In this document: piece after piece, positions 1-64,000 of the stretch
Numbering within the stretch: position 1 is the first letter of the stretch
How the letters are laid out: each line of letters opens with the position of its first letter
Assembly: GCF_000149955.1 (NCBI RefSeq)
Contig: NC_030990.1
Span: 248,001 to 312,000, forward strand
Length of the DNA stretch: 64,000 nucleotides
Direction: 5' to 3'
DNA from: Fusarium oxysporum f. sp. lycopersici 4287
Taxonomy: Eukaryota; Ascomycota; Sordariomycetes; Hypocreales; Nectriaceae
Notes under the pieces: model-generated
Database searches by the model: none
The model's input: only the letters and a program-made list of their open reading frames with translations
Told to the model about the DNA's origin: nothing
Made by a program: the position numbers and the translations under genes

Positions 1-2333
1 CTGTGCCCAGTCTTCAAGCAACAGGTGGCTTGCCAGTGGACTCTTCTCATCCGTAGTACCATGTCCCGCAAAATGGAATAGCATGCAGCTTTCAATAGCG
101 GATAAGACTGCCCTTCTATGAGCTTTGGGTTTCGTCCATGGCAGCCCCATCAGGTCACAGATACCCTGCACTGCGATTATCTCGCTACTTGCATGCCGAA
201 GGCTCTTCTGTCCTGGCGTATCCTGCATTGCAATAGGCACAACGTTGGGGGGCCCTTTTATTGGCGTTGGGGGATTTCGCTTTTGACGACTATGTATGAT
301 GGTCTTGATGGATGACCCGTATGACGACACCACTCTGTCAAGGACGGCACTGGAACTACATTCCAAGTGTCTTCCTGCTGCGTGAAAAGGAAAGGCAGCA
401 AGCATTCCAGTCGGTATCCACCAAACATGTGGCCAAGAATCGGTAGCAGGAGTCTCAGAAAAGCCCATAGCGTCCAAAACTGGTTGGGCAGCGGCAGTCC
501 AAAGCCAATCTAGCGTTTCGACAGATCGAACATGGGGAGCTTGGGCAAGTATCTTCTTTGGAGAAAGTTGGGGAAGTTTTACTACCCGTAAGGCTGTTTG
601 TTCTACTATCAAGGCGTCACATCGATGTCGACTGACGTTGAGGATGACGATAGGACCTCGCGCCGCTGCAGTTCGTAGCTCAGCCTCTGACGGCGGGAGA
701 AGGAAGTGCTCGAATCCAGGACAACTGCGTGTCTCTCCAAGAAGCACTGGCATTCTGTTAACAGCCTTATGTCGCTGATCAGTCCCAATATAGGTGTCGG
801 TCGCTTCTGCATCAGCACCACCTTGTAGTAAAGGTGCATCAAGATGATCACGAAGAGTTACAAAAGAGCGGGCCAAGTCAGGGTGCCTAATTTCCAAGGC
901 CGAGATATCAACTCGCAAATCTTGAAGAGAACTCGCCAGCACCCCACGTCCTGTCTCACGAAGACGAATCGCCGAGAGCGGGCCCTTGCCGGCGAGTAAG
1001 GCGATGGCTGCCGCATCCGAGGCGAGTCCTGCTATTTCTGCCAGAAGGTGCTGTTTGTCCTTGGTGTGAAGCCAGGGAGGACTAAGCAAAGGAGCCAACT
1101 GAATAGTTGCCTCGGCGACCAGATATGCGTCATGGCCCCCTCCTTGAGAAACATCCATAAACGACAACAGAGTCCTACCAGCGTCCATTCGGATACTAAT
1201 GGGTGCCGTGCCATGACGCAAAGCAGTCTGAGAGCACTGGACGGCCTCTTAGAGATCTGTAGTCACCTTCGTGCGTGAATATTTGGTGTAGAGTTGATTC
1301 CCAAGACTATGTAATCGTTTAGCTAGGTTGGGGTCATCTTTTGGTGTTCCCTCGATTGCAGTACGGCATGCGCAGATTGCTTCCTCGAGATCCTCCATTG
1401 CTTTTGTGTGAAGATATTTAGATCGAAGCTTCACGGCAAGATTGGCAAACACCCCTGCCCGACGAGAGGGCTCTCGGGTGGCTTCTGTGGCTTCTTTAGT
1501 CATCCGGATTGACTCCGACAGGTCGTCGAGGTTTCTTGTTCGTAGATGCCTGTTCCGTAGCAAGAACCTCTAGTGCTATGGCTCTACTGGGGTGGTCGTC
1601 CGAGATGGCTTCAATGGCCTGATGGGCCACACTGATAGACTCATCGAAGTCGACCGTCTCTTTGGTGCGTGTGTATTTCAAGCCGAGTCGAATGCTTAGA
1701 TTAATCAGTAGATCGGTCCTCTCCTTATGCTCCACTGGGGTAACTGCAATAGTCTTCCGAGTGACATCGATCGCTTCTTCGAGGTCTTTCATAGATCCAA
1801 TGCGCGTGTATCTGTTCCTCAGGTGGATGCTGAGGGTAGTGTACTTTCCAGTTAGTGTGGGATTACCGTCAGGGGCGACCTTTATGGAGTCTCGGGATAC
1901 GTTGATAGCTTCCTCTAGAATTTCGATTGTGCCTTTGCGTAGATACCGCGCGCCAAGTTGATAGGCAAGACTGGCTAACCTGTCGCCGCGTACTACGCCT
2001 GCGTAATCTTGCGGTGTAGCCTTGATAGCCTCTCGAGCTGTGTGGATTGCCTCCTCAAGAACATCCGTATCTCTGTTTGAATCATATTTATTTCTCAGAT
2101 CCATGGCCAAGCTGTGGTATCTTTGGCCAAGGAGCCTACTGTCCTGTGGTGTGAGTTTAATCGCCTGCCGAATTGCATCAAGAGAATCGTCAAGGTCCTC
2201 GATGGCTCCAATTCGCTTGTATCGGGAACTAAGCTGGATGCTGAGATTGTGTAGCCTTCCAGGGAACCCTTCATGGTTTTGTGGGGTAGCTTCAACTGCT
2301 CGCCTTGCCATGGCAACAGCTGCACGGCTTTCA
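1..2333 (-). pseudogene. TPR-CHAT protein, disrupted, runs off the left edge
   Basis: Read on the minus strand this is a tetratricopeptide array (about 2311 down to 1250, repeats ending in D-L/F-E/D-E-[AS]-I) followed by a CHAT domain. CHAT hallmarks visible are the segment FLLPPSEAELR (about 690) and the catalytic-His motif HFAGHG followed by SHLLLEDW at the window edge. The catalytic Cys would lie outside. CHAT is a caspase-like protease fold that in fungi often sits on TPR or NLR-type proteins. Two lesions break the gene: a frame change near 1545-1563 inside a TPR, and an in-frame TAA at 1249-1251 where the repeat consensus has Glu or Gln. The rest of the CHAT frame is open from 1248 to base 1. 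The 5' end is missing: homology stops at about 2335, where an unrelated transporter fragment begins. An expressed pair of shorter proteins is possible but less likely. Confidence 0.8.
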
Positions 2334-2587
2334 GCTTGACGCCAGTATGTGTAGCTCAGCTCTGCAAAACAGAGGAATATGCCACAATGTATGGCACGGC
2401 CTATGGCGTGGTGAGCTTTGCCACATTGGCTGGGGTCCCCATCTCGGGGTTCATCTTAGGCACAAGTGACGGCAACCACTACACCGCCTTAGTTCTTTTC
2501 TGTGGAACAGCGTATGTAGTCTCGGCTCTTCTTTTTATTTTTGAGAAGGGGACTAGTCAGCATTGGAGGCTCTTGTCTATATTCTAG
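2334..2587 (+). pseudogene. 3' fragment of a monocarboxylate-type MFS transporter
   Basis: The plus-strand frame from about 2334 reads like the last two membrane segments of fungal MCT/SLC16-type major facilitator transporters. It starts at the conserved stretch CVAQLCKTEEYATMYGTAYG, continues through VSFATLAGVPISGFILG and a final hydrophobic helix, and ends at a natural-looking stop. The first ten or so transmembrane segments are absent. The upstream part of the same open frame (2273-2333) is antisense to the TPR gene and is not transporter-like. It is therefore a truncated relic fused tail-in to the 5' side of the broken TPR-CHAT gene, pointing to a past recombination or insertion. No in-frame stop interrupts the fragment itself. 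Confidence 0.75.
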
Positions 2588-2927
2588 TCTTAATTGAGAG
2601 TAAGCCGTTTAAACTTAAGAAACAGGGATATGAAAACCTGAGGTAGTATAACAACACCCTTTTAGCCATAGAATGACCAAATTTATAGGCTGTTAACACA
2701 CAAAACAAGGACACGATAGTATCAGCCAAGACAGTTCGCCCATTTTCTTTTTTACAAGCATGAGAATGAAAATGCTCCATATTATCTGCTTAGTTGATTG
2801 CCTGTGCTAGTCCCTGTGTCAATACGTGCTTATTAATAAAGAATGGTTCGAAGTCCTTAAAGTCTGGCAAGTACTCAGGAGTGCGTTCAGAACGTAAACT
2901 GGGGTTTTAACTCAACCTTTGCACGTC
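2588..2927. other. Intergenic, no gene seen
   Basis: AT-rich stretch between the transporter fragment and the 3' end of the methyltransferase gene. No coding homology, tRNA or repeat was recognised. Confidence 0.6.
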
Positions 2928-4301
2928 TTAAAAATCAGGTTTCTTTCCATTGATGGAACATCTGCCAATCGTTAGTCCCCAGCCCCTATCCATTACATCA
3001 GAGATACTCACATTGGATTATAAGCATGAACACTGGGATTATTCAAATCCTTCCTCACATCAACAAGGAACATAATAACCTCATCCCGCGACCATCCGTG
3101 AGCCCTCGAAAACGACGCCATGGTCAACGACTCCAAAGCGTTCGAAGAATTATAATAATTCCACGTTCCCAACTCTTTATGCTTCTTATCTCGAGGCCAC
3201 GGATTGGTAGGCCACTTGAATCTTTTGTCGACGACATCAACAAAACCGACTTCTTGCATAATAGCTTTGATCTTGTCGAACTCAATAGACGTACTCCCGA
3301 GCTTAGTAAAAGCCTCCCCGAGGAGGTTACACCATTTGGAGAGGGCGTGATCCGGAGTAAGAGTCCCGTCGTCGGAGAGAATTATACCCCCAGTCTCTTG
3401 AAACTCAACATAGCCACCAGGCTTGACATTGCTACACAGGTTAGTCTTATGGAAGAGAGTGGAGGTTGAAGACATGCTTGAAGATCTTGCGGATGTAGTC
3501 CTCCCAATTCTTAATACTAAAGACCATCATTCTGCTATGGATATAGTCAAATGGCTGACCATATTCCCAGTCTTCGTCAATATCATCAATAATAAAACGA
3601 AGGTTTGGCGGGACACTGGAGATGTTAGCGGAAGAAATATGACCTTGGGGTTACTCACAAAGCTGGTTGAATTGGCGAGAGGTCAACCCCAATGACCTAT
3701 GCAGTTAGTAGAGGCTCTAGTAGGATTGGCCGGTAAGAGGTCTACCTCAGCTTCTGGATGCTCATCAGCGTAGTCAATGGCCCATATTCCGGTTCCCGTT
3801 CCCACGTCGAGTACGCGTCCAACCTTTGCACCAGGGTCATTGGGCGGAGCAAGACCTAGTTTATCTCCAAATGTTAGGAGGAAAAGGTTATGTTGGAGGT
3901 CTGATCTGTTAGTAACATGCTTCAACATAGTCGTGTTACCATACCGAGACGCTCATTTTCGACCTCGTCATTTGGAAGATGATATTCTAGCGAAGTTGTT
4001 AGAAATCGGCAATTGAGGTAGGCAATGCTTCTCACTTCCGTCTTTGTAGCAATGGTAAGTTCTACCGTTCTCATGCCGATAGTTCAAGATGGAACTTGAG
4101 ATGCTCGTTGTTGATGAAGCGGTATCCTATCACCTGTCAGTCGAGTCCTTTCATGTGGATAATTCAGCTGCATACAGTTTCAATCGACGAGTCGGCATCG
4201 TCATTGATCTGATATCATTCAGTGTTTGAGTTTTGATACACGACATATTCTCTTACCTGGTCATCAGGATGAAGAACTGGATCTGTATCTACAGTCGACA
4301 T
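2928..4301 (-). CDS. LaeA/UMTA-family SAM-dependent methyltransferase, 9 exons
   Basis: Splicing eight introns of 43-50 nt (4209-4256, 4127-4175, 3987-4035, 3901-3944, 3697-3745, 3616-3658, 3432-3477, 2962-3011) gives one 331-residue protein with no stop. Exon lengths sum to 996 nt. The family order is intact: a Ser/Thr-rich N-terminus ending in NYRHENGRTYH, then LPNDE.ENERLDLQHN, SAM motif I VLDVGTGTGIWAIDYA (about residue 115-130), the acidic strand VIGVDLSPIQP, FDYIHSRMM, VKPGGYVEFQE and a C-terminus ending GKKPDF. This class methylates unknown targets and includes LaeA-like regulators of secondary metabolism. Exons of 33, 38 and 42 nt are unusually small. Intron 3432-3477 uses a GC donor; the other seven are GT-AG. 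The start at 4301 is chosen because the frame opens directly on the family-like N-terminus; an in-frame ATG two codons upstream (4307) is an alternative. No secondary-metabolite core enzyme lies nearby. Confidence 0.85.
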
Positions 4302-4834
4302 GTTCATGTTGATGACCTGAAAATCGCTCAATGCGGGATAAGTGAAGATGGAGGAATCCGCACGTTGAAATGGCAGATGGTTGGGTAAGTAGGATGCATC
4401 ATGCTTTTCAAGCGAAGAAATAAGAATCAATATCACTGGCTCTCTTGAATTGACAGTAACCAACATGCAGATGCGTACGTGGCTACGACATGGGTCAGTG
4501 GTCTGATATGGTCTGCATAATGTTGCCCCTCATCTCGGCTTTCGAGTGATTATCCATCTGCCGCATCGATTACAGGAGCGATGAGTATCCAATTGACCGG
4601 AAAAATAAAAGAGTCTTCCATGCTTGGAAAACTAAATGCCTCATAGATTTCATTTGGCAACCTCGATATTATTAAAATGAAGTGTATTGTAGGGTCCATC
4701 CATACTCTCGATCTGCAGTTCAATGGGTATACAAGCCTCGCCAAGCACACTGGATGATTAAGATGTAGATCTACTTGAGAAAGAGTAAAGTATCTTGGGG
4801 TTGATGTGGCCTAATTGGATACTGACTAAGACAT
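4302..4834. other. Intergenic, methyltransferase promoter / ceramidase 3' flank
   Basis: Upstream region of the methyltransferase and downstream region of the ceramidase. No coding homology was found on either strand. Confidence 0.6.
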
Positions 4835-7087
4835 CTAAGAAATAGTGAACTCACTACTCCTACCTGTAAAGGTATTAATCTTACCCGTGATGGGAGCCTT
4901 GCTATCTCCATAATAGCTCAATCTGTACGTCCCAGAACCAATATCCTTCGCATCCTGCCATCCAGTCTCCCAAGTGATAGCAACCTCACTCGATCCAAGC
5001 AAACCATCAAGTCTCTTCCACTCAAAAACAAGATCCCAATCTTCGTCAGTCCGAACTTGAACCCACTTAGATCCGTCCTTCTTCTCAACTGCCGCATAAG
5101 TATCCTCGAGGTGAAGATTGTTACGTGGATTGGCTCCCACGAACGTAGCGCTGATAGTTTCGCCAACTGCAAACTTTGACTTGCTCACGTCTTTGATAAC
5201 GTCGCCAAACTTAGTGCCGATCTTGGGGTTGTCGTAAACAACGCCTGTGGTGAGAGCAATGGAATTCTTCCGATTATCAGGCGCAGCTGGACCAGCAGGC
5301 GGCTTCGACGCGCCCTTTTCCTGGAGGAGGTATCCGAGATAGGTTGATGTCAGGTTGATGTAAGCGTCCAGACTATGTCTGCCATGGACTGTTGAGCCAC
5401 CTTCGTAGCGCTGCACATCATACTCTTCAGGTGTCGTACAATAATGAGCGTATGTATTGCCAGGTCCACCAGCCACAACAATAGGGTCACTTCCAACACC
5501 ACCTCTATCCTTGATCTCATCACTGATACTCTTGCGCCAACGTCGTGAAGACATAGTCGTCAGCTCAGGTGCTGAAACGATAATGAAGAAATTACCGACA
5601 CGAAGCATCTGGATATCCACGATGTTGGGAGCCCAAGCATAAGGCAGTGTGATCTCGCCAGCGTCAATAAGAATCGGCTTGGGTGACTGACATTCAACCT
5701 GCTCCTTGGTAGGGTTGCGCAAGAACTTTGATACAAGAGCCCAGAAGGGACTGGCATCGGGTTCACCGGAATCACCCTGCTTGAAGTCGAAGTACCCAGG
5801 ACCGTCGGTAGTTCCAGCGGCGAAAGAGTATCCGAAGGCTGCTGCACATGTCTTTGCTGATGTGCCATTGGGTAGCTGAAAGGTGAAGTCGGAAAAGTCC
5901 TGGAATGAGTGATATCCAAGAACACTCTTTCCCGTGACCGCAACACCATCACCACCTTGCATCTGATTGTACAACTTATCAGCCTGCTTGAAGACCCTAC
6001 GACCAATTTCCCAGCATGACTTGGTGCCTCCGTCATTCAAACCCCAGAAAGGTCCTCTTCCGTGACAAGTCTCTATCTTGCCACCACAAGTCGCATCCTT
6101 GAAGTCACACTGCTTTCCTGAACCATCCTCACACCAGGCCCCTTCGACATTTGGCGTGGTATCAGCGACGGCAGCTTGTGAAAAGCCGGCCACGAAATCA
6201 TCAGTCGCTCCGTTGGTTCCACGAATAGCTTGCTCCAGAAGGTAGGCACTCACACCCTTGTTATCGCCAGCAACAAGAGTGTTGTTCATGTAAAGACTTG
6301 TACCGTGAACCGAGAACCATGTTAACACTCCAGTGACTTTGTTGTCTGAGTCGCGAGTGAATTTAAGCATGGTCAGTTCCTTGTCAACCTCATCCTGGTA
6401 CTTGTCCCGCTCAGACTTTGGGTTAGCTTGGTATGCATAAAGGCTTCGATTGATGTTGACGTCTTCGATGCGAATCTTGCCTACGCTTAGACGACCCTTG
6501 GCAAGACTTTCATGCGCCCGCTTGACAGAAAGGACAGCACCGTCAACGATGGCCTGGTATGCCTGTTGATTGAATCCCAGAGCAGAGATCTGAGGCATGA
6601 GATAGTTATTCCAACCTGCTGGCCCAGCGTGAGAATGCGTTCCAGTAACAGCAACATTATCAGACGTGTACACTGCGTACTCCGATCCCAAAGCAGCAAT
6701 GCCCTCAAGGATACCTCTGCGAATAGCAGTATCACCAGACTGAGTATCCAAGACCAAGTAGACAAACCGCTCTTTGGGTTCATCCGGATTACCCACGATG
6801 AAAGCCCGAGAGTAAAGGCGCTGACGCAAGCCCGTTCCTATCTGCCCGAGGTCGGCGTATCCCATAAGATTGAGCTCGACGACAGGGCCAGTCACGTCAG
6901 CCTTGCCGACACCGAGCAAGTAGACATCACCAGAGTCATCAGCTCGCTTTGTGTTATCGTTGGAGGCATCTTCAGGTGAAGGGACGGCGAAGCATGATAC
7001 TGTCTGGAATAGGAAGGTGGTGAAGCTCAGGTATAACAGGAGCACATATGAAAGATTGCGATAAGTTGCGGTGAACATCATGACCAC
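4835..7087 (-). CDS. Neutral ceramidase, secreted
   Basis: Single-exon 750-residue protein, the usual length for fungal neutral/alkaline ceramidases, which hydrolyse ceramide to sphingosine and fatty acid. It starts with a hydrophobic signal segment (about residues 8-32). The catalytic domain begins at GVGKADVTGPVVELNLMGYA and contains the zinc-site motif GTHSHAGPAGW (His151 and His153), then WFSVHGTSLY, a cysteine-rich CEDGSGKQCDF stretch and a C-terminal beta-sandwich-like domain (about 600-750). One oddity is at the nucleophile: the family motif GDxSPN reads ADTTPN, so the Ser of animal and bacterial enzymes is Thr311 here (codon 6155-6157) and the Gly is Ala. All else looks intact. It is likely secreted or on the outer membrane. 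The start is the only ATG giving a full signal peptide. Confidence 0.92.
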   Translation of the reverse strand: MVMMFTATYRNLSYVLLLYLSFTTFLFQTVSCFAVPSPEDASNDNTKRADDSGDVYLLGVGKADVTGPVVELNLMGYADLGQIGTGLRQRLYSRAFIVGNPDEPKERFVYLVLDTQSGDTAIRRGILEGIAALGSEYAVYTSDNVAVTGTHSHAGPAGWNNYLMPQISALGFNQQAYQAIVDGAVLSVKRAHESLAKGRLSVGKIRIEDVNINRSLYAYQANPKSERDKYQDEVDKELTMLKFTRDSDNKVTGVLTWFSVHGTSLYMNNTLVAGDNKGVSAYLLEQAIRGTNGATDDFVAGFSQAAVADTTPNVEGAWCEDGSGKQCDFKDATCGGKIETCHGRGPFWGLNDGGTKSCWEIGRRVFKQADKLYNQMQGGDGVAVTGKSVLGYHSFQDFSDFTFQLPNGTSAKTCAAAFGYSFAAGTTDGPGYFDFKQGDSGEPDASPFWALVSKFLRNPTKEQVECQSPKPILIDAGEITLPYAWAPNIVDIQMLRVGNFFIIVSAPELTTMSSRRWRKSISDEIKDRGGVGSDPIVVAGGPGNTYAHYCTTPEEYDVQRYEGGSTVHGRHSLDAYINLTSTYLGYLLQEKGASKPPAGPAAPDNRKNSIALTTGVVYDNPKIGTKFGDVIKDVSKSKFAVGETISATFVGANPRNNLHLEDTYAAVEKKDGSKWVQVRTDEDWDLVFEWKRLDGLLGSSEVAITWETGWQDAKDIGSGTYRLSYYGDSKAPITGKINTFTGRSSEFTIS

Positions 7088-7701
7088 GATTAAATTGGGT
7101 CAACGAATGTTTTCACTTTGAGAGTCGGGTATACCAAAGGCAGCATGTCTTTGTATTTATAGTATTTACTCATCATTTCATGGGTGGCTTAAGGTGATGC
7201 GATAAGTGGCTTCCAAAGCGGTCTGCATCAATTCAGTCGCATACCTTTCAGCTATCACATTCACAAAATCAAGAATTCCAGCTCTTTTCAATTACTTTTA
7301 CAGGTAGTTATATATACCAGAACCGAGGTATTTTCCTAATTGAGCCAAGAATATGCACCTCAACCCCTCTGACGATATCTCGCATACGGAAATCCTACCG
7401 ATTCGAGATATCAACCATTTAACCGATCGCGTATGGGTTGCAGTGCAGGTTCTGTTTTAAGGAGATAGCCCGGCAGAAGCAATTCACGTGGCAACCATGA
7501 CGAGAAACAAGTGCATCCCCGCATCTTGAAGTACCGAATTTCTTTCAGATTGTGGTCGAGATAGGAAGCTGGATCTTTTGTTGGGATGGTGGGTGAGTGC
7601 TACGATAGGTCACGCGAAGTTTCTTATCGGGGTATAGGCTGATAACAGCGCATATCAGTGTGTATACTAACTTATTCGGATAGTGTTTATTGATAGACTG
7701 G
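7088..7701. other. Intergenic, ceramidase promoter
   Basis: Contains the upstream region of the ceramidase, including an AT-rich TATTTATAG stretch near 7154, and the 3' flank of the kinase-ankyrin gene. No gene was recognised. Confidence 0.5.
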
Positions 7702-10700
7702 CTATGCGTTATCGCCTTCTGCTATCTTAGCCAGTTCTGCTCGTCCAATTGTTCCGTATCGCTGTGAATCAAACATCCATCGAATAATTGTCTCTGTAGC
7801 CTGAAACATCTCCCGCTGGCTCTCCTCCAGTTCTGGCGCCTGCACCGCGCTCATATTTGATAGATCAACTGGCCCTTGCTCAAGGTTCATACTAGCCATC
7901 TGCGATTGCATAGCCAATCCGTCATCTCGCTGCCGTAATATATCCTCATGCCGCTTCCTGAGTGTCTCTCCTCGGGTAAGCGCTTCCTCCGGATAGTCCG
8001 GGATAGACTCCAATTCATTAATGACACTTCGCATGTCCTCCAGCATAGTATCCGGCACAGTCTCACTCCAGCCTTCAATAGCAACTTCATAGCAACCCAG
8101 CGCGAGATTAATCGGTGATCCGTCGCCAAAGTATCTCTGCGCTGGTCCAAAGCTTTGACGGAATCTGATATTGGGATCAGCACCGCTAAGAAGAAGCTTT
8201 CCGACTAAGAAATGATTTTGGAACAAAGCGGCTCGGCACAAGGCGGTACCAAGTTTTGGATGATCAAAGTTTATGCACTCTTTGGTCGCGAAAGGCGAAT
8301 TCTCTGAGAGCATGCATTGGACTTGCGCCATGTAGATTTCTGCTTCGACGACGTTCTTGCGTGCTGGTGGCGAGGTAGCAAGGACAATCCATGCGCTTTT
8401 TTGTTCTTCGGCGTCACCAATATGATCCACGATAAAGTCAAACTGCTCATCGTGATGGAGCATAGACTCGTGATCAGCTGTTGTGTCGTTTGGTTTCAAC
8501 AGGGATTGAAGGATTGACAGCGACGTCTCTGTTCTTTGCTCAAGTAGCTCCTTGAGAATGGAAATTCGCGGGAGTTCGGTCCCCAGCTGATATGGGCTGC
8601 CAATTTGCGCTCCATGCTGTATGAGTAGATTCGCTAGGTCAAAGTATCCATGTAAGATAGCTTCAACAACAGGCGGTCTAGTCCCTGCTGGATGATCCAT
8701 AACAGAAACTCCGGACGCTATGAGCTCTTCCGCTATGACAGTCCCGGGGGGAGATGAAGCCGGTCTCGTTGCCGAGTCGTGAAGTAACGTACCCGGCAAC
8801 TCAGTGTAATTTTCGATACCGCAGCCATAGTCTCTCAACAGTCGAAACACTCTCTCATCATTGAGCAGGATCGCTTCGCGCATGGGTCGATTATCAGGCG
8901 AGCCGGAGGGATTATGACCCATTTTTAGTAACGCCTCAACGATATCAGGGTTCCCAAGCCGAATTTGCATGCACAGGGCTTCTCCAGATGATCTGGTACT
9001 TGAGTCGGCGTTACCGAGTAGTTCTCTCTGCCCCTTGAAAATGGCAAGTGTTTCCTCGACATCTGAACAATATCTCGGGCCGTTTCTAATCAGTCGGCTG
9101 AGCAAGGAAAACGTGTCTCGGTTGCCAGCCCTTTGCCCCTGAGCCATCTTTAAAAGAGCCAGATCGTCAAAACCATCGAACAAACCTGAGATCCTCGATT
9201 CGGCATAGCCCTGTCTCAAGAATAGCCGAAGGAATTTCGGGAATGCTAGCAGAGCGGCAAGCTGAAAGGGTGACTTCCCTTCAACTTCAATAAAGGGATC
9301 AGCACCAAGTTCGATGAGGACTTCTGCAGCATGGATGTTCTGGAATAGAACACATCTGCCAAGAGGTGTTGTGGAGATAGACATAGTTCCCTCCCAGTCG
9401 GCGTACGCCTTGAGGACTTCAGCTCTCATGCCACCTGATGCGGCATCTATTAGAGCCCCGGCGTCTAGTAAGCCCTTTGCCATTGGCATCATCTCTTCTC
9501 TTTCGAACCTCCACAGCCAATGTAGTGGGGTGTCTTGACCCAAGGGATGTCCTTTTGGATCAGCACCGTGTCTAAGTAGTGCTAGTGAAGCCTCTAAATG
9601 AGCATTCCGACAAGAACAGACCAATGGCGTTTCTTCGCAGTCCTGGTTCGGAAGGTCAATAGTCAACTTGAAGGTCTTGATGAGATGGTCAATTGTCTTG
9701 GCTTGTCCACGGGCTGCTGCCATGTGCAGAACTCCATGTCCACGGCTGTTGACAAAGATTTTGTCGAAATGAGTCACCTGCTGAGTATTTTCGTTTCCTG
9801 CGAGTGAGCTCTTCAGTGACTGATCGTAGGTCTCTCCAAGCTCCTCCTTGAGTTCCTGTTGCAGCTGCTCCAAGTCATCGATCTGAAAGTCCTTTTTCAA
9901 ATGCCGTGGTAGGAACGCAAGAGACCCAGGAACGCCGCTGTAGTGATTAGCAAGCTTCCGTGCTGTCGAGCATGCTTGGATGGCGTTATCTCTCAGTTCG
10001 TCACTCAGTAGCGGCAGAGCGTCCTCGAGATCTTGGCCGGCTTGCCACCCTCCACGAAGAGTAGCCCATGTGAGACTCGACGGAAAGACGGCTAGCAGCT
10101 CGGGCGGCGTTTGTCCTAGAGCTTGGCTCACACGCCATACACATGATGCGGCGAGATATTCGAACCCGCTTGAATCATCAGATCCGGTTACTGCGTCACT
10201 TGCTGCTCGTCTAAGTGCAGCGCAGGCTCTTCCGGGGTCGAGGGACGTGCCAAATTCGGCGATGTGGCATCTGAAGAGAAACCAAGCTGCGAAGAGCCTA
10301 TGTAGTTCGACATCGCGGCTTTGATCCCCAGAGTCTGAGATAGCATGAAGGGCTTGGAGGATATGTTCTTGCTGCTGCCATGACAAGACCTTCTTGAGTT
10401 TCTCGGGCTCAAAGACGAAACCTGGGTTTACTGGGGCCTTGACTATTGGCCTGAAGCCGGGGCTGTAACAGGTGTTAGCATGAAAAACGTACGTTTTAGC
10501 CTATCTTACGTGTTGTTCTGAGGATCATAAGTAGCTCCAACAGTGCCTAAGAATAGTCCAGCACCGTCTGCACTAATGCCATGCTTTCCCTGACAAGATG
10601 TTAGTTCGGCCTGTGGAACATCCGCCGCCTCATGTTGCAGGCTGGGAAGAGGAACTGTCTGAGTGGAGGAGGTCACTCACTGGAGGTTCGTTGTCTTCAA

Positions 10701-11980
10701 CTTCCTTCCACTTGCGATTCATTTGGTCGACGTTACTTAAGTATTCATCAATTTCCGAAAGACTAGGGTAGCAAGAGATCAGTTGGGTTGCACTTTGGTC
10801 GATCTGGTGGAGTTTTGACATACGGGATACCTCTCAGAGCAACCTGTGCCTTGGCCAAAGACCTATCTGCTAAGTTCTTTTGTATCGTCTGTTCAAGAAC
10901 ATATAGCACCATTTCCGTACAGTCCTGATTGATCTCACGCATATCAAAGTAATCTTGGATCAAACATGTCGCTCTGTGTAGAAGTCGTCCTGACTGCTTT
11001 AATTGAGCCAGCGTCACCGATGAACCCGAAGCCTCTCGCCGAGGACTAAACTCATAATGGAGATTGGCCAAATCCCCATCTGCAAATGTTTCACAGGCAA
11101 GTAAACCAAAAGAGTAGACGTCGCATAGCTTTGCGGCCTCCGCCGTGACTATGCCGTCGGTTTCCGGTGCCGCGTATCTCGGTGTCTTGCAGATGAAGCG
11201 ATAAGAGTCATACTTCTCAGAACCGTAGACAGCGCCTCCAAAGTCAGCCAGTTTAGCTATATAAGGGCCATGACTGGATTTATCTGCGAATATCAGTACA
11301 TTCTGACGTTTGATGTCGCCGTGAATAATGCTGCAAGCGTGAATGATGGATAAGCCTTTCCCCGCATCATACAGCAGTTTTTGCTTGACAGCAAAAGAAA
11401 GTGGTGATTTCGAGTTACTTTGCAGATCCTCTAACGTTCCGTGTTCTGCATGCTCGATGACAAGTTGAGGATAAACGCTTCCGGATGCTCCGTTAGGTCC
11501 CCAGCACAAGCCGACGAGGCGCACGATGTTGGGATGGTAGCGAAGGGTCTCGTGAAGAAGAGCGCGAATTTCGAGCAATACGTGATCCCAGCCTGCCTTG
11601 GGTAGTTCATCAGATTGAGACTGAATCCGAACTGTTTTTAAAGCCACGACACGCTTTTGGCGGATGACCGCAGGCGCAGAGCTGGTTGTCTGAGGGTTTG
11701 GGATTGCGATGGCTCGTTCCACTGAGAAGGTTGCGCCGCGATCGATGAATGATCGCTCGGTGAAGCCTTGAATATACTCATCGATAAAAACAGTTTCTGT
11801 GTTACGTCCCTTCTTTTCCAAGGATGAGACATGGGCCAGGAAAGTTGGAAATCTGTTTTCATTCCGATCAAGCTGCTCTTTCACTTGTTCCTCGACAGGC
11901 TGGAGCTGTACACTGTCTGCTGGTAGTATTGAAGGGTCCTGCCATAAGATCTGGCTGAAAGGGTCTATAATCGTCTCCAT
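7702..11980 (-). CDS. Protein kinase with C-terminal ankyrin repeats (RIPK4-like layout)
   Basis: Four exons joined at introns 10763-10823, 10590-10680 and 10463-10509 give 4080 nt, 1359 residues, no stop. The kinase domain (about residues 60-340) keeps the key residues: VVALKTV (ATP-binding Lys), HGDIKRQNVLIF (catalytic loop, HGD for HRD), LADFGG and PRYAAPE, so it looks catalytically competent. A linker rich in helical segments leads into an ankyrin-repeat array (about 580-1250) with repeated LxxGADP/AxxGxxxxVxxLL units. By domain order this is like animal RIPK4/ANKK1 and fungal NLR-type receptors: the ankyrin part would sense, the kinase would signal. The ATG at 11980 is the first in frame after the upstream open region. 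It is transcribed divergently from the HeLo-pseudokinase gene at 12371, with 390 bp between them. Confidence 0.85.
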
Positions 11981-12370
11981 GTTGTGTGTTGGAGATGATG
12001 AAGCGTCCAACAACCGCAAGACTCCAAGTGGGAGATGGATTCTGCCTCGGCTCCGTTATGTCTCGGACGCTGCGCCTGCATAATATGATAACGCTGATGG
12101 TTCGATTGTGATTGGTTACCCTAAGCCACCCAAGTTCAGCTCAGCCCAGCCCATTCAGTTCTAGGCCTTGATACTGCATTTGCCACGTAAGAGCTTGAAA
12201 TCAGGCTGCACTGATTATGCCTTGAATAAAAATTGCCTCATATGACTTGACATCAATTGAGCAAACAGCAAACACACCGGATTGAGCGGCAAACAACACG
12301 AGAAGCCGTTCTTATTCAAGTTAGTTCACACCATTAGTCCAGTCACGAAACCAAACGGCAGCCAACTACA
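11981..12370. promoter_or_regulatory. Shared bidirectional promoter of kinase-ankyrin and HeLo-pseudokinase genes
   Basis: The 390-bp gap between two divergent start codons must carry both promoters. It contains an inverted CCAAT box (GATTGGTTA, about 12110-12118) near its middle and a pyrimidine-rich CAGCTCAGCCCAGCCC stretch. Co-regulation is inferred from the layout only. Confidence 0.5.
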
Positions 12371-14065
12371 ATGCTTGATCCAGGCTCAATCATCGCCCTC
12401 ACGCAAATCACATACGAAGGTGCTAAACGGGCTGTGGACCTGGTCCTCACAGCGATACACTTTCCGAAAGAGTGTGAGGAGTTGTTTGTGCAGCTGAAGC
12501 TTGAGCAGTTCCGCCTGCAGTGCTGGGGTCGAAGTGCGGGGTTGGAGCAAGGCAGACTTATCGAGGCTCTACACCCAATCTTTCCAGAGATACGAAACGC
12601 GCTTGACTGCATAAGTGCACTTTTCCAGGACTTGAATAAGCTACAGGCTAAGTTTGGCATCGTGTCTACGACTGTGGAGGATGTAGGTCAGAGGCAAAAG
12701 GAATTGGCGTACAAGTGGAACGAAGAACTTCACAAGCAAGGCCTGGCACTTTCCGGTAAACAGGGTGAAGATGGGGCGCCGTCCCTGATCTCGAAAGAAC
12801 AGAAGGCTTTCTTCCCGGTTGGTACCTTCAAGGTCAACCTACCAGCTCGTCTCCGATGGGCATTAGGAAACAAGTCCAAGTTCCGCGACTGCGTGGCCGA
12901 GCTGGAAAGGTACACCAACAAACTGAACCAACTCTTACCAGAGCGCCAGAGTCTTCAGTACAGACAAGACTGGACAAGAATCAACATCATAATCGTCGGA
13001 AAGGCAGATGATGAGAACACAGTCTCTTTGCTCCGAAATGCCCTTGAGGGAAGTCCAACGATGGAATCATCACTCCGTGGCCTGGTGGATAGAAAGTCAG
13101 TTGCTGCTGCTCCTACCTCCACGAACTTCCTACGAGGCAACCCTCAGCTAGACAAGAGTGCTTTCGCTATGCCTATAGGAGCTAAGGACAAGGAACGATT
13201 TATCACGACGAGAAAAGCGACTGGCGAACAAGTTCTGTTTGAGAAGAAGTCATGGGATGATGAACGCTCCATGGCTAATCGCTCAAAGTTACAAATGCGC
13301 CTCAGCCGACTTGTCGCAATGCTACGCCCCGGGAGAAGTAACTACCTTCCAAAGGCAGTCGGCTTCGCAGAAGATGAAGTTGCCAAATGCTGGTGGATCG
13401 TATATGAGATGCCCCCATCCATAAAATCTGGCCCTAATTGTCGTGTTATGACGCTTCAAGAGCGGTTGGGACGTCAATCTCTCCACATGGCACCTCTTGA
13501 GGTCCGAACGAAACTGGCCTTGGCCTTGGCCACAGCTTACTCAGAACTGTTTAGTAGTGGCTGGGTTCACAAGGCTATTAGCAGTCATAGCATCGTGTAC
13601 TTTGGTCCTTATACTGATCTGATAAGTCCTTCTGTCGTCGGTTTTGAGTTTTCTCGTCAGGATACTGAAGAGTCCAACGTCGATGCCGCCAAGACGCCAG
13701 CACAAGTCGAACGAAGCATTTATCGGCATCCTGATTACATCGGTAGTGAGGCAAAGAGATACATGACACAGTATGATATCTACTCCTTTGGACTTGTCTT
13801 GATAGAAATTGCGTTCTGGCAGCCGTTGAAAGATGTTTGTCCATATGCCAAAGGCGACACATTTGGCAAAGAGGAAGCGAAGTCTGTGCAGAAGTGGGCG
13901 ACTCAAGTAGCAGAGACACAATTTCCGTTTAGAGTTGGGACGGCGTATGCGAATGTTGTGAGTTGGTGTTTGAAGAACGGTGCTAGACTTAGCAAGGACC
14001 AGGAGGACTGGCATCCAGCGTTGGCGTTCAATGATCATGTCGTTGTTCCACTTTCAGGAACCTAA
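12371..14065 (+). CDS. HeLo-domain protein with C-terminal pseudokinase
   Basis: Single-exon 564-residue protein. The N-terminal 200 residues match the HeLo (prion-inhibition and propagation) family: a hydrophobic first helix, then KLEQFRLQCWGRSAGLEQG and a helical bundle ending near a LPARLRWALGNKSKF...CVAELERYTNKL segment. HeLo domains execute cell death by membrane targeting in HET-S-type systems and resemble the four-helix bundle of MLKL. Residues about 270-550 form a kinase fold with a beta-3 Lys (VLFEKKSW), but the catalytic loop reads VHKAISSHSIVYF (Asp replaced, about residue 400) and the DFG position reads GFE (about 424), so it is a pseudokinase. A late DIYSFGLVLIEIAFW helix F motif is kept. 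It is head to head with an active kinase-ankyrin gene. The start at 12371 opens directly on the HeLo first helix. Confidence 0.87.
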   Translation: MLDPGSIIALTQITYEGAKRAVDLVLTAIHFPKECEELFVQLKLEQFRLQCWGRSAGLEQGRLIEALHPIFPEIRNALDCISALFQDLNKLQAKFGIVSTTVEDVGQRQKELAYKWNEELHKQGLALSGKQGEDGAPSLISKEQKAFFPVGTFKVNLPARLRWALGNKSKFRDCVAELERYTNKLNQLLPERQSLQYRQDWTRINIIIVGKADDENTVSLLRNALEGSPTMESSLRGLVDRKSVAAAPTSTNFLRGNPQLDKSAFAMPIGAKDKERFITTRKATGEQVLFEKKSWDDERSMANRSKLQMRLSRLVAMLRPGRSNYLPKAVGFAEDEVAKCWWIVYEMPPSIKSGPNCRVMTLQERLGRQSLHMAPLEVRTKLALALATAYSELFSSGWVHKAISSHSIVYFGPYTDLISPSVVGFEFSRQDTEESNVDAAKTPAQVERSIYRHPDYIGSEAKRYMTQYDIYSFGLVLIEIAFWQPLKDVCPYAKGDTFGKEEAKSVQKWATQVAETQFPFRVGTAYANVVSWCLKNGARLSKDQEDWHPALAFNDHVVVPLSGT

Positions 14066-14751
14066 GGTAGCCGAATTCAAGGTACATTCTATGATAAGAG
14101 TAATACTCCTCTGGCACGTCATAGCCATGTTTCAGCTGGCCTATTCACCAGCTCCGTAGTCCAATGATGAATGCCAACGTTCTGTCGCCCCTAGATTGGT
14201 AGCTACTCTACCTTGATTGTATCCTCAAGTTCCATTTGTATAATGATGTGCACAAGCCTTTTTGCACATTTTGTTTCCAATTGGCTGATCGCCATGGTAT
14301 GCTGTACGCCCCGTAGTGGCTTGGACCCACCTTGGGTGCCTTACCGAAAGCCTTCTTGGGTCTTTATGCACAATCAGTAGAGTTACCGTAGAGTCACCGG
14401 GATATGATTATGCAGTAAGCTTAGGTGTTGGCCAGAAAACTCAACCAGCCTCATTCACCGCTACGGCGGCGCAGTTGCCGAGAGTCCTTATGCAAGCCCC
14501 GTGGGAGCCTCGCCGCATAACTGAAATTTGATAGCTTGAAATGTATTGTAATTGTCCTTGCTAGGCCACCTCGCAACACAATCTTGTAATTCCTTGTCTC
14601 ATTTTGATTAGATCGAAAGTCCTTTCCGGGGTCTTTAAAGCCATATCTAACGCTCCTTTCTTAATCGTATACACTTCAATCTTGATTCTCGCTATTCTCC
14701 CAATTTAATTCAACTACTCATTACTGAAGAATACTTGTTCTTACTAAGCGG
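14066..14751 (+). promoter_or_regulatory. HET-gene upstream region with a motif shared with the NLR gene
   Basis: Non-coding stretch before the HET gene. It holds an inverted CCAAT box ATTGGCTG (14280-14287), a 37-bp block (14334-14370) ending in TTGGGTCTTTATGCA, and a GTCCTTATGCA plus GGGAGCCTCGC repeat at about 14485-14513. The same elements occur upstream of the HeLo-NACHT-ankyrin gene (19249-19346). The first two are 382-470 bp upstream of the HET ATG. Confidence 0.55.
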
Positions 14752-16971
14752 ATGGAGTATTTCAACAAGATGGAGGTGAGTATTCCAATGATCTTGATTT
14801 TGCGTATTTGAATTTAACAGCGTGCAGAGAGAGCCGGCCACTGGTGATCATGGGCAAAGCTTTTGTGATACCTGCAAGAATATTCGGTTCCCGTTAGGAC
14901 CGGACTTCCGAAAACATATCAACGGGTATTTAGAGCTCGCATCACGCGCCGCTCATTGCGTTCTATGCAATCTTGTGCGCAAAGGGCTGCGGAGAGAATT
15001 CCTCGCTACAACCGCTGCGGTAATGGATCAATACGATGCAGATCGGCTTGATAGAGCAATATCCAGCAGTGTGGTTTTCAACAATCCCTTCGTGTCAGGG
15101 ATCCCAGGTTGGGTCGCTCTGAGAGGCCGGAAGGACTCGGTGACCGTCATCGACGTTTACGTATCACCAAGGGCTTGTTGTGTGTTGAAAGTGTCTCCCG
15201 ATATTGGTAAGTTGCTACTGTTGGTTGGAAATCGAAGACAACCAAGATTAACGTATACTTAGATTCCGAGGCAATGAGCGTCTGTGCTCCATGTCGCTCG
15301 CCATATTTAAAAAATATACCCAGTCTTGGTTCACCTAGGCTTGACCTCTCCTGTGGTCCTTCGGAGCTCTATTACGCCAAACTGCTTCTCTGGCAAGATG
15401 TGAATACCTGTGGTACGGCAGTAAACACCCTGCCCTCGCGCGTGATAGATTTGGGAGAGGGAGACAATACATGGCATGCTTTAACCCCGAAACCAATTCG
15501 GCTGCTTGAACCGAGCAGAGGAACTGTTGGCATTTACATGACTTTGAGCCATCGTTGGAGCTCAACAGACCACATCACGACTACTAGCAATAACATCAAA
15601 GAACATCGAAAAGTCATTCCATGGCAAAACCTTTCCCGCACCTTCCGAGAAGCTATTGCCATATGCCGAGAGATGGGTGTCCGATACTTGTGGATTGACT
15701 CGCTCTGCATTGTACAAAATGATGAGGCTGATTGGCAGCGTGAGTCAAGGCTTATGGGAGACGTCTACCGCAATTCTGTATGCACTATCGCATGCCATAT
15801 TAGAGACAATGAGAACAACGGGTTTTTGCACAGGGTTTTCCGCAAAAACATGGTCATTCTCCGTGGAGAAAACGAACGGGTTTTTGGGCTCTCATTGCCT
15901 AGCCAGTTCTCCCGGGCTATAGTGCATGATAGTGCAATCAGCTGGCGAGGATGGGTTCTCCAAGAGCGTTTGCTTTCGAAGAGGATTCTTCATTTTCTTC
16001 CATCACAAATTTACTTTGAAACTGAGTTCAATCGTGTTATGTCTCTCGACACGAAGAGATATGAGTTTCTTGAAGGCACCCCGGGACTTGGGTCTAAGAT
16101 CATAACGCGATCGTCCCCTTTGCAGGATATTGGAGAGTGGCGCCAAATTGTCGAATGGTATTCTCGCTGCGCTCTAACAAGACCAAAGGACAGGCTCCCA
16201 GCCTTGGCTGGCCTTGCATCGATTATACAGCGTCGGTTTTCGGATGATTATCTAGCTGGCCTATGGGGTTTTACTTTCATTGAGGATTTATGCTGGGTGG
16301 CAGCTGACGGAACCGAGACTAAGAAGCCTCCATCACCTCGTGCGCCAAGCTGGTCATGGGCATCATTAGATGGAGCTGTCATCTACATTGTTCCCGACAG
16401 GTATACAGCAGGTATGAATCCTGATTAATCTGGGCTTCACCTGGCTCAAGATTTGTCAAATTCGGCTCTCAGTGACCCGTCTCGAGGGCAACTTCGTCGT
16501 GTTTCGGACAAGAGAGATCAGGCGACACCTAGCTGGATCGAACAGCCGGCGCCTTTGAACTTTATGGGTATTCCACAAACACTACCCCAAATTGGAAAGC
16601 TTCGCCAAGAGTCACCTGTGCTAAAGGGGTCGTTAGGCTTCATGGGCACAGCACCTTTCTCCAAGATCCGTCGAACTTCCTACAGACCAGTCATACTAGC
16701 AGGACATACTGTAGGTATTGCAGTCCTCGACTTCGAGAATGGGGGTCGCGATGAGCGACAACCACTTTGGTACTTTGAGTTAAACAGCAATAAACTTGGT
16801 TATTGCGTGCTTATTGTTTCAAAGAGCTCTGGAGAGACAACTGTTTATAGAAGAGAAGGCCTGGGTTTTCTTTATTATACAACAAAGACAGAAGATGGCA
16901 GTATGTATGATTTGTCAGATAATTTGCATAATATTAAGGGTAAAGAACTAGAGGAAGTTATATTAATTTAG
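14752..16971 (+). CDS. HET-domain (heterokaryon incompatibility) protein
   Basis: Four exons joined at introns 14776-14827, 15207-15262 and 16412-16450 give 690 residues without a stop. The N-terminus has a Cys-rich segment (FCDTCKNIRF, HCVLCNL) common in this class. The HET domain (about residues 245-400) shows YMTLSHRWSSTDH, SRTFREAIAICREMGVRYLWIDSLCIVQND, DWQRES..MGDVYRNS and later WVLQERLLSKRILHF. The C-terminal half ends in the family-like VYRREGLGFLYYTTK segment. HET domains trigger regulated cell death on nonself recognition. A tiny first exon encoding eight residues is inferred because the second exon lacks its own ATG and the phase-0 join keeps the frame. The third intron is only 39 nt. 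The gene looks intact and lies within the cell-death island between the HeLo-pseudokinase and STAND-type genes. Confidence 0.87.
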
Positions 16972-17682
16972 GCTTTTACCTGAATGCTTTTAAAAAGAGA
17001 TTTAGTTTATTTTTGATCGCTTCGACTATTATTACTATATTAACATAAGTGGTACTATGATAAATTAAATACTCAATTTTATGTAACAGCCTTGAAGCTG
17101 TAGTACTTATAATATTTATATATTAATCTATACCATTGTATTAAGAGATTCAACAACGTCTATTTCAAAGCCAAGGTAGTAGTGGATCTGATCTGTATTC
17201 CATGAGGCATGGACAATGCTAAGCAAGTTCATAAATGGCTTTCCTCTTTGCGATAGTGAGTGAAGCAGCTTCCTCGCCACTCTTATACGTTTCTCTTAAG
17301 GGCATATAAGCTATGATTATGCACCAATGGTCTTTCAAACGCACCTAAGGGGGTACCGTCCGACTTTGTCTCTATGCAATAAGGCCAACTCTAAGTTCTA
17401 CATATATATGGTTAAGCTAGTACTAATGCGCAATTCGCCAGTCCTGAAATACCATCACGCTGATAGGCACTGACCCAACGCCTTTAATACAAGGTCCCTC
17501 AAAGCCTACTAAAGAGATTATTTACACGAGTCAGTCTGTCAAACTATTGGAGCCTGCTTTCCACAACTACAGGCAATGGAATAGGTAGCCTTCGCTTAAG
17601 TAGCCGCCTAATGAAAAAGAAAAACAGCCTCTTTAGGCCTTGGGGATAGCTTTAAATTGAAGAGCCATAACAAGAAGTGACC
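16972..17682. other. AT-rich intergenic region
   Basis: Very AT/TA-rich between 16980 and 17160, then a mixed stretch. It contains GTCTCTATGCAATAA (about 17368-17382), similar to the promoter motif of the neighbouring HET and NLR genes. No coding homology was recognised. Confidence 0.5.
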
Positions 17683-19094
17683 TCACAGCAAGAACATACA
17701 TGACGCGAAGACGTAGCCCAAAAAGAAGAGCTGCACGTTAATTCGAAGCTCAGAAAGAAGAATTAGCCCAAAAAGAAGAAGACATGGCTCCGCGAGATAA
17801 AGCGCCGCATCAAGACGTTGATCAGCAAAAAGAAGTGGCATGGCGACCGCCATGACAAAGCTTGGAACCCTCTTGTCTACCATAGTATCGCGGATTGCTG
17901 CCAACACAAGAGTCTTGGTAGAAGTGTTGGAAAGGAGACGACCATAGCGAGATGGCTGTTCGATCTCGGCAACTTGGCTCATAGTTTGATAGGAGGTCTT
18001 TTCGCCCGGATGTGAGTCCGTATGATTGAATAGTTCTAAATCAAGATCTGTCATTGGTTTCCAAGATGATCCTGCGGGTTGCTGATCAACCGATGGGCTC
18101 TGGATATTAAGTGCAGAGGGGGTCGCATAGTCTGATGTCAAATGAAAGGACTCTGAAATCGCTCTCCGAATGGTTTCGGGGCTAGGCATAGAGGGATTGT
18201 CGACATGAGAATGGGCATCTATGGTGCCAAAAGGTAATCCCGGGGATTTCTTTCCAATAAACGCCATTTTGCTATCCATCTCTTTGAGCTGTCGTGACGA
18301 TGCTGAACCTTGGATCTCCTCTTGTGTATGAAGTCCATCGTAGTCTTGGAAAGTAATCTGAATAGGGGATCCAGGAAACGATGGTGGAGGCGAGTCACAT
18401 AATGACTCTTCATACTCAAGAAATCGTCTCATGGTAAAGTCGGTCTCTGTCCCGTACCATTCAGAGCCTTTACGCGCTACAACACCAGCCAGCTCAACAC
18501 GATCGTTATCTAAGGATTGCAGCCTTGACTTGATGTCCTTAAATTTCTCTATCAAGTCTATTTCCAATTCTTCTGTGCGTTCATTTAATGATGTGATGGT
18601 AGAACTAGAAGAGTATGAAGATTAGACAAAAGACCGCTGTTATCCCATCTGCGTCTTTGAACTCACAATGTCATTGCGTTCAATGCAATGTTCAAAGACA
18701 TTTTTTGTGTCATGACGGTGTCTCTGAACAGTTGAACCTCTTTATCTTTTAATGCCCAGGCCATTTGCTTCCAGGCTCGAACTTGAATGGTCCCATCTCT
18801 CGAGGTCTGGGTGAAACCCTGTAACAAAGTCGTAAACTCGTCGAATACATTCAAGCAGTTCTCCAACGGCGCTTTTAGGCTGGCACAGAGGTTTGGACTA
18901 CCTGACAGCCTATCCTGGACATTTGTGATATGCGCAAGAATCTCATACAAGGCTCTCAAATCGGTCGAGAGCATGGCGATGTCCTTTGGGGCATTTTGAA
19001 GGGCGTCAATAAATTCGTATAGTCGCTTAGAGCCATGCAGTAACGCACCTATAATGCCGACGACACTCGCTGTCACAGAGAGCGGATCAGACAT
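17683..19094 (-). CDS. STAND-type N-terminal domain protein with hydrophobic membrane tail
   Basis: Two exons (intron 18605-18666) give 449 residues. The first 140 residues (MSDPLSVTASVVGIIGALLHG, then YEFIDALQNAPKDIAMLSTDLRALYEIL) match the helical N-terminal domain found on many fungal NACHT/STAND proteins (PF17111-like). The middle is a low-complexity, Ser/Pro-rich linker. The last 70 residues hold three hydrophobic segments (VPSFVMAVAMPLLFA, LYLAEPCLLLFGLILL, VQLFFLGYVFASCMFLL), likely a membrane tail. No nucleotide-binding domain or repeats are present, so this is a stand-alone signalling or effector-type protein and not a receptor. It is divergent from the HeLo-NACHT-ankyrin gene, with 334 bp between start codons. 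The function is unknown; the domain call is by pattern only. Confidence 0.75.
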
Positions 19095-19428
19095 TGCAGA
19101 AACGTTGATTTCGGAAGTAAATGCTGGGGGTTCGTGGGGAAGATTTACTTACCGTTTGTTATTTCATTTTCAAGCCTCAGATATGGTTTAGTAGGTATTT
19201 AGCTTACTAGAATAATATGCAAAATGACTCGTAATTGATCTGCTTCCTATTGGCTGTTGGTCATAAACGTCTCGCAGTCTGCCTTGTTGGGGCCGCCTGA
19301 TCTGCGGCCGGGAGCCTCGCTGAGATTCTTGTTGGGTCTTTATGCATAAACGACTGATTACAGGAATATCGTAATCTTACGCAAAACCCCTCATTTTCTC
19401 CTTGCTGACCTCGCACAACATCGACAAA
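19095..19428. promoter_or_regulatory. Bidirectional promoter with the shared TTGGGTCTTTATGCA element
   Basis: Divergent promoter of the membrane-tail gene (minus) and the HeLo-NACHT-ankyrin gene (plus). It holds an inverted CCAAT box ATTGGCTG (19249-19256) and a block at 19310-19346 that aligns without gaps to 14334-14370 upstream of the HET gene. By eye 29 of 37 bases match, including an identical 15-mer. The block ends 83 bp before the plus-strand ATG. Confidence 0.6.
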
Positions 19429-22400
19429 ATGGAAGTGACTGGTCTTGCCGTTGGAGTTATCGGGCTTGCTAGTCTCTTTGGCGTTTGTCTAGACTCACTT
19501 TCCAGATTTCAGTCTTACCGCGAGTCGGATTCCGAAAACCATGTATTGGATACGCGTTTCAGAGCGGTCTGTCGCAGTCAAGAGGCAAGCGATTGAAATG
19601 GGCACTTGGGGGCAAGGTGAGTCGCAATGAGCAGGTCGATAACTTCGAGAAACTCGTACAGCAGCTTTACAATTTCATTCCACCAGAGGAAAAAAGCCAA
19701 AGTTATGAAGGGCTGGAGAGCACAGCATGGGTACAGGGTATTCGCCAAATGCTAACCAAGATCGAGGAGGGGATAAAGTGTAAGTGATGTGTCCCATACT
19801 TTCAGCCTTAACCCGAAGTATTGTTTAGCTAACAGAAAGAAGCTGAAACGCAGCGCGATGTACTCGCATAGTTGGGAAAATCACCTACAAGCGACAAATA
19901 CGAGGATATATTCAGTAAACGAGTCGACACAACATACGAGTGGATATTTGAAAGACCTACTTTCAAGTCGTGACTCTCACCAGCGGGTTCAACTAAGCCA
20001 AGCGTGCTGCGGATCAACGGCCCTGTAGGCTTTGGAAAGACGGTTTTGTGTGCCCATATTGTTCGGTATCTATCTGGCGCTCTCGATACACCTGTAGCAC
20101 ATTTCTTTTTCACATCTGATCATGTAAGCCGAGAAGATCCATTCTCTGCTCTGCGATCATGGCAGTGTCAGGTTGCAGCTAAGAGTAAGGATGCTTTCGA
20201 ATGCATTCATCACGTCTGGGAAAATGACTCTTCCGAGAGGGCTTCTCGACAAGCTCTTGTTAACATATTCAATGAAATAGCCACTGCAGTACTAGGATGC
20301 GTGTTCATCGCGGACGGGTTGGATGAATGCTCCCAGTTGGGGAATGGTGACGCATCGGTTGCCAGGTTCTTACGAGATATCATGAATGCCGTAGAAGGCA
20401 CCGACGTTAAACTTCTGCTTGTTAGTCGAGACGAGCCAGAAATCAGAGAAGCCCTCGAAGAGAATAAAGATATCCTTTCGGAATATAAGATCGGTAAGGA
20501 TGATGTTGAGGCTGATACGGCAGCCTCCTCGCAATCGGTTGTTGATAAAAAGCTCTCCAATAAGAGCCAAGACCTACGGTCAGCTATCTCAGAGGCCATG
20601 GCAGTTCGATGTCAAGACCAGTTTCTGTGGATTAAGATGCAAGAGGAGTTTTTGCGGAATGAAATGAGCAAGAAACGACTACATGAAGTGGTGGAGAATA
20701 TGCCTCCTGGTCTTCATCACCTCTACTATCACAACTGGAATAGAATCGTGAATATGTCTGATTGGGACCGAGATCGAACCTTTGTCCTTCTACGTTTGAC
20801 TTTATTCACATTCCGGCCTCTTACTGTCTACACGGTGACCGAAGCTGTTCTAATCACTCAGTTTCAAGAACTTGACCCTGACGAGTACCCCGAGCGTGTC
20901 AAAGACAAGTATATCAGAACCGAGGTAATAGGACTCTGTGGTCCCCTCCTGGAAGTCCATGATCACCCACAGCATCCATCACCCAGAAATCGGACACTTC
21001 ATATACCGCATTTCTCCGTGCGCCAATATCTTGTTGAAAATCTGCCAGCACCCGCATGGATGCAGGCAAACGACGTACTGAACAAGAAATACGAAAGTCT
21101 ACACCACACAGCTATAGCACGAGCCTGTGTTCAGTATTTGAGTTTGCCGCAAATTTGGGAAAAGGATGGTCAACCATGTCTGTGTGTTGGAGCATTCCTT
21201 GTCTATGCCACTCACAATTGGATGCACCATGCCAGACTGGGCTTGATGGATCCGTCACTTCTTGAACTTTCGAAAGGGTTTCTGCTACAAGATAAGGCTC
21301 AATTCAAGTCCTTAATTAACTAACTTGCGGACCCCGAGGATATAAGCTTGGCTAAGAAATCAGTCTTTCAGCCGCAACTTCGCCCTTTTGAATATGTGCT
21401 TTACGGAGGATGGATAAACATGGCAGATCATCTTATTGACGATGCTGATGTCAATGAGATTGGTGCTCTCGGGCGATCACCTATCTTTTCAGCCTGCCAT
21501 TCTGGCTCCGCAGAAACAGTCAATTTGCTTATTCGACGTGGCGCTGACTTGAGCATTACTGATTCCCTAGGATTGACATGCCTTCATTTAGCAACCGCCT
21601 GTGGTTTTGAAAATATTGTTAGGATCTTGGTGGAGTCAAAAGTTGAGTTGTCACCACAGGATCATACAGGCCGTACACCATTACATCTTGCTTCAACAAG
21701 AGGCCACATCAAGTGTTACCAATATTTACTCCAGCGAGGAGCCGATGTCAATATTAGAGATAAATGGGGTGGTAATGTTGTACACTACGCATGTATTCAC
21801 GGCCAGGCTGAGCTAGTAAGGTTCATCTTCGGAAATGCGCCCGACAATTTTGCAACCGATCATTATTACAGATTAGGCTCGCCACTCATTGTTGCAAGTC
21901 ATTATGGCGATGTCGATATGGCAAAGCTTCTTTTTGAGCATGGGGCAGTGTCGTCCTTGTTTATTACCGACACCCTTGGTAACCTACCACTTCATTATGC
22001 AGCATCTTATGGCCATGCTGAACTTTTAGAACTATTCCTAGAGCATGGTGGGGAAAGGACACTGTCTGTTTCGAATTCGGCTGGCATCACGGCACTTCAT
22101 CTTGCCTGTGGTGCGAGAGAGCGCAATAGAACTATCAGTCTTCTTCTTCGCCCAGGAGTTGAACAGTCGCTACTGACGGGAGACGAGGAGGGGGACACAC
22201 CACTATATGTGGCGTCTGCAGCAGGATACGCCAGTTTTGTCAAGTTAATGCTTCAGTACTCAGAGCCAGAGCACCAACGTCTCCTAGAAATGAGGAACAG
22301 GAACCTCGAGACGCCTTTGTTTGTTGCGTCATACAACGGGCATACCGAGGTAGTGAAGATACTACTAGAGCATGGAGCAGAAACTACTCTTCATGTCCTC

Positions 22401-23207
22401 AACTCTCACAACATTAGTCCTTTATGGGCAGCATCATTTAATGGCTCTAGCGAAATTGTCAAAGAACTACTCTACCACTGGGCAGGAAAGACCATTACAA
22501 CTGCTGGTTTAGGAGGTGAAACGCCGTTACATGCCGCCACGACCGAGAACCATGCCGAAGTATTGAAGCTTCTTCTGGAGGTCCCTGCTGTCCCCGTTAA
22601 TCAAAGGACTACTTATGGCTTCACGGCTCTATTCATCGCCTCAAGAAATGGATATCACGACATGGTAGAGTTACTGCTCTCTGCGGATTCGATTGATATA
22701 GACAGCGAAAGCTGGCTGGGCTTGAGTCCCTTATTTACGGCTGTGGCTAATGGACATCTCGAAGTTGCAAAACTGCTCCTCTCCAAAGGAGCCCATCTAC
22801 AACCCTCTGTCAGTATTGGCGGGGACTTGCTCTGGTGGGCTCGACGTTCAAACAAACCAGACTTAATACAACTACTGAAAATACAGGAAGCCCTCATCAG
22901 TACCGCCAGTGGCTCGTGCAGTCCTCTACTTGGTCCATTCACCAATTTGGAGCCTCTATCTCGCGACGCGGGGACTTTAGACTTCACACCCGGTGCTTTC
23001 TGGTGTTATGTTTGTACCTTGGGCGTACGGGATGACCAAGAGTTCCATTGCGTCGAGTGCAGCGATTCTTACATGTTTCTCTGCCCAGAATGCTTTAGTC
23101 GAGGATTCTAGCTGTGTCCGAGATTGCATGTTTTGGTTCCATTTCAGTCTGATGAATCGGACAGTCAAAGCAATGAAGACAGTTCCATAGATTCGAAAGA
23201 TTCATAG
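19429..23207 (+). pseudogene. HeLo-NACHT-ankyrin NLR-like gene, multiply disrupted
   Basis: The domain order is clear: a HeLo N-terminus (GLAVGVIGLASLFGVCLDSL), NACHT with P-loop GPVGFGKT (about 20022) and Walker B FIADGLDEC (about 20305), a winged-helix-like region, then about 14 ankyrin repeats (21400-22850) and a C-terminal ZZ-like zinc finger (CYVC...CVEC...CPEC). It is broken in several places. The HeLo middle (roughly 90 residues) is missing, and the frame shifts near 19560-19585. Four in-frame stops lie in the NACHT-ankyrin frame: TAG 19869-19871, TGA 19971-19973, TAA 21321-21323 and TAG 23109-23111. The first two fall where the family has Trp (G-to-A changes). Between the stops the frame is well conserved, so the decay is recent. 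A shortened product of only NACHT or only ankyrin parts could still be made. Confidence 0.87.
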
Positions 23208-23677
23208 TTTACAGGTTACTGGGGAGTTAAGACCTCCGCTAGTCACTGAGCCAGCATAAGACCCCGAGGGGAAGCCAATACCCGATTCTCACAAACAAAG
23301 ACCCGAGCTACAAAGGGCCCAAGCTTGAAGAAATGGCTGAATACCATATGGTCGAGTGGCCGGAGGCGTCTGGTTGTGTGATGATGTGGGTTAATGTAGA
23401 TGCATGAATTAATAATTCTGATACCTCCTTACAATACGCTCGTGCTGACCCCCGTGAAGGAAAGCGGACGAGCCTTGAAATAATTATCCAATCCATCGTA
23501 AACGGTTTCTGTGTGTGCGATAAGCTCAGTACAGGTAGTATGGGTCAACGTGCCACAGAACGGAGGCAGTCTCATAGTTTTATAAACGCGACTCGAATAG
23601 GAACGGTGGATCATATAACTGGACTGTTTTGCCAGATAATATAATCTGTCCTCTGCCATAGCCCTTCTCGTCTGCAT
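23208..23677. other. Intergenic between two convergent 3' ends
   Basis: No homology was recognised on either strand; only short accidental open frames are present. Confidence 0.55.
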
Positions 23678-25659
23678 CTATTTTTGGATTGTGAACTTGC
23701 TTCGCTTCCGCAATTGATCTCCGTAGCGGAAGAGATACCAGAACCCAACAATACCAAGTATGCTCAAACCCCCCAAAAGACTACAACCCTTTCCAATTCC
23801 TAGATTCAGGTAGAGAGGCCTACCGAATAGAATGGCAGCTGCGGCAAACGAACTCCTCAATGCATCATTGGCGGCAAAAAGACTAGCCGCGTAATGAGGA
23901 TATCCCAGTGGAAGATAGATGAAGATCCCAGAGCCCACAACAAATGAGAAGCCGCAGTAAATGACAATACCAAGCGTTGGCACCTCCCAGGGAATTGATT
24001 CTCTCGCGCCCCATCCAAATAAGAACATGCCAATTGGCGCACCAAAGACACCAAGTAGTCCAGGGCGTAAGAAGGTCTCGGGGACATCATAGGACCCTAG
24101 TGCTTTGAATCGCTTTTCGATGCATATACGATACCAAGATAGGTACCACATGATGCCAATGATACACGCGATTAGAACGCATACAAAGACGGCGCTCGTT
24201 TCTCCAAGATTCATTCCATAGATCTTGGGATAGACAAGTGGGAAAACCTCGAAGAAGGAATAGTATATTCCATAAGTAAAGGATGTCTACACAGATGAAT
24301 TAGTTATGGAGATCTCTGGAAGGGAAGACACGAAAGACGATCAAGGCAGCCTACGTAAATGTTCACAAACGCGATTGAAGGATCCTTGACAGAGATCTCG
24401 AATGGCTTAATCAGCGCCGCTTTTATGGTATCTCTGGGGGTCACTGCCATCAACGCAATGGACGTTGCGTCAATGTATTTGTCCGACCCAGTTTCTTCTC
24501 GCAGCAGTTTGGACCTGTGGTACAGCAACGTCGGTGTAGATGTCTCGGGTAAGAAGATGACGAGGAGGACGAATACAAAGCATGAGAGCCATAGCAGTTC
24601 CCACATTGACCACCGCCATCTATTGCTGGTTAGAACGGGTCCAATTAGTACAGAGTCAGGAGGAGCTCACCCCTTGACAACAACTGAGAAGCCTGAAAGC
24701 AATGGGCCAAGTGCCGGGCCACAGTACATAGCGCCTGACCATGCCGCTAGACTGTATGGTATGTAGATGACGGAGAACTGTTGGTCAGGCAGTTAGTGAC
24801 TAGACAATATGGTGAAACTAGAGAAAATCTGGTGTTACCATGTCGGTAAGGCTCGCAGCGCCAGTGGCGAGGCATGGGCTTCCGAAGAATCCTTGCAGGA
24901 AACGAATGATGAGGAATCCAGCAAAGTTCTCTGTCAATGCCGCTCCGATGCAGAGGAGATTGAAGACGGCGAAAGTAATAATATAGATGGGGTTACGTCC
25001 GATGTAGAGGACTTCGCTGAGTGGAGAGAAAAGTAGCGGCCCAAATCCATCTGTAGATTCTCATCAGCCTGTATCAAAAGTCGTGACCGTAATTGAGAAG
25101 GACCCACATCCGAGCACGTAAAGGGCGAGACCTAGCGACGCCGCTGTTTCTGTGACGTTGAACTCTTGCATGACCTGTCTATATGCTGATTTAGTGCGCA
25201 TCTTCCTCATGTCTAAGAATGGTTTGACGTACCCGACGCTTGGAACGTAAATCGACGATCCGCAATAGATGGTAAAAGTGTACAGGCTGTTTAAAAAGAG
25301 GTTTGGTTTCAGCAAAGTTCAGGTGGTGATTGGGATTCATTAAATGAGATGCAACTTACCAGATTAGGACGGCCACTGCACTCTTCCTCATCGTAGACCA
25401 ATTTTGAGGATTCTCAGGATCATCATCTGATTTCCTGCGTTTGTCGTGAGAAAAAAAACAAAGATTAATAGCATACGCCTGTCACTCACCATCCAACAAG
25501 TATGCAATCATCCCCTAGCTGGAGATTAGAGAGTGAGGACCCGCTGCTTGCCTCCTTGGGATACTCATCTTTGTAGCTTTTCAATGCCAGGAATCGATTG
25601 TTTGTTGCTAGCCTGACAATCGTACCCAGGGCCGTGGTCCGGAAATAATGGGCTGTCAT
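23678..25659 (-). CDS. MFS multidrug/polyamine-type transporter (DHA1 family)
   Basis: Seven introns are inferred, and the joined exons give about 530 residues with 12 hydrophobic segments. Family signatures include DPENPQNWS before helix 1, YVLGYGFGPLLFSPLSEVLYIGRNP (loop 2-3 motif), RFLQGFFGSPCLATGAASLTDMF, GPALGPLLSGF..GWRWSMWELLW and LPETSTPTLLYHRSKLLREETG after helix 6. These place it with the fungal drug:H+ antiporters (TPO1/FLR1-like) of the plasma membrane. All splice borders are canonical or near-canonical and no lesion is seen. The ATG at 25659 begins the open frame leading into the acidic N-terminal cytosolic tail. Its neighbour at 26125-27896 is a Zn2Cys6 regulator in the same orientation, a common transporter-regulator arrangement. 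Confidence 0.88.
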
Positions 25660-26124
25660 GTTGACAAGGTTGTGATGATGGGTCTGAAGTGTGTGGACTT
25701 GTGGAGTTGCATCCTCAGAAGCCCGACTGAGATATGAGGCAGTCTTATGTGTTTTTCTTGATACTGCAAGCCTTGTCCGAACATTCAGCTACTTCCTTCA
25801 ATACAGGCCGATGGGTATGGGTATTCGGGACGACCAAGGAGTCTTCGCCCCGCCCTTAGGCAATTCGGGATTTGGGCGGGGCCCCCGTATCCCGGAGCAT
25901 TTTACGCCGACCGGTTCGGGGAAAAGAGCGAACTGATGTCCAAGTAATTGGTCTATTATCATTATTGAATTTAGCTGAGACATCAGAAAACATACATCAC
26001 TGAGAAGGCCCTGGCACCGATTTCGCTCATCAATATTTTTAATTTCTTTGCTCATCCGCTCAGTCAATGCCCTTCCAGCTTCGTTTGACGCTCTATAATA
26101 CATCACGTCATCCACTTTCATTCC
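25660..26124 (-). other. MFS promoter / 3' flank of the regulator gene
   Basis: Contains a GC-rich stretch (25845-25925) with a CCG-N7-CGG element, listed separately. The open frame 25798-26121 has no recognisable homology and is treated as noise. Confidence 0.5.
25907..25919. promoter_or_regulatory. Candidate Zn2Cys6 operator CCG-N7-CGG
   Basis: CCGACCGGTTCGG is an everted CCG/CGG pair with 7-nt spacing and near-palindromic flanks (CCGA...TCGG), about 250 bp upstream of the MFS start codon. Binuclear zinc-cluster factors recognise such paired triplets, and one is encoded next door. Binding is inferred, not shown. Confidence 0.4.
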
Positions 26125-27896
26125 TCATGTCAAGTCCCTCAGGGCGTCAAGCCATTCCTCTTCAAATAAATCCCCAAGGGTGGTGTCTTGGTGATTTGCA
26201 GAGACTTCAGTATAGGCGGGCTGATAATGCAAGGTCGCCGTCTCAGTCTGAAGAATGGAATTGGCGATTCTCTTGAGTTCCAATAATATCTTCTTGGCCC
26301 TTGGCCATATATCCTCATAATGCCTGAGCGTGCCAAGGCAAACGCGGATCCGGGATCGGGCTACTTCGGCTTCATCCTCTGGTAGTGCCGACTTGCAAGC
26401 TACGAGGTGAGCAATGGTGCAGCAGGCAACCATGCAGATGACGAAAGGCGATAACTGGGCTGAGCCGAGGGGTAAGATGATAAGGCACTGGTTCTGCTTG
26501 CGGATGGCCTGTAAGAGCTTTTGCAGATGCGACTGGCGATTCAGCCCGCCTCCACTGCTGAGTCCCAGGAGCAGCGGAGGGGGGGGCGACCCGCACGTAG
26601 AGATTCCTTCAATAGGATCATATCGAAGGGTGGAAAAGGGCCTGTGTATGTAAGCAAGACATCTAGGATTCCTTTGGTCAGTTCGATGCAACAACTAGCT
26701 AGAAACATATGCGATTTCTTTTCTTACGTGTACATCATCATGTGTGATTGTAAAATGAGTTGATCCAAGAAGGCAGGCCGAACATCGAGGTCTCGTTTAC
26801 TTGGCGGTAACATGGCAAACCAGCCGGCGATCTTGGCCTCAAGATTATCACAGAGTATCTCTGCTTTGGATGTTGTCTTGAACTTGAGCGATGCGTGCAG
26901 TGTGGTAGCAAATATTACACTTGCATCGATGTAATATGCAAACGAAGAAAACTGCTTTTCTTGCATGTCGTACTCGCGGTTATGATACTCTGCAAATGTC
27001 GTTCTTGTTTGCGGAATAAGCTTCGTAGTTAGTTTAGCAATGATAACATTTGTCCTGGGATATACCTGGGCGATTACCATTTCATTGTACTCCTTATCTT
27101 CGCATGGTAGATCCACGTCAAAGCTCATGTCCTTCAGCCTCAACGTATAGTCCTGTCGGATAACAGCAAAGTTTGCGTCGCTCACATATAACATCCACAT
27201 TGTGCGTCTCCAACTTTCTGCGAGTACTGGATCGCTTTCGGAAATAAAGCCTGCAAGTGTTTTGGTGTCCATGCCAATGAGGCTTGCTTGGTGCATTGCC
27301 TTTGATAGTAGTTCATCGGCAAGGTCCTGCTCCGCGCACATGCTCTTTGCCAATGCTGTCAGCAGGGTTGTTTGCACGGTGAATCCATCTATCTGTTCGT
27401 TCTGCCCCAATAGAGAATCTTCGATTCCAATGACAGGTTTACTCGTGTAAAAAGAGCCGATATGCTGAACAGCGGCCATGACATGCTGAATATTAGGGCA
27501 TCCAGCGGCATACCTCGCATCAAGAGCTGTTCTCGGCAGGATAAATGGATGACTAGGGTGAAAATTTTCATAATACAAATCAATAAGCTCGATTCCAAAA
27601 TCGCGAGTTTCCATCACTCCAAAACCTAAAACCGAGCCGGATGGCGGCTGTTGAAATTCCGGAGCAAGGGATGTAAGGCTATCAGTGGGTGTCAAATTAT
27701 GCGGCTGGGAATCTTGAGCCCGCGGTCTTCTTGACGTTGCTTTATAGCTACCGCTTCGACGCGATTCGGGAAATGCGCAGGTTCTGGAAAGGCCTTGGCA
27801 CCGGGAACAAATTGGACGTGTCCCATCGCATTTCAGATGCTGATTTCGACAAGGGACACAGGCAAGCGTCGCTCGAGTTTTGGATCGGCGCTCCAT
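26125..27896 (-). CDS. Zn2Cys6 transcription factor with fungal_trans domain
   Basis: Two exons (intron 26663-26727) give 568 residues. The N-terminal binuclear zinc cluster reads CVPCRNQHLKCDGTRPICSRC (residues about 12-32) with the sixth Cys at RTCAF. A basic linker follows, then the fungal-specific middle homology region (about 85-400), including the internal signature RRTMWMLYVSDANFA. The splice acceptor at 26663 is preferred over one nearer the second exon because it restores the conserved YIHRPFS motif. It is a likely nuclear regulator, perhaps of the adjacent MFS gene. The ATG at 27896 is the first Met before the zinc cluster; the frame is open further upstream without another ATG. Confidence 0.88.
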
Positions 27897-28287
27897 TATG
27901 AAATAGAGGTTCACTTGTTATCCGATATAAATGCTTTGAATGCATTGGCTATGCTGTTGATTATTGCGGTTTTAGATGGGCCTTTAGAAGGAAGGACAAC
28001 AGTAAAAGTTATTATTTAGCCTCCGAAAAGCGGTGCTGCCAAGACATACCTATGACTCAGCAGAAACTGTAGGGTTAGCTATCTGCATAGCCTGCTTTGT
28101 AATTGTTTAATTACATGGGTTTAGCTACAAACCTCTATATTTCTAACTTGTATAATTAAAATATATATTTAAAATCTAAGCTTTTTAATACATTCGATCG
28201 TTAGTGGTTCTCAATTGGCTTAGCTTGGCCAATTCATTAGCCATACCTATCTCAGCATTTCTAACCTTAACTCTGATTTCTCCTCTA
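27897..28287. other. AT-rich intergenic region
   Basis: No coding homology was recognised. 28120-28190 is strongly A/T-rich. Confidence 0.5.
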
Positions 28288-28743
28288 ATGCCCCCGCGGA
28301 AGTACCAATATTCATTCTTCTCAGGAACATCACTACTGCTCCAGCCACCACTCGACGAAATGTCTGCAAATTCTGGCGTCGCTGATAGAGGTGATTTTGT
28401 CGACTCAGATGATGAATTTGAGATCGAGGAAGTTTCCGAAGACCCCCAACGTTACCTAGGGGGTCTTTAAAACCCTATTTGTATTGGCGAAACCCTAGCC
28501 GATCAGTATCGAATTGAACACAAGCTAGGTCACGGAGGGTTCTCAACCGTCTGGATGGCATACGATATACTGGGGAAGAAAGATGTGGCGCTCAAGATCA
28601 TGACACCAGAAGTCTCAAATGAGCATGATTATAAGATCCAGACAGAGATCGCCAGAGATATTCAGGATGTCTCCCATTTTATACTCTATGAGAACACGTT
28701 TCTTCTCCGCGGAACTCACGGCAATCACCGGGTTAAGGTATAA
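28288..28743 (+). pseudogene. SRPK-like serine/threonine kinase fragment
   Basis: The N-terminal part of a fungal SR-protein-kinase-like gene: an acidic stretch (DSDDEFEIEEVSEDPQRY), then the kinase start IGETLADQYRIEHKLGHGGFSTVWMAYD (G-loop) and KKDVALKIM (ATP Lys), ending at FLLRGTHGNHRV. An in-frame TAA at 28468-28470 sits between the acidic stretch and the kinase start, where intact relatives continue. All of the kinase downstream of the N-lobe (catalytic loop, DFG, spacer, C-lobe) is missing. It is a dead fragment. Confidence 0.75.
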
Positions 28744-29399
28744 GCATGAACAATGGTCCGATTTACATCGCCGAAACTCTTCTTATTCATCGAGGTTAAC
28801 ATACTTTTAGTCATTAGTATCTTCTTATAAGTTACATCCCTATTAGTCTCTGTATTATCCTTAACTCACATTTTTACTCTGCTTTAGCTTTCTTCTGGAG
28901 ATAAAGGGTATTCTTCTCAAAGAAATCGATATCTTATTTAGCTCGGTCTCCCATAGGGAGAAGGGAGAAGAATACCTGGAGGGCAAGATCAAAACTGACA
29001 GCCTCGAGGGCTAGCCTACCACATAACAACGGTTTTACCTCCAAGTAGGTATGATAGACTACTAAAGGGGATGCAACAGATCAAGCTGACAGGCGGTGTG
29101 TCGTTATATGACATTAACTAGTTTCTATCCCCATACTATCATAGCAAGTTCTTAAGCAAAATACTCAAGCCTCGGGAGTCCATGATAATAATGAGCTCGA
29201 GGATAACTATAGTTAGGTTAATACTGGCAGTTCAAAAGCGCGTCGTGGCACTATGAGTCAATCAAGTCAGTACGCATCCCAATCAATCAAGTTTAGTAGT
29301 AAAAGTAATAGTAAACAACCTTCAAAAATCTTGTCGAGAACATACTTAGAGTTCGGCCCATGTTGCCAACAGCTTTTCAAGTTGGGCCATTCACATCGG
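28744..29399. other. AT-rich non-coding stretch within the gene graveyard
   Basis: TA-rich sequence with many stops in all frames. No homology was recognised; it may be eroded coding DNA. Confidence 0.4.
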
Positions 29400-30640
29400 C
29401 GGACGCTAGCGTGATCCTGGATCCTAAAGCATCCATGATGGCCAATAATAGTCGAGACGTAGTTCATGTCTATTTTCCTCGATTAGTGAAAGGCAGTAAT
29501 CGTCGAGTTGCGGGAATGCTTACTGCTTGCAGTCGCAGGCATTTCATATGGGAATAAGTAGATAACAAGCACGAAGACACAGAAAGCATCTGTGATAAGT
29601 TTGGAAATAGTTCCAGTGATAACCAAGTTTAAGGTCCCTTGATATGCTTATTTCGGGGCAGCAGAGAATATATAGCCGGAAGGGTATAAGATAAAGAAGG
29701 AAAAATCGTGATACCAGCAGCGAGGCTAGAGTTCGGTCAGTCATACTCGGGGTCCAGATATCACAAACTCTTACCTGTTGAAAGCCGTTGATGAGGCTAT
29801 ACAGAGAGCTGATAAAATCGACACAAGGACGGAGCAGAGCATCAAAGTATGAGCCGGTACTTCCATGATGGGGTGAACTCTAGACCAAATCTTGGATACG
29901 GGGAGACCGTTATCCTTTGCAAAGGCCCAACAAATCTTTGACTGATACGCATAAAGCGCCATTATAGCAGAGGTCCAGCAAACAGTAAGACCGGACATCT
30001 TAACGACAGCACCAGCCTTGCTCCTGCTGAATGCTATGTAGAAGAGCTCAAGCAGAGGACACCATTTGCTGCGTTTACAACATCGTCAAAATCTGTTAAG
30101 CAATACATAAGAAGAATTGCAAGAGGCCAAGCCGTCACGAAGCCGATTCCCACTGTGAAAAACAAGGCCTTTGGGACGTTATTCTCGGGATTTTTGATAT
30201 CTTTAGTCAAGTGAATAGCACTATCAATAAGTACAAAATTGTAGTTGGCGTTAATCAGGCTAGCCAGGAAGGCTATGCCTTTGGAGTTCCGGCCGCTTAT
30301 ATTATTGGTACTCGTGAAAATGAAGTACGGAGACGTATGAAAAGGGTTGGCAGCGGGTACGGTGATCACGATAGCGAGGCAGACAACAATACTGGCTAAC
30401 ATGCCAAGCGATACACTCTTGGCAACGATAGTCTTATTAATGTTGATAATGCAACCATCCCAGTCGAAATCAAGTCCAACCAAATAGACCTGCCAGGACT
30501 TGATTTCACTGGTTGTTTGTATTCGCATCTCACCAGTGACTGGTATCGTGAAACTCGCAATGATGGATGACAAAATTTGACACAAGCCAGTACCATGTGG
30601 CCTATCAAGACACTGGCCTCAGCCGTAGACACGATACCAC
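29400..30640 (-). pseudogene. Amino-acid/choline-type APC permease, degenerate
   Basis: On the minus strand the order is: STAEASVLIGHMVLA (30632), QILSSIIASF..., an inner loop and helix (SLGMLASIVVCLAIVITV), HLTKDIKNPENNVPKALFFTVGIGF (the APC signature, about 30190), MYCLTDFDDVVNAANGV, ELFYIAFSRSKAGA, SGLTVCWTSAIMALYAYQSKICWAFAKDNGLP and a C-terminal FPYEMPATAS near 29500. This is the fungal GABA/choline permease family. At least two single-base deletions break it: near 30585 and near 30049 (between the NAANGV and LLELFY segments). The C-terminus has further stops and frame changes, and the N-terminal third is missing. Confidence 0.8.
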
Positions 30641-31169
30641 CTTACCTTGGTTGTTTACTACGTTGATCAACACACGCTCAGAACAACCATATGCATGTAT
30701 AAGAGATTAGTTTTCGCCAGGGCTGTGAGACCTTCTCATTACGGTCTTTTTGTCTGTGTATGGTCGATGTGTCTCAATCAAGCTGGGCTAACATGTATCC
30801 TTATCTCTAATTATTAGATTTACACCTATCCTATCAAGTCGCATAGAGGCGTGTCTGTACCCTCAATTGCTGCCCTACAGACGGACTTCGCGTGGGACCG
30901 CCACTTCATGCTCTGGGATGCCAAGAAAAGCGAAAATATGTACATAGGACTTCGTTCCTTGTTATGCCTATTCACAACCCGGTTGAAGGCTATGGAGAAT
31001 CCAACTGAGTTAGAAGTTAACCATGGCCTCAACCATACTTTCGATAGACCCGCCAAGATAATGGAGAGGTCACCTTTGATGGTGTCGCTTAAGCCGGATA
31101 TAAGTGGTCTGAAGTCAGTCACAGTCACAATGCATCTCAACTCAAATCCTTTGCCGGTTGATGGACGAG
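30641..31169. other. No intact gene; overlapping short open frames only
   Basis: Open frames exist on both strands (for example 30851-31228 plus) but show no recognisable family. It is probably eroded sequence between two relics. Confidence 0.4.
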
Positions 31170-31380
31170 TAAACGACACCCTCTCGAAGAGTCAGGAAGG
31201 AGCCACAGGACCCGATAATCTCTTGTAAGTCCTCGTCGTCCAAGTCCTCGAGCGACGCGAGAAGAACCCCAGTTCCTTGAAGGAGATGGGGCGGTATACT
31301 ACCGAAGCAATAGCAAGTACCTCTCTGCAGAGGTCTGCATCAATCGAATCAGATTTTTTCCATCATTCGCTCGTAAAGAG
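31170..31380 (-). pseudogene. STAND/NACHT protein relic
   Basis: The minus strand shows SIDADLCREVLAIASVVYRP and ISFKELG, then after a one-base frame change LLASLEDLDDEDLQEIIGSC and GSFLTLREGVVY. This is the winged-helix region that follows NACHT in fungal NLR-like proteins. Neither the P-loop nor the usual FVHQSAKDFL continuation is present. It is a short dead piece of a second NLR-like gene. Confidence 0.65.
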
Positions 31381-31808
31381 AATTGAGTCCTGGGGGGGAA
31401 TTGCTTTAACTTTATTTTCAATCATCAAACTTCTTCGAGTCTTACTCATTTAGTAAACAAAGTCATCAGGCCGCTCTTTGTAACGATCGATTACTCACGC
31501 GCTGGCGGTGGCGACAGAGATAACCCAATATCCATATTCTCCATGCAAACTTATAACCTCGAAAGCGGTTGGTTGAGCTTGTTGTTATACTTCTGCAGCG
31601 CTGAGGCGGTCTTGAGACGGGCCTTGCCGATGCTTCTTGATAATGAGTCGGAGGAGGCATGTCCCAGAGACTCCAATATGGCTTTATTCGAGGTGGCGAT
31701 TTTCTCAGTAGCGGCTATTATGGTCTTTTGCATGAGTTTACATCACCAGCTATCCGGATGGTGAGCAGACCCAGATAGGGTAATTCGTTCCTTCGTGTCA
31801 TAGCCGGC
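31381..31808. other. No intact gene seen
   Basis: A 60-residue helical open frame (31551-31733, minus) could be more STAND debris, but I cannot assign it. Confidence 0.35.
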
Positions 31809-33242
31809 TCATCCTTGCTCCCTAGCCACCTCCTCCAAAGGCCAGCGCATGGGCTCTTGCCAAAAGCTGCCCAAGTAATCGGCAATAAGCCGCACCAAGA
31901 AGGTGCCCGCATCGTCTATAAACCAAGATTTGCGGCACCGATGTAGTAAGACGCCGTAGTATGCCATGATTATGAGGGCTTCAGGTTGCTGTTTTCGTAC
32001 GGTATCCAGGAAGTCTGCCGTCAAGAGTACAGGAAATGCGGTTGCAGCATGTACGTTGTCCTCGAGGGGCAGGTTAGCATGGATATTGAAGGCCCATTGT
32101 AGCGTGCGAGCGGCTCTTAGGCATCCTGTCACTGCTGTCGGGCCCAAATCAGAAGCTCGGATGAGACTAATAAGCTCGACACATTCACTGCCACCATGCT
32201 TCGCTGCTTCTTCGGCGTTGCGTATGTTGAGAAGGAATGGACGTATGCTAGACTCAAGAATAGTGTCATACATCGAGGAGGTTACGGTTCGAACCCCTCG
32301 ATGGAGATGTGCCAATTCGAGAAATCTTTCTATAAAGACGTGAAAGTTGGCACGGTAGTGAGTAAACGTCTCATAAAGAATTTGGAGACTGAGAAGAGAC
32401 GCAAAGAGGAATCGAGGGACGCAAGTCTTGTTTGGATCAGACCCACCCCTATTCATTAGTTCGGGAGGACGGTTGAACCACATGAGAGCGCGAGTCTGAA
32501 GCTCAGTAGCAGTGCGACGATGAGATGTGGCATTTTCAGGTGATAATAGACCGAGATGGTCCGCTGATAATGCGAGGAGCTGGTCCATAGCATACGGCGC
32601 TACATGGCACCACTTTAAGGCGATATCGACAACAAGCCCTATGAAGCTGCCGGCAAGGGGCATATCTGTGATGGCATGGTGAAGTAAGCTGAGATGTTCG
32701 GCGGTGAAGATGGGTTGAGGAAGGCCGCTAGGGATTGTTGCAGGGGAAGAGGAATCAACGAAAGTGGTTACGGCAAGTGTGTCGGTAAAGGAGGGGAATG
32801 TTGTAGGAAAGGGGATTAGGTCATCAGTAACCTCAGGAAAACCAACCCGGCCACGCGAGCACGATGGCGGCCGTCCAGCAGACTGAGGAATTTGGATAGC
32901 ACTGGCGTCGGAGCAGCTATCGGCACAGTTCTGAACTTGATTATTGCTGGCATTGTTCGGGATGGCCTGGAGTAGAGGCAGAGGGTGGAACGGAATCGGG
33001 GATGCGGTTGGCGTAGTGGTAGCGGGCGTTGCGGAGGATGGAAAGGAACATGATCGTTCACTGACGGCGCAGTTGCCACAAGCAGGTCGAGATTCGTCGC
33101 ATTTCATATGCCGTCGCTTGCACTCCCAACAGCCCTTACGCGACTTGCGATGGGCGCGCCGGAGCTTGGCAGCAACGGTGCCGTCCTGGGAGCCAGAGCC
33201 GGAGCTGGGGCGTTTGCTCTCTGAGGCGGTGTATAGATTCAT
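31809..33242 (-). CDS. Zn2Cys6 transcription factor (sterol-regulator-like zinc cluster)
   Basis: Single-exon 477-residue protein. The zinc cluster KGCWECKRRHMKCDESRPACGNC with a final SCSF Cys (residues about 38-70) is of the KxGCxxCKxRxxKCDE type seen in UPC2/ECM22-like and many Fusarium regulators. A Pro/Thr-rich linker and a helical C-terminal half with no DNA-binding motif follow. The frame is open 249 nt further upstream, but that part is low complexity with a hydrophobic run. The ATG at 33242, 38 residues before the cluster, fits the family better than the one at 33491. The target genes are unknown; no transporter or enzyme directly shares its promoter. Confidence 0.85.
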   Translation of the reverse strand: MNLYTASESKRPSSGSGSQDGTVAAKLRRAHRKSRKGCWECKRRHMKCDESRPACGNCAVSERSCSFPSSATPATTTPTASPIPFHPLPLLQAIPNNASNNQVQNCADSCSDASAIQIPQSAGRPPSCSRGRVGFPEVTDDLIPFPTTFPSFTDTLAVTTFVDSSSPATIPSGLPQPIFTAEHLSLLHHAITDMPLAGSFIGLVVDIALKWCHVAPYAMDQLLALSADHLGLLSPENATSHRRTATELQTRALMWFNRPPELMNRGGSDPNKTCVPRFLFASLLSLQILYETFTHYRANFHVFIERFLELAHLHRGVRTVTSSMYDTILESSIRPFLLNIRNAEEAAKHGGSECVELISLIRASDLGPTAVTGCLRAARTLQWAFNIHANLPLEDNVHAATAFPVLLTADFLDTVRKQQPEALIIMAYYGVLLHRCRKSWFIDDAGTFLVRLIADYLGSFWQEPMRWPLEEVAREQG

Positions 33243-34897
33243 CGCAAAGGGAAATGACCCAGGGTGGCAGGCGAGTGTCGTCGTTGTCGTCCTGATTAGA
33301 AGCAATAGAAGATCATGGTCTTGGCTGGTGTTGTCTATCTCCAAGCAGCTAGTGTCCGTGGAGCTGGAGCTCCTCTGTGACGTGGGTTGTGACACGACTT
33401 TGGAGAGCGGCGGTGGTTCTAGAACGGCAAGAAGGGAGGGGAAACAACAAAAAAAAAAAAAAAGAGAGAACCCTGTCAGATCGGAAGACAAGACGATTAG
33501 TCAGATTTCGGGGATCCGGAGTTTCCTACGATGGAGCAACACCCTGGTAGTTAAAGCCGCATTCGATTTGACGTCCTTTTATCCTTTTCAACCTAGGGGT
33601 TTCGCAGTAGCTTCGCGAGCCTGAAAGCGTGCATGGACGAAAAGAAGGTATTACGACGCAATTCCGAGGAAATTGGAGGGACGCCTCGCGTGCATGAACC
33701 AGAGCATGTGCATTGCGTCGCAATGTTTGCAGCAATCATTGTTGTAGGCTGTCGATGCAAACAATAATTATTAGAGTCAGCTGATGGAACCGCGACACGT
33801 TTCTTTTTTTAGGTTTCTGATTTTCATTAGTGCGGTAAGAAAATCGCAGTGCGTTTCCATCTAGGGAAATATGGGGTAAAAATGTTAAGCAGTAATTGGT
33901 TAAAAACAGGAAATGCAATGTGTTTCTGGCAATATTTCTCTACTTCATGCAATCTGTTACCATTTCGCCGTCATCTTTTAGCACTCTAATCCCTGATATA
34001 ACCCCTGGTAGGACCAGTGGGTTTAAAGGAAAAAACCGGTGTTTAGAATCAACAGCCAAACTCGGCGCTTATTTACTTAAGTAGTGACCTGGAGGTCCGC
34101 TCAAGGGCCAATAGTGTTTCAACCCAGTCGCCCTAGGTAGAGCCAGTAAAATTCCGATAACCAATACATCGTTTTTTTTTTTCATTTAGATAGGACTCTT
34201 AGTGATCATCTCCTAATCCTGGCAACGCGCATAACAGTCCACCGACTTACTGAAGCCCTTTTCTCATTGACTTTGGCTTAGCAGCCTGCATCATTTAGAT
34301 AACATGATTCTCTCTATCACTGTTGGGTATCCTTGTCCAGCACATAGGCGGGGCTGACAATTTTAGGTAACCGTCAAGATAGCATATGAGAAATGCCTTG
34401 GTCTCGTTCATATTACATCCGACACTGAGTCAAACGACATACCAAAGTCAACTCTTTGCGGCCAGCAATAGTTTGTAATCGTCCGGTGCTTCAGGTAGTT
34501 GAAGATCGGAGAAATATAGCATGTAAACAGGGGGAGGCTGAAGGATGGGGCTACGAGAGAACACCTTGAACGATGCCTATGTGGACATATTAAGCAGCCC
34601 GACTCCTTATGTAGCGAAAATGGCAATATACCCGATTAGATTAGCATCCTTTCTATGTCTATTCCAATGTCTATGTATATATCCTCTAATTAATCACATG
34701 AAGGCGTGCGCGTCATGTCGCAAATCCAAAAAATACCAGCCAAGGAAAATCGCAACAAATATCAGAGTTGGAACAAAAGAAAATACACTCGGAGAGCTTT
34801 GTTATTTGGATTAAAATGAACATCAAAGACATGGTTAGTATCGAGGCATTAAAGTGCATTAAGGTGGCAGAGCAAGAGGCTTTGAAGGATGCAAAGC
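33243..34897. other. Long intergenic region
   Basis: Contains the regulator's upstream region with a 15-nt A run near 33449-33463, and AT-rich sequence to 34400. An odd CASCRKSKK peptide in one plus frame (about 34710) is not followed by a zinc cluster. No gene was recognised. Confidence 0.45.
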
Positions 34898-36908
34898 TCA
34901 GAAGTCCCAAAGTGTGCCGAAAGCGTGCATTCCCTCTATATCGATCATCAACTGTCAGCGAAACTCACAAGACACTCGGGATAGAACTGTACGAACCTTC
35001 ACGGCATCCTTGCATCATTTCATCATTCCCCTTCATGTTGGACGTGATGAAGATAACCTCGGCACCGAAGTTATTCCAGGTGTCTTTCAGGAGCTGCATT
35101 GTATCTGGTCGGCCGCCGCGTTCTTTTGTATCCCACAGTATCATTCGATCGGGCTCGATGTTATCGTGGATGAGCCGTGAAATCGTTGATCCGAACGTGT
35201 TTATCTGGTCAGAGCCTATCCAGATGAGGAACCTTGGATGGACTGTTAGCAAAAGCCGGTGTTGGTCACGCATCTGGGCATACATACCAATTTTTGCTCT
35301 GGATGCATGTTGACAGAGCGGCACCGATACCTGTTCCAGTGCAGACGCGAATACCCCTTTTGAACATGGCAGAAGCGTGTCCGATTCCGGCTACACACAG
35401 TCAGTACAGTCGATAGCACAAGTTACCTAGCAAGCGGCTCATACCGAACTTCAATTCTCGTGTCCAGATCTTTGTAGGTGGGTCCGCAACGAGACTCTTG
35501 GTGAAATCGCCTTGAACACCGCAAACCATGTAATGGTATGGGGAATGGCGTCCTTCGCTGATGATACCAAAAGCGTGATACTCCATCAAGGCTGAACGGC
35601 CGATACGTCCAAGAAGGCCTTGCTGCATTCCCCTATTAAAACGGAGGACGGCAACCTTGGACGAGGGTATTTCTACTTCGACAGGGACTTGTCGGATTGT
35701 GACCCAGGGGAGAGCGATCCTGAAGAATGCAAGTTTCAGTAGTTATTCTTTTTCGGAAGCTGGTAAACGTGGGGTTCCTTACAAGATCGTCATGAAAATG
35801 GTAAACCAGATGTTTTCCGTGGTAATCAGGGACTGTGCATTAGAATTATCTTTACCGCTAGTGGCATCGTAAGAGTTGCTCAAAACGACGAAAGACCATG
35901 TAGCCTATACCCAAGTCAGTACCAACTCCCAAAGGAATTTGACTATGACTCACAGCCAAACCTAACCAGCCGGCGAATCGATGGTACCGCTCAAAAATGT
36001 TGTGGTGATTACTGGAACAGGAGGTCAGTGCGATTCGATGGGCGAGACAGGCCTGGACTTACTTTCTAACCCATGGTAATGCACTCAGCACGGATGTTAT
36101 GATGAAGACGACGGTGACAATCCCGCTAATGAGTACAGCAGGTTCACGGATGCTGCGGTGACTGAGAATCTGTACGATGTAATACACGAGCCAACTAGAA
36201 CAAGTCAGCAACTAAACGGAAGCATCCATATGAGGGTTTCTTACGCGGTGCCAGAGAGTGCACAGCCCGAGTGTACTCCTCCAACATGTTGCAGAAACGA
36301 TGCTGCCATTAACTTCATTCTTAGTGGCGCCCACTGTTCAATGTTAGCCTCTCAATCACCGCAGCTTAGTAGTTACATACACTTCTCAGTCCGTAGATAA
36401 AGGCCATATAGAGTATCCGAAAGAACAACTCGTTGCGCATCAAGATAGCAAAGAGCAGGTTTCCAAGAACCATAGAACCAAGATGGTCCTGCGCATACTG
36501 GAACTGGCCGACACTGGTAAGGATGATACCAACAAGGTTGAGAGTCACAACGAAAGTGAACAGCCGCTTATATGTGTTGAACCACAGTACGAACAGGGTA
36601 CTTTTTCTGGGTTCCTGCTTCTTTGGCGGCGGCGGTGTGATCTTTTGCTTGGGAAGAATTGGCAATGAGGAGTTTGATTTGCAAGAGTTGTGAAAAGACG
36701 AGGTCGATTGCGTGGCGGACCACATGTTTCCCTCATGAACCGGGGGAAAAGCGGTAAGGTGGCCATCCGCTTTGTCAGATGGATAGACTTTACTCAGTGG
36801 TGCAAGTGCCATTCCCGAGTTGTCGTGCTGGCCTTTCTCTGCATCGTTGAACTCGCGGTTGAAGCTGCCCTCCGACGGGGTTTCGTGATAGGGGAATCGG
36901 AAACTCAT
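34898..36908 (-). CDS. TmpA-like integral membrane flavoprotein (ferric-reductase-like)
   Basis: A multi-exon gene whose joined exons run from a Pro-rich cytosolic N-terminus (KQKITPPPPKKQEPRK) through five or six hydrophobic segments (FVVTLNLVGIILTS onward) to a soluble C-terminal reductase-like region. That region contains GRSALMEYHAFGI, YHYMVCGVQGDFTKSLV, GIRVCTGTGIGAALS (nucleotide-binding loop) and DRMILWDTKERGGRPDTM. After a last intron it ends HAFGTLWDF. This matches the fungal TmpA group of membrane oxidoreductases, studied in Aspergillus as regulators of asexual development. The enzymatic substrate is not known. No lesion was seen. The final exon was placed by restoring the conserved C-terminus; intermediate exon borders are approximate. 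A siderophore or ferric reductase role is less likely because the paired haem His pattern is not obvious. Confidence 0.65.
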
Positions 36909-38837
36909 GGTGACAGGGAATGAGGTGAAAGTCTAGGTAGATTGGTGAGCTGAAGGTGGGTTGGGGAAGTGATCAGGACGAGCTAAAACCCAGACAGAGA
37001 TTCAAGAGACTCTGTTACCAGTGATACTCCTATGACTTTGGAACCATTCGGCCGGGATGCAACTTATATAACTATCCTCTCCAACCCATGAACCGAGGCT
37101 ACTACCTCACCGTCAACGAAGTAAAGTTTTATGCGTCATTCGTCTACGTGTAAGCCACGGACTGCGTGAAGTGGGCTACTTGATATGCTATTTAAAGTTG
37201 ACTACAGCCGAGAACCGAAGTTTATCGCGTGCCTTTCGCTCGTGTTTGGTGCGGGCTGAGGCTCTGGGCGCATACATACGCCAACAGGGGAGCAGAGCCG
37301 CTCCCACGGGGGATGCACTTGGCGGATAGACAGGGCCGGCAGCCCAGGGTAACGGTCCCAAGCTAGCGGTCCATCGCCCGATATCTTCATGCATCTTAGA
37401 TACGGCGCGTATTATCGCCACATACGGCCATTTAAGCGAGGACAACGCGACTGATACTTGTACAACATGTAAGAACTGTTTATTTTGTTGCATTTAATTT
37501 GATCTGCCGATGTGGGATGACGGGCTCCGAGGAGGGTAATTATACGATGTAGCATTTGGAGGTTGAAGTAAGACTTTAAAGCACTTTAGACATGATCCCG
37601 AATTCCGATAGCTCCACTACAGCAAATGCCGGGCTGCTATTCCGTATTCAGGAACACGCAATGGAGAACCCCACCCAACGTTAAATAATGGATCCATTAG
37701 ATTTCGATCCGCGCATATAAAATGCAAATTTCATCAGAGACGAGAAGCAATAGGTCGTTTGTTGGAAAGCGGAGCTTGGAGAGGAACTCTATATAATTAA
37801 TGAACTTGTTCACTCTGCGGGATACCTCCTGATTGACGGCAGTCAAAGTCTCAGTGTCCTTATACGAATTGCATGGAAGGTCAGTCATATGTAACTGCAA
37901 ATGATGCCGTCTAAACAACTGTAACACCTGTTCCCATGCACCATGGATGTTTTTAAAGTTAACTGCTAGTCGGAATGTTTTGTCTGTTTATACATGTTTC
38001 ATCCGGCGGCCCGTACGAAGCGCAAAGTCCCCTGCTAGGCTGAACTATCTATAGTTGCTATCGTATTATACCCGGAAACGTCAGGTACCGACACATGCAT
38101 GCAGATCCAAGGGTGGCCCCGTCCATACTTTATCGCTCAGCCTGAGGTACTGATAACTGACCTTTGTATAGCTAGCCCTATAGTAGCTTCGTAAGGCACA
38201 CCATCTGATACGCCAGCGCAGGCCGTGGGACCCGCGGTACCATGTAACTGTCACATACGTCATGAGTATTTAGGAAAGGCAGTCGCAGCATAAACACTGA
38301 AGGCGGTCAGAGCGATGCTTTGAAGAAGAGGAGGCTGCCTAATCCCGTGGTTTCCGGGAATGTCTTTTACGACTTCAGATGGTAGTTTTGGGTAGTAAGA
38401 ATTCGTCGACGCCCATGGTGGTCCGAGAGGCAGCCAAGGTTGCAAAGAAGAGGTTCACTCGGTGAAATACTGCTTCTGAGCTGTAAGCAAGTCAGCGAGC
38501 CGTTCGGTGCACGCGCATCAAGACAGCGCGCACAGATTCTCAGCCGCTGACGCCCAACCAAGTGACCTTCAAGATGCTGTTTTGACAACTCCCGGAAGAG
38601 ATTCTTGCGGATGGGGCTATGTCTCTTACAATGGGAAGACATTGCCTGTGCGTATCGCCAGTACTTCGTCGCTAACTTGCATTCGGACTCTGAAGAGGGC
38701 CTGCGATAAGATACAAAGTGGATACCATCCTAGCGGCCGCTGTGTCCCAACAGTTTGGATGCCAGGAACTGCCGTTGATCTGCACTATCGAACCTTCGCA
38801 CCACGTAAGCCTCGCATCTCCTCGGATCTTTGATTCC
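36909..38837. other. 1.9-kb region without a recognised gene
   Basis: Only short open frames. The minus-strand frame 38260-38445 (ending SIALTAFSVYAATAFPKYS) has coding-like composition and a hydrophobic tail, and could be the last exon of an unrecognised small gene starting near 38640. I cannot support a call. Confidence 0.35.
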
Positions 38838-39929
38838 CTATGAAGACGAAGACATCTCCTCACCTCCGCTTAGCAATTCCATGATCCTGTTCAGGGCTTG
38901 CTCATCTCCTTCTTTTGTTTCAGCTAGATCCTCGTCAACCCATCCTCGTGTGTACCCGCCACCAAAATCAATCAGCCAGGCGTTGTCTTGCTCGTCGATG
39001 ATGATGCTGTCGGGTTTTCCGCCTCCCCAGATCAGTCCGTGCTGGTGAAGAAGCTCGACGGTTTGCCGGATTTGGGAAGCCCATTTCTCCTTATTCTGTG
39101 ACGTAGCAGAGGTGATGATATCGCTAAGTCTGCGCCCCGGCACCCACTGTCGAAGAAAGCCCAAGATATGCTCCGTATCATGATTATTAACGTATCCGAG
39201 AAGTTGAGGAACACGTATAGACCCTGTTGGAAAGAATTCCCGTATCTTATGAAGGCATTCAAGCTCTCGTCCTTTACTGGTCCCATAAAGCCCTCTTAGC
39301 TCACCACTCGACTTGCAGAACATGTCTCGCCCTTGTATTTGGACGGCAGCCGTAACAGTCCTTGCACCACGTTCAAACACCTCGGTAGCAAAGACTTCCT
39401 CAGGTGTATAGCGAGGTAAATCTTGGCAGATCTCCAACTCTTCTTGAAAACCTTGGTCAGAGGCAGGGTCGACTGTATGAATGGTATCTGTTTCGCTGGA
39501 GCTAATGGGTATAATAGAGACACTACCAGTAGGAGCAGAGGCCTCCAAACGGAAGTGGAAAAAAGGAGGAAATAAGAAATAATGCAGAAATTTGTTTTGG
39601 GCCTGTTGGTCTTGCGAATATATCAGCTGACAGAAAAGAGGTCTTCCAGCGTCAAGAATCACGGCAAAGACCTCATCCACAAGCTCCTCATACTCGTCGT
39701 CGTCCTGGCACACGGTAGCCTTCTCTATGAGATCAATAAGATGGTCCTGTAGAGGGCGATCTTCCTGTCCTTGGGTGTCCTTTGTAGACGATCCGTTGCT
39801 AGGAAATATGGAGACGGAAATTAAGCAGCCATTAAATGCGAATACCATATCTGCACCATCTCCGGTGCCACTATGAAGTTCGTAGACAGCGACATCATCC
39901 ATTGCCTGTGTTTCTACAATGTCGCCCAT
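38838..39929 (-). CDS. Aminoglycoside-phosphotransferase/kinase-like protein, catalytic loop altered
   Basis: Single-exon 363-residue protein. The N-terminal half (1-180) is unassigned and acidic. The C-terminal half has the fold of the small fungal kinase-like family: VPQLLGYV, GFLRQWVPGRRLSDII (lipid/hinge strand), LLHQHGLIWGGGKPDSIIID (catalytic loop) and NAWLIDFGGGYTRGWVD (DFG-like). Intact relatives usually have WGDxKPxN in the loop; here Asp is Gly and Asn is Ser, so phosphotransfer is doubtful while the metal-binding DFG is kept. The start at 39929 is the first ATG of a long open frame. It is isolated, with no partner gene in obvious operon-like or divergent arrangement. Expressed sequence is plausible because the frame is long and undamaged. 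Confidence 0.75.
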   Translation of the reverse strand: MGDIVETQAMDDVAVYELHSGTGDGADMVFAFNGCLISVSIFPSNGSSTKDTQGQEDRPLQDHLIDLIEKATVCQDDDEYEELVDEVFAVILDAGRPLFCQLIYSQDQQAQNKFLHYFLFPPFFHFRLEASAPTGSVSIIPISSSETDTIHTVDPASDQGFQEELEICQDLPRYTPEEVFATEVFERGARTVTAAVQIQGRDMFCKSSGELRGLYGTSKGRELECLHKIREFFPTGSIRVPQLLGYVNNHDTEHILGFLRQWVPGRRLSDIITSATSQNKEKWASQIRQTVELLHQHGLIWGGGKPDSIIIDEQDNAWLIDFGGGYTRGWVDEDLAETKEGDEQALNRIMELLSGGEEMSSSS

Positions 39930-40572
39930 TTTCCGACTCCGTGAAGCGGGATGTGTAGGTTATGAGGCTGTAAGGATGGTCGGGCGAGGCATAGACATGA
40001 AGCATAGGATAAGCATGCATCGCCAAGAACAACGTGAACTGGTTATTGAAGTCAATTAGTAAGCGGCCTTACTACGGAAAAGCCATGGTCAACATGGCAA
40101 GACAGCCATTCCGATGCAGCGCCGACTGCAAAACGTCATAAAGCTAAACTTGGAATTAATAACATTGGATAATAGCTCTTCCGATGCCAAGAAGTATACA
40201 GCGATCGGTGAGAGATTGCCAAGAGATAATCTCAATAGCGCATCATTCAGCTGCGCCATTTCCTGCCACTGAGACAATGTTAGACATAGAAATACCGACT
40301 TTGGGATAAGGTGCATGAGAATGTGGAGTTAGTTTTGCTTTTAGTACCAGATCGCCATAGAAACAAGCCACTTCGATTGCCGTCCGAGGCAGCCGTGTTC
40401 TAAAGGTTTGATCAGCAAACTCTAATAACTGCCGACACCTGGTTATAAAAGAACACGCGGCCGCAATTCACCATTTTGAGGGTTCTTCCCTGAAATGATG
40501 GATAATCAGTCTTTATGAGATAAAAGCTCTTTACGCGTATCCTGTCTTGTGCATATTGGACTCTCGGTTACA
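39930..40572. other. Intergenic, divergent upstream region
   Basis: Lies between the start codons of the kinase-like gene (minus) and the GT8 gene (plus). A short minus-strand frame (40089-40316) shows no known family. It probably holds both promoters. Confidence 0.45.
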
Positions 40573-41580
40573 ATGGTCTCTGAAAATACTGCGGCCCTGC
40601 CTCCAAAAGGTTGGTGATGTCTTACATGTAGGATGAGGCTTTCTTCACATCCTTTGACTAACTATTATGCAGTTTGGGCAACTCTGGTGACGAACGATGA
40701 CTATCTCAAGGGCGTACTGGCACTCAACTACCGTCTGCGATGCGTCAAATCAAAATACCCGCTGCTTGTTCTATACACCAGTACATTATCACAGGCCAGT
40801 GTCGATTGTCTGAAGCGTCGGAGTATAGCAACCTTTCAAGTACCAAGACTAGCTCCAACGACCGCAAAGGAGTACACTGATGACCCGCGATTCAATGAGT
40901 GCTGGACTAAGCTGATCGCCTTCTCACTCACGGACTACTCACGAATAGTTCTTCTTGACTCAGATATGCTGCCACTACATAACATGGATGAGCTCATGGA
41001 CCTCGACCTCGACCTACCAGCAGTAAGCGGATCTGCAGACGCGGTGAGCAGTAAAAGAGTGTTTGCTGCCTGTCATGCTTGCACTTGTAATCCTTTACGG
41101 AAGCCGCACTATCCGTCAAATTGGAAACCTGAGAATTGCGCTTTTACGTCACAGCATGCTTCGCCAGAAGTCGCACAAACAACTGGAGCAGATATCTCTA
41201 CGGGCTTAGGAAAACTCAACAGCGGACTCCTAGTCATCAACCCATCGAAGGCCATTTTCGATCAGATCGTCACGAAGATGAATGAGGCAGGTCTCGACTA
41301 CCAGTTCCCGGATCAGGACCTTCTTGCAGATGTCTTCAAAGGTCGCTGGGTGGCGTTGCCATACATCTACAACGCCTTGAAGACGATGCGAGAACCAGCT
41401 GTGCACGGAGCCATATGGCGTGATGACAAGGTCAAGAACGTCCATTACATTCTCAGTCCCAAGCCATGGGATGAGCTGGGGCCAGACGGGACATGGAAAG
41501 GGGATAAGCCTATCCATAAGTGGTGGATTGACGCTTACAAGTCAATGCGCGCAGAAGAAAAGACACTTGGAGTCTCTTAA
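40573..41580 (+). CDS. Glycosyltransferase family 8 (glycogenin/galactinol-synthase-like)
   Basis: Two exons (intron 40610-40672 with TGACTAAC branch) give 314 residues. The GT8 hallmarks are present: VWATLVTNDDYLKGVLALNYRL at the N-terminus, the metal-binding DxD within IVLLDSDMLPLHNMDEL (about residue 110), LNSGLLVINPSKAIFDQI, FPDQDLLADVFKGRW and LPYIYNALKTMR, then VHYILSPKPWDE. Such enzymes transfer a sugar from UDP-sugar to an acceptor. The first exon of 12 residues supplies the only ATG that reads into the conserved VWATL strand. There is no signal peptide, so it is probably cytosolic. The exact sugar and acceptor cannot be told. The next gene is convergent (3' ends 95 bp apart). Confidence 0.9.
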
Positions 41581-41675
41581 ATGCATGTTACTTCACATGT
41601 CTGAGCGTTAGGTAGAGCTAATTGAGGTATGAAAACAAAGCCATTGACACATTACAATTCCTGTCATGATATCAT

Positions 41676-43289
41676 TTACATCTTATCTTCTTCAAATTGA
41701 CCACGGAAAGCTTCGATAGCTTTGATCATGCGCTCCAGACCTAGGTGCAGATATGACTTTTCATGAGCAAACACAATTCGAAACCAGCCCGGTACATCAC
41801 TTCCAAAATCAGCCCCAAGCGCCAAGAATATCTTGTGCTTTAAGAAGGTCTCTTGCAGATTCGTCTCGAGAGTCCTCAGTGCTTCCTCAGAACCTTCCTC
41901 ATGTTCCTTCTGGTTCTGCAAAGTGGCATCGACCTGTGCGCGCAAGGGCTGGAATAGATCAGCCCATACGAACAAGCCAGCATTGGAACCTTCTTTGTAA
42001 GGAATCTGATGACTGCCAAGAAACTTAGTTGTCAGTTCGTAGTTCTCTGCTAGCCGTAATCGATTGGTTTTGATGTAGCTCTCAATGAACGCATCATCGG
42101 CGAGTACACGAGCGGTAGCAAGGTCGGCTAGAGACGAAGGGCCCGAGAAGTAAGAATTGGCTTCGCAAGCTCTTAGAAAGGCCTCATTACGACTGATGAG
42201 ACACCCAATTCTGATACCACAGGAACCAAAGTCCTAGTAAGAAGTCAGTACATGTTTCGCGTTTGGGTTGTGATCCGAACCTTGCCCATTCCCCAAAGTA
42301 CGTGGATTAGGTCTCTATCGATCAAATCATGATGATTGATAGCTAGAACTGAGGTGAAGTCTGGAGCATCAGGCGCGCCTGGGTTCTTCCAGACTGAAAG
42401 AGCATATACCTCGTCACTGATGAGGTGCAGGTTATGTTTCTGACAGAATTGCATGTACGCCTTCAGAACCTCGGGAGTATAACATCGGCCTGGTGGATGA
42501 TTAGAAGGAAAATTCAATAAGAATAAGCATACACTCACCTAATGGGTTATGAGGGTTGCATAACAGGAACACTCTGACACGAATCCCTTGCTGCTCAGCT
42601 TCCTCCAAAGCTTTCTCGTAATAAACGATAGTCTCAATACTGAAGGGATCTACATCTCCAAACGAGACACCGATAATCTTGGCTCTGTTACAGGTTAGGT
42701 AACTTTAACCTGCTACAACCAGTAAGATCAGATCTTGACTCACTCAACTCTGTAGCCGAGATCAATGGGAAAGTTTCCATAGTGAGGTCGCGCGAGCAAA
42801 AAGCCATCACCTTTGTCGCAGAGCGCGAAGCCACTGAGCTCGATTGCCTGGCCTACACCCGAGGTGACAATGACTTGATCTTTGATGATGTCTTCAAATG
42901 GGCTAAAGTGGTGGTTGATGAATCTTGCAAGGGTATTCCGTAGGCGATGAGAGCCAGTGAAACCGTCGCCAGCTGTCAAAGCATGGCTATCAAGGCTGAA
43001 CTACTGGATGTCAGTCCCTTTAATACTTTCATCGCCAGTGGCGGCTGAGTACATTCTTAGTCATATGTTCAATAAGTTCCTTGTGCATGAGTGTCTGTCA
43101 AGTATCAGCCATCGCATCAGTACGAGCTTTTAGTTCATGTACATTCTCAGCAACGCCGAGACTGATATATCCGTCAGAGTTCGTTTCTGCATGCCATAGA
43201 TCGTTTACTACATCCAACATTGGCATTTTGCTCGTCGGCGTCGCGAATACCTCGCCTCGCTGTGAGAGGTTTCCGTTCAAAGACGCCAT
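41676..43289 (-). CDS. ACC-synthase-like aminotransferase (PLP, class I/II)
   Basis: Several short introns (near 43090, 43000, 42700, 42500 and 42250) separate exons that read as a class I/II aminotransferase of the 1-aminocyclopropane-1-carboxylate synthase-like group. Visible motifs are GYISLGVAENV, DGFTGSHRLRNTLARFINHHF, VIVTSGVGQAIEL, ARPHYGNFPIDLGYR, FLLCNPHNPLG, HLISDEVYALSVW and the PLP-lysine region LWGMGKDFGSCGIRIGCL, where the SxSK Ser is replaced by Gly. The C-terminus FVWADLF..GWFRIVFAH follows the family. The reaction could be ACC formation or transamination; fungal members are mostly uncharacterised. The start at 43289 opens with an RGEVFATP-like N-terminus. No frameshift was seen. 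Intron borders away from 42240-42285 were not resolved base by base. Confidence 0.85.
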
Positions 43290-44873
43290 GGCCTTGTCAA
43301 GACAAGGAGTATATAGTAGCGAGGATATGCAACAAAGTGTAGAAGTCCCTGGAATAAGTCACAACTCCCGTACTGGATGATGGATAAAGCAGGTACTGTT
43401 AGATCCACCGTACATTCGTTCAAAGGTGATTAAAGTCAATCATGGCGGAATTACGCCCAGTCCATGTTCTCCAAAGGGCGCGGGATGACATCACGACTAA
43501 GCGGCCAAGACTGGTACCTATGTACAGAACTGGCATTCAACCTCATTTTCGAACTTGTTCAATTACTGTTCTTATCAGGGATCACATGACTTGTTTTGGT
43601 TCAGATAAGCATGCCGCTGAGTAGATATCACAAACTTGGCGTTGAGATTTGCGGAAGAGTGCAGCATCTCAAGACAGGGCTACAAGTCTCGGCGAACTAC
43701 AATATCCGATCAGTAACATTATCTATCACTTTCCCAATTATGTTTCTGCCCGATCATGTGATACCTTTCATTTCGGCAGTCTGATAGTTTCAGTGCAAGA
43801 GGTTGCATGCCGATCATGTTTCATGAGCATCGCACTTATCGACCGGCGACTCGTAGTCGGCCTAGTTCCGTTGAAAAGAGCTCTTTTATCCGAGAAGCCC
43901 CTGTTGATATCATTTGGACAAGTCTCTCAGAATAGCTGGACTCAGCGGACACTTGAGATGCTCCCCGGTATCTGAAAGCTTGGTTCGGCAGTCAACGAAA
44001 TTGCCAAGAGCCAGCTGAAACTATAGCGCACCGGTTATTGGCTGCTAAACCCAATATTTGGCGTTCTCCCAAAACCACGGCTTCCCCTCACTTCAGTCCT
44101 CAAGTACCGAAGCCCTGACCCTGTCTCCGACGCATTAGCGCAAATGGTGCGATGTCACATTGGCGGAAGTTCCGGAGTATTTCTTCCAACTTCCGACTCC
44201 ATCACTAAAAGACACGATGCTACCTTGATGCGTCTGATCGCCTTCAGGGCATTGTTTCTTATTGGGCATTGAGCTTCTTTGGTCGCAGACGCAGGACTAA
44301 GCTGAGATGCACGTGGAAAAAGCAAAAACTGAGGTCACTAGAGCAAGAACGGTGTTGACATTGCAGTGTCATATCGTCAGCCTCAGTTTAAGAAGTTCTA
44401 GACTTTTTGCTAATGTCAGTGCAAAAGTCAATGCGTAGAATGACATTTTGGTGACAGCCGCCCGAAGCTTAAGCGGCCACGGACTGAGGTTTGTGGAACT
44501 GAATGGGTCAAATAGTTATGGATGCGTGGGGTTTAAGAGACGAGACATGTCGCCAACAGTGGAGATAGGTACGAAAACAGTTTCTTAGGATCTGCAACGG
44601 AATGATCCGTGACATTTCTTCAGTGGATTCGGTGCTGGAAACCTGCTTTGGCATCTGTAGTGAGACACCGCGGATCATCCCAGAGTTCACGCTTGAGACG
44701 CAGGGGCCCATCCACTAATGTCACCAGAATCATCATGCCCACGTTGCGATTGGTTGAAATGGTTCGTACTATTTGGGTCTAAATGACTCGACATTGCTAT
44801 TAATTATTTTACTCTACAAGGTATATCCATAACATCGCTTCTTCCAATGACTCCAAATCGTGTACCAGTTTGA
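43290..44873. other. 1.6-kb intergenic region
   Basis: Upstream of the aminotransferase and downstream of the receptor-like gene. Only short non-homologous open frames are present; no repeat was seen. Confidence 0.5.
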
Positions 44874-46291
44874 TCAGTGTTTAGAAACGTGCACCGTCGT
44901 CTCATTCTTGACGAGAATGCCACCAAAGTTTGCTCCGAATTCTCCAGTGCCTGGACTTTGACCCGTGACTGTAGATGTGTATTTGTTGCCTGCTGGTCTG
45001 AACCGGTCGATGGCGTGGCTCTCAAAGTCTGATACTGAGCCTCGACCACCGCCGTCGTCGGAATCGGCGAGTTGGTGCGTTGAGCTGGATTCGTCGTTGG
45101 GCGTGGACTTGTTGATGGTGTCGAGACGGATGGACTGCTTGGTTTGACTGCGGCCGTAGCTGTTGGGGTAACTTCCTGAGCTGGCGCCTGTTCGGGTTCG
45201 GGGATGCGTGCAGGTGAAGATGTATGTGCACGCGGGTCGAATCGTGGGCAGTGAAGCTGTACATGTTAGATATCGTTGGGTGCATGGTGGGATTAATGCG
45301 TACCAGAGACGTTGATCAGATTGACCTCGACTGTTGCCCAGATGACAATGTCGCAGATATTCCATGTCAAATCGTAGGACTTGTCATCAAAGACACGAGC
45401 AGCGACAATAAGTCGGATAGCGGCGGCGCAAATGCTGGGTCTGTCAGTAAATCCATCAATTGACCCAAGGTACAGGTCACTTACAAGAAGCCAAAAGTAA
45501 ACATGACCATAATGCCAGCCTTCTGAATCATTGGCAGCTGCAGTTTACCAATCTGCCACATCGGAAGGATCAAGATGGCGATATCAATGGCAGCGTGCAC
45601 CAGCGTCGTGCCAAAAAAGAACTTCTTATCCTCAATGGCGCAGTATCCGCCTGCTTTCGAATCCCAGAACGCATCGACGGGGACGCAGTGAAAGATACCC
45701 ATGAAGATCTACCGCCAGTTAGCCTGGAAGCCTCAATTGATCGTGATGTACATACTCGGAAGATGATCCAGATGATGGCGCATCCGAAGAGAATCTGAAT
45801 CGGTAGTCGAATGTTGCTGACTCGGAACATGCGCCAGTAGAGACTGAGAATCGAGACCTTTGCGAAGAAGAGACCGAAGGCGTAGAAGAGCTCGGCAATG
45901 AAGAGCAATAGCTTTCCTTGATATAATGCATCTTCCAAAGTAACTTTCCTGATTTCTACGACATCCGTAATATGTAGTCCAAGACCATGATTGACCCCTT
46001 GGCGGCTGTTAGTATCGTTATCGGTCGTTGGTCGTTATGCGGGAACCTACAGTAGGGAATAATGATGATCCAACCAACAGAAATGGCCTAAAAACTGTCA
46101 GCACTCACAACTTCACCCACAGCAGACCAAAAACTTACATATCCACAAAGAGCAAAGTAATCATCCCATGACAAAGGAATTCTCTTGAGCCGACGACTCA
46201 ATAACCGAAGGATGGTGATGATGGTCGCAGCAGCAAAAGTGACAAACAGCACGACCCAAAGGTCCGTCTGCTTGGACTCCAGCTTCGCCAT
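44874..46291 (-). CDS. Pth11/rhodopsin-domain integral membrane protein
   Basis: Five or so introns separate exons encoding seven hydrophobic segments: LWVVLFVTFAAATIITILRL, then RRLKRIPLSWDDYFALCGY (family signature), LLLFIAELFYAFGLFFAKVSIL, SLYWRMFRVSNIRLPIQILF, FHCVPVDAFWDSKAGGYC, FFFGTTLVHAAIDIAILILP, KAGIMVMFTFGFL and a last helix ending in CLPTIRP. The C-terminal tail (about 150 residues) is hydrophilic, Ser/Thr-rich and cytosolic. This is the fungal rhodopsin-domain family that includes Pth11-type candidate G-protein-coupled receptors. No CFEM domain is seen before helix 1. The start at 46291 precedes helix 1 by nine residues. The ligand is unknown. There is no sign of damage. Confidence 0.8.
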
Positions 46292-48472
46292 GTGGATTAA
46301 ACCGTCCACGGAGGTAAACAGCAAGAAAGAGCAAACACCTCCGCGAATCAAGGTTTGGAGCTTCTTGCTTACTCCTGCTCACTCAGTTCGTCAAGAACCA
46401 GAGGGGGCAGCCCAACCATACAGAGTTTGGAGAGAAAAGAGAGATGACGAGAAGAGCGAAAGGACCAACGCGAACCCGAGAGGATGGATACAATGCGAGA
46501 TATGTATAATTACGCCAGGGGGGAGGGAAAGAGTTCCCCGAAAGGAAACATTTTAATTTATTCTATTCGAAACGAACCGGTATGTGGACCTGGGAGCTAA
46601 AGGGGAACGCAAGAACCAAGCTACTGTGCCTGGGTAGCTTGCGATGATCAAGTCCAAGGTCCCCTCGTAAAAAAAAAAAAACTTGGGTGAAATTTAAAGC
46701 GCGCTTGTTAACCCTGCCAGGTCTGCCCTTTTCTTCAACGGCGATGATCGTCGCTGGATGAGGTCTAAGGAGTTGAGCTAGCGAACTAGTCGGTTCCACA
46801 ATGTGACATTCGACGGGTCCACCGGCTTTTTTAGGAGAAGAGCTCGTTCTCCTGTTCTAGGTTTGGTCTTCTCTGTTAGCAGCAGATGGCTTGCAAAGGT
46901 TGGCTCTGGGCTCTGCGGGTAATCTCTGGGCGCGCGAAGGATTCCTTCAAGATGAGGTGCATTGTCACATCGTGATTCCCAAGTGTCAGGGCCAAACCTT
47001 GTTATTGTTTGACAGTTAATATCGATAGTGGACCATCTCGCAAAAGTCAATATGTGGAATTACGAGTAATCTTCACGTGGCATGTCAGCATCTTCTGACT
47101 CTTTTAAACTTTCTTTTGTCACAACCACGCTGGTAGAGTTTAGACGTCAATAAATGAGGCAGACGCTTCTCTGCGCTGGCGCCATAACACACGCTAAGCA
47201 TTCAATAGCATCAACACGGGTTCGCTCCCGCATCAGCTCGTAAGGCTAGCAAAATTACAGCATGACCCAGAATCTGCCGCTGTGGCCGCGCGGGGGAAGA
47301 CGGTAGTTACGCGGGTGTCGTGCCGCAACCAAAAGGCTCCAGTGGATCCGCCTACTAGCCCAGCGGATACAAGACTTCCCGGGGGGCAAGTTAGCCTAGC
47401 TTCAGGCCCAACTGTAAGGTAGCAATGCGAGGTTTTCCTCTCGGTGAAGATCTCAGAACCCAAGATTGAGGATCCCAAGGGCCTGGTCCGGATAAAGAAA
47501 AGGTGAGATCGAGCGTAAAAAGCAAGGACTGAACCCTTGTGAAAGTGTGTCTTGCTTTGGCTGTTGGTTCAGGGTCTTTACTCACCGCGCCAGCGCGTCT
47601 AAACAAGGTATCCAATCCTCTTACCCAATCGCCCCAAATGCACCAATCAATTATCATTTTTATAATGGAGATAAATATCCCGAATAATCGGGCATGCCAG
47701 ACTTGGCACAACGGCACTCCCTTATCTTTTCTGCTTCTCAACAAGGCACAAGCCTCCAACGTCGCAGCGGATCTGGGGTCATCTAGTCTCGGAACGGTTT
47801 AGACCAGTGGACCAGCCAGTGGGTTATGGCCTAAAAATGATGCTACACTTACCGCTCCGCTCTAATTCTCTTTACCGAACTTGTACGGCAAACACCGTCT
47901 GTGGAGTTTGCCTGAATCCTTCTGCCAGAAGAGGAAGAAAAGCGTCAGGGGCGCAGAAAAATGGGGTCTGTGCTTGACGTTGCATGATGAAGCTTTATGC
48001 AGACAAGATCGTCACCTTCAGGCAAAACCACAGTTTCGCCTTTCAAACTCTGCTAATCACACTTTCTCACTAAGATATTATCAAGACCCTTAATGTCTTG
48101 AATTCAAGAAGCCGTTGAGACTATGGGCGGTATGTGGGCGGGAGCGGGCTATTGCTCCGTATGAGTATAGCTATCGCGAGTCAGAGACAGTCTAGTACTC
48201 GAAATGGCGGTATGCCCCGGGACTAAAGGATTTACACCGCGGGCAACGCGTTTCGAATGCCCACAAGCGCAACCAATCGTCTCACAATCAATAGTCATCC
48301 TTTCCCCTCATCGGCTCCGCTCCTCATTCGCCTCAAGGGTCCTAACAGTACAAAATTACATTTAATAAATCCAGCCCAGGAACGGCCCGTAGTACAACTT
48401 GGCACTTTTAACCTTCTATTACACTTTACTACTGCACAACATATCTACGCCTCAAAAACAGCACATCTCACA
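46292..48472. other. 2.2-kb intergenic region
   Basis: Between two divergent genes. It includes an A run near 46669-46682 and GC-rich patches around 47200-47400. No coding family, tRNA or repeat was recognised. Confidence 0.5.
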
Positions 48473-49099
48473 ATGGCTCCTTCTACTACTACTCCCGATC
48501 TCGTCCCCGAGCCTGTCTCTAAGCTTCCCGAGCGACCCAAGGAGGATGGCTCCGCCCTCAACGAGCACGAGCGGTCTGAGCTCGCTTTCGTCGACAAGTA
48601 CAGCGCCCCCGACGTCTACATCAACGAGAAGAACGATACTCTCTGGTTTCCCTGGATTGGACCCATTGAGCTGAAGCCCCTGCGCATGGAGAACAGGACG
48701 GGTACTTTCGTCGTCGGTCTTCGATCAAAGGTCGCTGCCAGCCTGGGCAAGCACCGACACCGTGGTACCGTTACAGCCATTACCATGTCAGGAGAATGGG
48801 GCTACAAGGAGTATGTTTTCCCCCCTAGCCTTGTACAAGATTGAGATGCTAATCTATCGCGATCTAGATACGACTGGGTTGCCCGACCTGGAGATTGGGT
48901 TTGCGAGAACCCCGGCGTTATCCACACTTTGTCCGTCGAGGATAACACTGATATCGTGTTTACCATCTCTGGTAGCATTGAGTTCCTCAACGATGATGAT
49001 AGCTTGAAGTTTACTCTTGATATCTTCAGCTTCGCCAAGTTGTATTATGATCACTGCAAGGAGAAGGGCATCAAGCCCAATGATGCTCTCTGGCATTAA
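48473..49099 (+). CDS. ChrR-type cupin, 2,4'-dihydroxyacetophenone dioxygenase-like
   Basis: Two exons (intron 48811-48867) give 189 residues. After a Pro-rich N-terminus the cupin region reads DTLWFPWIGPIELKPLRMENRTGTFVVGLRS, then SLGKHRHRGTVTAITMSGEWGYKEYDWVARPGDWVCENPGVIHTL. HRHRG and the late His are the expected metal ligands of a double-stranded beta-helix dioxygenase. Fungal and bacterial relatives are annotated as 2,4'-dihydroxyacetophenone dioxygenases, which cleave the aromatic ketone to hydroxybenzoate and formate. The substrate here is an inference. It is followed by a convergent NmrA-like gene and then a Zn2Cys6 regulator, a possible small aromatic-catabolism unit. The ATG at 48473 was chosen because the upstream open frame (from 48257) lacks family similarity. 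Confidence 0.85.
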
Positions 49100-49349
49100 A
49101 TGGAAATGAATAACGGCTGGGATGGTTACGGCATATAGCTTTGCATGATTTTCGCATGATAGTCTCTATGAATAACAAAAGAGATATGAACAATGAATAC
49201 TATTGATGATAATGTGTATCCTGGTGCATTGTTCGGGAATGCCGTGTTGTATTGGCTTGGCACTGGCGGTGAGGCCGCTCCTATATGCCGAGGTATATCA
49301 CCAGACCACGTGATGTCTCATGATCCCTTCTCCCTTCTGTGCCGCAGAC

Positions 49350-50378
49350 TCAAACTGTCTTTAAAACACGGGTGATCATTTCATCAGATGTCTCGTCTTG
49401 AACCAAACCAAGCACCTTCATCCAATGAGCCGCTTCGTCTGCGAAGTATGTAACAGGCGCATCACTGTAGACCGTCGCAGTAGCCAGCTCATAGTACCCT
49501 CTGCCCCAATTGCCTTCTTCGATATGCTTTGTTGCGCGAGCGTATAGGTCCTTGTTATCCAAGTTCTCGAGCTGAAACTTGGTGCCTGAGATTCTCTCGA
49601 GAGCCTCGATGACTTGGTTCTGAGAAGTATTGTAGGATGCGACGTGAACGTATTCGTTCTTAGTCTCCTCGGAATGGAGGAGTGCAGCAGCTGTAGCTTC
49701 GCCGACTTGTGATGCGGTCGTAGTGGTGAACTTTGGTTCGCCTGAGTCGACAAGCTCACCAGTCTTAGTCCTGATGTCTAGGCAAAGCAATCCTTTGCCC
49801 TCAACCAGCATCTAACGTCTTCAGTCAGAACATCACTTTCCTCCATCAGTTCGAAAGACTTACCCAGTCAATCCAAGGGCCAGTGAAAATCGCCGTCCAA
49901 GACAGCCCGTCTGCTTCCTTAGACTTGACATAGTCCATAACGTCCTGCTTTCCCTTGAGGAAAGGCGCCATCTTCTCCAGACCATCGACTGAGGTGTCGC
50001 TTCCAAACTCGCTTGGCATGAATCGCTTGACCTTTGCAGCTGCAACAGCGTCAATAATGATCTTTTGCTCTGCGATATTGGCGGTCGAAAGGGTAGAGAT
50101 GACAGCATCTTGTCCAGTAAAGACGTCAACAAGAGACGAGAAAGTGTAGTCGGACTTGACAACCGCAGCATCCAAAAATGTTAAGTCTGTAACGTTGGAT
50201 GAGGTTCGGCTAAGAACTGAAACTTTAAAGCCTGCTTTAACAAGAGCTCTGATGAGATATGGTCCGAGATTTCCGCGACCCTGTTGTCTTTATCAGCCCG
50301 ATAATTCGATACCTCGATGAGGATGTAAGAAGAGAAACTCACTCCGAGGACCATGACGTTCTTGATCTCAGCAGACAT
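49350..50378 (-). CDS. NmrA/isoflavone-reductase-like NAD(P)-binding protein
   Basis: Three exons (introns 50281-50342 and 49812-49863) give 304 residues. The Rossmann N-terminus reads KNVMVLGGRGNLGPYLIRALVKAGFKVSVLSRTSS, with the GxxGxxG-like loop interrupted by the first intron. It continues DAVISTLSTANIAEQKIIIDAVAAAKVKRFMPSEFGSDT, the family's active-site-strand signature. Substrate-domain residues TAIFTGPWIDWML follow. Members reduce small aromatic substrates or act as redox sensors like NmrA. No catalytic Tyr/Lys pair can be singled out. It shares the 424-bp region upstream with the divergent Zn2Cys6 gene at 50803, suggesting that factor regulates it. Confidence 0.88.
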
Positions 50379-50802
50379 GGTGAAGGTAGGTATAAAATAA
50401 AAGATGCAGGGTAAGTGGATATTTGAGCTGCAAATGCAGATCAATTGTGTTTGGTGATATCGTTACATGACTGGAAATTTCTGGACTACTTATAGACTCT
50501 CAGTTCAGTATAAGATTTACTCAAACGCAAATGATTTCTCAGCATCGAGGTATTTCATCATTATCATGGCCTCAATCCAAGCTCATCTCGTCATGAAGAT
50601 GGTGGAGTCTAAGCCTCTTTTAGCCAGCAGGTGGAAACTAAACTCTTTTGAACTTCGAGGTGGAGACTAGTCCTTTTTTTGGAACATGCATATCTGCCGT
50701 TGATGATTAGTCAAGCATCGTTCGTTCGAGTATTCCCGCAACAAAGAAACATTCTCTTCTCATCCGTAGTCATCGGGTATTACACACAAAGGCCAGTTCA
50801 GG
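50379..50802. promoter_or_regulatory. Divergent promoter of the NmrA-like and Zn2Cys6 genes
   Basis: 424 bp between two divergent start codons. No clear CGG-N-CCG pair was identified. Its regulatory role is inferred from layout. Confidence 0.4.
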
Positions 50803-51942
50803 ATGGGATTCTTACAGAGATCGTGCCAAGCCTGCGTCAAAGCCCGACGCCGATGCAATCTCGCCAGTCCCTGTTGCGAGAGATGCTCCACCAAGCGTAT
50901 TCCCTGTCGGTACACCAATGAGCCAGCTCCTGCAGCCATGCCTATCCACGAAAAGACGCTCAAAAGCATCGTTAAATCTCGAAAGATAAAGGAAGAAGGG
51001 ATCTCTCAGAGCTTATCGCGTTTAATGGTCCATGGTGTCCTGGATACAAGGCTACAGCTCTTCATTCGACAAGTCCTCTCTAATGATTACTATGACGGTT
51101 CTCGACTTCCTCTGGCAGAATCAGACCTGGCGAGGTTAAACGATTTTAGTGTCATGAGCAAGTCGATGAACAACGCTCTCCAAATATTTAATCCATTGCA
51201 TCTCGAAGTTGTGCGGGTGATTGATCAGCCGACACTCCATCATCTATCTGATATCCTTCGAAGCTTCCCAGGGCAGTTTGCTGAGCATGGCAAGACCTCC
51301 TTCATTCACTCTGCACTGTACAATCCCTTACTACCACCACCAATCAAAGAAGTTAGCGATGTTTGCTACAGCTATCACATCGGCGGCGAATACCTGGCGA
51401 GCAGCCGCCTTAATGCCCTCCGCCTCACAATCAGACGCCTCCTTCGCTTTTCGAAACGCACAGCCTCTTTCGCAGACACACTGGCATATGCACAAGCAAT
51501 AAGCCTCGCCCAAATCATCCGTCTCCTGGAGTGTCACGACACAAACGAAGATGACATTGAACGTGACAATGAAGAAATGTGGGCTCTTACCCATCAACTA
51601 TGGCAGCATGCACCAACTCAACTACCAAGCTCGCTAAGTCCGTGGAAAGCATGGTTATTCTCTGAGAATGTGCGAAGGACTATAATGGTTTGCAATATTC
51701 TCTTAGCAGTGTATAGTTCGCTGAAGAGGGGATATACGATGCATTCACTTTGCGTGGAGGCTCTGCCGTTTGATGTGCGGACAAAGCTTTGGGATGCGGA
51801 TAGTGAGAGTGCTTGGGAGGCTGCTGCGTGGAAAGTGCCGGGGCCTCATTTGGTGACCCTGAGTCAATTCACAGAGCTTCAACGGCCGGAGGTTGGTGGT
51901 TCACGGTTCGAAGATCTTCTCCTGTTGTCGTTTAGGAGGTGA
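50803..51942 (+). CDS. Zn2Cys6 transcription factor
   Basis: Single-exon 379-residue protein. The zinc cluster is at the very N-terminus: CQACVKARRRCNLASPCCERC with a final Cys in RIPCRY (residues 8-36). The spacing is a typical CX2CX6CX5-6CX2CX6C. The remaining protein is helical with no DNA-binding motif, ending FEDLLLLSFRR, shorter than factors with a full middle homology region. It is likely a pathway-specific regulator of the neighbouring cupin and NmrA genes. The ATG at 50803 is seven residues before the cluster; a non-coding upstream exon ending in TTCTTACAG is possible but does not change the protein start given here. Confidence 0.85.
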   Translation: MGFLQRSCQACVKARRRCNLASPCCERCSTKRIPCRYTNEPAPAAMPIHEKTLKSIVKSRKIKEEGISQSLSRLMVHGVLDTRLQLFIRQVLSNDYYDGSRLPLAESDLARLNDFSVMSKSMNNALQIFNPLHLEVVRVIDQPTLHHLSDILRSFPGQFAEHGKTSFIHSALYNPLLPPPIKEVSDVCYSYHIGGEYLASSRLNALRLTIRRLLRFSKRTASFADTLAYAQAISLAQIIRLLECHDTNEDDIERDNEEMWALTHQLWQHAPTQLPSSLSPWKAWLFSENVRRTIMVCNILLAVYSSLKRGYTMHSLCVEALPFDVRTKLWDADSESAWEAAAWKVPGPHLVTLSQFTELQRPEVGGSRFEDLLLLSFRR

Positions 51943-52171
51943 AGGGTAGTCATGAGTTCACTGGCTGATAATACCTAGGTAGCGAGAAGAGATTCGACGT
52001 TGGGGCAAATATTAGCATCATGGAACTTTTTTTTATACACATAAAGCTTTTTGAATCAAGCAATATTCATTTTAGCTATTGTTTTCCGTGACTAGCAAAA
52101 TCGTAAATAATCCTCATCATTCATAAACCATCCGCTTTGTCACTATCCTGTCCTCGACATCGCCAAGACGT

Positions 52172-52433
52172 TTAGCAAGTGCACTTGGCCAGGCAGAGAA
52201 GAGGGATGTTGGGATCAGTCTCGCATTTGCCTTGGAAGGCGCAGGTTCCGCCAGCGCATTCAGACTTGCAGGGCTCAAGAGTCTTTGGGTCGGAGTAGAA
52301 CAGGCCGCCGTTGTTACAGGACCTTCGAAAGTGTTAGCTATGAGACCTGTTGCGTATTGAAGAGAACGTACGACTGAGGGGCCGCGATGACGACGGTGGC
52401 GATAGCCAGGATGCTGAAGATGGAGAACTGCAT
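52172..52433 (-). CDS. Small cysteine-rich secreted protein
   Basis: Two exons (intron 52323-52371, canonical GTACGT donor and a CTAACAC branch) give 70 residues, too short to show as a long open frame. Residues 1-18 form a clear signal peptide (MQFSIFSILAIATVVIA). The mature part of about 50 residues has eight cysteines, as SCNN, PCKSEC, GGTC, GKC and LLCLAKCTC, ending exactly on the last Cys. The even number and small size suggest four disulfides, as in secreted antimicrobial or effector-like peptides. No family is assigned. The exon join is supported by the phase-2 codon and by the uninterrupted Cys pattern. Confidence 0.82.
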
Positions 52434-53362
52434 TTTTATGATTGTTTTGATCAGATTGTTGAAAAGATAGAGGTCCTTCGGGTCGTCGGCAGCTTTTATA
52501 TAATGATTGTTGCTATATGACTTGTCAATTACTAGGATCGAATCCTTTAACTGACCACATTCCTATTTCTATCCAGCCGATGTTGCAAATGGATTTATAC
52601 AACCTAAATCTCACCACATGCATGGATTGAAGGATTTACCTGCCGATTGTGGCCTAGAGTCGCCTGAAGAGACCGTAACTCTGCATGAACACTGGGGACA
52701 TATGCAGGTCTCTGACCACGACTGTAGTATATGTTTAAAGTGATGCTACGAGACTATGCAATAGCCCTCGGCCATAATATTCCGATGGGATCCACATGGA
52801 TTCTTACCGCCGAAGGATCTACTCCCGTACCTCTCGGGTCCTGATCCGGGGCCCGTCCCGCTTTCTATACGAGATGCGCTTGAGCATGCGACGCTGAGTG
52901 AGATCCATTGGCTGAAGTCGGTGATTATATGAGAAGGATCTCGGCCCTTGAGTCAATACGGTCTGAGCTTTCAATCCCATATGAGTCAGCAACATTGACC
53001 TGGCTTGCTTGTGTAAATGTCCTTCGAGGCCAGAAGCGGAGTTATGCTTGATGACATCATGGCTGTGCAGACTCCTCAACTGCGACTTCACAAGACAACA
53101 AGAGAGTAATCAGCAACTGCAGCCAGAAGAGACAATTGAGACTTAGCGCCAAACTTCACTTATAAGTCGATTGACTCATACTGGTTGCGATAAAAGGCGT
53201 TATCATGCCGGTGACACTCCCGGTCGCTAGCCTAGACCGGCCCGAGTCTTCGGAACCGGCCCCTCGGAGCCGATGATGAAGCTTTAAACAGCGCCCTCTC
53301 AGTCCAATCTCACTTATCTCCCCCTCTTTGATACCATCCTCTTCTCATTTACCACCACCACA
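52434..53362. other. Intergenic region, 0.9 kb
   Basis: Promoters of the secreted-peptide and GNAT genes. The open frame 52819-53091 shows no homology. Confidence 0.5.
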
Positions 53363-53874
53363 ATGTCTTCAGCATCATATTTAATCGAAAAGCCAGTCCG
53401 CAGCGACTACGAAGAATGGTCCAAATTATTCCGCGCCTACATCGACTTCTACAAATCCAAGATTGACGAGGATCAATACGCACGAACTTTCGACCGCATT
53501 ATCGAAGAGAAGAATGGACTGCAAGCGCTGATCGTTCGACAAGTTCGAGGAGAGGAGAAGAAATTGGTTGGGATAGCGCATTTCTTTCCCGAGCAGACGC
53601 CTTGGAGCGAGAAGCAGATTCTTTTACTTAATGGTAAGCAAAGAGAGCAAAGTGAGTTGTGAGGAGTGGTGTTGACTTGATAGACTTGTTTATCGATCCT
53701 GAAGTTCGTGGGGAGGGTCTTGGGAGAAAGCTGACGCAGGCTGTTGCAGATGTTGGGAGAGAGAAGGGTTTCATGAGGGTGCAGTGGGTTACCAAGCATG
53801 ATAATACAGCGGCACGCAAGCTTTATGATACTCTGGCTGAGAGTCAATTTGTTCAGTATAGAATGGCCTTGTAA
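53363..53874 (+). CDS. GNAT-family N-acetyltransferase
   Basis: Two exons (intron 53634-53683) give 153 residues. The GNAT core is complete: the N-terminal helix EEWSKLFRAYIDFYKSKI, the strand LVGIAHFFPEQTPWS, motif A DLFIDPEVRGEGLGRKLTQAVADV with the acetyl-CoA loop RGEGLGR (Q/RxxGxG/A), and motif B VQWVTKHDNTAARKLYDTLA. It transfers acetyl from acetyl-CoA to a small molecule or amine; the substrate is not predictable. It is probably cytosolic. The start is the first ATG of the open frame, 83 bp after a TATA-poor upstream region. Confidence 0.9.
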
Positions 53875-53943
53875 TAAACCGAACCACATCTAGTACGATA
53901 TAGACCTTTCTACCGCTACATATTACATGAAATCATCGTGACA

Positions 53944-54893
53944 CTACTCAGCTTCCGCCATAACCCTGGGTAAAATCCCTCGCATGATCTTCCCTTTCCC
54001 TTTGTACTCCTTCCCAATCTCTGCATCACGCCAAAATCCTGATTCGGTGATGGATCCACGCATGATGTAGTGAGGAATGTGTTCCAAATCCTCTGGTTTG
54101 ATAGACGATTGCCTGACAACATTGCCCATCTTGTCTCGAAACACGAGAAGCATTTCTTCATCCTCAAATGACTCTCGGTCAAACACCAGTAACCAACAGC
54201 CCGAAATTGCAGCATGGGCTATAGCATCCTCATAGTCGTCCTCTTCGGGTTCTCGTGAAGCGCCGACGGCTGAGACTTCTTCTTTGACCTCTGCTACATC
54301 TCCATCACTGAAGGTACGGCAGACTTCTGGTGAAGCGAGTTCCGGAAATCTGTTGTATATGCTTTCCCAGTCCTGAGCACCAGTATCGAAGAGCGAGGCG
54401 TCGTCAAGGATCCGCCACCAGTGATCTTCGGAATCTCCGAATAGATCGCCTAGGGGATTATCTTCTGCAAAAGCAGCTGCTGCGTCGTAAATCCAGTGAC
54501 GAAACTTTACATCGTCACTGACTCCGCCATAGTGTGTACGCAAGGCAACCAACTTGCCGTATAAGTCGTTACCAGGCAGGTATTTCTCTGCTATGCGACG
54601 AAGGTGTTGTGATCGCCACGGAGCAATGGCTGTCTGGATCAATTCTTGTACGTGACTTGAGGTGGCATCCAGAGTTGAAGATACGAAACCTGAGACGTCA
54701 TCCTCGTGGAGAAAGGCTTGAATCAACTGATCTCGCTGTTGACATACGGATAGGGTTGAAGTTGAGTCCCATTTTTTCTGGTCAAGGTGGTAAGCGGGGC
54801 GTAGGATCATACAGAAATAAAACTTACAAGCAGGTACTGCTCAATGGCTAATGATCCCCATCGTGGATAGATATTCTCCTCAAATTGACTCAT
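53944..54893 (-). CDS. Conserved fungal hypothetical protein
   Basis: Two exons (intron 54778-54827) give 299 residues. The N-terminus is MSQFEENIYPRWGSLAIEQY; the middle is helical with acidic stretches (DGDVAEVKEEVSAVGASREPEEDDYEDA), followed by CWLLVFDRESFEDEEMLLVFRDKMGN, a beta-strand pair. I do not recognise a family. No signal peptide, membrane segment or catalytic motif is seen. The first exon is inferred because the ATG at 54810 lies inside the intron, and joining restores an intact N-terminal frame. The gene is convergent with the GNAT gene (3' ends 69 bp apart). Confidence 0.75.
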
Positions 54894-55132
54894 AGCTTTG
54901 AAGCTAGTCTTGAGTTCCGGGTTGATGTGACTGAGATTTCTGCTAGGCAACACTTGGTGAGAATTTAGCTTATATCGTTACGTGATCACATCTTAGTGGG
55001 GCAAGACAAGGTACTAAAGGACGAGTTCATAAGGGAACACTGAATATGGGGCGAAACCGATGGTAGCAAGTGACACTTCGACCAGTAAATGTCAATCATC
55101 GGGTTATTAAAACAATGTACCTACGAGGTCTA

Positions 55133-56794
55133 TCATGCGCTAAAGATATCCATGACCTGTAGCAGCTCTTCCCATCGTCCATCTCGCTCAATCGCAATTG
55201 TTCCTTGCGGTTGCATGACTTTATACTCTGTAGTCAGCTCAGTACCATACATATATCCTTCTTCGTCATTAACAAAGGCCCTAAGATCTCTGATCCATGC
55301 ATCCATAAGGTCTCTCTCCGCGGGCGTTGGCCCATGAGTAATAGAGTAACTACACTATGTTAGCAAGTCTGCAGTATGGTGATCTGGGTAGAGGCTCATG
55401 ACTTACTTCCATATAGGCCTATCCATAGCATGGCTCACACCAAACGAGGCTGGAGCAACGTCATTCGTTATGAACGACAAGCGATATGCGATGAGATATC
55501 TCCAAACACTCTTGATGTCAACGCCATTGCGCACCAGATTATCGACCAGGTATCGCGATGGAGCTCTGACTTGGCCATCGGCAATGATTCGTCCAAAGAT
55601 CTGCTGCCATGCTTTCTTGTCTTTGGTCTGTGGAAGGGAATAATGCTTGAGGAGACGGTCGGTGACGTGGGGAGGGTAATAGTTGGATATTTGCATCTGA
55701 AGGGATGAGATGTTGGGATCAGGAGGGTTTGTGACGGCGTAGAGGGTATCTTCATCAAGGACTTCGCCGATGAAGAGCTTGAGTCCACGTTTCTTGAACT
55801 CACGCGCAAATGACCCGTCACGATAGTAATCGAAGATACCCGAGTGAATGAACAGATCATCCGTGACGGGACGGAAGGTATGGTTCTTCAGCTCCATGAT
55901 CGCGGCAGAGAGATCATCGGCGCTGATACTTCGCAGGTTGCACAGTCTTTCTGCGCCGCTGATGTCCGCTGGTATACCGAAGTACTCGCAGAGCTCATCG
56001 AACTGCTCTTCGCAGTCTTGAACAGTCTTGGGTTGTGTCGGAATGGCATTGGAGTACATGATCATTCTTGTAAAACGACCATGCGACTCTTTACCTCGGA
56101 AGTCATAGAGTGCTTGTGCAAGAACAGAGTAAGCTCCTGCACTTCGTCCAGCCAGGATGATGTTTTCAGGATCGCCTCCAAAGGCAGCGATATTCTCGTA
56201 TACCCAGTCCATAGCGAGACGCTGATCCCAAAGACCATAGTTTCCGACAGCCTCGCCACTGGATTCTTCCAAGAGAGACTTGCCAGCAAGAAAGCCAAAG
56301 ACGTTGAGTCTATAACCAACGGCTACAAACACAGCTTGTAATCCGCCAGTTGATATGAGCTCAGAAGGATCCATACTCTCTTCCTGACTTGGATCTCCAA
56401 CCTGGAACCAACCGCCATGGAACCAGACCATAACAGGCCATTTCTTATCCGGCTCGTTCGGATCAGGCACAGGCGTCCAGATATTGAGTCTTAGACAGTC
56501 CTCGCTGTATGCATGTTTGGGGATATGCTCGCTAACGTTCTTGGAGTAATTCGCCTGGGGACAGACAGGTCCAAAATGCGTCGCATCAAAAGGCGAACCA
56601 TCTAAAGATTCATATTGATGTGTTTTTGGGAAAGGCTGAGGTTTTCGCCATCGTAGATTTCCGACGGGAGGTTGAGCGTATGGAACGCCTGCGAAGCGAC
56701 GGGACTTGGAATCGAACTGAAGACCTTTGAGAGATCCATTATTTGGGAGGTTGACGCGACACTCTGAAGTGGTGTAAGAGATTGAATTGCCCAT
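55133..56794 (-). CDS. Type-B carboxylesterase/lipase
   Basis: Two exons (intron 55350-55406) give 534 residues. Alpha/beta-hydrolase features are in order: FAGVPYAQPPVGNLRWRKPQP, EDCLRLNIWTPV, VMVWFHGGWFQVGD (oxyanion loop), NYGLWDQRLAMDWVYENIAAFGGDP, and the nucleophile elbow GRSAGAYS (Ser at about residue 212, GxSxG). The Glu is likely within the FIGEVLDEDT segment, and the catalytic His is expected near the SFGVSHAMDRPIW segment before the intron. It lacks a signal peptide, so it is intracellular. The start at 56794 is the sole ATG ahead of the conserved N-terminal strand. Divergent from the Zn2Cys6 gene at 57133 (338 bp apart), which may regulate it. Confidence 0.92.
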
Positions 56795-57132
56795 TTTGAC
56801 GATAAGAATTAGTTTGGAGATAGAAAAGAGGGAACTGCAGAATACAAGATAAGAAGGGAATGAAAGAGACTCAATAAATTGTTCGTTATTGCATTCATAT
56901 CTCGTCGTATCGCAGTTCGATTGTGACTTGTTGGTGATTGGCTGGTTTAATCGACCACATATCAGCTGCGAGAGGCGGGGACGATCCTGGCGTCGCGTCC
57001 TTTCAGATTAACGACCGAAAAGAAAGGGTCAAAGCAATCGATCAATCGATAATCAGTCCAGTTCCATTTCCACTGATTTGGCAAGGAGCTTCTCATCCGG
57101 TCCTCCCAAACAGACCCCCCCCCCCCAGTCAC
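56795..57132. promoter_or_regulatory. Divergent promoter of the esterase and Zn2Cys6 genes
   Basis: 338 bp between divergent starts. It contains a run of 13 C bases (about 57114-57126) just upstream of the regulator's ATG. Its function is inferred from layout. Confidence 0.4.
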
Positions 57133-59022
57133 ATGGAGAATGCATCCAGTTCATCCAGCCAACCTCAACCCCAGAAGCGCAAACGCGTAGAACGCGGCCG
57201 CTCTAAAAACGGTGAGTCTGCTACCCCCGGAAAAATCGGAAGTGGTCCCTATTGACCCAGTCTAGGCTGCTTGACGTGTCTGACTAAAAAGGTCAAATGC
57301 GATGAGACGAGGCCGCAGTGTAATCGCTGTGTGAGGCTGAGGCTCGAGTGTAGATGGGCGACGCAGATGCAGCCGCTGGCGGAAAGGAGGAGAGGCTTGG
57401 GGCCGATTAAACAGAGGGAGAAGTGGACGCCGCAGACGATTGTGCCAAAGACTGATGATGCTGTCAGTGAGGGCTCGCAGAGTGTCACGCCGCCTGCTTT
57501 GACGCCTGCTGGGGAATTGCAATTGCCTGAGGGATTGCCTGCCGATATGTCGTTTGATGTTCTACCCGTGGAGAATGAAGCAGCATCTGCATCACCAACG
57601 AACTTCCCAGACATACCACCAGAAGACATGATCAACCCCATCACAATCCCTCAATACCCCCACGACTCGTCACAGCTCATCCTATACCCAACACCCTCCT
57701 TCGATCTCCTCTCCCTCTTTCCTTCATTCTCCTTCACAAACCCAACCGAGCCCGCCCCTTCAATCGGGAGCGACGACGTCCAAGCCATGACATTCCACTC
57801 CACCGTCCTCGCACCCATGAAATCGACACGCAAAGCCGCTCTATCAGCACACTCCATCTTCCTCAACTTTGCCGTCCAGAATCCCATGGCGTTGCATTTC
57901 CTTCTTGCCTTTTCACACAGCGAACTTGCTATCCATCATGGCTTCAGCCATAGACCGCCTTTGGAGTCGTATTTGCATTTTCAGAACGGGTCGCAGCTTT
58001 TAAGCCAGGCGCTCGTGACACTATCGCCTACGAACCATATCGCGATGATGTTGTCGTTTTTGTATCTTTATATGTTTTGGATGAGGAGAGATCCGTTGGA
58101 GGTGGAGAGATTGCGCGAGTTGAGTATCTCGATTCTTGCGTATGTTACGACGTTTTCGCTAGATGAGGTTTGTGCCAATTCAGGTGGGAATACGGGAACG
58201 TCGGAACCTGTTACGCTATCGCGGATCTTGACGTATATTTATGATCGCGATGTATTCTGTGGTTTCTTTGGCTGCGGCGCTGCTTTTGCGAGTTATGTTA
58301 GCCAGAAGCATGAGACGAGGCAGCGAATATGGCTTCTGTCACGAATGCCGATATTGCCAGACCAGACGGAGACGTGGTTCAGGTCTGAGAGTTTGCCGGA
58401 GACGAGTCAGAGAAGGATTCTGGATGTCTACTTCAGTTTAATTACGATACAATACGAGATAAACGTGTATAGCCAGAGTAGTGAGCTGGCTATACTTGAG
58501 AAGGGACTGGAGATTAGGAACAAGCTGGACAAGATACGAGAGGTAAGTTGACAGTGATCTGTGAGACCGCCATGAACTGACGTCGTGCAGGAGCAGAACT
58601 TTCTCTTCACCTTATCAAGAGACTGCGCCCAACAGTCTACTCAACCACCACTCATGGCCCTCGTAGCTGTAACTATCTTCCACGCCCTCGAAATTTACCT
58701 GCACCGCAGCCGCGACACATTCTTCGGCGAGACACCAGTCCCAGCTGATATCGAGCGAGCCCTCCAGGAACTAGTCTCAGCAGCATACCACACCATCCCC
58801 GTGGGACCAGTGCAGCTCCTAGAGCGGTTCCAATGGGCTCTTCTGATCGGGGGAATCGAAACACATGACCCTGTATACCGAGATTGGATCTCGGCGAGTA
58901 TTTCAGACCCCGTTATCAAGGGCGTTTACAATCTCGTGGTATCGGCTAAGACACTGTCGGCTAAGGGAATATCGATGGAGGCGGTTCGCGAGTTAGTTAG
59001 CAAGCAGAGCACAGCATCATGA
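57133..59022 (+). CDS. Zn2Cys6 transcription factor
   Basis: Three exons (introns 57212-57265 and 58543-58590) give 595 residues. A basic, Gln/Ser-rich N-terminus (QKRKRVERGRSKN) is followed by the zinc cluster GCLTCLTKKVKCDETRPQCNRC (residues about 27-48), with the sixth Cys in RLECRW. The first intron falls between the two parts, a usual position. The body has the fungal_trans-2-like pattern (LSAHSIFLNFAVQNPMALHFLLAFSHSELA, then FVLNPYL-like helices) and ends ELVSKQSTAS. It is likely a nuclear activator, perhaps of the divergent esterase. The start is the first ATG of the frame. Confidence 0.87.
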
Positions 59023-60246
59023 ATTGATAGCTCAGCCCTCCATCTTCGGTATCTCCTCGATAAATCGAGTGGCTTATCTCGTCGATTAATCTGACCACTC
59101 ACAGATCGCGCCACAAATCCGGGGTAGACAAGCAAGGGACCCCAGATTTTGGAGCCGAATTTGATAAGAGAATAAGGCTAGCGTGGGTGTGATAAGGAGA
59201 GAATATAACTGGGCCCTGCGCCCCAACACTGACTCAAAACCATCAACGCTTTGAGTTTTAACCTTCTTTTTTTCTCACTCCTGCAACGTAACATTATTCA
59301 TCATGGAGGGTAAAGAAATGAAAGAGTCGACGCCTTCATATGAGATGGATGTTGATGCGCGGGGAACTGTTGATACGCTGTCGGTGGAGGAGGAGAAGAA
59401 GCTTGTAAGGAAGATTGATATGAGGTATGTGCTTTGAAGAAGTGACAGGTGTTCAAAGCTAATTTGGTAGACTTATGCCGTTGCTTATTATTAGCTATGG
59501 ATTGCAGTATTTGGACAGTAAGTCTATTGTGTCAATTGATATGCGGGTATTGACCTTATACAGAGACAAGTTTGGCGTATAGCGCTATTCTTGGCCTAAG
59601 AGAGGATCTGGTACGTAATCACCACAATGAAGACAAACACCTACTAACAAGCAAAGAAACTCGTCGGCCAACAATTCAGCTGGGCGTCTAGTATTTTCTA
59701 CATAGGCTACCTCGTAGCTTCGTACCCCATCTCCCTCGGCTTCGTCAAATTCCCTCTCGGAAAATATCTGAGCGTTCTCATGTTCATCTGGGGCGTTATT
59801 CTTACTCTTCACGCTGTTGCACATAATTACGCTAGTCTCATGGTTCTTCGCTTCTTTCTCGGTGTGTTTGAGAGTGCGATCAGTCCGGGCTTTTCGCTTA
59901 TCACGGGAATGTGGTATACGCCGCATGAGCATGTATCGCGCCATTCGTTCTGGTTTGCGGGCAATGCGTCGGCGAGTATGGTTGGTGCTATGATTGCGTA
60001 TGGGATTCTGAGCTACCATGGCCCTATTGAACAGTGGAAGGTGAGTTTGACTTTTTACTTAAAGATTTGATTACTGATTTGTGTAGATGCTCTTCCTTAT
60101 CTTTGGCCTCATCACCATTGCTTGGTCCGTCTTGACATTCTTCTTCCTGCCTGATTCTCCTGCGACCGCTGGATTCTTGTCAACTTCCGAGCGAGAGTTT
60201 GCGGCTCTTCGACCTAAGAAGTTCCAGAGAACTACTCAGACCAAGA

Positions 60247-60254
60247 AGTGGGAC
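60247..60254 (+). repeat. Left copy of 8-bp target-site duplication
   Basis: AGTGGGAC, repeated exactly at 61014-61021 on the other side of the insertion. Eight bases is the signature length for hAT superfamily insertion. Confidence 0.85.
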
Positions 60255-61013
60255 CAGGGTTCAAATCCACGACACTCCACGACACATTTGTGAATATGGC
60301 GTGGATATGGATGCTGACTAATAATTTCGATGTGGAATGGGTGGAAATGGATCCATTATGGAAATGGATCCATATTGTGGAATTCGTGGAATGGAAACCT
60401 ACTTCGTCCAACAATGGTAATTAATGGGTCCCGCCCGCCCTCGGTGACGTCAATGTTTTTGTCATTGGTCCATTAAAATCCGCCGTTGCTTGACGCAAAG
60501 GCAACACACCCACCGACGTTCCTGTTTCTTGTTATGCTGGATATTCGTAGCCGAACCGATATACCTATAGACGCGCCTTGCCGTCTCTCTCCGTCAAGAT
60601 CCAGCTTTTGTAGAGCTGAAAGAGCCGTTGATTGTCCTCTTCTGTTCGTTCTGGAACGGATGTGGTTGACTTGGTAGGATGGGGAGTGGCCATTTCGATT
60701 TGGGGTAGTAACGCGAGTAACAGTGAAGCCCCCAGAATGGACTCATTGTGTACGGAGGAAAATGGGGTGGCAAATCGATGTTGTGTTGTTGTGGGTGATA
60801 GAAAGTACTTAGGATATGCGGGATTTCACAAGGAAATCAAGGTATTTTCGAACCCCACCTAAAATATTCCACGATTTCCACATGTGGAACATGTGGAAGG
60901 GGCTTCGTGGCGTGGATATGGAAATGCTGAAGCCCACGTGGAATGGAATGGAATGGATATGGATCCACATTATGGATCCATATGTGGATTTCGTGGTATG
61001 GATTTGAACCCTG
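60255..61013. mobile_element. Non-autonomous hAT-like element, 759 bp
   Basis: Bounded by perfect 14-bp terminal inverted repeats: CAGGGTTCAAATCC at 60255-60268 and GGATTTGAACCCTG at 61000-61013. It is flanked by an 8-bp direct duplication (AGTGGGAC). TIRs starting with CAG and 8-bp duplications fit the hAT superfamily. No transposase-like coding sequence is inside, so it needs an autonomous partner. Both ends carry dense subterminal repeats of GTGGAA/ATGGATCC-type words (60280-60415 and 60875-60995), as expected for transposase-binding sites. Family membership beyond hAT cannot be told from sequence alone. Confidence 0.87.
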
Positions 61014-61021
61014 AGTGGGAC
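61014..61021 (+). repeat. Right copy of 8-bp target-site duplication
   Basis: AGTGGGAC, identical to 60247-60254. Removing one copy with the element restores the permease reading frame. Confidence 0.85.
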
Positions 61022-61845
61022 CGCGATCAGTTCATCGAGACTATGAAGGACGTCAAGGCTTGGTGGTTCTTTTTCTTCTCTTTCATCATCTGCATTCCCA
61101 ATGGTGGAACCACAAGCGTAAGTATTCCTTCTCCAATCCTGATAGCACGATATTGATCATTGTGACAACAGTTCAGCACCATTGTCATCAAGAGCTTCGG
61201 TTACGATGAGAAGCAAACTATCCTCATGGGTCTCCCCGCATCAGCCTTCCAACTCACAACCGTCGTCCTCGTCGCCGTCTTCACAACCTACGTCCGCAAG
61301 TCCCGACACATTGCTCTTGTTCTGACGTACTTGATGGCCATTGCTGGCATTCTTATGATCAAGCTCCTCCCTACGGCTGAGAAACTCTCGCGACTGGCAG
61401 GCTTCTGGCTCATCATGGCGGTTGCACCAGCATTCCCTCTCATGCTGTCACTATCTGCTAGTAATATCGCTGGCTTCACTAAAAAGTCAACCGTCATGGC
61501 CATGATCTTCCTGGGATATTGTGCTGGAAACCTGAGTGGACCTCAGTTCTTTATCAGCACTGAGGCGCCCGGCTACCATGTAAGTAACACCACTTCTCCG
61601 TATATGAGCGTTGCTAACTTTTATAGACTGCTTACACCACTATCATGGTCTGCTATGCCATCACCATTGCTCTTGTGGTGGGCATTTACTTCTATCTCAC
61701 CTGGGAGAACCGCCGTCGCGATAATGAGCAGGGTGTCAAGAGAGATCCTGAGGAGTCTCGACAAGTTGACCTTACTGAGGATGGAACACTTCTTCAAGTC
61801 GACGAGACTGATAAGCAGAACAAAAACTTCAGATACATCCTGTAA

Positions 61846-62184
61846 GACGGGGATGAATATAGTCTGATATTGAGGTCCTTATCTGGCAGGTTTGAATATT
61901 GTTATGTTATGGAGCTATTAATTAGTTAGTTGTTATTGCAAATGGGAAACCTTTTATTTAAGCTACCGTCGCCTTCGCTTGGGGACACCCAGCGAACTAA
62001 ATGATCTAGAGGGTGATAGGAAACGCCGCACAGGATGATGATCTCACAGCTGAAGAGGAGATTGACGTGCATAATGAAGTCTTGTTAAGTTAAGTGCAGT
62101 CTATCCTGATCTATATAGTACAATAAAGAAACCCGCAACGCTATGCTATACCAACAAACAAAGCCTGTCACCCAATGCGCCAAC
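61846..62184. other. Intergenic between convergent genes
   Basis: 3' flanks of the permease and the P450 gene. No homology was recognised. Confidence 0.5.
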
Positions 62185-64000
62185 CTAACCAAACACCTCC
62201 AAGATCAATCGCTCCTTGCTAACCTCTTCTCTCCAAGTCTTCCAATCACTCGCCCTGGTTGTATTCAATCTTCTATCCTCGCTATGAAGGATAGGACCCA
62301 AGACATCAAACACATCGTCAGATACCTTCTTACCACTGCAAATCATCACAATAGCGCCCTGCCCCCAAAGTCGCGCCAAGGTATCAGCATGCTTAGCGAC
62401 AAGATGCTGAACATACTTGTACGGCGGAGTCCCAATCTCGACTGAAGGCGCGATGGATTGATACGACGCCTGCGCGGGAGTACTCATCTAGTGTATCGCG
62501 GCAGATGTCATCCATCTTGGCGCCGCGACATCCAAAGAAGAGTGTGCATGGGCTGTTTGGCAAGTGACCCGAGTTCTGAGTCTGCAGGTATCGCTTCTGC
62601 ATGAATCCCAAGAAGGGAGCAAGACCAGCGCCAACAGCGATCATGACGATAGGAACGTTGAGCTCAGTGATCATCGCAGTGCGAAGCTCAGGTCTACAAG
62701 GTCGAGGCTCAACGAGGATAGAGTCACCGGGTCGGAGCTGGGCCATGTAGTTTGTAGCTAGACCGCCTGGGCGAGCAAGTGATGATCCACTAGCCTCAGT
62801 GGCTTCAACGACGGAGAAGAGAAGCGAGCCGTGGCCGGCCTTCCACTCTGGTGTTGAGGCAAAGGAGTATGTGCGGGGACGCATCTGGGGAAGCATGGAG
62901 AGAAAGGTTGACAGAGGCATGTTGATAGAAGGATATTTGCGGAGGATGTCGAGGATGGACATGCGTTGTTGGTCAATCTCGGCGTCATACCTGTCACCAG
63001 CGAGACTCTGGATCTCACCCTTAGTCCCATCATTACCTGCAAAGTCCACCAGCCTCTTGAGACTTGTACGGCTAACCGTCTGGGACAGCTCAACAAGAGT
63101 ACTGAAGAGGTTAGAAGCAAGGATGGGAGTCCCAGTGGGAAGGAAAGTTGGTCGTTGCGACGACACAGTCAAGACAGTATCATCATCAACACCAAAGCAA
63201 GTCATGACCCGATCAACAAGCTGAGGGGGGTTCTTGGGAAGAACCAAGACATGATCACCGGGAGTGTAAGCCATATCCTTCGGTAGCTTCAGGAGTAGAC
63301 TGTGCTTGCGAGGAACACCAGGGCTGGTAAGAAGAGTGTTCTCCACGACCTCAGCCCTCTTGAAGTTGCCTCCGATATCATTCCGCTGGGACTGGTTGAT
63401 GGTGACACTCAGTTCGAGAGAGTCAGGCGCGTGATCAAGAGTGATACCGTGTCGGCTGGCGAGTTCGGGGAAGAGCTTGCTGTGTGCCCAGTCGTCGAAG
63501 TCGGGGTATAAGCGACCGGTGCTAGCATCGGTGAGGCCAATGTCAACGAGGCGATCGGCGCCGGCGGCTGCTAAGCACTTGTCAAGGATCTTGGGGATGC
63601 GATACAAGGTTGATACCCAGTCCTTGTGGCCTGCGAAGCGTCAGATGGAGGCGAGGAATGAAGGAATGAACGAGACTTACCGCATCCGAAAACAGCAAAC
63701 TGAATGCCGTCCAACTCCCCAGGCTGCAGCGACTCAGCCCACTTGGTAAACTCAGTAGCATTATCAGAAGGCTTTCCATCATACGAGGCGGCCAAGATGA
63801 TATTCGGTCCATCCTTGGACAGATTCCTCGTAGCCTCATCAAGCGGCAAAGGCTTTGAAGGCATGAATCCGAATGTCGCACAATCAGCCGACAGCCGCTC
63901 CGCCAATGCCTCACACGTTCCAGTGTTTGATCCGTAAAAGATAGAAATGGGCTTCAGATCTTTCTGTGAAATTTTGAGGTTCATTCGGCTGGAGAGACTG
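62185..64000 (-). pseudogene. CYP505-type self-sufficient P450, reductase half, with frameshift; runs off the right edge
   Basis: The minus strand carries the diflavin reductase half of a fused P450 monooxygenase, BM3/P450foxy-like. The FMN domain has SIFYGSNTGTCEALAERL, and after an intron (about 63632-63680) GHKDWVSTLYRIPKILDK. The FAD domain contains RPRTYSFAST and the phosphate-binding stretch VGAGLAPFLGF begins the NADPH domain. The heme domain would lie beyond base 64000. The frame changes by one base near 62421-62424, between AFSRDWDSAV and the conserved KYVQHLVAKHADTLARLWGQGA part, so the final 80 residues (end of the NADPH site, MICSGKKVSDDVFDVLG) are out of frame. No plausible intron spans the site. 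It may be a real lesion or a sequencing error; the frame is otherwise undamaged. Confidence 0.85.

Follow-up and report, generated by a model that had tools for sequence, protein, structure and literature searches.

In Fusarium oxysporum f. sp. lycopersici 4287, a gene for an active-looking kinase fused to ankyrin repeats lies head-to-head with a gene that joins a HeLo domain to a degenerate kinase. The pair belongs to a larger family: relatives of the pseudokinase occur at 15 distinct loci in the 61 Mb genome, and the pairing with a kinase is more than chance. Judging from the sequences, I consider it probable (roughly 0.6) that the two genes work together as a single module in which a kinase drives a HeLo death switch, and that the genome carries about ten diverged versions of it. 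The pair lies in a window of 64,000 nucleotides (the whole stretch of DNA analysed), with the following features:

7702..11980, minus strand: kinase-ankyrin gene, 1359 amino acids plus stop (own gene model with GT..AG introns; Pfam; paralogs)
11980-10824, 10762-10681, 10589-10510 and 10462-7702, minus strand: its four exons (own gene model)
10823-10763, 10680-10590 and 10509-10463, minus strand: its three introns, GT..AG (own gene model)
11980 and 7702, minus strand: its ends, ATG and stop respectively (own gene model)
11075..11662, minus strand: protein kinase domain core (Pfam Pkinase 3.5e-25)
8164..9729, minus strand: ankyrin repeats, from the first Ank match to the last (Pfam Ank_2 4.5e-20 and other Ank models)
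11981..12370: shared intergenic region, 390 bp, start codon to start codon (sequence measurement)
12371..14065, plus strand: HeLo-pseudokinase gene (P0001), single exon, 564 amino acids (ORF, Pfam)
12431..12979, plus strand: HeLo domain, residues 21-203 (PF14479 4.4e-23; family profile against HET-s chains 4.9e-12)
13136..14062, plus strand: pseudokinase domain (kinase-like part), residues about 256-564
13562..13597, plus strand: degenerate catalytic loop WVHKAISSHSIV, without the catalytic Asp (sequence reading)
13640..13648, plus strand: GFE replacing DFG, a feature shared with the MLKL rows in the profile alignment (sequence reading)

The gene structures described in the original prediction hold throughout: a kinase of active appearance fused to ankyrin repeats, a HeLo protein whose kinase part lacks the catalytic Asp and the DFG Asp, and a shared region that sets the measured start codons 390 bp apart. 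The kinase keeps VVALK, HGDIKRQN and DFG, which read as the K, HxD and DFG motifs of an active kinase; its neighbour has HKAISSHS and GFE, with the HRD Asp and the DFG Asp both missing. The N-terminus of the neighbour matches HeLo at 82.6 bits against a Pfam cut-off of 23.2, and modelled separately it is all-helical (pLDDT 71), with no Foldseek match below E 0.83. Its kinase-like part is weak in Pfam, where DUF7580 (PF24476, 3.2e-5) and Pkinase (0.021) both fall below cut-off, but is clear by profile search and structure model; an NCBIfam search returned distant kinase models only, all below cut-off. The structure model of the protein also places helices at 195-246, with low confidence. Helix 1 is less hydrophobic in the window protein (0.79) than in its paralogs (1.15-2.23), and a residue content check found no Ser/Thr enrichment in the pseudokinase loop. 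A Pfam scan of the pieces of the kinase-ankyrin gene found kinase and Ank domains and no NB domain (NACHT, NB-ARC). A Sel1-like stretch in this gene was dropped for want of Pfam support; Sel1 exceeds the Pfam cut-off solely at the C6 locus. HET-domain ORFs adjoin the window pair, and likewise the pair at C4 4.666 Mb.

Relatives of the pseudokinase were found at 19 places, reduced to the 15 distinct loci by collapsing two sets of near-identical copies. At 11 of the 15 a kinase match lies head-to-head, about 0.4-2.1 kb away, and ten of those 11 partners belong to the window kinase's own family, although one such pair has apparently decayed. The start codons are 232-669 bp apart in the seven pairs measured, the window pair among them. 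The eleventh partner, at C3 (5261.5-5262.8 kb), is a kinase of another type, which I take to be CAMK-like, and was not counted among the family pairs. The four loci with no head-to-head partner are the C70 type, C9, C1 at 3.247 Mb and C15; 3.6 kb past the C9 match there is a kinase, presumably of Ark/Prk type, that lies on the same strand and was likewise not counted. Motifs vary among the members: one C70 kinase has GGF where DFG is expected, the C1 kinase combines a DFS motif with an interrupted frame, and the broken pseudokinase piece at C63 reads HKD. HeLo (PF14479) was matched at nine of the 15 distinct loci and in six of the ten family pairs, with no Pfam match to it at five of the other six loci (C6, C10, C2, C3 and C15) even at E 5. 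DUF7580 passes its cut-off in two paralogs, those at C4 3.14 Mb and C6.

How far this arrangement departs from chance can be estimated from a kinase list that covers the 122 scored among 300 candidates and so gives a minimum. For any one locus, the probability that a scored kinase lies within 4 kb is about 0.019, and under uniform independent placement the probability of at least ten paired loci among 15 is about 1.7e-14. No scored kinase lies within 16 kb of any of the 13 other places with DUF7580, a domain to which the window pseudokinase shares a weak match, nor of any of the seven HeLo-only places. Searched from the other side, the genome gives the same picture: the best 16 of the 23 non-self matches to the kinase query, all below 1e-12, fall at family loci, as do all ten non-self matches to the ankyrin part alone.

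Could a single ancestral pair simply have been duplicated as a unit, leaving two genes with unrelated roles side by side? The kinase and pseudokinase trees have two cherries in common (chance 0.013), which indicates some duplication as a unit but also counts in favour of the module; the correlation of distances between partners is weak (r 0.32, p 0.044), which counts against the module. However, identity among the paralogs is about 20-30%, which makes the linkage an old one and leaves time enough for rearrangement, yet ten of the 15 loci have preserved the orientation and the close spacing. Furthermore, at 1e-9 or better the kinase has 12 distinct matches, the window's own included, and just one lies off the family loci. 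I therefore regard mere inheritance of the linkage as very unlikely.

If the two genes do form a module, the ankyrin part would sense a non-self or damage cue, and the kinase would phosphorylate or bind the pseudokinase of its own neighbour, most likely at the loop after GF[ED]. The N-terminal bundle, once released, would oligomerise at the plasma membrane and kill the cell, and the separate pairs would be parallel channels, each with its own trigger. Such a system would work in the manner of RIPK3-MLKL, except that the receptor would be a kinase bearing repeats, with no RHIM core found in the sequences scanned. That the kinase phosphorylates its neighbour to unmask the HeLo domain, as originally proposed, remains an inference. 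The wider RIPK-MLKL analogy gains from the recurrence of the same kinase family and from the rank of MLKL among solved relatives by sequence. In four of the ten family pairs Pfam detects no HeLo domain. I discarded a version of the pair based on amyloid templating, given the pseudokinase at the end of the HeLo protein and the absence of any NB domain from the scan.

The same linkage could serve the inverse logic, in which the kinase restrains a HeLo-pseudokinase killer, as in a poison-antidote or guard pair, and loss of the kinase or an attack on it frees the HeLo domain. Tight head-to-head linkage suits killer and antidote as well as activator and effector, and at C63 both genes look broken. 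However, the long ankyrin part would exceed the needs of an antidote, C9 and C1 at 3.247 Mb retain long open frames with no family partner kinase, and the precedent of MLKL is one of activation; restraint is thus unlikely. Alternatively, the pseudokinase may serve to attract a foreign kinase or effector, monitored by the neighbouring kinase, with HeLo as the output and phosphorylation by the neighbour not the trigger. Many diverged paralogs with non-functional catalytic loops suit the diversification of a decoy, as do the HET-domain ORFs beside the two pairs mentioned above, but the concentration of the kinase family at pseudokinase loci suggests a direct partnership, and I consider a decoy quite unlikely.

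Where the module came from is a separate question. Of the proteins with a solved structure, MLKL comes closest in sequence to the window pseudokinase: in searches confined to PDB sequences it ranks first at 2.5e-8, the first non-MLKL entry following at 0.048, and it is still first (8.9e-4) with 12 motif residues masked. A profile of 12 paralogs made without the window protein also places MLKL first among kinases (6.7e-12). The profile alignment to 4btf starts at chain residue 67 and is weak there. For the partner kinase, the profile puts RIPK1 first (4.9e-29), about 2 bits ahead of LRRK2, whereas the window kinase alone ranks PBL2, CDK6, BIK1 and LRRK2 high, with RIPK1 unlisted at 1e-8. A scan of 22 sequences found no RHIM core ([VI]Q[VIL]G); of the 12 kinase sequences among them, 11 were without their C-terminal parts. 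Structure comparison was rejected as evidence for MLKL, since MLKL is not singled out among generic kinases: with the full model it is absent from the best 50 matches of Foldseek and of VIA-align, which returned generic kinases.

One interpretation is that a relay from receptor kinase to HeLo-pseudokinase predates the split of fungi and animals, and that RIPK-MLKL necroptosis and the fungal pairs derive from one kinase-plus-executioner module, which fungi would have kept as tightly linked, multiplied pairs beside the NLR-amyloid route. I hold this doubtful as a whole. That the top ranks of MLKL and RIPK1 reflect convergent kinase decay, descent from the partner kinases or the composition of the database, the pair being a fungal invention, has slightly less than an even chance of being right, and is compatible with the functional death switch. 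It would explain why the fold search ranks many kinases alike, why the RIPK1 margin is small, why seven further MLKL entries (0.082 to 0.62) come after PERK in the search with the window pseudokinase and why paralog C11 alone has no MLKL match at 0.1 in PDB sequences. In hhalign, moreover, the profile of the pseudokinases and the partner kinases give a good alignment (1.1e-15), so an origin from these is possible. Against this stand the first rank of MLKL with motifs masked and, among kinases, with the window sequence left out, and the identical order of bundle and pseudokinase.

In fungi, the HeLo executioners characterised so far are activated by NLRs, which act through amyloid templating (PMC4344463; PMC12881547), and a 2025 review calls for wider study of fungal HeLo/4HB proteins and of the conservation of necroptosis (PMC12881547, section 18). 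Genome-wide kinase/HeLo-pseudokinase pairs would add an input of the phosphorylation type and a near-complete parallel to necroptosis, and with them the conservation of necroptosis can be tested in yeast by means of two genes. Some of the kinases that remain unclassified in Fusarium, reported at about 41 per genome (PMC6001611), may also belong to such pairs. The original prediction knew of no described fungal pair with this architecture. For the kinase pairing this stands, in that no description was found in the portion of the openly licensed PMC literature searched, but HeLo/HELL domains joined to a kinase or pseudokinase are already in print (PMC12881547).

How, then, do the pairs compare with known systems? 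As in RIPK3-MLKL of animals, the executioner is an N-terminal helical bundle with a pseudokinase and GFE at the place of DFG. Unlike that system, the fungal partner bears ankyrin repeats and the genes stand head-to-head in about ten versions, with phosphorylation a prediction for the fungal pairs. RIPK4 and ANKK1 consist of a kinase followed by ankyrin repeats, as does the window kinase, a likeness in domain order. An active kinase is the partner of MLKL in animals (PMC12881547), and here the partner is active-looking by its motifs. The fungal HELL-kinase/pseudokinase proteins of that review (section 20) embody the same domain idea, but the passages on them mention no partner kinase. Plant MLKLs and Pm13 likewise unite a HeLo-type bundle with a kinase or pseudokinase in one protein; however, the account of them in the relevant part of PMC10951266 describes no adjacent dedicated kinase, and in Pm13 the catalytic residues of the kinase are retained. 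Finally, in the fungal NWD2/HET-S and PNT1/HELLP clusters a receptor gene adjoins a HeLo or HeLo-like executioner (PMC4344463; PMC7885112), as it would here, but their receptor is an NLR that acts by amyloid templating, whereas the Fusarium pairs set a repeat-bearing kinase beside an executioner with a pseudokinase at its C-terminus.

The window gene pair was compared with the rest of its genome (61.2 Mb, 71 contigs), in which the window occupies bases 248001-312000 of contig C5. It consists of the following features:

ATG at 11980 to stop at 7702, - strand: kinase-ankyrin gene, modelled with four exons and 1359 residues
10823-10763, 10680-10590 and 10509-10463, - strand: introns of the kinase-ankyrin gene model
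12371-14065, + strand: HeLo-pseudokinase gene, a single exon of 564 residues

A gap of 390 bp separates the two start codons. The kinase-ankyrin protein matches Pkinase (3.5e-25) and Ank_2 (4.5e-20) in Pfam, with no match to Sel1, and retains the kinase motifs VVALK, HGDIKRQN and DFG. Its neighbour begins with a HeLo match (4.4e-23) and is, by this test of its sequence, a HeLo protein. Its C-terminus is kinase-like and weak in Pfam (DUF7580 3.2e-5 and Pkinase 0.021, both below the cut-off), with WVHKAISSHSIV at the place of the catalytic loop and GFE at that of DFG. The original prediction had described both proteins and the gap between them accurately.

A genome search with the window HeLo protein returned 20 rows, and 19 of these match the kinase-like part. 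Collapsing four near-identical copies (two on C3, one each on C6 and C70, here the C70 type) and two C15 copies leaves at least 15 distinct loci. The window kinase returned 24 rows (23 non-self), of which the best 16 of the 23, all below 1e-12, lie at these same family loci, as do 17 of 23 overall. With 134 scored Pkinase matches added to the kinase search, a kinase match lies head-to-head with the pseudokinase, 0.4 to 2.1 kb off, at 11 of the 15 loci, and at ten the partner belongs to the window kinase family (C5, the window; C4 3.14 Mb; C6 1.115 Mb; C1 5.79 Mb; C8 3.70 Mb; C10; C11; C4 4.666 Mb; C2; C63). The open frames of both C63 genes are short pieces with stops in between, so that pair looks decayed in sequence; some of the stops could be introns instead. 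In the eleventh pair, the C3 5.263 Mb pseudokinase stands opposite a kinase of a different type (L057, C3:5259000-5262900), which I take to be CAMK-like, not kinase-ankyrin. The C70 type has two family kinases at 3.6 and 6.6 kb, neither of them head-to-head, and no family partner was found nearby at C9, C1 3.247 Mb or C15.

Some copies and flanks deserve mention. The near-identical clusters are L002 (C3:3673350-3677606), L003, L004 and L005; the copy at C3:3674.8 kb has an open frame of 478 versus 594 codons, without the usual start. In the unpaired C15 copies (L018, L019), a stop or an intron interrupts the frame close to the C-terminus. Downstream of the window HeLo-pseudokinase is a HET-domain ORF (15274-16428; HET 1.3e-26), and further exons of it may lie in ORFs 14822-15262 and 16453-16971. 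Ankyrin and HET ORFs likewise lie downstream of the C4 4.666 Mb pair, and no HET was found in the remaining flank pieces scanned. The opposite flank of the window pair carries a neutral/alkaline ceramidase gene (4835-7087; 9.7e-211).

Control places lack this arrangement. No scored kinase lies within 16 kb of any of 13 control DUF7580 places (25 matches, minus 11 family loci and one second piece), nor within 100 kb of any of seven control HeLo places (19 matches minus 12 family loci). With 129 merged kinase loci, a random point lies within 4 kb of one with a chance of about 0.019; since scores cover only 122 of 300 kinase candidates, this figure is too low by some factor. Pairing at 10 or more of 15 loci then has p ~1.7e-14, assuming uniform placement and independent loci, the latter broken by shared descent; this value excludes accidental placement of the pairs and says nothing further.

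Identity to the window proteins is 19-25% for the HeLo-pseudokinases and 23-31% for the partner kinases, and therefore the linkage has outlasted deep divergence. The distance matrices of the two partners show a weak correlation (r 0.32, Mantel p 0.044; 0.15 to 0.48 with one pair left out) across 10 pairs, a set that omits C63 and C3 and matches the C70 type to its second kinase. Two cherries, C6/C10 and C8/C11, are common to both trees; two or more are shared in 1.3% of random relabellings. Start codons are spaced 232-669 bp apart (first in-frame ATGs of the seven pairs measured).

Residue status divides the partners. The catalytic Asp is absent from all 14 pseudokinase loops listed, which read GFE, GFD or, once, GFA at the DFG place; the broken C63 copy, outside these 14, has HKD and GFS. 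No variation is seen at H400, G424, F425 or R429 (window numbering) across 13 aligned pseudokinase sequences. In the catalytic loop, H[GA]D, K and N are present in all 12 partner kinases listed, of which 11 retain the DFG Asp (C70a has GGF); the C1 kinase has DFS and the C8 kinase, by my reading, Arg at the beta-3 Lys. Each of 14 pseudokinases carries 3-7 Ser/Thr in the loop following GF[ED], with no enrichment relative to the whole proteins.

Domain content is less uniform. Pfam finds HeLo at nine of 15 distinct loci (C5, C70 type, C11, C1 5.79 Mb, two on C4, C8, C9, C1 3.247 Mb) and in six of the ten family pairs. Up to E 5 there is no HeLo match in the C6, C10, C2, C3 and C15 proteins, whose N-termini may be diverged bundles or another domain, for example another effector domain; the paired L008 (C6), L012 (C10) and L016 (C2) are among them. 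The N-terminal helix of HET-S matters for membrane attack, according to PMC12881547; taking the most hydrophobic 19-residue stretch near the N-terminus, eight paralogs score 1.15-2.23 and the window protein 0.79. An ankyrin-only query without the kinase returned 11 rows, the window and ten others, all ten at family loci and four of them C70-type copies. Downstream of partner kinases, Ank models exceed the cut-off at C8, C10, C1 and C11, and Sel1 does at C6; the pieces at C4 3.14 Mb, which the ankyrin-only query covers, and C4 4.666 Mb are sub-threshold in Pfam. Elsewhere, L054 (C5:880788-884120) has HeLo and DUF7580 matches back to back on opposite strands, possibly a different pairing.

Where did the pseudokinase come from? 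Among 177,635 distinct PDB sequences, a query with just the window HeLo protein retrieves four MLKL entries first (2.5e-8, 5.2e-7, 1.1e-6, 1.3e-4), then PERK (0.048), with seven more MLKL entries after it (0.082 to 0.62). Masking 12 residues in the catalytic loop and GFE region leaves MLKL on top, weakly (8.9e-4). A 13-sequence pseudokinase profile places full-length MLKL (4btf) first at 3.2e-14, with HET-s chains at 4.9e-12, LIMK1 at 1.4e-9 and IRAK4 at 2.7e-9; leaving out the window protein, the 12 paralogs give HET-s (7.8e-13), MLKL (6.7e-12), then LIMK1 (9.5e-9). The C11 paralog alone matches only HET-s (0.017), with MLKL absent at 0.1. For the partner-kinase profile RIPK1 is top (4.9e-29, 105 bits) and LRRK2 close (103 bits); with the window kinase as sole query, RIPK1 is absent at 1e-8. 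Since the profile of the pseudokinases also aligns with that of the partner kinases (hhalign 1.1e-15), the pseudokinase may instead have arisen locally, from the partner kinases. That the fungal pairs and RIPK-MLKL descend from one kinase-plus-executioner module predating the fungi-animal split seems unlikely; the MLKL entries that rank after PERK, together with the loci where Pfam finds no HeLo, lower its odds slightly.

In the text available, PMC12881547 names no partner kinase for the fungal HELL-kinase/pseudokinase proteins that it mentions; PMC10197012, PMC9815663, PMC7889193 and PMC7885112 treat HeLo within NLR and amyloid settings; PMC6001611 puts the unclassified kinases of a Fusarium genome at about 41; and PMC5870968 places kinase-like genes, ankyrin genes and HeLo genes in neighbouring outlier windows on a single chromosome. 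Within the available text of openly licensed PMC papers, I found no description of the kinase/HeLo-pseudokinase pairing.

The best reading is that a repeat-bearing kinase would activate an adjacent HeLo executioner restrained by its own pseudokinase, with sensing followed by phosphorylation or binding, release and membrane attack. The analysis establishes the gene pairing, residue status, domain order and family kinship; the proposal of a fungal RIPK-MLKL-like cell-death pair is strengthened and in part supported, and these four steps are what the reading would predict. Orthology of the pseudokinase to MLKL is not claimed; it is on anatomy that the window module may work like RIPK-MLKL.
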